A DNA stretch of 33,941 nt from an uncultured Erysipelotrichaceae bacterium (GTDB lineage: Bacteria > Bacillota_I > Bacilli_A > RF39 > UBA660), in the NCBI GenBank assembly GCA_902801795.1, contig CADCJQ010000006.1, positions 1 through 33,941 of the forward strand, in the 5' to 3' direction. A model generated the notes under the pieces. That model did no database searches and was not told the DNA's origin. It saw only the letters and a list, made by a program, of their open reading frames with translations. Below are positions 1 to 33,941 of the stretch, piece by piece. Numbering within the stretch: the first letter of the stretch is position 1; each line of letters opens with the position of its first letter. Both the position numbers and the translations under genes were made by a program.

Positions 1-1
1 A

Positions 2-439
2 GAAAATGATTATTTATTAAAAATGGTGAACATAAATCTTGACTATTATGTGGACAAGAATTATAATGAAGTTGATGAATATGAAAAGTTATTTAAACTA
101 TTTACTATTAAGAGTTTAAAAGAACTTAAAGAATTAACAAAAAACGATATTCATTTGGATGAATATGTTGAAGTAATGGAATCTTTGATGAGAAAGAAAG
201 GATATAAGGAAATGGTATTAAGTGATTTAATGGAAGAAAGACTAAGGCAAGATGAGATTAGAACTTGTATGAATATGGCATATAATGATGGGATTGAAAA
301 GTCACAACATGAAACCGTTATTAATATGTATCAAAATAAAATACCTTTAAATATGATAACGAAGTGTGTTAATCTTACTTTAGATGAAGTTAAAAAAATC
401 ATTAAGGAAATGAAGAATAATAGTGTTTCTACTAATTAG
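2..439 (+). CDS. Rpn-family PD-(D/E)XK nuclease/transposase-like protein, C-terminal part (5' end outside window)
   Basis: The reading frame is open to the left edge, and no ribosome binding site precedes the first internal ATG at 23, so this is the 3' end of a longer gene. The visible part is charged and mostly helical. It ends in a helix-turn-helix-like tail (VINMYQNKIPLNMITKC, then LTLDEVKKIIKEM), the layout seen at the C-terminus of Rpn (recombination-promoting nuclease) transposase-like proteins, where a nuclease domain is followed by a short region of the type 'Y..G....I....G.s.eeI'. The catalytic PD-(D/E)XK core would lie upstream and cannot be seen, so activity cannot be judged. A terminator follows directly, separating it from the heat-shock operon. 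Family assignment rests only on this tail. Confidence 0.55.
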   Translation, partial: ENDYLLKMVNINLDYYVDKNYNEVDEYEKLFKLFTIKSLKELKELTKNDIHLDEYVEVMESLMRKKGYKEMVLSDLMEERLRQDEIRTCMNMAYNDGIEKSQHETVINMYQNKIPLNMITKCVNLTLDEVKKIIKEMKNNSVSTN

Positions 440-472
440 AAATGAAAGATTCTTCCTTTCTTTTATTTTTTT
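438..472 (+). terminator. Rho-independent terminator
   Basis: AGAAATGAA (438-446) pairs with TTCCTTTCT (453-461) over 9 positions with one mismatch, and a T-rich run to 472 follows. The hairpin begins inside the stop codon of the upstream gene. Confidence 0.6.
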
Positions 473-479
473 AAAAAAA

Positions 480-507
480 TTAGCACTCATATATTGACAA
501 GTGCTAA
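480..507 (+). promoter_or_regulatory. CIRCE-like operator (HrcA binding site)
   Basis: TTAGCACTC at 480-488 and AAGTGCTAA at 499-507 form the inverted repeat of the CIRCE operator, whose consensus is TTAGCACTC-N9-GAGTGCTAA. One base of the right arm differs and the spacer is 10 rather than 9 bases. The right arm overlaps the last base of the -35 box, and hrcA is the first gene downstream, so autoregulated repression of the whole operon is expected. Confidence 0.85.
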
Positions 508-522
508 ACATAAGATTATAAT
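494..522 (+). promoter_or_regulatory. Sigma-A promoter of the hrcA-grpE-dnaK-dnaJ operon
   Basis: A consensus -35 TTGACA (494-499) and a consensus -10 TATAAT (517-522) are separated by 17 bases. The -35 lies within the CIRCE inverted repeat. No comparable promoter was seen further down the operon. Confidence 0.85.
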
Positions 523-566
523 GGTATTAGCAATCGAGATATTAGACTGCTATTATGGAGGTGAAT

Positions 567-1568
567 ATGCTTTCTAAAAGACAAAATGAAATATTAAAGT
601 TAATTGTTATGTCTTATATTAAATTAGCACATCCTGTTCCTTCATCTATTATTTGTGATAAACTTAATTGTTCATCAGCTACAGTTAGAAATGAAATGGT
701 TGTTCTTGAAGAAGCTGGGTATTTAGAAAAAACTCATACATCAAGTGGTAGAGTTCCAAGTGAAAAAGGATATCGTTATTATGTTGATCACTTAATGGAT
801 AAAGAAAAACTAAATGATGAAGAAGCCTATAAGATACAAACTATTTTTGATAATCATCAATTAGAACTTTCAGATGTTATTGAAAAAAGTTTGCAAATAG
901 TATCAGATATGACTTTGTATACATCCATTATTCTTGATGAAAAATCACATGATAATAAACTTAAAGAAATAAGTGTTGTACCAATTAGTAATACAGAAAT
1001 GGTTGTTTTAATTGTTACGGATAAAGGCTATGTTGAACATAAAGATTTAAGACTTAATAATGTTAGTTTAGAAGATATCAAGAAAACAGTTAAATTAATT
1101 AATGATTTAGTTGTTGGTACACCAATTGATGAGGTTAGTTCAAAACTAGAATTTGAAATAAAACCAATTATTGGTAAATATGTTAAACAACATGAAATGC
1201 TTTATAATGCTTTTTATGATGTATTTCAAGATATGACAAGTTCAAGTAAAAATATTAATGTTGTTGGTAAAAATAATATTTTTAAACATAAAGAGTTTAA
1301 TGATATTGATAAAGTTCAAGATATTTTTGAAAAACTTGATGATAAAGATAAAATGTTAAGTATTAAAGAAGATAATAATGATATTAATATTTATATTGGA
1401 CATGAAAATAATTTGGATGATGATGTAACTGTTATTAAAACCAATTATAAAACATCTAAAGATAATGGTACAATTGCAATTGTAGGTCCAAAGAGAATGG
1501 AGTATTCAAGAGTGGTTAATCTTCTTGATTATATAAAGAAGCAGATTGAGAGGGATGGAAATGAATGA
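567..1568 (+). CDS. hrcA: Heat-inducible transcription repressor HrcA
   Basis: HrcA binds CIRCE operators and represses the dnaK (and often groE) genes until heat stress inactivates it. The N-terminus starts with the family's typical MLSKRQNEILK and continues as a winged helix with SSATVRNEM as recognition segment and a wing at SSGRVPSEKGYRYYVD. The rest is the GAF-like inserted dimerisation region. The start at 567 is chosen because GGAGGTG (557-563) lies just upstream; an in-frame ATG at 555 overlaps that site. Length (333 aa) is normal. A CIRCE-like element sits in its own promoter. Its end overlaps the grpE start by 8 bases, indicating translational coupling. Confidence 0.95.
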   Translation: MLSKRQNEILKLIVMSYIKLAHPVPSSIICDKLNCSSATVRNEMVVLEEAGYLEKTHTSSGRVPSEKGYRYYVDHLMDKEKLNDEEAYKIQTIFDNHQLELSDVIEKSLQIVSDMTLYTSIILDEKSHDNKLKEISVVPISNTEMVVLIVTDKGYVEHKDLRLNNVSLEDIKKTVKLINDLVVGTPIDEVSSKLEFEIKPIIGKYVKQHEMLYNAFYDVFQDMTSSSKNINVVGKNNIFKHKEFNDIDKVQDIFEKLDDKDKMLSIKEDNNDINIYIGHENNLDDDVTVIKTNYKTSKDNGTIAIVGPKRMEYSRVVNLLDYIKKQIERDGNE

Positions 1569-2130
1569 CGAAATAAAAGAAGAAAAGACTAAGGAAGAAA
1601 AACTAGAAGAATTAAAAAAACGTCATGAAAGACGTGATAAACGAAAAGAAAATCGTGAAGAGAAAGACAAAAAAGATGAAATGATTAAAAGTCTTTCAGA
1701 AAGTGTTCAAGATCTTCAAAATAAACTTCTTTATAATCAAGCTGAGTTTGCTAATTTTAAAAAAAGAAGAGAAGAAGAAACACGTAATATGCTAAAGTAT
1801 CAAAACTTTGATATGGCAAGTGAATTAATAACAGTAGTTGATAGTTTAGAACGTGCTTTAATGGTAGATGAAAATAAACTATCAGATGATGTTAAAAAGT
1901 ATTTAAGTGGTTTTAAAATTATGTATAATAACTTAGTTAATATTTTAAATAAGTTTGAAATAAAAGAAATTGACTGCTTAAATAAAGAATTTGATCATAA
2001 CTTTGAACAAGCTTTAATGATGGAACATCGTGATGGTGTAGAACCGGGTATTGTTATTGAAGTATTACAAAAAGGTTATATGCTAAAAGATAAACTACTT
2101 CGTGCGGCTTTAGTTAAAGTTAGTGAATAA
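1561..2130 (+). CDS. grpE: Nucleotide exchange factor GrpE
   Basis: GrpE is the cytoplasmic dimer that releases ADP from DnaK. The first ~60 residues are a highly charged Glu/Lys helix, followed by the long coiled coil (LSESVQDLQNKLLYNQAEFANF). The signature LYNQAEFANFKKRREEET is clear. The C-terminal beta domain carries FDHNFEQALMM and ends GYMLKDKLLRAALVKVSE, close to the family ending. The ATG at 1561 is chosen over the one at 1555 because AGAGGG (1549-1554) then sits 6 bases upstream. The 189-aa length is normal. It overlaps hrcA and is followed 10 bases later by a small unknown orf. Confidence 0.95.
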   Translation: MNDEIKEEKTKEEKLEELKKRHERRDKRKENREEKDKKDEMIKSLSESVQDLQNKLLYNQAEFANFKKRREEETRNMLKYQNFDMASELITVVDSLERALMVDENKLSDDVKKYLSGFKIMYNNLVNILNKFEIKEIDCLNKEFDHNFEQALMMEHRDGVEPGIVIEVLQKGYMLKDKLLRAALVKVSE

Positions 2131-2140
2131 TTAGTGTTTT

Positions 2141-2350
2141 ATGAATAAAGTAAATAAGATATCTAAAGAAAATTTAAAAAAAATTAATCAATGTAGTACG
2201 TATTATATAATGTTTATGAGGCATGGTACAATGTCTACAAAGAAAAAGTATTTGGACATATATAATAGTTTAGATTACGTTGGAAAAAAACAAGTTCTTA
2301 CTAATATAAAAATATATTTGGAAGAACAAGAAAAAAGAAAATTAAAATGA
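2141..2350 (+). CDS. Unknown 69-aa protein between grpE and dnaK
   Basis: This small basic protein is not recognised. It is mostly helical by eye, has no membrane segment or signal peptide, contains one Cys (C18) and ends in a charged helix (IKIYLEEQEKRKLK). No good ribosome binding site precedes ATG 2141, and an in-frame stop lies just upstream, so translation probably depends on ribosomes finishing grpE 10 bases earlier. It ends 16 bases before dnaK, and the dnaK ribosome binding site lies in that gap. Its position gives HrcA-controlled, heat-shock expression. It is not a fragment of GrpE or DnaK, both of which are complete. It could be a lineage-specific chaperone accessory or an orphan; function is unknown. 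Confidence 0.7.
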   Translation: MNKVNKISKENLKKINQCSTYYIMFMRHGTMSTKKKYLDIYNSLDYVGKKQVLTNIKIYLEEQEKRKLK

Positions 2351-2363
2351 AAGGAAATGATAA

Positions 2364-4199
<1,836 letters not shown>

Positions 4200-4216
4200 T
4201 AAATATTATTAATAGT

Positions 4217-4246
4217 AAAGTAGTCCTAGTTTTACTAGGACACTTT
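4217..4246 (+). terminator. Strong hairpin between dnaK and pepF (partial terminator or RNA processing site)
   Basis: AAAGT plus GTCCTAG (4217-4229, with one bulged A) pairs with CTAGGAC plus ACTTT (4235-4246) around a TTTTA loop. The following bases (GCTTAATT) are only weakly U-rich, and no new promoter is visible before pepF. This looks more like an attenuating or mRNA-stabilising hairpin that keeps pepF-dnaJ expression below dnaK than a full terminator. Confidence 0.55.
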
Positions 4247-4268
4247 GCTTAATTATGGAAAGGAATTT

Positions 4269-6059
4269 ATGAAACAAAAAATTCGTAGTGAAATAAAAGA
4301 AGAAGATACTTGGGATTTAAGTTTTATATTTAAAGATGAAAAAGAATTTAATAATTCTTTAAATGAAGTTAAAAAGGATATAACTAAATTAACATCATTT
4401 AAAGGTAAATTATTAAGTAATGCTAAAACTCTTTTAGATTTTTTAGGGATTTCTGATGATATCGAAAGAAAATTATATAAATTATATTATTATGCCCATC
4501 TTAATTTAGATGTTGATACTACTAATACAAAATATCAAGAAATGGAAGGTAAGGTAACTAATTTATTACAAGAAGAGAGTGTCTTAACAAGTTTTGTTTT
4601 ACCAGAATTATTAAAAGGTGATTATGAAACTATTCAAAAGTTTTATAAAAACGAAAAAGGTCTTTTAAAATATCAATTTAATTTAGAATGTGTTTATCGT
4701 TATAAAGAACATTCGTTAGACGAAGAAAGTGAAAAACTTTTATCTACAATATCTAAAAGTTTTATTGCTAGTGATGCTTTCGAGGCCTTAACTGATGCAG
4801 ATATTACTTTTGGTAATATATTAGTTGATGGTGAAGAAATCGAATTAACCGAAAGTAATTATAATAGTTTTATTAGAAGTCATAATAGACAAGTAAGACA
4901 GGAGGCCTTTACTGAACTTTTAGGAACTTATGGAAAATATAAAAATACCCTTGCTAAAACTTTTAGTGGAAATGTTGATTTATTAACAAGTATGGCGAAG
5001 ATAAAACATTTTGATTCTAGTTTAGAAGCTAGTTTATATAGTGATAATATTAAACCAGAGGTTTATAATAAACTAATTGATGTTATAAATAAAAATCTAG
5101 ATGTATTGTATAAATATTATGATTTAAAAAAAGAAGTTTTAGGGCTTGATGAATTACATTTATATGATATTTATGTACCAATGGTTCATAGTATTGATAA
5201 GAAATATAGTTTTGAAGAAGCAAAAAAGATTGTTTTAGAAGCTTTAAGTGTTTTAGGAGAAGATTATATCAATAATTTATCGAAAGCTTTTACGGAACGT
5301 TGGATTGATAAATATAATAATAAAGGTAAAAGAGGAGGGGCTTATTCTTCTGGTTTTTATGATACTAAACCATATTTATTATTGAATTTTGAAGGTAAAT
5401 ATGAAGATGTTACAACCCTTGCTCATGAATTAGGTCATTCGATGCATACTTTTTATTCTTGTGCTAATCAACCTTATAATTTATCAAGTTATAATATTTT
5501 TGTTGCGGAGGTAGCGTCTACTGTTAATGAATTATTACTTGTACATTATCTACTTAATAAGAGTGAAGATAAAGAAGAAAAGTTATTTCTTTTAAATCAA
5601 TTAATGGAATTATATAAAGGAACAATCTTTAGACAAGTTATGTTTGCTGAGTTTGAACGTGATATGCATAAAGATGTTGAAGATGGTGAAATCTTAACTA
5701 ATGAATATTTATCATCTAAATATTATGAATTAGTTAAAAAGTATTTTGGTAAAAATGTTGTTTGTGATGAATTAATCAAAAATGAATGGATGCGTATACC
5801 ACACTTTTATTATGATTTTTATGTATATAAATATGCTATAGGACTTTCTTGTGCTACTAAAATAGCCCATGGTATTTTAAGTAAAAAAGAAGGTGCTCTT
5901 GCAAGTTATTTAAATTTCTTAAAAACTGGTGGAAGTATGCATCCTGCTGATGAGCTTAAAGTTGCAGGTGTTGATATTTTTGATGATAAATTATATACGG
6001 AAGCGATTGAAAAATTTGATAGTTACATTGATTCTTTTCAAAAAATAAAAAAGAAATAG
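4269..6059 (+). CDS. pepF: Oligoendopeptidase F (M3 family zinc metallopeptidase)
   Basis: This cytoplasmic peptidase cuts oligopeptides. The zinc site is TLAHELGHSMHTFYS with H386, E387 and H390, and the third ligand is probably E414 in the following FVAEVASTVNELL helix, as in the M3/M3B families. The N-terminal KEEDTWDLSFIFKDEKEF is typical of PepF (W-D-L-..-F). Length (596 aa) matches the family. ATG 4269 is preceded by GGAAAGGA; an in-frame TTG at 4245 lies inside the upstream hairpin and is less likely. It sits between dnaK and dnaJ, with dnaJ beginning 12 bases after its stop, so it is probably heat-shock controlled and may clear peptides left by proteolysis of misfolded proteins (inference). 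Confidence 0.93.
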   Translation: MKQKIRSEIKEEDTWDLSFIFKDEKEFNNSLNEVKKDITKLTSFKGKLLSNAKTLLDFLGISDDIERKLYKLYYYAHLNLDVDTTNTKYQEMEGKVTNLLQEESVLTSFVLPELLKGDYETIQKFYKNEKGLLKYQFNLECVYRYKEHSLDEESEKLLSTISKSFIASDAFEALTDADITFGNILVDGEEIELTESNYNSFIRSHNRQVRQEAFTELLGTYGKYKNTLAKTFSGNVDLLTSMAKIKHFDSSLEASLYSDNIKPEVYNKLIDVINKNLDVLYKYYDLKKEVLGLDELHLYDIYVPMVHSIDKKYSFEEAKKIVLEALSVLGEDYINNLSKAFTERWIDKYNNKGKRGGAYSSGFYDTKPYLLLNFEGKYEDVTTLAHELGHSMHTFYSCANQPYNLSSYNIFVAEVASTVNELLLVHYLLNKSEDKEEKLFLLNQLMELYKGTIFRQVMFAEFERDMHKDVEDGEILTNEYLSSKYYELVKKYFGKNVVCDELIKNEWMRIPHFYYDFYVYKYAIGLSCATKIAHGILSKKEGALASYLNFLKTGGSMHPADELKVAGVDIFDDKLYTEAIEKFDSYIDSFQKIKKK

Positions 6060-6071
6060 GAAGTGAAGTAT

Positions 6072-7187
6072 ATGAATAAAAGAGATTATTATGAGGTCTT
6101 GGGTGTTTCTAAAAATGCCACGGATGATGAAATTAAAAGTGCTTTTAGAAAATTAGCAAAAAAGTATCATCCTGATATTAATAAAGATCCGGATGCTCCT
6201 AATAAATTTAAAGAAGTGCAAGAAGCATATGCCGTTTTATCGGATAAGCAAAAAAGAGCACAATATGATCAATTTGGACATGCTGCTTTTGATCAGTCTC
6301 AAGGTTTTGGTGGCTTTAATACTGGTGGCATGGGTGGTTTTGACTTTGGCGGCTTTGATATTAATCTTGATGATATTATGGATAGTATGTTTGGTACAGG
6401 TAAACGTAGTCGTGGAAGAAAAGTAAGAGGAGCTGATTTATTAAAAAGAGTTAATCTTACTTTTGAAGAAGCAGCTTTTGGTTGTGAAAAAGATTTTAAT
6501 CTTGATGTTAATGAAACTTGTCCTGAATGTCATGGAGATGGTGGTTTTGATAAAACAAAATGTTCTGATTGTAAAGGAACTGGTACCGTAACAAGTGAAC
6601 AACATACTATTTTTGGTAGTTTTATGTCAAGAACGACATGTCATACATGTGGTGGAACTGGTAGTATTTATAAAAAAAGTTGTACGAAATGTCGTGGAGA
6701 AGGAACAATTCGTCAAAATAAAACGATTACTGTTAAAATTCCAAGTGGTATTGATAATGGTATGCAGCTTCGTGTTGCTGGTAAAGGAGAAGCATCAGCA
6801 AATGGTGGAGAAAATGGAGACTTATATTTAGAATTTAGTGTTGCGGAACATAAATATTTTAAACGTAATGGTGATGATATTTATCTAGAAGTACCTATTA
6901 ATGTTGCGGAAGCAGCCTTAGGGTGTAAAAAAGATATTCGTACATTATCTAGTATTGTTACACTTGCTATTCCATCAGGTACTGAAAATGGTGATAAACA
7001 ACGTATTAAAGGTAAGGGTATTAAAAACGCTTCAACAGGTCATACGGGAGATATGTATTTGATTTTTAAAGTAGTAACACCTACTAAATTATCAAGAGAA
7101 CAAAAGAGTCTTTTGGAAAAACTAATGGATACCGATTTGTCTACTAGTGATATTAAAGACTTTGATCGATTTGTGGAAAGAGGATAA
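6072..7187 (+). CDS. dnaJ: Chaperone DnaJ (Hsp40)
   Basis: DnaJ stimulates the DnaK ATPase and delivers substrates. The J domain opens [14 protein letters not shown] and carries the HPD triad at residues 33-35. A Gly/Phe-rich stretch runs over about 70-100. Four CxxCxGxG-type zinc motifs lie between C150 and C207, and two C-terminal substrate-binding beta domains follow. Full length (371 aa) makes it a type I DnaJ. ATG 6072 is chosen because AGGAAGTG (6058-6065) lies at the right distance; the in-frame GTG at 6063 is inside that site. It is the last gene of the operon, and a terminator overlaps its stop codon. Confidence 0.97.
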
Positions 7188-7208
7188 AGTTTATCTTCTT
7201 TTTTCTTT
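7179..7208 (+). terminator. Terminator of the hrcA-dnaJ operon
   Basis: AGAGGATAA (7179-7187) pairs with TTATCTTCT (7191-7199), including one G-U pair, around a 3-base loop. A T-rich run to 7208 follows. The stem begins in the last codons of dnaJ. Confidence 0.75.
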
Positions 7209-7213
7209 GGTAA

Positions 7214-7242
7214 TTGATTATATGAAATAATTATGATAAAAT
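7214..7242 (+). promoter_or_regulatory. Promoter of the polysaccharide GT2-flippase pair
   Basis: TTGATT (7214-7219), 17 bases, then TAAAAT (7237-7242). It lies directly after the dnaJ terminator and 22 bases before the GT2 start, with AAAGGAGAGG as ribosome binding site. Confidence 0.6.
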
Positions 7243-7263
7243 TGAAGTATTAAAGGAGAGGCT

Positions 7264-8232
7264 ATGAAAGTATCAGTTATTGTACCTATCTATAATGTTG
7301 AAAAATATCTTGAGAAATGTTTAGATAGTTTGGTTAATCAAACCTTAAAAGAAATAGAACTTATTTTGGTTAATGATGGAAGTAGTGATAATTCAGATAA
7401 AATTATTAAGAAATATGTTGATAAATATAAAAATATTAAATATTTTGAAAAAGAAAATGGTGGTCAATCTAGTGCGCGAAATTATGGTTTAAAACATGCC
7501 AAAGGAGAATATATTGGCTTTGTTGATAGTGATGATTATGTAAGTCTTGATATGTATGAAAAAATGTATGAAAAAGCCATTAGTGATGATTTTGATATGG
7601 TTGCTTGTGATTTAAATTATATTTATCCAGATAAGAATATGGTTGTTAGTTGTGGAATAAAGGAAGATACTAAAGATATTAATAAAATATATATTAATAA
7701 TTATCCTTCCGTATGTAATAAAATCTTTAAAAAAGAATTATTTGATAATTTATTATTTAAAGAAGGTGTTTGGTTTGAAGATGTTGAGTTTATTTATCGT
7801 ATTTTATCACGTGTAAAAAATGCTGGTGTTGTACATGAACCATTTATTCAATATGTTCAAAGAGAAGGTTCGGTTATGCATTCAACAAGTAGTCATATCT
7901 ATGATTATGTAGATAACATGAATACTGTACTAGATTATTATAATGATAATTATCTTTTTGGTTCATATTATAAAGTATTAGAGTATGTCTATGTTAGATA
8001 TTTATATGCTACTTTTGTAAGAAGTTCTTTAGTGTTTCCTTATGATGATTATTTAAAAGCTGTTGATATGGCGATAAAAAATGTTAAATTGCATTTTCCC
8101 CGTTATCGAAGAAATCTATATTTTTATCGAAGTGCTAAGGGAATATATTTATTAATTTTTAACAAGTTTATTGCGAAAATAATGTATAAATTAAAATCTC
8201 GTAAGAAGTTTGGTGATCATTTTGAAAACTAA
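7264..8232 (+). CDS. Family 2 glycosyltransferase (GT-A fold)
   Basis: This enzyme should transfer a sugar from a nucleotide-sugar donor in making a surface polysaccharide. The N-terminus MKVSVIVPIYNVEKYLEKCL and the following VNDGSSDNS are the classic GT2 nucleotide-binding start. GGQSSARNYGL and the metal-binding GFVDSDDYV (D88, D90, D91) follow, and WFEDVEF near residue 172 may hold the catalytic acidic residues. The C-terminal ~100 residues are Tyr-rich and basic without a clear transmembrane helix, so it probably associates with the inner membrane face. Length (322 aa) is normal. It overlaps the next gene, a flippase, supporting a joint role in glycan assembly. Donor and acceptor cannot be read from sequence. 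Confidence 0.9.
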   Translation: MKVSVIVPIYNVEKYLEKCLDSLVNQTLKEIELILVNDGSSDNSDKIIKKYVDKYKNIKYFEKENGGQSSARNYGLKHAKGEYIGFVDSDDYVSLDMYEKMYEKAISDDFDMVACDLNYIYPDKNMVVSCGIKEDTKDINKIYINNYPSVCNKIFKKELFDNLLFKEGVWFEDVEFIYRILSRVKNAGVVHEPFIQYVQREGSVMHSTSSHIYDYVDNMNTVLDYYNDNYLFGSYYKVLEYVYVRYLYATFVRSSLVFPYDDYLKAVDMAIKNVKLHFPRYRRNLYFYRSAKGIYLLIFNKFIAKIMYKLKSRKKFGDHFEN

Positions 8233-9730
8233 GAAAACTTTTTTAAATGTTTTAACAGATGTTATTCCTTTAATGATAGTTGCGGTTTTAGGAATTTTTA
8301 AAGTTAAGTTATTTTTACAAGTATTAGGCGATGAAACTTTAGGTTTATATCAATTATTTAATAACATTATGATGTATGTTGTTTTAGTTGATGGTGGTCT
8401 TGGTAGTGCTTTATTATATTCTTTATATAAACCAAATAGTGATGGTGATAAAAAGAAATTTAATGAGATATTATCTGCTGGAAAAAAGACTTTTTCTAAA
8501 ATAGGAATGTATGTTTTTGGAATGGCTTTTTTCATTTCTTTATTTATTGTTTTCTTAATTAAAGATTGTTCTTTTTCTTACTGGTATATAGTTATTACTT
8601 TTATGTTATTTGCTATGGCCAATGTCATTGAATACTTTTTTGTACCATATAATGTTTTATTAGAAGTTAAAGAAAAAAAATATATTTTTAATTTGATTAC
8701 CCAATTAGGTCAAATTGCTGTATCGATTGTGGAAATTATTTTGCTACTTTTACATGTCGAATTTGCGCTTATTATGATTTCCCATGTTGTTATTCGAATA
8801 ATTATGAAATTATCGGAAGTATATATTTGTAAAAAAGAATTCCCCGATGTTTCTTTAAATGAAGAAAAAAAAGACTATAGTTTTAAGAAGATGCTTAATT
8901 CTTTAATCTTTCATAAAGTTAATAGTTTAATTGGAAGTAATGTTGATTCACTTATTATATCTTCAATGTTAGGATTAAAATATGTAGCGATATATTCAAC
9001 ATATAACTATATTATTAGTATGCTTCGAAATATTTTAGGAAAACTTTCTAGTTCGATGACGGCTTTAGTAGGAAATAGTCTAATTAAAAGTAAAGAAAAG
9101 ATGTATGACTTATATTTAGAATTTAATAGTTTATTGTTTTATATTGCCATTATTTTATGTGTTCCTTTTACTTTAGCGATTGATGGTTTTATCGATATGT
9201 TTTATGATGGAACAATCGAAACTTCATTTATAATTGCTATTTCGTTTGCTTTAATATTATTTGTGTATATAATTAAACAAGATACGTTATTATTTGTTAA
9301 TGCTGCTGGTTTATATAAAGAAACAAAAGTTAGTGCAATGGTAGATACCGTACTTAATCTTATTTTATCCCTTGTTTTAGTTAGTATTATTGGTATACCT
9401 GGTGTTTTAATAGCAACTTTTATTTCTTCGATGTTATCAGAGTATGTTATGAAAACGAATGTTGTTCACGAGCATGTTTTTCTTAAAAATTCTATGATGT
9501 ATTATCTTCGTAATATGAAGTTTTTTATCATCTTTATTGTTGATTTAATAGGAGGATATTATTTAATTAATTTATTAGATATTAATTCATTATTAATATG
9601 GTTTATTGTCTTTAGTATATATAGTATTATAAATGCCTTATTAATATTATTAATCTTTAAATTATTTGGTGAAATGATTTTTATTAATCGTCTTAAAATT
9701 TTATTAACTAAAAAAAATAAGAGTAGTTAG
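8222..9730 (+). CDS. Wzx-like polysaccharide flippase (MOP superfamily)
   Basis: This very hydrophobic protein has about a dozen or more transmembrane helices and an N-terminus (LTDVIPLMIVAVLGIFKVKL, then LGDETLGLYQLF and VDGGLGSALLYSLYKP) that fits lipid-linked oligosaccharide flippases of the Wzx/RfbX type. These move undecaprenyl-linked sugar units outwards across the membrane. The gene overlaps the GT2 end by 11 bases. No ATG is near; TTG 8222 is preferred because GGTGA lies 5 bases before it, but GTG 8213 or TTG 8210 are possible. Length (~502 aa) fits. It ends at a bidirectional terminator facing a convergent lipoprotein gene. No Wzy polymerase is present in the window. Confidence 0.85.
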   Translation: MKTKKTFLNVLTDVIPLMIVAVLGIFKVKLFLQVLGDETLGLYQLFNNIMMYVVLVDGGLGSALLYSLYKPNSDGDKKKFNEILSAGKKTFSKIGMYVFGMAFFISLFIVFLIKDCSFSYWYIVITFMLFAMANVIEYFFVPYNVLLEVKEKKYIFNLITQLGQIAVSIVEIILLLLHVEFALIMISHVVIRIIMKLSEVYICKKEFPDVSLNEEKKDYSFKKMLNSLIFHKVNSLIGSNVDSLIISSMLGLKYVAIYSTYNYIISMLRNILGKLSSSMTALVGNSLIKSKEKMYDLYLEFNSLLFYIAIILCVPFTLAIDGFIDMFYDGTIETSFIIAISFALILFVYIIKQDTLLFVNAAGLYKETKVSAMVDTVLNLILSLVLVSIIGIPGVLIATFISSMLSEYVMKTNVVHEHVFLKNSMMYYLRNMKFFIIFIVDLIGGYYLINLLDINSLLIWFIVFSIYSIINALLILLIFKLFGEMIFINRLKILLTKKNKSS

Positions 9731-9745
9731 GCTATTCTTATTTTT
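9710..9745. terminator. Bidirectional terminator between convergent genes
   Basis: AATAAGAGTAG (9716-9726) pairs with CTATTCTTATT (9732-9742), with one G-U pair, around a 5-base loop. T residues follow on the plus strand and an A run precedes it (a T run on the minus strand), so it can serve both convergent genes. It includes both stop codons. Confidence 0.8.
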
Positions 9746-10406
9746 CTTTATTTGTAATTGTAACAGTATGTTTACTATTACCACGATAATGTCCATCAAT
9801 AAAATCATTTTCATCTTTATAAGTAAAGACTGTTAATGAAATAGGGGAAGTAATATCTTTGGCTTTTTGATATAAGAAGATTTTAATTGTAGAATAGATA
9901 GTATCATCTTTTAAATCTTCCATTGATAAGTGAGTATATCGTCCTTTAGCATGAACACCATCATATAGATAAGCATAAATATATGGACCTGCTTTATAAG
10001 CATTAGATGGGTCAAGTAAAAGATTTTCAATTTTTTCACCATTTGCTTCAAATTCAATATAAAAACCAATTTTATAACCACTAATATCTTCTTCATACAT
10101 ATCATAATATTTTTTCCAATTATTTTTAAGATTTGTTCCCCCTAAATCGGGTATATTGGTAAAAACAACTTCTAAAGCACATAAATCTTTGCTATCTTTA
10201 AAAGAAACATCAACGTTATCAATTAATTTACCATAGTTATATAAACCAACTTTAATAGGATTAGTATCAACATACTTTGGTGGTTCCGGTTCTTTTATTT
10301 CTTCTTGATAATTAACTCCTTTTTCTTTTATTTCTTCTTTTTCAAGATTTTTTTCTTCACATCCGACTAACAAAAATACACATAAGATCATTAATAATTT
10401 TTTCAT
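9738..10406 (-). CDS. Predicted lipoprotein of unknown function
   Basis: The N-terminus MKKLLMILCVFLLVGC is a lipoprotein signal peptide with lipobox L-V-G-C16. A charged Glu/Lys linker and a Pro-containing stretch (KEPEPPKYVDTNPI) follow, so the folded part (about residues 50-222) stands off the membrane. That part looks beta-rich, with Tyr/Gly segments such as AGPYIYAYLYDGVHA; no catalytic motif is recognised. The start is set at 10406 because GAGGTGAAC sits just before this Met and the lipobox then lies at the normal distance; an in-frame ATG 21 bases further upstream would place charged residues before the signal. It has its own promoter, divergent from the GT4 gene and convergent with the flippase. 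Function is not recognised. Confidence 0.85.
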   Translation of the reverse strand: MKKLLMILCVFLLVGCEEKNLEKEEIKEKGVNYQEEIKEPEPPKYVDTNPIKVGLYNYGKLIDNVDVSFKDSKDLCALEVVFTNIPDLGGTNLKNNWKKYYDMYEEDISGYKIGFYIEFEANGEKIENLLLDPSNAYKAGPYIYAYLYDGVHAKGRYTHLSMEDLKDDTIYSTIKIFLYQKAKDITSPISLTVFTYKDENDFIDGHYRGNSKHTVTITNKEK

Positions 10407-10425
10407 GTTCACCTCATACTTTTTC

Positions 10426-10454
10426 ATTATAAAATATTTTTTTTATGAATGCAA
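10426..10454 (-). promoter_or_regulatory. Promoter of the lipoprotein gene
   Basis: Read on the minus strand: TTGCAT (10454-10449), 17 bases, then a perfect TATAAT (10431-10426), located 20 bases before the ATG at 10406. Confidence 0.75.
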
Positions 10455-10465
10455 GTGTTGTTTAG

Positions 10466-10477
10466 TTAACATGTTAA
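10466..10477. promoter_or_regulatory. Palindromic candidate operator between divergent promoters
   Basis: TTAACATGTTAA is a perfect 12-base palindrome placed 3 bases upstream of the -35 box of the plus-strand promoter and 12 bases upstream of the minus-strand -35 box. A TTTAGTTAAC decamer occurs at its left (10461-10470) and again at 10508-10517, overlapping the last base of the plus-strand -10. The placement suits a regulator acting on both genes; no regulator gene is adjacent. Confidence 0.4.
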
Positions 10478-10479
10478 TC

Positions 10480-10508
10480 TAGACATTAATACATTTTTTT
10501 GATACAAT
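10480..10508 (+). promoter_or_regulatory. Promoter of the GT4 gene
   Basis: TAGACA (10480-10485), 17 bases, then TACAAT (10503-10508), 33 bases before the ATG at 10542. Confidence 0.6.
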
Positions 10509-10541
10509 TTAGTTAACTTTAAAAATAATGTAGGTGGTAAG

Positions 10542-11705
10542 ATGGTTAATAAAAAAAATGTTTTGTTTGTTGTTGATGAAAGAAGAATGGGAGGAGTATC
10601 TATTTTACTTTCAGATATTTTACATAAAATTAATCTTGATAAATATAATGTTGATGTTTTAGTATTACATGATGATGGTGATTATTTGGAGGATTTGCCT
10701 AAAAGTGTTAATGTTTTCTTTGGTACTAAATTTTTTATGTCGGTTGATTATACTATTTCAGAAGTCTTAAAAAGTATGAATATAAAAAGAATATTAGCAA
10801 AAGTAAGATTAGTTTTATTAATGAAAACCAAAAGAATAGGTAAAAGAATTATTAAAGAGAGAAAGAAAATCTTAAAAAAACAATATGATGTTGAAATTAC
10901 TTTTAAAGATGGCTTTTGTGCTTTGTTTACAGCCTATGGAGATAGTATAAAAAAATATCATTGGTTACATGCGGATTATCGTCTTTTTGATTCAACTAGT
11001 AAATATCATAACTTATTTCAGGAAATATATCCTCGTTTTGATAAAATAATTGGGATATCTAATGGAATATTAGAACACTTTCAAGAAAAATATCAAGTTG
11101 ATAAAACAGATGTTATATATAATTTAATTGATGTTGATAAAGTTATTAAGAAAAGTAATGAACAGAAAATTACTTTTTCTAAAGATGAAATTAACTTAGT
11201 AGCTGTAGGAAGATTACATCCGGTAAAAGGATATGATAGATTAATTGAAGTTTTTCATCGACTTGATTTGAATGGTAAACTAAATAATGTTAAAATGCGT
11301 ATAATTGGTGATGGACCAATGATGGAATTATTAAAGAATAAAATAAAAGAATATCATTTAGAAGATAAAATTTTACTTTTAGGAAGAATGAGTAATCCTT
11401 ACCCTTATTTAAAGGCTTCAGATATGTTTATTATGTGTTCAACTAGTGAAGGATATCCTTTAGTATTAATTGAGTCATTAATATTGCATGTTCCAATTTT
11501 TTCTTTAAGACTTGCAAGTATTGATGAAATAATGAAAGAAGGTTATGGATTAATATATGAAAATGATGAAGAAAACTTATATCGTGGTCTTTTAGAGGTT
11601 ATTAATAATAAAAAACAAATAGAAAAATATAAAGAAAATTTAAAAGATTATAATTATGATACTAAAAAAATTATTAATCAAATTGAAAAATTATTGGATG
11701 AATAA
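10542..11705 (+). CDS. Family 4 glycosyltransferase (GT-B fold)
   Basis: This should be a cytoplasmic or membrane-associated retaining transferase that adds a sugar in cell-surface glycan synthesis. The N-terminal Rossmann half carries RRMGGVSILLSDIL, the usual glycine-containing acceptor-side loop. The C-terminal half shows AVGRLHPVKGYDRLIEVF and then the E-x7-E donor-binding motif in CSTSEGYPLVLIESL. A basic segment (about residues 80-115, rich in Lys/Arg) may bind the membrane surface. Length (387 aa) is normal. GTAGGTGG supplies the ribosome binding site. It is transcribed alone from a promoter divergent to the lipoprotein gene. Substrate cannot be determined. Confidence 0.9.
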   Translation: MVNKKNVLFVVDERRMGGVSILLSDILHKINLDKYNVDVLVLHDDGDYLEDLPKSVNVFFGTKFFMSVDYTISEVLKSMNIKRILAKVRLVLLMKTKRIGKRIIKERKKILKKQYDVEITFKDGFCALFTAYGDSIKKYHWLHADYRLFDSTSKYHNLFQEIYPRFDKIIGISNGILEHFQEKYQVDKTDVIYNLIDVDKVIKKSNEQKITFSKDEINLVAVGRLHPVKGYDRLIEVFHRLDLNGKLNNVKMRIIGDGPMMELLKNKIKEYHLEDKILLLGRMSNPYPYLKASDMFIMCSTSEGYPLVLIESLILHVPIFSLRLASIDEIMKEGYGLIYENDEENLYRGLLEVINNKKQIEKYKENLKDYNYDTKKIINQIEKLLDE

Positions 11706-11717
11706 AATAGTTATTTG

Positions 11718-11749
11718 TTGAAAAGATAATAAGTTTGTGTTAATATAAT
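11718..11749 (+). promoter_or_regulatory. Probable promoter of the two exported-protein genes
   Basis: TTGAAA (11718-11723), 17 bases, then TAATAT (11741-11746). An overlapping TATAAT at 11744-11749 has a 20-base spacer. No clear terminator separates it from the upstream gene. Confidence 0.45.
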
Positions 11750-11769
11750 ATTAGTAAAAGGTAGGATTT

Positions 11770-13089
11770 ATGAAAAAAAGATATGTTTTTATTTCAATAA
11801 TGATTGTTAGTATTTCTTTTGCCTTAATCGCTCTTTTAATAAATGTTTTTGATAATAAAGATGAAAGAACGGATATTGTTCATAATAATACAGGAAAAAG
11901 CATTGAAAGTATTGAGTACTATTTATATGAAAAGTGTGATGAGAAAAAAGAAAAGAAATATATTAAAATGGATTACTTTATGATTAATGATTATTTCTTA
12001 TTAAATGATGAATTTGTTGATATTGTAGATTATATTAATGATAATAATTATTTATTAAAAAATAATCGTTGTAAAGTAAAGGATAATTGTCAAAATACTG
12101 ATGTTAAAAAAATAGTTATTAATATTGATGAAGATAATTTATTTGTATTAAATAATATGTGTCATGATGATAATGTAAATAAATTTATAGATGGTTTAGA
12201 AAAAAAATTAAATGATATCTTAAAAATAAAAGAACAAGAATTAAAAGAGTTAAATAAAACGGTATCTCTTGATATGTATCTTGCACGTAATATTGTAAGC
12301 GTTGAGTATGAAAATAAATTCCCTTGGGTATTTGATAATGATGTTTCTGGAATCTCTTTGAATATTCAAAATGGATTAGCTAACTTTAATAATGATTCAA
12401 AGTACTATAGTTTATATAAAGAAAGTTATGAAGTTGATAATAATAATTGGAGTAGTTTATTAAATTATTTAGAAAAAAATATAAAAAATATAAGTAATCC
12501 TAAGTTTGCAAATTGTTTAGATGGTGGTGAAAGTTCGGTTATTATTACATTAAACAATAAAGAATCATATACAATAAATGCCTATTGTGGTGGAGATGAG
12601 ACATTTAAACAATTATATAATGAAATTGATAAGGCCGTTGGTGTTGGAAAAATAAAAGAATATGAAGAAAATGTTCGAAATTATGATATGGCTAAAGATG
12701 CTATTAATAGTCCTATTGATACTGTTACTATTATAGAAGAACCTGGACAAAATGAATTAGGATTTATAATTAATAAAACGTCTATTACTTTTTATCAAAA
12801 AAAATATGATGAAAATAATAAAGTAAAAAGTAATGTGACAAAAAGTTTTGATATTACATTAGAGCAATGGGAAAAAATTAATAAATATTTGAATGATTCC
12901 TTTGTGAAAAATAATAAAGAAATGTTAGATAAAACAATTGTTGTAAAAAGAGAAAATGGTATAGAGTATCCAAGTGATATATATAATAAATTTTATAGTT
13001 TGAATACTTATAATGAAATTATTAAAATAATTGGTGAAAAAACATTTGATAATTATAACAAAATGTTTATTGATGAAATAACTAAATAA
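11770..13089 (+). CDS. Membrane-anchored exported protein with three repeats of an unknown domain
   Basis: A single hydrophobic helix at residues 5-26 follows a basic start (MKKRY), so the remaining ~410 residues should be outside the cell. There is no lipobox and no cell-wall sorting signal. Comparing the protein with itself shows about three related units (near 45-155, 190-300 and 335-425). Each has a beta-type stretch with many Tyr/Asp, a helix containing a Trp/Tyr and Leu, then a hairpin and a final helix. Units 1 and 2 each have a Cys pair exactly 24 residues apart (C107/C131 and C249/C273) in matching positions, likely a disulfide or metal pair; unit 3 lacks it. The gene lies 34 bases before another anchored surface protein and is probably cotranscribed. 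The family is not recognised. Confidence 0.75.
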   Translation: MKKRYVFISIMIVSISFALIALLINVFDNKDERTDIVHNNTGKSIESIEYYLYEKCDEKKEKKYIKMDYFMINDYFLLNDEFVDIVDYINDNNYLLKNNRCKVKDNCQNTDVKKIVINIDEDNLFVLNNMCHDDNVNKFIDGLEKKLNDILKIKEQELKELNKTVSLDMYLARNIVSVEYENKFPWVFDNDVSGISLNIQNGLANFNNDSKYYSLYKESYEVDNNNWSSLLNYLEKNIKNISNPKFANCLDGGESSVIITLNNKESYTINAYCGGDETFKQLYNEIDKAVGVGKIKEYEENVRNYDMAKDAINSPIDTVTIIEEPGQNELGFIINKTSITFYQKKYDENNKVKSNVTKSFDITLEQWEKINKYLNDSFVKNNKEMLDKTIVVKRENGIEYPSDIYNKFYSLNTYNEIIKIIGEKTFDNYNKMFIDEITK

Positions 13090-13123
13090 TTGAAGAAATT
13101 TTTGTATAAGGTAGGTAGATGTT

Positions 13124-15808
13124 ATGAAAGAAGAAAAAGAGGTTGTTGAGAAGGTAGAAAATAATACAAATAATAATTTGCAAAAGAGAAATAGGTTATG
13201 TATTGTAATAGGTATTGTTATAATCATTATAATAATTTTATTGCTATTACATAGTTGTGGTAATGGTAAAAGATATAAGATAAAATTACATTATGGTAAT
13301 GAATTAGTGGAAGTAGATAAAGATTTTGACTTATCTAAATTAGATGTAGATGGAGGGGAAGTAACTTTCTTAGTTGATAGCAATGGTCATATTGTTGATC
13401 CTAATGGTAAGTTAGATCCAGATAAGGAATATAGTGCTCATGTTGTTCCTAATGGTAAACAAAAAGTAAAAGTAACCTATAAAACCGATAATTCTAGTTT
13501 AGTAGTTGAATATCAAAAAGGAGCTGGTTTATTATTTCCAGAAGATCCTATTAAAAAAGGACATGTCTTTATAGGATGGAAAGATGAAAGTATTGATGAT
13601 TATCCAATTTATATGATGCCAGTTGAACATGATATGGTACTAGTTGCAGTATTTGAAAAGAGTGTAGCAGAAGGGGGAAAATGTAGTTTAAATTGTGATA
13701 CCAATAATGATGGTAAATGTGATGTAAATTGTGATAAAAATGGTGATGGAAAGCCAGATACCAATATTGATACTGATGGTGATGGAAAGCCAGATTTAAA
13801 TGTTGATAAAGATAATGATAACAAATGTGATGTAAATTGTGATATCAATAAAGATGGTAAACCGGATACCAACATTGATAGTGATGGTGATGGAAGTCCA
13901 GATACCAATATTGATATTGATGGCGATGGCAAACCAGATACTAATATTGATACTAATGGTGATGGTAAATGCGATAAGGATTGTAAAGAATATATATTTA
14001 ATGATACATTTCAAGATGAACTATATTTTGATTGTGAAGAGATTGAAATGGGTAATGTAATTGTTTACTTTTCGTTAAATAAAGAAGATGAATTCCTATC
14101 TTCAAAATTTAATGGAAAAGAAGCTAAACCAGATGGTTTTGATAGCTGGGGTTGGCCATATTGGAATTTAGATAAATATATTGAAGCAGGTAAAAATATT
14201 GAAGTTATAATATCCTTTATTAAGACTGATATGACTGGGCAAAAATATTTTATAACACATCATGTGACTTTAGTATTTGAAAAAAATTGTGATAAGAAAG
14301 ATAATACTGAAAAAGAAAATGATGATATACCATCAACCGATGGAAATGTTTTAGAATTAAATTATAATTGTGATACACCACATGGTGTTAAACTTTATTG
14401 GGAAAAAGATAGAATTCAAAGTGTAACAATAGACGGAAAAAAAGCCAATCCTGCAAAGTATAATGAAAAAAATTATCCAACATATGATTTGAGAGAATAT
14501 AAAGGCTCAGGAAAGACAATATACTTAAATGCTAAAGTAACAGATTATGAAAATAAAGATTATGAATTTACTGTTAAATTAGTATTTAGTAATGATTGTG
14601 ATGAACCAAAACAAGAATCACCAGTTAAGACATATACAATAACTTTTGACGCAAATGGAGGAAAAGTAAGTCCTACAAGCAAAACGGTAAAATCCGGTGA
14701 TAAATTGGGAACTTTACCTACTCCAACAAGAAGTGGATATACCTTTGATGGATGGTATATTCAAAGTGGCGCTTATGTTACCGCTAATACCGAGATATAT
14801 TCTGATGGAACAATTTATGCTCATTGGAAGAAAAAAGAAACTCAAGCACCAGTTAAGACATATACATTAACATATAATGCAAATGGTGGAAGTGTAAGTC
14901 CAACAAGTAAAACATTAAACGAAGGAGCTGCTTATGGAAATCTTCCAACACCAACAAGAAGTGGTTATACCTTTGATGGATGGTATACTAATGCTGATGG
15001 TGGTAGTAAAGTAGGTGCAAATACAACAATTAAAGGCAATACAACAATTTATGCACATTGGACAAAGAATGACACGCCAACTCCGGTTAAGACATATACA
15101 TTAACATATAATGCTAATGGAGGAAATGTAAGTCCAACAAGTAAAACATTAAATGAGGGAGCAAGTTATGGAGAGCTTCCAACACCAACAAGAAATGGCT
15201 ATACTTTTGATGGCTGGTTTACAGAATTAACCGGTGGAAATAAAGTTTCAGCAAATACAACAATAAATGGTAACGCCACAATTTATGCGCATTGGATAGA
15301 AATACCACAACAAGATAATGGAACAATTTCATTAACGGCTAGAAGTACATGCTTAATTAAAGGACAAACAACCGCAGTTATCGCAAATGTCAATAATGCC
15401 ATTGATTCTAATGTTGATTGGCTAGCTGATTCTTGTTTATCAGTATCAAGCCAAGGTACTACAGCAACAGTTAGTGGTAATAATTGTGGTGCTCATCCAA
15501 CAATAACGGGAAGACTTCATAATGGTGCCAAAGACACTGTAACCTTTAATTATGAAGATACCTTAACATTTACAGTAACTGATACAAGAGGAAATAGAGT
15601 ATCTCCAGATAATGGAGTATATTATGGAAATGATTTAACCATTACAACAAATATTCCTGCATATATAAAAGGAAGAGGTATATTAGGTGATGAATCAAAG
15701 TTAAGATCTTCAGTAACTACGAATGGTGCAACAGATGCAAATATAACTATAACAACGAATTGTGGACAACAACCCAAAACAATAAAAATTAGTCCAATAA
15801 TCAATTAA
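13124..15808 (+). CDS. Large membrane-anchored surface protein with Asp-rich Ca-type repeats and InlB/Listeria-Bacteroides repeats
   Basis: An N-terminal helix (residues 25-43, a run of Ile/Val/Leu) anchors the 894-aa protein, with the bulk outside. In order: an InlB-like repeat near 115-178 (GHVFIGW); an Asp/Gly repeat region at 187-287 of the form DTNxDGDGKPD and DxNxDGKCDxNCD, resembling thrombospondin type-3 or dockerin calcium loops; two related ~95-residue domains (about 292-392 and 404-498), each with two Cys and ending LVF-x3-CD; three consecutive Listeria-Bacteroides (List_Bact_rpt) repeats from about 503 to 725 with Y-x-[19 protein letters not shown] and IYAHW; and a Cys-containing Ig-like C-terminus. 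There is no LPXTG. An adhesin or matrix-binding role is inferred from the repeats. AGGTAGG precedes the start. Confidence 0.85.
13682..13984 (+). repeat. In-frame Asp/Asn/Gly repeat tract (Ca-loop type)
   Basis: The coding sequence repeats variants of 'GAT-ACC-AAT-ATT-GAT-x-x-GGT-GAT-GG' about eight times, giving [13 protein letters not shown]-like units; two to three units carry Cys (GKCDVNCD). It lies wholly inside the surface-protein gene. Confidence 0.8.
14630..15297 (+). repeat. Three tandem Listeria-Bacteroides repeat units
   Basis: Three copies of about 70-75 codons each encode KTYT-x-T-x-ANGG ... LPTPTR-x-GYTFDGW ... IYAHW. Copies 2 and 3 are very similar also at DNA level (for example CATATACATTAACATATAA in both), which suggests recent duplication. 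Confidence 0.85.
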
Positions 15809-15833
15809 GACTCAATATTTGGGTCTTTTTTTT
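15807..15833 (+). terminator. Rho-independent terminator
   Basis: AAGACTC (15807-15813) pairs with GGGTCTT (15821-15827), one G-U pair, followed by a run of T to 15833. It starts at the stop codon of the surface-protein gene. Confidence 0.8.
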
Positions 15834-15869
15834 AACATCATAAAAAAGAATATATTTATTTATGTAGTA

Positions 15870-15898
15870 TTTAAATAATTAAATTTTTTTGATATAAT
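15870..15898 (+). promoter_or_regulatory. Promoter of the YgjV-like gene
   Basis: A perfect -10 TATAAT (15893-15898) with a weak -35 TTTAAA (15870-15875) at 17-base spacing, 39 bases before the ATG. Confidence 0.5.
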
Positions 15899-15937
15899 TA
15901 ATTAGTAAATATTGTGTGTAATAAAAGAGGTGAAATT

Positions 15938-16438
15938 ATGTCATTAATAATTGGTAATATAATAGCTTTAATTGCATCAGTTTTAATGGTTTTCTCAGGA
16001 ATTATTAAAAAGAAGAAAGGTGTAATATATGTCCAATCTTTACAGATTGGTTTGTTTGTTATTAGTAATTTAGTTTTAAATGGAATATCAGGTGCTATAA
16101 TAAATGCTATTAGTCTTGTTCGCAATATATTATGTTATAAAGATAAACTTGGTTTTAAAGAAAAAATAATAATAACAATTGTTTCTACAGTGCTTACTAT
16201 ATATTTTAATAATCTTGGTTTAATTGGCTTTTTACCGTTAATAAGTACTGTTACATATTTGTGGCTAATGACGATTAAGAATATTATAAAATTTAAAATG
16301 TTAATTATCTTTACAATTATCTTATGGTGTATATATGATTTTACTATACAATCATATACAGCATTTGCATTTGATATCTTAACAATATTAACAAATATTA
16401 TTTCAATAATAAGGATTAATAAAGTTAATATAAAATGA
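15938..16438 (+). CDS. YgjV-like small integral membrane protein
   Basis: This 166-aa protein has about five or six hydrophobic helices separated by short basic loops. The pattern G-N-x-I-A-L-I-A ... SG-I-x-K-KKGVIYVQSLQIGLFVISNLVLNG-x-SG-A ... N-I-x-SLVRN fits the Imp-YgjV/YgjV family of uncharacterised bacterial inner-membrane proteins. No catalytic residues are apparent. The start is set at 15938 because GAGGTG (15927-15932) lies 5 bases upstream; a GTG at 15914 would put the ribosome binding site inside the gene. It appears to be monocistronic. Function is unknown in the family. Confidence 0.65.
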   Translation: MSLIIGNIIALIASVLMVFSGIIKKKKGVIYVQSLQIGLFVISNLVLNGISGAIINAISLVRNILCYKDKLGFKEKIIITIVSTVLTIYFNNLGLIGFLPLISTVTYLWLMTIKNIIKFKMLIIFTIILWCIYDFTIQSYTAFAFDILTILTNIISIIRINKVNIK

Positions 16439-16472
16439 TGAACGAGAAATTATAAATTAGATAGGGAGTTAA

Positions 16473-16610
16473 AGAAAGGTAAAAAATACTTATGATGAAT
16501 CAGACAATGCAACTATGGAATTATATTGGATAGATGTAAACAAATCTTTAAAAAAATATAAAGGTATATATTGTCAATATATTTCAAAAGCAAAAACACA
16601 ATTCATGTAG
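16473..16610 (+). pseudogene. Possible gene remnant or 31-codon small orf
   Basis: Between the YgjV-like gene and the nuclease gene, one frame is open for 45 codons after a TAA. It encodes a protein-like string (ATMELYWIDVNKS, then YKGIYCQYISKA). The only in-frame ATG near its start is at 16515, without a ribosome binding site. A competing 13-codon orf starts at 16494 in another frame. It looks like the tail of a decayed gene. No homology is recognised. Confidence 0.25.
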
Positions 16611-16630
16611 TATAATAGATTTATAGGAGG
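16611..16630 (+). promoter_or_regulatory. -10 box and strong ribosome binding site of the HNH nuclease gene
   Basis: TATAAT at 16611-16616 without a convincing -35, then AGGAGG at 16625-16630, 4 bases before the ATG. The transcript leader would be very short. Confidence 0.45.
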
Positions 16631-16634
16631 ACCT

Positions 16635-17498
16635 ATGAAAGAAAATAAAGAATATCATTTTTTTACAGCAAGTACAGCTAATTATCATGATAATAATTTT
16701 CAAGAATTAATTGATGAAGAAAAAAATAACGGTAATGTTTATTGGCATATTAATATTGGTACAAAAGGATATCACAAAGTTAAAGAAGGAGATATATGTT
16801 ATATATATTATTCTAATTTACCAGATCAAAGTAGTAGAATTTTTTTCGTAGGTAATGTAATTGCTTCTGATTATGATGGTAAAACAGATACTATAAATAA
16901 AAAATCTATTTTTAAAAATGCGGCAAAACATGAAAAGTATGTTGTATTAAATTTAAAGTGTATTGCTTTTGATAATCCAAATAGATTTTCTTTAAATAAC
17001 TTAAGATATAAATATAATTTAATACCTGTAAAAGGACAATTTAGTTATTTACATGTAGATAAAGAAAAACATAAAGAATTAATTTTTGATATTGATAAAA
17101 CACTAAACGAAGGATATAAAAGATTAAGTACAATCCATAATTTATTTAATGATAAATTTTGTATCTGTATGTTTAAAGATATCTTTAAATGTCAAACATT
17201 CCAAGAAGAAAATGGTTTTAATTATATCGAGAGACATCATTTGGTAGAAAGAAATTTAATAAAGAAAAATAAAGATAATGAAAAAATAGAAGAATTAATA
17301 AATAATAAAGAGAATCGCTTTCTATTATGTCCAACTTGTCATAGAAGAATACATCATGCAACCATTGAAGAAAAAAAATATATGATTAAGTATTTATATA
17401 ATCAAAGAAAGAAATTTTATGATAATAATTTTAATGAATTAAAAGATAATAAAGATACATTAGAATGGTTATATGATATGTATAATGTTGTAAAATAA
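16635..17498 (+). CDS. PUA/EVE-like domain plus HNH endonuclease; candidate modification-dependent restriction enzyme
   Basis: The C-terminal part (about 176-245) is an HNH nuclease: C186 region, YIERHHLVER with H201/H202, N227, and LLCPTCHRRIHH with zinc Cys C232/C235 and H236/H240. The N-terminal ~145 residues open YHFFTASTANYH and contain VYWHINIGTKGYHKVKEGDICYIYYS followed by a strand FFVGNVIASDYDG. This W...GD-x-(V/I)-x-x-Y...G-x-V pattern is what EVE/PUA-fold readers of modified bases show. EVE-HNH fusions (for example VcaM4I) are known type IV restriction enzymes cutting DNA with modified cytosine. No methyltransferase gene is next to it, which fits type IV. The nuclease call is firm; the reader-domain call is moderate, and the target is inferred. 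Confidence 0.75.
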   Translation: MKENKEYHFFTASTANYHDNNFQELIDEEKNNGNVYWHINIGTKGYHKVKEGDICYIYYSNLPDQSSRIFFVGNVIASDYDGKTDTINKKSIFKNAAKHEKYVVLNLKCIAFDNPNRFSLNNLRYKYNLIPVKGQFSYLHVDKEKHKELIFDIDKTLNEGYKRLSTIHNLFNDKFCICMFKDIFKCQTFQEENGFNYIERHHLVERNLIKKNKDNEKIEELINNKENRFLLCPTCHRRIHHATIEEKKYMIKYLYNQRKKFYDNNFNELKDNKDTLEWLYDMYNVVK

Positions 17499-17581
17499 AA
17501 AAATGAATAAAGTAGGTTGATTATATATTAGGTAATTCATAGTATAGTAATCTTGCGATGTAATTAAAATATAGAAAAGTA

Positions 17582-17590
17582 TGTTATAAT
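17582..17590 (+). promoter_or_regulatory. Extended -10 promoter of the TfoX-N gene
   Basis: TG-T-TATAAT at 17582-17590 is an extended -10 with no clear -35. AGGAG (17598-17602) follows, 8 bases before the ATG. Confidence 0.5.
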
Positions 17591-17610
17591 TAATTATAGG
17601 AGTTGATAGA

Positions 17611-17904
17611 ATGGCTACTACAAAAGATTATAGAGATTTTATTTTAGAACAATTAAACTTATTAGATAATATAACTTGTAAGTCTATGATGGGAGAATAC
17701 TTACTTTATTATAATGGGATATTATTTGGTGGCATTTATGATGATAGATTACTTGTTAAAATAGTTGATAGTAATAAAAAATATAATATGCAAGAATCTA
17801 TTCCTTATGAAAGGGCAAAACCAATGTATTTAGTAGATGATGTAGATGATCAAGAAGTATTAAGAAATATAGTATTAGATACATGCAAAGATTTAAAGAA
17901 GTAA
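17611..17904 (+). CDS. TfoX/Sxy N-terminal domain protein
   Basis: The 97-aa protein consists of a single TfoX N-terminal domain. CKSMMGEYLLYYNGILFGGI followed by YDDRLLVKIVD is the family's core (M-x-G-x-Y-x-x-Y...G-x-x-F-x-x-I...L-x-x-K), and the end includes the Y-x-V-D-D-x-x-D stretch before a last helix. In gammaproteobacteria TfoX/Sxy activates competence genes. Stand-alone N-domains in Bacillota are common and have no proven role, so a competence function should not be assumed. It has its own promoter and is followed 84 bases later by a DUF3795-like gene. Confidence 0.8.
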   Translation: MATTKDYRDFILEQLNLLDNITCKSMMGEYLLYYNGILFGGIYDDRLLVKIVDSNKKYNMQESIPYERAKPMYLVDDVDDQEVLRNIVLDTCKDLKK

Positions 17905-17941
17905 AATAATCATATGCATATATTTTAATTATATTCAAGTC

Positions 17942-17970
17942 TTGTAAAAGTTTATATAATGGTGTATTAA
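17942..17970 (+). promoter_or_regulatory. Possible promoter of the DUF3795-like gene
   Basis: TTGTAA (17942-17947), 17 bases, TATTAA (17965-17970), 18 bases before the ATG. A TATAAT at 17955-17960 lacks a -35 at proper spacing. Confidence 0.35.
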
Positions 17971-17988
17971 ATATATGGAGGTAGTAGT

Positions 17989-18441
17989 ATGGAATCAATA
18001 TGTGGTGCAAATTGCGAAGAATGTGTTTTATTTAAAAATAGTAAATGCAAAGGTTGCAAAGAAACAAATGGTTGTCCTTTTGGTAAAAAATGTTGGATAG
18101 CAAAGTATATTGAAGTTGGTGGAAAAGATAGTTTTGAATCTATTAAAAAAGAGTTAATTAATGAGTTTAATTCTTTAAATATAGATGGTATGCCTAAGAT
18201 AGAAGAACTATATCCACTTCATGGAGAATTTGTTAATATGGAATATCCTCTTCCAAATGGAGAACATGTTAAGTTGTTAAATGATAATGAAGCATATCTT
18301 GGTAATCAAGTAGAATGTTTATTTAATGATAAAGATATTAAAAAATGCTTTGGAATATTGGCTAATATGAGTTTTTTACTTGTCTGTGAATATGGAGAGA
18401 ATGGAAATAATCCAGAAATAATTATTTATAAAAAAAGATAA
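17989..18441 (+). CDS. DUF3795-like Cys-rich protein
   Basis: The first ~45 residues hold a dense Cys pattern: C5-GANCEEC (C9, C12), then KCKGCKETNGCPFGKKCW. This is the putative metal-binding head of DUF3795 proteins ('CG..C..C......C.GC'). A helix with Lys/Glu follows (SFESIKKELINEFNSLNI), then a beta-rich part with LPNGEHVKLLNDNEAYLGNQVECLF and LLVCEYGENGNNPEII. It is cytoplasmic, with no signal peptide. The function of the family is unknown; zinc binding is inferred from the Cys spacing. GGAGG lies 7 bases before the ATG, and a strong terminator follows the gene. Confidence 0.6.
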   Translation: MESICGANCEECVLFKNSKCKGCKETNGCPFGKKCWIAKYIEVGGKDSFESIKKELINEFNSLNIDGMPKIEELYPLHGEFVNMEYPLPNGEHVKLLNDNEAYLGNQVECLFNDKDIKKCFGILANMSFLLVCEYGENGNNPEIIIYKKR

Positions 18442-18477
18442 AAAATATATCGCAATATTAAGATATTCTCGCATATT

Positions 18478-18504
18478 AAGATGAGAAAAAACTCATCTTT
18501 TTTT
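18478..18504 (+). terminator. Rho-independent terminator
   Basis: AAGATGAG (18478-18485) and CTCATCTT (18492-18499) form a perfect 8-base stem around AAAAAA, followed by T residues. Confidence 0.85.
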
Positions 18505-18541
18505 AGTAATATTACGATTATTAGAGCAATCCTATTTTTGT

Positions 18542-18570
18542 TTGCAAATATAAGTGTTTTAATGTATAAT
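18542..18570 (+). promoter_or_regulatory. Promoter of the 152-aa unknown gene
   Basis: TTGCAA (18542-18547), 17 bases, then TATAAT (18565-18570); GGAGGG at 18583-18588 precedes the ATG at 18597. Confidence 0.7.
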
Positions 18571-18596
18571 AAAAACTTGTTTGGAGGGTTTTGTTT

Positions 18597-19055
18597 ATGG
18601 AAAAAATAAATACTGAAATATTAGTATCATCATTATTTACAATTGGTTTTAATAAAGTTGATGCTGTACTTTTCACTTATACTTTAGGACAATTATCAAT
18701 TGATAATCAGCAATTACAATTATTTGAATTTGAAGATTCTGAAATACATCAAATGTTTAATAAATATGTTGATTATGATGGAATCGTTTTTAAATTAAAA
18801 GATGGAATAACTCTTGATACAATGGTTAGTTATAATAATGAAACATTTTATCCATTGAGAAAAATGTTAAATATGAATAAAAAATTAATTGAGTATTTAT
18901 CTCAATTAGATTTTAGTGAAATAGTATTAAAAAAAGCAGAGGCATACGGTATTCAAAGTGCCGGCAATATAGAATCTAGTTTATTTAGTGAAAAAGAAAA
19001 AGATATTTTAAGATTACTATATGAAAAACCAGAAATAAAAAGGAAATCATTATAG
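18597..19055 (+). CDS. Unknown 152-aa cytoplasmic protein
   Basis: This is not recognised. The protein is acidic, has no signal peptide or membrane helix, and has no Cys. It appears mixed: an N-terminal helical part (EILVSSLFTIGFNKVDAVLF), a central stretch with strands (DYDGIVFKLKDGITLDTMV), and a C-terminal helix rich in Glu/Lys (EKEKDILRLLYEKPEIKRK). A good promoter, ribosome binding site and terminator frame it, so it is very likely expressed as a single gene. ATG 18597 is chosen over TTG 18591 because GGAGGG then lies 8 bases upstream. The stop codon TAG is directly followed by the terminator hairpin. Confidence 0.7.
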   Translation: MEKINTEILVSSLFTIGFNKVDAVLFTYTLGQLSIDNQQLQLFEFEDSEIHQMFNKYVDYDGIVFKLKDGITLDTMVSYNNETFYPLRKMLNMNKKLIEYLSQLDFSEIVLKKAEAYGIQSAGNIESSLFSEKEKDILRLLYEKPEIKRKSL

Positions 19056-19074
19056 CAGGAGAAATCCTGTTTTT
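19056..19074 (+). terminator. Rho-independent terminator
   Basis: CAGGA-GAAA-TCCTG with a tetraloop, then TTTTT. The stem is only 5 base pairs but GC-containing and immediately behind a stop codon. Confidence 0.7.
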
Positions 19075-19185
19075 ACTTGAAATTAATAATGCTCGGAATA
19101 TTAAAATATTACGATTAGCCATATGACCAGGCAACTATAATGGGTATTTTGATATTTATTCTAAACATAAAAATGACTTAAAATT

Positions 19186-19216
19186 AGACGGAATTATACT
19201 AAATTTCGTCTTTTTT
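19186..19216 (+). terminator. Hairpin with T tail upstream of rbgA
   Basis: AGACGGAATT (19186-19195) pairs with AATTTCGTCT (19202-19211), one G-U pair, followed by TTTTTT. It lies 112 bases after the previous terminator with no gene between them. It could be a second terminator or an attenuator for a leader transcript starting near a TATAAT at 19135-19140. Confidence 0.6.
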
Positions 19217-19220
19217 ATGC

Positions 19221-19226
19221 TATAAT
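19221..19226 (+). promoter_or_regulatory. -10 box before rbgA
   Basis: TATAAT immediately after the terminator hairpin, 24 bases before the ATG at 19250. No good -35 is visible because that place is taken by the hairpin. Confidence 0.4.
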
Positions 19227-19249
19227 TGAATAGAAATGGAGTGATTCCT

Positions 19250-20104
19250 ATGGATAATAAAACTAATATAAATTGGTTTCCAGGTCATATGGCTAAAACG
19301 AAAAGGGAAATAAAGGAAAAAATTGATTTAATAGATATTGTTTATGAAGTAATTGATTCAAGAATGCCTAAATCAAGTAGAATTGTTGATCTTGATGAAT
19401 TAATTAATGATAAGCCAAGAATTATGATTTTTACCAAGTATGATTTATGTGATAAAAATATAACTGATAAATTTATTCAAGAATATGAAAAAAATTATAG
19501 TGTTGTTAAAGTAAATTTAAAAGAAAATAGTAATATTAATAAAGAAATAATTGCTAAAACGGAATACTTATTAAAAGATATTAATGAAAAAAGAATTGCT
19601 AAAGGATTAAATAAAAGAAATTATCGAGCATTAGTAATTGGTGTACCAAATGTTGGTAAAAGTACATTGATTAATCGATTAGCAGGTAAAAATATTGCAG
19701 GTACAGGAAATAAACCTGGTGTTACAAAAAATCTTTCATGGATTAAATTGAATAAAAATATTGAACTTTTAGATACTCCAGGTATTTTATGGCCAAAAAT
19801 AGATGAACCTATTGTTGGTTATAACTTAGCATCTCTTGCATCTATTAAAGAAGAAATTCTTGATAAGGAAGATATATCAATTTATATTATAAAGTTTTTG
19901 TATGAGAATTATCCGGATATCTTAAAAAATAAATATAATATTGATACTATTGATTATGAAGATTTTACAAATACCTTGGAAATAATAGGAAGAAAAAGAG
20001 GTTGTCTTGCCAAGGGAAATATTGTTGATTTTGAAAAAGTATATACTATTATAATTAATGATTTAAAAGAAGGAAAAATTGGTAAAGTAACATTTGATAG
20101 GTAA
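19250..20104 (+). CDS. rbgA: Ribosome biogenesis GTPase RbgA (YlqF)
   Basis: This circularly permuted GTPase assists late assembly of the 50S subunit. The N-terminal INWFPGHMAKTKREIKE is the family hallmark (NWFPGHM), and DVVxEVxDSRMP-like YEVIDSRMPKSS follows. G motifs appear in permuted order: G4 TKYD (62-65), G1 GVPNVGKST (131-139), then G3 DTPG (175-178), with switch segment GNKPGVTKN between. The C-terminal helical RNA-binding domain ends LKEGKIGKVTFD. Length 284 aa is normal. The start at 19250 follows GGAGTGAT; the in-frame ATG-less extension upstream overlaps the -10 box. It is a stand-alone gene here. Confidence 0.95.
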   Translation: MDNKTNINWFPGHMAKTKREIKEKIDLIDIVYEVIDSRMPKSSRIVDLDELINDKPRIMIFTKYDLCDKNITDKFIQEYEKNYSVVKVNLKENSNINKEIIAKTEYLLKDINEKRIAKGLNKRNYRALVIGVPNVGKSTLINRLAGKNIAGTGNKPGVTKNLSWIKLNKNIELLDTPGILWPKIDEPIVGYNLASLASIKEEILDKEDISIYIIKFLYENYPDILKNKYNIDTIDYEDFTNTLEIIGRKRGCLAKGNIVDFEKVYTIIINDLKEGKIGKVTFDR

Positions 20105-20192
20105 AAGGAAATTAAAAATAATAGATATCTAAAGTAGTTGTTTGTTTTTTTCTATTAAATAATAAAAAAAAGATGTACTTTTAAAAAAAATA

Positions 20193-20201
20193 TGATATAC
20201 T
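20193..20201 (+). promoter_or_regulatory. Extended -10 promoter of the moxR-vWA operon
   Basis: TG-A-TATACT at 20193-20201 is an extended -10, 23 bases before the moxR ATG; GGGAGAG serves as ribosome binding site. A clear -35 is absent. No other promoter was seen before 31702. Confidence 0.5.
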
Positions 20202-20224
20202 ATATTTATCGTGGGAGAGTAAAA

Positions 20225-21214
20225 ATGAATGGTAAGAGTGATATAACGCAAAGTGAATTAAGTAAAGCTAATAATATAATTAGTGGTATTTTAAACTATT
20301 ATAAACAAAGAATTGTGGGACAGGAAGAATTAGGTAGATCATTACTCCTTGCACTTATGGCTAATGGTCATATTCTGCTTGAATCGGTTCCAGGTCTTGC
20401 TAAAACAACAGCAGCTAAAATTGTAACAAATGCAGTGTCTGGTGATTTCTCAAGAATTCAATGTACACCGGATTTATTGCCTAGTGATATTATTGGTGGA
20501 CAAATATTTAATTATTCAACTAGTTCTTTTGAAACAAAATTAGGACCTGTTTTTGCTAATTTCGTTTTGTTGGATGAAATAAATCGTTCTAGTGCAAAAA
20601 CACAAAGTGCGATGCTTGAAGCCATGCAGGAACGTCAAACAACAATTGGTGGATTTATGTATAAACTACCAAAGGTCTTTATTGTAATTGCAACACAAAA
20701 CCCGGTTGAACAAGAAGGAACTTATGCCTTAGCAGAAGCACAAATGGACCGTTTCTTAATGAAGGAAGTATTAGATTATCCATCAAGTGATGAGGAAGTT
20801 GAAGTATTAAATCGTCTTGAAGGGGATGTCTTTAGTGATAATAAGCCAATTTTTACATTAATGGATGTATTGTTTTTACAATATTTAACAACTAAAGTAT
20901 ATGTTGATAATAATATTAAAAAATATATTACTATTATTGTTAGTGCTACTAGATTTCCAGAAAGATTTATTGGTCCAGAGCTTGCAAAATATATTACAAT
21001 GGGAGCAAGTACTCGTGCTTCAATAGCATTTATGGAATGTGGTAAGGCAAATGCTTTGATAAATGGAAGAAATTATGTAACACCAGATGATATTAAAGAA
21101 ATAGCAATACGTGTTTTAAGACATCGTATTACACTTTCTTTTGCTGCAACCGCTAATAATATAAAAGTTGAAATGATTATTAATGAAATAATGCGAAAGG
21201 TTCCTACACCATGA
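20225..21214 (+). CDS. MoxR-family AAA+ ATPase
   Basis: MoxR ATPases act with vWA-domain partners as chaperone-like complexes that insert metals or mature and assemble proteins. The Walker A is the family's variant ESVPGLAKTT (53-62), and Walker B is LLDEINRSS with D117/E118. ALAEAQMDRFLMK provides the sensor/arginine-finger region, and QERQTTIGG and IATQNPVEQEGTY are typical MoxR strings. Length (329 aa) is usual. ATG 20225 is set by GGGAGAG upstream. It is cytoplasmic. It overlaps the DUF58 gene by 4 bases (ATGA) and heads an operon containing six vWA genes, the standard moxR neighbourhood. Only one MoxR serves all three downstream cassettes. Confidence 0.95.
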   Translation: MNGKSDITQSELSKANNIISGILNYYKQRIVGQEELGRSLLLALMANGHILLESVPGLAKTTAAKIVTNAVSGDFSRIQCTPDLLPSDIIGGQIFNYSTSSFETKLGPVFANFVLLDEINRSSAKTQSAMLEAMQERQTTIGGFMYKLPKVFIVIATQNPVEQEGTYALAEAQMDRFLMKEVLDYPSSDEEVEVLNRLEGDVFSDNKPIFTLMDVLFLQYLTTKVYVDNNIKKYITIIVSATRFPERFIGPELAKYITMGASTRASIAFMECGKANALINGRNYVTPDDIKEIAIRVLRHRITLSFAATANNIKVEMIINEIMRKVPTP

Positions 21215-22098
21215 AGTTAGATCATATTGGTCGAATAAAAGGAAATATTCAAATTAACACTAAAATTAAATCAGCCAATATTTTAGATGGTTCTTATAGA
21301 TCTATTTTTAAAGGTAAAAGTCTTAATTTTGAAGAACTTCGTGAGTATAATATTGGAGATAGTGTTAAAGATATTGACTGGCGTGCTTCAGCAAGAAGTA
21401 CAAATTTACTAGTAAGAGAATATGTTGCTGAAAAAAAACATAATGTTATGTTTATTTTAGATGGAAAATATTCGATGAATGCCAATTGTAGTGATAAGGA
21501 TTTAAAAAGAGATGTTGCAATCGATGTTGCAGGAACCCTTGCATATTTAGCATATAAAAATGGTGATTATGTTGGTTCAATTTATATGTATCGTGATAAT
21601 CCAGTTTTTTTTCCAGTAAAACAAAGCCTTTTTAATATTGAGAATTTTTTAACATTTTATGATGAAAATATGAAGAGTGCTAAGATTAAAGAAAAATATG
21701 TAAATTCTATTAATGATTCTTTAAAATATGTTACGGATTATTTTAATAAAAAATCAGTGTTCTTTATTATTACGGATTTAGCAGGACTTGAAGAAATTGA
21801 TGATCATTTAATTAGAGCCTTATCACTTAGAAATGATGTAATGATTGTTAATATTGGAGATGTTAGTTTATTTGATAAGAAATCATATGATTTAGATAAG
21901 CGAAAATATTTCTCCCAAATGTTTTTAAAAAACACTAAATTATTAAGACTAGAACAAGAAGAAAAAAGTCGAATATATGAATCATTAGTAAATCGTTTTA
22001 CAAAATATAAAATAACAACAGTTACGATTAATAATCGTGATGATGTTGTTCCTAAGATAATTGAATTATTAGAAAAGCATCGTAATATGGATATGTAA
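21211..22098 (+). CDS. DUF58 protein (vWA-like MoxR partner)
   Basis: DUF58 proteins are vWA-related and nearly always encoded next to MoxR. The hallmark is LREYNIGDSVKDIDWRASAR with D56-W57-R58, followed by LLVREYVAEKKHNVMFILDG, where the DxSxS metal site of true vWA domains is reduced to DGKYSMN. It has no membrane segment, so it should be cytoplasmic and close to MoxR. Length 295 aa is on the short side; many relatives have N-terminal membrane helices that are missing here. It begins inside the stop of moxR, and the next gene starts 13 bases after its stop. Confidence 0.9.
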   Translation: MKLDHIGRIKGNIQINTKIKSANILDGSYRSIFKGKSLNFEELREYNIGDSVKDIDWRASARSTNLLVREYVAEKKHNVMFILDGKYSMNANCSDKDLKRDVAIDVAGTLAYLAYKNGDYVGSIYMYRDNPVFFPVKQSLFNIENFLTFYDENMKSAKIKEKYVNSINDSLKYVTDYFNKKSVFFIITDLAGLEEIDDHLIRALSLRNDVMIVNIGDVSLFDKKSYDLDKRKYFSQMFLKNTKLLRLEQEEKSRIYESLVNRFTKYKITTVTINNRDDVVPKIIELLEKHRNMDM

Positions 22099-22111
22099 TG
22101 GAGGAAGAAGT

Positions 22112-22564
22112 ATGCAAATAAATAAAGATTTAGAATTACCTTTTGAATATTCATGGAATATTGTAAAACTACTTTTAGCTTTTGTGATTTTAATAATAAT
22201 TGGTTTAATCATATATAAATTTTTATATGATAAAATAAAAAGAATTTCACAACGAATAACTTTGCCATATATAAAGTCATGGTATATAAGAAAATTACAA
22301 AATTTACTATTGGCAGTTACAAATAATAAAATAGAGTTACGTGAAGCATATCTTCAATTGTCTAATATTATTAGAAATTTTATTGCTAAAACAACAGGTA
22401 TTAATGTTTTAAATTTATCTAAGAAAGAGGTAGCAGCATTAAGAATGGACAATTTATCCGCTCTTATGGAAGAATATTATCCACCAGAGTTTTCAAAGTA
22501 TTCAACTGGTGATATTATAAGTTCAATAAGAAAAGCAATGGATGTAATACAAGTATGGAAATAG
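22112..22564 (+). CDS. DUF4381-like membrane protein of the MoxR/vWA operon
   Basis: One membrane helix lies at about 18-39 (WNIVKLLLAFVILIIIGLII). A basic cytoplasmic part follows, in which AYLQLSNIIRNFIAKTTGIN and then LSKKEVAALRMDNLSALMEEYYPPEFS resemble the core of DUF4381 proteins, small membrane partners in Bat-type operons ('...R.f....tG......l...eL'). The call rests on this motif, size and position between DUF58 and the first vWA gene. It could link the cytoplasmic MoxR-DUF58 complex to the membrane vWA proteins (inference). GGAGGAAG precedes ATG 22112. Its last ten bases overlap the start of the following frameshifted gene. Confidence 0.65.
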   Translation: MQINKDLELPFEYSWNIVKLLLAFVILIIIGLIIYKFLYDKIKRISQRITLPYIKSWYIRKLQNLLLAVTNNKIELREAYLQLSNIIRNFIAKTTGINVLNLSKKEVAALRMDNLSALMEEYYPPEFSKYSTGDIISSIRKAMDVIQVWK

Positions 22565-23684
22565 AATTTTTATTTCCACAAATAATTATTTATTCTATAA
22601 TTGTTTCTATTGCTTTTTTATTTTCTTTTAAAAAAAAGATAAATTTAAAAAAGGTATTCTTGTTGCCAATAGTAAATATATAAAAAGAACAAAATTATAT
22701 AAAAAAATAATGCTTAAGTATAGAATATACAACTATTTGATAAAGATAGTATGTATTGTGCTTATTTTTATTTGTGCATTAATGACATCAAGGATGTATG
22801 GTGTTGCTGATCATGAAGAAGTTAATGAAATATATGATAATGCAGATGTGTTTTTTTATATAGAAGAAGTAAATGATCACTATTATGACTTAGGTAATGA
22901 AAGAGTTCAAAAAGATATCAATAAGATAAAAGGATTATTGTCCAAATTAGAAAAAAATAAAGTTGGTATAGTTTATCTTGAAACAACTAATATTGAGTAT
23001 ATGTTGTTAGTTTCGTCACCAATTGTTTTGTCAACTCTTGATATTTATCATGATAACGATAGATATATTTTAGAAAAATATCAAGAAACAAAAGATTATT
23101 ACAACAAAATGTGTAATGAAGATAAATCAATAAAATGTGATGGAAAAATATATATTATTGATAATCCAACATTAGAGGCTTCAAATAAGTTAAAAGGAAG
23201 ACAAAGTGTAATTAATTCTTTTAATTATCTTACATGTTATATGCCTATATGGTCTTCAGAGAAAAATGCCTTTTACAAAACTCATGGTTTTTCTAGCGGA
23301 TATGCTACATATTTAACCGCGCGTGCTGTAGATGCCACTGCTACAAAAATATTATCTACACGAGAAATTTTTGAATTCATTAATAAACGTTTTGAAGAAA
23401 AAAACAGTTCTAAAAAAGTTGTTGTTTGGGCAAAAGATAATTATAATTACGAATATAATAATTTGGAAGATGCTCGAAGATATTGTAAGGAAAATGATAT
23501 TAAACTTTTGGTATTAAATGATTATTCAGAAAATGAAATTTTAACTAAAATAAATAGTTATGATAATAAAATTGTTGAAAAGAAAACAACATCTAAAGAA
23601 AGTGATTATGGTGGAGTATTATTTTCGTTTTTATTATATATCTTTCCACTACTGTTTATTTTAGATTGGAGAGTTAGAATATGA
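22555..23684 (+). pseudogene. Cassette 1 A gene: degenerate vWA membrane protein split by a -1 frameshift
   Basis: ATG 22555 opens MEIEFLFPQIIIYSIIVSIA, matching the start of the A proteins of cassettes 2 and 3, but the frame stops at TAA 22681. The match continues in the -1 frame from 22653 (GILVANSKYIKRT; compare GIIVANTKYV and GILVANTKYV in the other copies) and stays open to 23684. The shift point is A-AAA-AAG at 22647-22653, read in frame as TTA-AAA-AAG. A -1 slip there gives a seamless 376-aa product. The second membrane helix and the C-terminal DWRVRI are kept. The metal site is lost: where copies 2 and 3 have DVSGS, this copy has an EEVNDH-like sequence. A product starting at 22710 would lack the first helix and a ribosome binding site. 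It may be decay, programmed frameshifting or a base-calling error. Confidence 0.75.
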
Positions 23685-24622
23685 ATTTTGATAAATTAAT
23701 CTTTATGCCTTTTGTAGATAAAGAGTTTATGATTAATTTTTCTGTTATCATGTTAATAATTGTTTTAATTAATAGAAAACATATTATTAATAGAATTTTA
23801 ATGATTATTCTTTTATTTATTATAAGCCAACGACCTATAATATTGCAAGAAAATGAACAAGAATCTCAATATGATTCAAAACTTCTAGATATAATTTTTG
23901 TTGTAGATAGAACTGTTAGTATGAATGCTATCGATGTAGATAATAATACAAGATTAGAAGCAATAAAAAAGGATTGTAATAAAATAATAGAGACTTTTCC
24001 GGACTCCTACTATTTATTGATGTTATTTGATACTTTTCCTAACATAGAGTATCCATTAGTTAATGAGATAGGTATTTTAAAAGAAATGATAAATAATATT
24101 GATATTGTTCGACCAAATAATGTAAACGGAGTTGCCACTCTTAAAGCTCCTTATGAAGAATTAAAGAATGTGTTGAAGACTCCTAAACGGGATAGAAATG
24201 TTAAAAGAATCGTTTTTTTTATGTCTGATGGTGAAGTAAATAGTAGTAATAAAGAAGATAAAGATTTTTCCGGTTATAAAGATATCTCATCAATGATTGA
24301 TAACGGAATGGTTATTGGATACGGAACAGCTAGTGGCGCAAAGATTAAAGTTAAAGATACTTTTTTAAATAATGGAAATGCTATTTCTAAAATTGATGAA
24401 AATAATTTGAAAACTTTTGCTAGCAATTTAAAGATAGATTATATACATAGAATAAATAGCAATGATATTGAGAAGAAATTAGAGGATATAAAAAAGATAA
24501 TTGAAAATGATAATACAGATGATAAAATAAATATAAAAGGTGAATTATATAGTTATTTTACTGGAGCGTTATTAGTTTTACTATTATTAGAGTTATTATA
24601 TTACAGGAGAGTTGAACAATGA
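23681..24622 (+). CDS. Cassette 1 B protein: membrane vWA (BatB-like)
   Basis: Two hydrophobic helices at the N-terminus (about 17-29 and 34-47, with NRKHIINR between), a vWA domain from about residue 68, and a C-terminal helix (YFTGALLVLLLLELLYY) before RRVEQ. The metal-ion site reads DRTVSM (D76), a Thr variant of DxSxS, followed by NAIDVDNNTRLEAIKKDC, the family context of BatB proteins ('DVSxSMxAxDVxxxRLExAK'). IVFFMSDGEVN supplies the later Asp. Charge distribution suggests the vWA domain faces outwards. It overlaps both neighbours by 4 bases (ATGA). It is more divergent than the B copies of cassettes 2 and 3. Confidence 0.85.
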   Translation: MNFDKLIFMPFVDKEFMINFSVIMLIIVLINRKHIINRILMIILLFIISQRPIILQENEQESQYDSKLLDIIFVVDRTVSMNAIDVDNNTRLEAIKKDCNKIIETFPDSYYLLMLFDTFPNIEYPLVNEIGILKEMINNIDIVRPNNVNGVATLKAPYEELKNVLKTPKRDRNVKRIVFFMSDGEVNSSNKEDKDFSGYKDISSMIDNGMVIGYGTASGAKIKVKDTFLNNGNAISKIDENNLKTFASNLKIDYIHRINSNDIEKKLEDIKKIIENDNTDDKINIKGELYSYFTGALLVLLLLELLYYRRVEQ

Positions 24623-25377
24623 AAGAAAAAATATTCAAAATATCATTTATAATAATAATAATTTGTGTTTCGATAATTTTAAAAGTTAGTTGCAAAATAA
24701 TAATTAATAAAAGATTTATTGCTAATTATCCTGATTCAAATCAAGCATTTAGATTAATGTTAATATCCATTTTTAATATATATGAACCATACATAGCACC
24801 ATATAATTATGGTAACTATTATTATCAAAAAGAGAGATACGAGCGAGCATATGAAAAGTATAAAAAAGCACTAAGTTATAACGTTCCAAAGAAAAGATTA
24901 TGTTCAATCGATATAAATATTGCATTGTCATTGATTCAACTTGCAAATGATGAAAAAAATGAACAAAAGTCATTAGCGTATTATCAAGAGGCTAAAGATT
25001 ATTTAAGGAAATGTTTAAGTATACAAAAAGAAGAAATAGATGATGATAATGCTGAAGATGATAGTGAAATATTAAATCAACAAAAAAGTGCAGATGATTT
25101 GATTAATGATATTAATAATGAGATAAGTGATAAAAGTAATAGTGGTAATGATAGTGGAAATAATAGTGATGGTTCTAATGGTAGCGGTGGCGGTAGTGGC
25201 GGCAGTTCAGGGAATGAAATTGGTAATGGTGGTCAATCAAATCCTAATGGTAATGGTGAAGGAGAAAGAGACGGAATTGGTAATTCTAAGGGAAAAAATG
25301 ATAAAACAATTGATATTGACATTAAAATTGGTAAACCTAAGGATAGTTTTTCTACTCAATGTGATAATTGTTGGTAA
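24619..25377 (+). CDS. Cassette 1 C protein: membrane TPR protein with Gly/Ser/Asn tail ending CDNCW
   Basis: A basic start and one helix (about 8-28) are followed by IYEPYIAPYNYGNYYYQKER and ERAYEKYKKALSY, a TPR-type helix pair that is nearly the same in all three C proteins, with conserved Cys at KKRLC and LRKC. The linker holds QQKSADDLINDINNEI, also present in cassette 2. The tail is Gly/Ser/Asn-rich and presumably unfolded, then KIGKPKDSFSTQ leads to the final CDNCW. The TPR part should be outside the membrane, as in BatC/BatE-like proteins. It overlaps the B gene by 4 bases, and 20 bases separate it from cassette 2. Role: probable partner of the vWA pair. Confidence 0.8.
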   Translation: MKEKIFKISFIIIIICVSIILKVSCKIIINKRFIANYPDSNQAFRLMLISIFNIYEPYIAPYNYGNYYYQKERYERAYEKYKKALSYNVPKKRLCSIDINIALSLIQLANDEKNEQKSLAYYQEAKDYLRKCLSIQKEEIDDDNAEDDSEILNQQKSADDLINDINNEISDKSNSGNDSGNNSDGSNGSGGGSGGSSGNEIGNGGQSNPNGNGEGERDGIGNSKGKNDKTIDIDIKIGKPKDSFSTQCDNCW

Positions 25378-25397
25378 AAAAAAGGTAGTGTGATAAT

Positions 25398-26426
25398 ATG
25401 GAAATGATGTATCCAGAATTAATTGTTTATTCTATAATTGGTGCATTTTTAATATTATTTGTATGGCGAAAAAGAAAAAAATTTAAAAATGGAATTATTG
25501 TTGCCAATACAAAATATGTTAAAAAAACACGATATTATAAATCATTAATGCTTAAATATCGTATATATAATATCTTAATTAAAGCTGTTTGTGTTTTATT
25601 GATTATTACATGTGCTATTTTAACTGCTAGAATATATAAAACGGATAAGGAAGAAAAAGAAGAATATAATCGTGATATCATGTTGTGTATGGATGTATCG
25701 GGTTCTGTTTGGGATTTAGATGAAGAAATAATAGATACTTTTATTGATCTTGTTTCAAAACTTAAAGATGAAAGATTTGGACTATCGGCATTTGATAGTT
25801 CTCCAGTTAATATAATACCATTAACTACTGATTATAATTATGCAATAACGGTATTAAAAGAATTAAAAAAATGTTTTGAAAATTATCATAAATATGCTAT
25901 AAAAACGTCTACAGGTAGAATTTATACTAATACTTTAGAAGAACATGGCTTGGTAGTTAATCCTGTTCATGAAATGTTTGAAGGTGCCTTTAATGGTGAT
26001 GGCTCAAGTTTAATTGGTGAAGGACTTGCATATTGTGCATCAACATTTAAGAAAGATGATGATCGAACTAAAATTGTTATATTGACAACTGATGATGATG
26101 TTGAAGGAAGTCAAATTATTTCTGTTCCAGAAGCAGCTAATTATAGTAAATCAGTTGATGTTAAAGTATATCCTATTGGAACCAAGTCTATAAAGAGTGC
26201 TCAACGTCAAGAACTTATTGAAGTTGCTAATATAACTAATGGAAATTATTATGATTTTAGCTCTGTTTCTACAAGCGATATTGTGGATAGAATACAAAAA
26301 TTGAATAAAACAGCAATTGTGAAAAATGTTGCAGTAACTAAAAAGGATTTGCCTGAAATAATAGTACCATATTTGTTTTATATTCTTCCGGCTTTATTTG
26401 TTTTAGAATGGAGAGTTAGAATATGA
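25398..26426 (+). CDS. Cassette 2 A protein: membrane vWA (BatA-like)
   Basis: Helix 1 lies at about 8-22 (IVYSIIGAFLILFVW). A strongly basic loop (RKRKKFKNGIIVANTKYVKK) follows and should be cytoplasmic, then helix 2 at about 58-78, then a vWA domain. Its metal site is intact: IMLCMDVSGSV with D99, S101 and S103, the Thr position at GDGSSLIGEGLAYC, and the Asp at VILTTDDDVEG. A C-terminal helix (VPYLFYILPALFVL) ends EWRVRI. The topology puts the vWA domain outside. It has AGGTAGTG as ribosome binding site and overlaps gene B2 by 4 bases. Length 342 aa is close to BatA proteins of aerotolerance-type operons. Confidence 0.88.
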   Translation: MEMMYPELIVYSIIGAFLILFVWRKRKKFKNGIIVANTKYVKKTRYYKSLMLKYRIYNILIKAVCVLLIITCAILTARIYKTDKEEKEEYNRDIMLCMDVSGSVWDLDEEIIDTFIDLVSKLKDERFGLSAFDSSPVNIIPLTTDYNYAITVLKELKKCFENYHKYAIKTSTGRIYTNTLEEHGLVVNPVHEMFEGAFNGDGSSLIGEGLAYCASTFKKDDDRTKIVILTTDDDVEGSQIISVPEAANYSKSVDVKVYPIGTKSIKSAQRQELIEVANITNGNYYDFSSVSTSDIVDRIQKLNKTAIVKNVAVTKKDLPEIIVPYLFYILPALFVLEWRVRI

Positions 26427-27397
26427 GTTTTTTTAGTGATTTAATATTTAAACCAATTATTCCTTTTTCAACTGCTATAATATATGGTATTATATTAATA
26501 TTAATTGTGTTATTTAATAAAAGAAATGTTATATTAAGAATATTAATAATTCTTTTAATGATTATAGTTAGTCAAAGACCTATGTTGAAAAATAGGGATG
26601 ATAAAGTATATAATATGGATTTAGATGTAATATTTGTTATTGATAATACTGTAAGTATGAATGCTATAGATGTTAATGGTAGAAGTAGATTAGATGCTTT
26701 AAAAAGTGATTGTAAGCACATTATTGATAGATTTTTAGGAGCTAATTTTGCAATTATTACGTATGCTAATAATGCTCAAATAAAATATCCATTTACAAGT
26801 GACGTAGCAATTATTGAAGATATTATTGACAGAATGAAAATAATTGATCCTAATTATGCTAAAGGATCGGCTCTTGATTTACCATATGATTATATGAAAA
26901 TGTTATTAGAATCTTCTCGTAGTAAAGATAAACATAGAACACTTGTCTTTTTTATGGGTGATGGTGAATTAACCATTGCAGAAGCATTCAATACAGATGT
27001 ATCTAAGTATCAGAACTTGAAAGATATGATAGATGCTGGAGGAGTTCTTGGCTATGGAACTCCTGAAGGTGGGAAGATTAAAATAACCGATAGTATTGTG
27101 AAAAAAAATTTAGTTAATAATGAAGGATATTTAATAAATTCTAAAGATGGAAGTGTTGTGCTTTCTCGAATTAATGAAAACAATTTAAATATACTAGCAT
27201 CAAACTTAGGCATTGATTATTACCATATGACAGATTTTTCTGTCCTTGCAGATAAAATTAATAAGATAAAAGATGAAGCGAATGAAAATGATGAAGGAAA
27301 AGAAAAACTAGATAAAGATATATATTATTATTTTTCAGGTGCATTATTGATTCTTTTGTTAATAGAATTATTTTATTGTAGGAGGAATGAGCAATGA
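26423..27397 (+). CDS. Cassette 2 B protein: membrane vWA (BatB-like)
   Basis: Two N-terminal helices are joined by the short basic loop FNKRNV. A vWA domain with metal site IDNTVSM (D74) and NAIDVNGRSRLDALKSDC follows, with VFFMGDGELT as later acidic motif, and a C-terminal helix (YYFSGALLILLLIELFY) before CRRNEQ. SQRPMLKN right after helix 2 is shared with cassette 3. The vWA domain is predicted outside. It overlaps A2 and C2 by 4 bases each (ATGA), so the three proteins are probably made in equal amounts. It is closely similar to B3 and less so to B1. Confidence 0.87.
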   Translation: MSFFSDLIFKPIIPFSTAIIYGIILILIVLFNKRNVILRILIILLMIIVSQRPMLKNRDDKVYNMDLDVIFVIDNTVSMNAIDVNGRSRLDALKSDCKHIIDRFLGANFAIITYANNAQIKYPFTSDVAIIEDIIDRMKIIDPNYAKGSALDLPYDYMKMLLESSRSKDKHRTLVFFMGDGELTIAEAFNTDVSKYQNLKDMIDAGGVLGYGTPEGGKIKITDSIVKKNLVNNEGYLINSKDGSVVLSRINENNLNILASNLGIDYYHMTDFSVLADKINKIKDEANENDEGKEKLDKDIYYYFSGALLILLLIELFYCRRNEQ

Positions 27398-28725
27398 ATA
27401 AAATATTAAAAAAAGTAATTATATTTGTTATTTCTACTTGTTTAATATTGGCAGCAATATTTAGTGGCAAAATATATATTAATAAAAAATTTATTGATAA
27501 TTATCCAACAGAAGATCAAGAATATCGTTTAGTTTTATTATCAATATTTAATGTTTATGAACCATATATAGCACCATATAACTATGGTAATTATTTATAT
27601 CAAAAAGGTAAATTTGAAGATGCCTATAATAAATATAAAGATGCACTTCAATATAAAATACCTAAAAAAAGAGTTTGCTCTGTTAGAAAAAATATTAGTC
27701 TTGCTTTAATTAAAATGTCAGAAAATCAAGATAAGGAAAAATCATTACAATTGTTAAATGAAGCATTAACTCATTTAAATGTATGTATGAGCTTGAATCC
27801 TAATACTACAGAAGAGGAAGATGAAAAATTAGCAGAAGAAGAAAAAAAGAATCAACAAGGACAACAAGGTCAGCAGGGACAACAAGGTCAACAGGGACAA
27901 CAAGGTCAACAGGGACAACAAGGACAGCAAGGACAGCAAGGACAACAGGGACAACAGGGACAACAAGGTCAACAGGGACAGCAAGGTCAACAGGGACAAC
28001 AAGGTCAACAAGGACAACAAGGTCAGCAGGGACAACAAGGTCAACAAGGACAACAAGGACAACAAGGTCAACAAGGACAACAAGGTCAACAGGGACAACA
28101 AGGTCAACAAGGACAACAAGGTCAACAAGGACAACAAGGTCAACAAGGTCAACAAGGACAACAAGGTCAACAAGGACAACAAGGTCAACAAGGACAGCAA
28201 GGTCAACAAGGACAGCAAGGTCAACAAGGACAGCAAGGTCAACAAGGACAACAGGGACAACAGGGACAACAGGGACAACAAGGTCAACAAGGACAACAGG
28301 GACAACAGGGACAACAAGGTCAACAAGGACAACAGGGACAACAGGGACAACAGGGACAACAGGGACAACAGGGACAACAGGGACAACAAGGAGAATCTGG
28401 AAGTGACATTGCTAGTCAACAACAAGGTGCACAAGATTTGATAAATGATATTAATAATAAAATAAATGATATTCAAGGTAATAATAATAGCAATTCTAAT
28501 AGCAATTCCAATGGTAATTCTCAAGGTAATGCGAATGGACAATCTTCTAGTCAAGGAAATTTACCATCTGATAAACAAATGGATGATTTAATGAACAAAG
28601 CTAACAAATCGAATCAATCAAGAGATGATTCAAAATCTAATCGCAGTAACGCACCTGGAACAGGCAGTAGTAATGGAGGAAGTTTTGATACGAGGGACTC
28701 AACTGGCTGTATTGATTGCTGGTAA
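27394..28725 (+). CDS. Cassette 2 C protein: membrane TPR protein with (QQG)60 tract and CIDCW end
   Basis: The first ~150 residues match the other C proteins: basic start, one membrane helix (about 8-27), YEPYIAPYNYGNYLYQKGKF, the TPR pair FEDAYNKYKDALQYKIPKKRVC and LNVCMSL. An acidic-Lys linker then leads into 180 residues made only of Gln-Gln-Gly units (codons 154-333). After that comes ESGSDIASQQQGAQDLINDINNKIND (as two blocks, the second shared with C1), an Asn/Ser/Gly stretch and the terminal CIDCW. The protein is 443 aa, much longer than C1 because of the tract. The tail is probably extended or collagen/glutenin-like and outside the cell. Function of the tract is unknown. Confidence 0.83.
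   Translation: MNKILKKVIIFVISTCLILAAIFSGKIYINKKFIDNYPTEDQEYRLVLLSIFNVYEPYIAPYNYGNYLYQKGKFEDAYNKYKDALQYKIPKKRVCSVRKNISLALIKMSENQDKEKSLQLLNEALTHLNVCMSLNPNTTEEEDEKLAEEEKKNQQGQQGQQGQQGQQGQQGQQGQQGQQGQQGQQGQQGQQGQQGQQGQQGQQGQQGQQGQQGQQGQQGQQGQQGQQGQQGQQGQQGQQGQQGQQGQQGQQGQQGQQGQQGQQGQQGQQGQQGQQGQQGQQGQQGQQGQQGQQGQQGQQGQQGQQGQQGQQGQQGQQGQQGQQGQQGQQGQQGESGSDIASQQQGAQDLINDINNKINDIQGNNNSNSNSNSNGNSQGNANGQSSSQGNLPSDKQMDDLMNKANKSNQSRDDSKSNRSNAPGTGSSNGGSFDTRDSTGCIDCW
27853..28392 (+). repeat. (CAR-CAR-GGN)60 in-frame tract encoding (QQG)60
   Basis: Sixty consecutive 9-base units (540 bases) encode Gln-Gln-Gly without an amino-acid exception. Synonymous third-base changes (CAA/CAG, GGA/GGT) are common and create higher-order 18-base units such as GGTCAACAAGGACAGCAA, repeated three times in a row around 28190-28245. 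T occurs only in the GGT codons. Confidence 0.95.
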
Positions 28726-28740
28726 AAAGGAGAATAAAAT

Positions 28741-29730
28741 ATGGAAATAAAAACAATGTATCCACAAATAATTGTATATTCTTTAATAATATCAGTACTT
28801 ATTTTGTTTGTATGGCGTAAGAAAAATAAGTTTAAAAAGGGAATACTTGTTGCGAATACAAAATATGTTAAAAATACCAAATATTACAAAAAATTATTAT
28901 TTAGATATCGTGTATATAATATTGTTATTAAATTAGTATGTATTGCATTAATTATAATAAGTTCCATATTAACATCTAGATTATATGAAACTAAAAATCA
29001 TGAAGAAGAATTCAATAATAGAGATATCATGTTATGCATGGATGTATCTGGTTCAGTAAAGCCTTTAAATAAAGATATAATTAATACATTGAAAGAAACG
29101 GTTTCTAAATTAAAAGATGAAAGGTTTGGTATCGCGGCTTTTAATAGTTCTCCTGTAATGATTCTTCCACTTACGACTGATTATAATTATGCATTAAGTG
29201 TTCTTGATATGATATCGGCGGCTTTAGGAAATGATGTTAAAGTTCCATATAGTCAAAATTATGTTAACCAATTTATTAGTTTAGGAACAGCAAGTGGAAA
29301 TAGAGGTTCAAGTTTAATTGGTGATGGACTTGCATATTGTTCATCAACATTTCAAAAAGATGATAATCGAACTAAAATAGTAATATTAACAACAGATAAT
29401 GAAGTTGAAGGAAGACAAATAATTAATGTTCCAGAAGCAGCAGCATTTAGTAAGGCAAACGATGTAAAAGTATATCCAATAGGTACAAAAACAATAAGAC
29501 CAGAAAAAAAACAAGAAATGGTGGATATTGCGACGGTGACTGGTGGTGTATACTATGATTATGCTAATTATTCAACAAATGATATAGCTAAAAAAATAGA
29601 AGAACTAAATAAAACAGCGATTGTAAAGAATGTGTATGTAACAAGGAAGGATTTGCCTGATTTATCTTTTGTATATTTATTGTATATTATTCCAATTTTG
29701 TTGATTTTAGATTGGAGAGTTAGAATATGA
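28741..29730 (+). CDS. Cassette 3 A protein: membrane vWA (BatA-like)
   Basis: The layout equals A2: helix 1 (about 10-23), basic loop with KKGILVANTKYVKNTKYYKK, helix 2 (about 57-78), vWA domain with intact metal site IMLCMDVSGSV (D101, S103, S105), Thr/Ser site RGSSLIGDGLAYC and Asp site VILTTDNEVEG, then a C-terminal helix and DWRVRI. The segment between the two acidic motifs (about 155-190) differs most from A2, so the binding face of the two copies probably differs. Ribosome binding site AAGGAG lies upstream. It begins 15 bases after C2 and overlaps B3 by 4 bases. Length is 329 aa. Confidence 0.88.
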   Translation: MEIKTMYPQIIVYSLIISVLILFVWRKKNKFKKGILVANTKYVKNTKYYKKLLFRYRVYNIVIKLVCIALIIISSILTSRLYETKNHEEEFNNRDIMLCMDVSGSVKPLNKDIINTLKETVSKLKDERFGIAAFNSSPVMILPLTTDYNYALSVLDMISAALGNDVKVPYSQNYVNQFISLGTASGNRGSSLIGDGLAYCSSTFQKDDNRTKIVILTTDNEVEGRQIINVPEAAAFSKANDVKVYPIGTKTIRPEKKQEMVDIATVTGGVYYDYANYSTNDIAKKIEELNKTAIVKNVYVTRKDLPDLSFVYLLYIIPILLILDWRVRI

Positions 29731-30695
29731 GTAATTTAATATTTAATCCGATGATATCTTTAAGCATAATGATTCCATATTCAATAATTATGATTGTCAT
29801 AATAATACTTAATAAAAAAAATATTATTAATCGAATAATAATTATTTTGCTTATATTAGTTATCAGTCAAAGACCAATGTTAAAGAATCAAGAAGACATT
29901 ACTTTTAGTCTAGATTTGGATGTATTATTTGTTATTGATAATACTGTAAGTATGAAAGCTGATGATGTTAATAAGCAAACGAGACTTGAAGCAGTAAAAA
30001 AAGATTGTATATCGATTATGGAAAAATATGCTGGTGCTAATTTTGCTGTTATAACATTTGGTAATATTGCAGAAGTAAGGTATCCATTTACCAGTGATAT
30101 GGGAATAATTAAAGATGTAATAAATAGAATAAAAGTAATAGATCCAGCATATGCAACAGGATCAGTATTGGAATTACCATATGATTTTATGAAAATGTTT
30201 TTAGAATCGTCTAAAAGTAAAGATAAACATCAAAGAATTGTCTTTTTTATGGGAGATGGAGAAGTAACACAAGAGGATGATAAAACTAAACTTGCTAAAT
30301 ATGCAGACCTTCAAGAATTAATAGATAGTGGAGCGGTTTTAGGATATGGTACTAGTGAAGGTACTAAAATAAAAATAGAAGAAAGTGTTGCTTTAAAATA
30401 TGTTGCAGATAGTAATGGTTATTTATTAGATTCAACTACTAATCCACCTTCAATAGCAATTTCTAAAATTAATGAAAATACTTTAAAGGCATTAGCGACT
30501 AATTTAGATTTAGATTATTATCATATGACAGATTTTTCTATACTAAACGATAAATTAGATAATATAAAAGGTGAAGCATTAGAAAATGAAGAAGAAAAAG
30601 AAAAATTAAATAAAGATATTTATTACTATTTTTCGGGTGCGTTAGTTGTATTATTATTATTTGAATTATACTATTATAGGAGAAATGAACAATGA
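29727..30695 (+). CDS. Cassette 3 B protein: membrane vWA (BatB-like)
   Basis: Two N-terminal helices are joined by NKKNIINR, with SQRPMLKNQE after the second. The vWA domain starts near 60 with FVIDNTVSM (D71) and KADDVNKQTRLEAVKKDC, and VFFMGDGEVTQ is the later acidic motif. A C-terminal helix (YYFSGALVVLLLFELYY) precedes YRRNEQ. It is very similar to B2 over the whole length, including YHMTDFSIL near the C-terminus, which B1 lacks. The vWA domain is predicted outside. Four-base overlaps join it to A3 and C3. Confidence 0.87.
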   Translation: MSNLIFNPMISLSIMIPYSIIMIVIIILNKKNIINRIIIILLILVISQRPMLKNQEDITFSLDLDVLFVIDNTVSMKADDVNKQTRLEAVKKDCISIMEKYAGANFAVITFGNIAEVRYPFTSDMGIIKDVINRIKVIDPAYATGSVLELPYDFMKMFLESSKSKDKHQRIVFFMGDGEVTQEDDKTKLAKYADLQELIDSGAVLGYGTSEGTKIKIEESVALKYVADSNGYLLDSTTNPPSIAISKINENTLKALATNLDLDYYHMTDFSILNDKLDNIKGEALENEEEKEKLNKDIYYYFSGALVVLLLFELYYYRRNEQ

Positions 30696-31702
30696 ATAAA
30701 ACAGTGAATAAAACAGTGAAAAAAATTATTATAATTATTATATGTGTATGTATACTTGTTACGGCAAAAGTGATGGCTAAGATAATAATTAATAATAGAT
30801 TTATTGCAAATTATCCTGATGCTGATCAAGAATATCGTTTGGTTCTTTTATCAACACTTAATTTATATGAGCCATATATAGCACCATATAATTATGGTAA
30901 TTATTTATATCAGAAAGGACGATTTGAAGAAGCTTATGTTAAATATAAAAATGCATTAAAGTATAAAATTCCTAAAAAAAGATATTGTGATGTAAAGATA
31001 AATATAAGTTTAACATTAATAAAACTATCAGAAGATGAAAAAATAAGTAACGAGCAATCGCTTGAATATTTAAAAGAAGCTCAAAAACATTTAAATCAAT
31101 GTTTAATGCTTAAGCCTGATGAAGAAGATTTTGATGAAGATGACTTAATTGCTGATCCAGAAGGTGCTGGCAATGAAGGTGTTGGTAATGAAGGTGATGG
31201 TGACGAAGACAGTGGCGAAGGGGGCCATGATGGTCAAGATGATAATGGCAAAAGCGATGGCGAAAAAAGCGATGGCGAAAAGAGCGATGGTGAAAAGAGC
31301 GATGGCGAAAAAAGCGATGGCGAAAAAAGCGATGGCGAAAAAAGCGATGGCGAAAAAAGCGATGGCGAAAAAAGCGATGGCGAAAAAAAAGATGGCGCTG
31401 GTCAAGTAAAAGACAAGCAAGGTAAAGCCAAGGATTTGGCTGGAGAAGTTGGTAATGAAATTAAAGAAAAAGAAGGAAAAGAAAATTCTGGAAATAAGCA
31501 AGGGGAAAGCGAATCTAAGGGTGAAACTGGAGATGGACAAAATATTTCTAATATGCCAACTCAGGAACAATTAGATGAACTAAATAAAACTTCTGATAAG
31601 GCTCAAAATGATAGAGAAGCTGCATTGACAAGTGGTAATAATACAGAGGTTAAAAATACGCAAGATGAAACGAATATACCATCATGTAAAAAATGCTTAT
31701 AA
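30692..31702 (+). CDS. Cassette 3 C protein: membrane TPR protein with Lys-Ser-Asp-Gly-Glu repeats and CKKCL end
   Basis: The N-terminal ~150 residues are the shared scaffold: basic start (MNKTVNKTVKK), one membrane helix, LYEPYIAPYNYGNYLYQKGRF, the TPR pair FEEAYVKYKNALKYKIPKKRYC and LNQCLML. The tail is different: an acidic block (DEEDFDEDDLIADPEGAGN), a Gly/Glu/Asp stretch, then ten five-residue units (nine KSDGE and one KKDGA), then a Lys/Glu-rich helical part (KQGKAKDLAGEVGNEIKEK) that may correspond to the DLINDINN block of C1/C2. The end is IPSCKKCL, keeping the CxxC of the other two but with Leu last. It is the last gene of the operon and is followed by a strong terminator. Confidence 0.82.
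   Translation: MNKTVNKTVKKIIIIIICVCILVTAKVMAKIIINNRFIANYPDADQEYRLVLLSTLNLYEPYIAPYNYGNYLYQKGRFEEAYVKYKNALKYKIPKKRYCDVKINISLTLIKLSEDEKISNEQSLEYLKEAQKHLNQCLMLKPDEEDFDEDDLIADPEGAGNEGVGNEGDGDEDSGEGGHDGQDDNGKSDGEKSDGEKSDGEKSDGEKSDGEKSDGEKSDGEKSDGEKSDGEKKDGAGQVKDKQGKAKDLAGEVGNEIKEKEGKENSGNKQGESESKGETGDGQNISNMPTQEQLDELNKTSDKAQNDREAALTSGNNTEVKNTQDETNIPSCKKCL
31250..31399 (+). repeat. Ten 15-base in-frame units encoding KSDGE
   Basis: Ten tandem units of AAA-AGC-GAT-GGC-GAA type. The last four complete KSDGE units are identical in DNA, and the tenth unit is changed to KKDGA. The GGC and AGC codons are unusual against the AT-rich background (GGT/AGT elsewhere), which points to expansion from a single unit. 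Confidence 0.93.
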
Positions 31703-31740
31703 ATAACAAAATTAAAAATGTAAAAAAGTGACATTTTTGT

Positions 31741-31769
31741 AAAAAGAGACTAGTTTTTAGTCTCTTTTT
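31741..31769 (+). terminator. Terminator of the moxR-vWA operon
   Basis: AAAAAGAGACTA (31741-31752) and TAGTCTCTTTTT (31758-31769) form a 12-base perfect stem around GTTTT. The A-run and T-run arms make it workable in both directions. A second, weaker AAAATGT/ACATTTT hairpin lies just upstream. Confidence 0.88.
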
Positions 31770-31773
31770 AGTA

Positions 31774-31779
31774 TATAAT
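31774..31779 (+). promoter_or_regulatory. -10 box before the cyclophilin lipoprotein gene
   Basis: TATAAT directly after the terminator; no convincing -35. GAGGTG (31789-31794) lies 6 bases before the ATG at 31801. Confidence 0.4.
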
Positions 31780-31800
31780 TTTTTATATGAGGTGTATTAT

Positions 31801-32397
31801 ATGAAAAAAGTATTTATTATTATGACATTAATTTTTATTGTTACTGGTTGTAAAAGTTTATTTACTTATGAAAATGAAAAAATTGAATATTTAAAGGGGA
31901 AATATAATGTTGAAATGAAAATTAAAGATTATGGAATCATTGAAATGGAACTTGATGCAGATGTTGCACCAATTACAGTTACTAATTTTATGAATTTAGT
32001 TAAAGAAGAATTTTATAATGGTAATACTATTCATCGAGTAATGAAAGATTTTGTAATTCAAGGTGGAACGGATATTTCAAATACTCATAAAGAAATCAAA
32101 GGTGAATTTGATGCCAATGGAGTTAGTAATGATATTAGTCATGTTCGAGGTACAGTTTCCATGGCAAGAGCTGGTGATCAAAATAGTGGCTTTGATACAG
32201 CATCAACACAATTTTTTATCGTACAAAAAGATAGTACATTTTTAGATCACTATTATGCAGGATTTGGAAAAGTTACTAAAGGAATGGATGTTGTTGATAA
32301 GATTTGTAATAGTATTAAATCATCTGATGAAAATGGTACAATAATGGATGATGATGAAGTACCATTAATAGAATATATAAAAGAGATAGAAAAGTAG
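31801..32397 (+). CDS. Cyclophilin-type peptidyl-prolyl isomerase, lipoprotein
   Basis: The signal peptide MKKVFIIMTLIFIVTGC ends in a lipobox (V-T-G-C17), so the enzyme is anchored on the outer face of the membrane. The cyclophilin domain shows APITVTNFMNLVKEEFYNG, then IHRVMKDFVIQGGT (catalytic Arg of the HRV-x-x-x-F motif), RGTVSMARAG and STQFFIVQKD. It should speed cis-trans isomerisation of prolines in exported proteins. Length (198 aa) is normal. Start 31801 is chosen from GAGGTG and the lipobox distance; GTG 31792 overlaps that site. It is followed 7 bases later by the rhomboid gene, with which it is probably cotranscribed. Confidence 0.93.
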   Translation: MKKVFIIMTLIFIVTGCKSLFTYENEKIEYLKGKYNVEMKIKDYGIIEMELDADVAPITVTNFMNLVKEEFYNGNTIHRVMKDFVIQGGTDISNTHKEIKGEFDANGVSNDISHVRGTVSMARAGDQNSGFDTASTQFFIVQKDSTFLDHYYAGFGKVTKGMDVVDKICNSIKSSDENGTIMDDDEVPLIEYIKEIEK

Positions 32398-32404
32398 GGA
32401 TAAA

Positions 32405-33544
32405 ATGAATGTACAAATAAGTGAGAGAGATTTAATTTCAATGAAACTTCTTCATTATTTTATAACGAAAAAAAATTATTCTCCAATAATTGTTCAAGGT
32501 GTTGAAAATGAAATATGGATTCAAAATTTAGATGCAGATAAATATAAAGTGATTCGTATTGTAAATGGGTATATTCATAATGATGAACAACTAGAATTTG
32601 ATGTTTTTAAGACGAAAAGAATGGTAAAAAAAATAAGAAAAAAAACCTTTAGTTTAAAAATGAAAACGTTAAATATTTTAACTGATGTTGGAGAAAATGT
32701 TGATCGTGAAAAAAAATTTGATGATGTTGATATAATATATTATACGGACGAAGATAATTTATTAAAAAATGAAATAATAAAGAGTGAATTTAAAGATTTA
32801 AAAGATAATTTAACATATACAGAAGAAGGTTTTAATCTTTTCTTTAAAATTACACAAGATATTAATATGAAAAATAATAAAGAAAATATGGAAGCAGAGA
32901 AAATATTAGAGCCTAAAAAACCAATTGTAACTTTTATTATTATTGGAATACTTGTTTTAATGTTTTTTATGCAGTTTATTTTTACACCTATTGAATTATT
33001 ATATTATTTGGGTGTACAAAAAGATTTAGTTAGATATGGAGAAATATATCGCCTTTTAACGGGAGCCTTTTTACATCTTGATATTTTACATTTATTATGT
33101 AATTTGTATGCTTTATATGTTGTTGGAAAATTAAGTGAGAGTTATTTTGGTAAATGGAAATTTACTTTAATATATTTATTTAGTGCACTAACAGGAAGTT
33201 TGTTATCGATTTCAATGGGGGATAATTTTTCAATAGGTGCGAGTGGTGCTATCTTTGGTCTTCTTGGAAGTTTATTGTATTTTGGATATCATTATCGTGT
33301 TTATTTTGGAAATGTTTTATTAAAACAAATAGTTCCCGTCATTATTTTTAATTTAGCAATAGGTTTTATGATTGATGATATTGATAATTTTGCGCATATT
33401 GGTGGATTAATAGGTGGTTTATTAATTAGTAAAGCGGTTGGTATTAATAGTAAAGATAAGAAAAGTGATAAGATAAATGGCATTATTTTATCAGTAATTT
33501 ATTTAGCCTTTTTAATATTCTTAGCCTTTTTTATGGAGCGTTAA
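32405..33544 (+). CDS. gluP: GluP (YqgP)-like rhomboid intramembrane serine protease
   Basis: The first ~165 residues are a soluble cytoplasmic domain (MNVQISERDLISMKLLHYF), as in Bacillus GluP/YqgP. The rhomboid core follows: first helix from about 177, GAFLHLDILHLLCNLYAL with the HxxxN oxyanion motif, the catalytic Ser in GASGAIFG (S280) and the catalytic His in FAHIGGLIGGLL (H331). About seven membrane helices are present, and a last one ends the protein. The Bacillus enzyme takes part in membrane-protein quality control with FtsH; the C-terminal TPR domain of the Bacillus protein is absent here (379 aa). Its last base is the first base of the dnaI start codon. Confidence 0.9.
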   Translation: MNVQISERDLISMKLLHYFITKKNYSPIIVQGVENEIWIQNLDADKYKVIRIVNGYIHNDEQLEFDVFKTKRMVKKIRKKTFSLKMKTLNILTDVGENVDREKKFDDVDIIYYTDEDNLLKNEIIKSEFKDLKDNLTYTEEGFNLFFKITQDINMKNNKENMEAEKILEPKKPIVTFIIIGILVLMFFMQFIFTPIELLYYLGVQKDLVRYGEIYRLLTGAFLHLDILHLLCNLYALYVVGKLSESYFGKWKFTLIYLFSALTGSLLSISMGDNFSIGASGAIFGLLGSLLYFGYHYRVYFGNVLLKQIVPVIIFNLAIGFMIDDIDNFAHIGGLIGGLLISKAVGINSKDKKSDKINGIILSVIYLAFLIFLAFFMER

Positions 33545-33941
33545 TGGATAATTATAATTTTGGAAAGGCAAATACCAAATCATTAGAAACTAACTTTATT
33601 AATGCTCTTAAAGATGAAAATTTTGTAAGAGTAGCAAATTCTTTAAACATTCAAGATGAAATAAAATACCGTTATACTTCGAGTTTAAAAGAAGTAGCAA
33701 GTGAACTACCAATATGTAAAAGTTGTAAAGGATTAGCATTTTGTCCTTATGATATAAAAGGTGTACGTAAATGTGCTATTGTTGAAGATAACAAAATAAA
33801 ATTTGTTTATAAAAACTGTCCTTATAAAGATAATGATGAAAAAGAAAAAGATTTTTTAAAAAATGTTTATAGTTATAAAATGCCTAAAGATATTTTAGAT
33901 GCTTCTTTTAAGAAGATATATAAAGATGATTCTAATAGATT
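33544..33941 (+). CDS. dnaI: DnaI-like helicase loader, N-terminal part (3' end outside window)
   Basis: The ATG overlaps the rhomboid stop (TAATG) and GGAGCG precedes it. The frame is open to the right edge (132 codons). The N-terminal region has a helical part, then PICKSCKGLAFCPYDIKG, C-AIV and KNCPYKD, a Cys set placed as in the zinc-binding N-terminal domain of Bacillus DnaI. The AAA+ domain with Walker motifs would begin just beyond the visible part (KMPKDILDASFKKIY is the usual lead-in). DnaI loads the DnaC replicative helicase. Assignment rests on the Cys domain and lead-in and cannot be confirmed without the ATPase part. DnaI supports placement in the Bacilli. Confidence 0.75.
   Translation, partial: MDNYNFGKANTKSLETNFINALKDENFVRVANSLNIQDEIKYRYTSSLKEVASELPICKSCKGLAFCPYDIKGVRKCAIVEDNKIKFVYKNCPYKDNDEKEKDFLKNVYSYKMPKDILDASFKKIYKDDSNR

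Follow-up and report, generated by a model that had tools for sequence, protein, structure and literature searches.

What keeps a pair of cysteines at the very end of three proteins whose tails have otherwise drifted apart? The question is raised by a window of 33,941 nucleotides, one contig of a draft genome of 1.51 Mb and 71% completeness, in which three paralogous proteins, here called C1, C2 and C3, end CDNCW, CIDCW and CKKCL, respectively. These ends had been reported in a first-pass annotation and were confirmed by translation and codons at 25360-25374 (C1; stop TAA 25375-25377), 28708-28722 (C2; stop 28723-28725) and 31685-31699 (C3; stop 31700-31702), these tips and all the operon genes described below lying on the + strand. 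The positions proposed earlier were right to within one codon; with the stop included, the C2 and C3 tips occupy 28708-28725 and 31685-31702, and that of C1 25360-25377. A single protein would end CxxC[WL] with a chance of about 1.2e-5 given the composition of the window, so that the three ends are beyond chance.

Genes and layout of the locus

C1, C2 and C3 are BatC-like TPR subunits of a triplicated Bat-type operon (MoxR-DUF58-vWA-vWA-TPR), whose gene order from 20192 is MoxR, DUF58, a 150-aa membrane protein and then BatA-BatB-C three times in tandem. The MoxR AAA+ ATPase at the operon head (20192-21214; PF07726, E = 6.4e-58) is followed by the DUF58 protein (21211-22098; PF01882, E = 2.4e-25) and by the 150-aa membrane protein (22112-22564), which had no Pfam match above cut-off and was placed by position in the slot held elsewhere by DUF4381 proteins. 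The end of this small protein, WK, WN, WH or W, is itself conserved across the family. The first set comprises BatA1 (22710-23684), BatB1 (23681-24622; PF13519) and C1 (24619-25377), the second BatA2 (25398-26426; PF00092), BatB2 (26423-27397; PF13519) and C2 (27394-28725), and the third BatA3 (28741-29730; PF00092), BatB3 (29727-30695; recognized by alignment and profile search) and C3 (30692-31702). The two adjacent membrane vWA proteins of a Bat operon are found here, by PF13519 or PF00092 in A2, A3, B1 and B2 and by profile in B3, and the B and C frames share bases at their stop and start codons, as in BatB1 and C1. The MIDAS is present in every complete BatB and lost in BatA1 and in the BatA of contig C60, both of which are without any detectable vWA signature, BatA1 having neither a vWA match nor DxSxS. 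The BatA N-terminal domain PF07584 gave zero matches in the whole source genome, with positive controls. Directly after C3 and on the same strand, the gene order of the operon neighbourhood continues with genes for a cyclophilin lipoprotein and a rhomboid protease (31792-33544), with no BatD gene.

A tie between the Bat (Bacteroides aerotolerance) operon and oxygen and stress tolerance dates from 1999, and to our knowledge no mechanism has been described for it. BatC of that operon (NF047507, TPR_BatC_Lepto) resembles the C proteins in following directly on BatB and in combining TPR with a charged or Q-rich disordered tail and a terminal Trp, whereas the C proteins have a weaker TPR, an invariant Cys pair inside it and the Cys pair before the Trp; the operon differs as well, with three tandem A-B-C sets and no BatD seen in it. 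No C protein matched NF047507 at E <= 0.01, but the model is specific to Leptospira, and Bacteroides BatC, too, falls well short of its cut-off. The BatB-TPR fusions of Gammaproteobacteria and Leptospira biflexa, the latter described as a BatB-BatC fusion (PMC3557215), also consist of vWA, TPR and tail, with terminal Trp in Vibrio, Catenovulum and Pseudoalteromonas; they form one chain and have no tip Cys pair, whereas here vWA and TPR are encoded apart, in two genes whose stop and start codons overlap.

Anatomy of the C proteins

The C1 reading frame comprises an N-terminal transmembrane helix, a TPR domain and a disordered tail. In the AF2 model (six sequences) the membrane helix is followed by helices with high pLDDT at residues 59-133, while the tail (185-252) has pLDDT below 50 and is disordered, the tip within it reaching about 30. 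The Pfam TPR match in C1 is weak and below cut-off, and Foldseek returned generic TPR-domain matches (best E 6.5e-3), the closest solved folds including CHIP and RPAP3, TPR domains that bind C-terminal peptides. The weak Pfam match, the helical hairpins of the model, the Foldseek matches and the start-stop overlap together place a TPR domain directly downstream of BatB. Cys95 (24901-24903) and Cys132 (25012-25014) of C1 are invariant in 17/17 C proteins of the family and sit on helices that pair with each other in the model, as expected for a disulfide, which probably closes the TPR domain. The positive N-termini predict that this domain lies outside the membrane, and it would then be extracytoplasmic; published work on Borrelia established a periplasmic location, beyond the inner membrane, for the vWA domain of a Bat vWA protein (PMC5700661).

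The tails of C1, C2 and C3 consist of different repeats, and the first-pass annotation had described them as unrelated low-complexity sequence. They do differ, C3, identified like C2 as a C1 paralog by translation and comparison, carrying KSDGE repeats, but they are not altogether unrelated, as the motif QQxAxDLxxxI recurs in 8/9 tails of the genus (0-0.05% of shuffles). It reads QQKSADDLINDI in C1 (25078-25113), QQQGAQDLINDI in C2 (28417-28452) and KQGKAKDLAGEV in C3 (31415-31450). The C2 tail also holds 59 consecutive Gly-Gln-Gln triplets (27859-28389), a collagen-like Gly-X-Y series with a Pfam Collagen match and without proline.

Conservation of the tip and of its last residue

Three more C paralogs of the source genome end CDNCW, CQGCW and CNHCW, so that the Cys pair is kept in 6/6 paralogs and the terminal Trp in five, C3 having Leu. 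One of the six, on contig C72, is an orphan that is flanked by opposite-strand genes, has no BatA or BatB beside it and keeps the tip. Its gene (L049, 946-1974) adjoins nusB and xseA, and its product carries a further pair of tail Cys, residues 304 and 313; the third C gene of the sister genome (L149, 2-502) precedes mraZ, rsmH, nusB and xseA, which hints at synteny shared with the orphan.

Among the remaining ORFs of 150 aa or more in the loci examined, not one ends in a Cys pair. A wider search for CxxCW, as had been proposed, found no ORF longer than 60 aa with such an end in the source genome apart from the C paralogs, and a pattern scan of four same-genus genomes gave none; these scans were confined to the CxxCW spacing, the first one also taking in the Leu codon TTG. 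A genome-wide sorting signal was rejected on this distribution. The hydrophobic segment and basic tail that would follow the motif in a cell-wall sorting signal are lacking, the proteins stopping right after the tip. Lipidation of the CaaX type, which we know of in no bacterium, was rejected for its misfit of spacing.

The TPR regions of the six paralogs are only about 47-60% identical (against the reference), their tails are unlike, and the tip codons differ among C1, C2, C3 and the copies labelled C60 and C17, yet the tip is kept, and its retention by selection is the natural reading of these sequences. It is very improbable that the paralogs have the tip in common only as a legacy of recent duplication, with no present function: they do descend from one ancestor, and the 18 bases of tip DNA are identical in C1 and C72, but with TPR regions so diverged, branches of 0.3-0.9 per site in the BatB+C tree, and different tails and tip codons, all six still keep both Cys. 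The earlier proposal that a kept tip implies function gains support from this retention, the orphan included, and from the probable age of the Cys pair.

That age was approached through the sister species, in which two of the three C copies are recent duplicates ending NIRH and KTNY, with neither Cys pair nor Trp. The third leaves its contig inside a QQGG repeat, and contig C26 opens with a QQGG repeat in a frame that ends CKEHCW; the shared repeat and frame suggest that both pieces belong to a single gene. The idea that the tip is simply absent from the sister species was rejected on account of this copy. Homologs without the terminal pair, named in the first-pass annotation as the finding that would count against it, turned up in part, two of the three sister copies being without the pair and the third having CxxxCW instead of CxxCW. 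In the BatB+C tree the sister-species copies nest within the paralog group beside C2 and C3 (support 93/93), a placement by which the Cys pair probably arose before the two species diverged and disappeared from one sister duplicate pair. The sister genome also has a fourth BatA-BatB copy (L100, 11157-12463) that is cut off by the contig end, beyond which any C protein of this copy would lie.

Further out, the operon is rare in the family (10/386 genomes), and among 295 phylum-wide genomes BatB occurred only in the family of the source organism. Eight C proteins from more remote members of the family lack the tip Cys; they end DKW, KTW, KPW, KNY, KKW, KRW, KRW and KSW. No relatives of the C proteins were found in viral contigs. 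On the sequences compared, the Cys pair is confined to the genus.

The terminal Trp has a far wider distribution. From a Cetobacterium BatB found in a plasmid collection we reached Bat operons of Bacteroidota, Spirochaetota, Pseudomonadota and Fusobacteriota, in which TPR proteins or BatB-TPR fusions end SENRW, LERNW, TEKEW, LEKDW, LDKDW and LDKNW, and also VTQPW, TDQPW, TGKKW, REVFW and AEKSW; by name, Bacteroides has LEKDW, Leptospira EVFW, Vibrio DQPW and Cetobacterium ENRW. Outside the genus, Trp closes the disordered tail of 19/23 Bat TPR proteins, spread across five phyla, compared with 3/249 background ORFs that end in Trp (at least 150 aa, in the loci examined), a comparison that ignores kinship, as the 23 proteins are relatives; in none of the 23 does a Cys pair stand at the C-terminus. 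The distribution among the five phyla, on tails otherwise unconserved, is nonetheless clear. Terminal Trp is not universal, being missing in Legionella (GWNQ, with W at -3), Rhizobium and Sinorhizobium. Judged from this distribution, the terminal Trp is an old and widespread element and the Cys pair an addition at genus level, and the emphasis first laid on CxxC was misplaced, the deeply conserved residue being the Trp. Our literature searches turned up nothing on Bat proteins that end in Trp.

A proposed docking tip with a dithiol, and other readings

The reading that we favour, with a probability of about one half, is that the tip is a membrane-tethered Trp docking element for the Bat vWA complex, to which the genus has added a dithiol, likely a redox-sensitive loop. 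The C protein would be anchored by its N-terminal membrane helix, hold a small TPR domain outside the membrane and extend a long disordered tether, the end of which would act as docking tip with the C-terminal Trp as its conserved residue. The likeliest receptor would be the vWA domain of the partner BatB, since BatB and C are translationally coupled here and fused in other bacteria, and since BatB has kept the MIDAS that BatA1 has lost; the free carboxylate beside the Trp would suit the MIDAS site or an adjacent pocket. Against a docking tip speak the orphan, which keeps the tip without an adjacent BatB, the Leu of C3 and the two sister copies that end in H and Y.

As for the two Cys placed just before the Trp in the genus (CxxC or CxxxC), they would most likely close as a small disulfide loop or open as a dithiol, making the docking redox-sensitive. 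None of the Cys columns of BatA, BatB, DUF58 and the small protein follows the tip Cys pair in its distribution. A mixed disulfide with any of these proteins was rejected on this account, and the covalent linkage to a Bat partner that had been among the options first listed is disfavoured for the same reason. This result, the spacing of 2 or 3 and a compartment that seems disulfide-permissive lead us to prefer a redox loop. Thioredoxin-like CxxC oxidoreductases share with the tip two Cys two residues apart, but the tip has no thioredoxin fold, is disordered, varies in spacing and lies at the extreme C-terminus; the varying spacing makes a strict role of that kind unlikely, which counts against the favoured reading. 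So does the search for a DsbD/CcdA electron relay, which found none in five genomes of the genus, and an extracytoplasmic electron relay was rejected as far as DsbD/CcdA is concerned. The sole Redoxin match in the source genome is a thioredoxin-like frame of 111 residues. The Bat system has been linked to oxidative and thermal stress (PMC3557215; PMC11834572), which makes a redox role plausible.

A bolder version, which we consider doubtful, would make the C-terminal Trp a general docking code of Bat TPR subunits, turned here into a thiol switch, with oxidation of the Cys controlling whether the tail docks on the vWA complex; Bat assembly would then read the extracytoplasmic redox state directly. 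In either form, a terminal Trp on Bat TPR tails of five phyla would offer a single-residue handle, in cultivable bacteria, on how the TPR subunit engages the complex, and the Cys-pair variant a possible link between this engagement and the redox state.

The main rival to the redox loop, unlikely in our estimate, is metal binding, in which the two Cys, with or without the terminal carboxylate or the Cys of a second tail, would hold zinc, copper or iron, and the tails would crosslink or deliver metal in line with metal-inserting MoxR/vWA systems. Two reports (PMC9976466; PMC13036017) describe NorQ/NorD as such a MoxR/vWA pair driving metal insertion, and it resembles the present system in joining an AAA+ ATPase with a vWA partner, whereas the present vWA proteins sit in the membrane, are predicted to face outward and are accompanied by a TPR subunit. 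Two-Cys coordination would suit both CxxC and CxxxC, and six different C proteins per cell could pair; but each tip has just two Cys, no conserved His lies nearby (one copy reads CNHCW), and the widespread state is a terminal Trp without Cys.

Other readings concern the terminal peptide as a whole. TPR clamp domains receive the C-terminal peptide of Hsp90, and in a similar manner the tip could be held in the TPR groove of an adjacent C protein, so that a head-to-tail chain of C proteins would form. CHIP and RPAP3, among the closest solved folds, both bind C-terminal peptides, and with TPR domain and tip on one protein the orphan copy would still have partners; the Foldseek matches are nevertheless to generic TPR, and the charged residues of a clamp would have to be present as well. 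We regard such chaining as quite unlikely. We think it rather improbable, too, that the free C-terminal Trp is read by a housekeeping protease, a PDZ protein or another factor for quality control or maturation. The exact C-terminal position in many phyla and the rhomboid protease and cyclophilin lipoprotein genes after the operon would fit such a signal, but a hydrophobic segment or LPXTG-like signal before the tip is absent, BAM-type C-terminal signals are a feature of outer-membrane barrels, a class to which the C proteins do not belong, CxxCW occurs on no other source-genome ORF longer than 60 aa, and the rhomboid gene lies outside the annotated Bat operons examined. Elsewhere in the window, at 13124-15808, an 894-aa protein with Listeria-Bacteroides (InlB B-type) repeats is encoded, likely a surface protein.
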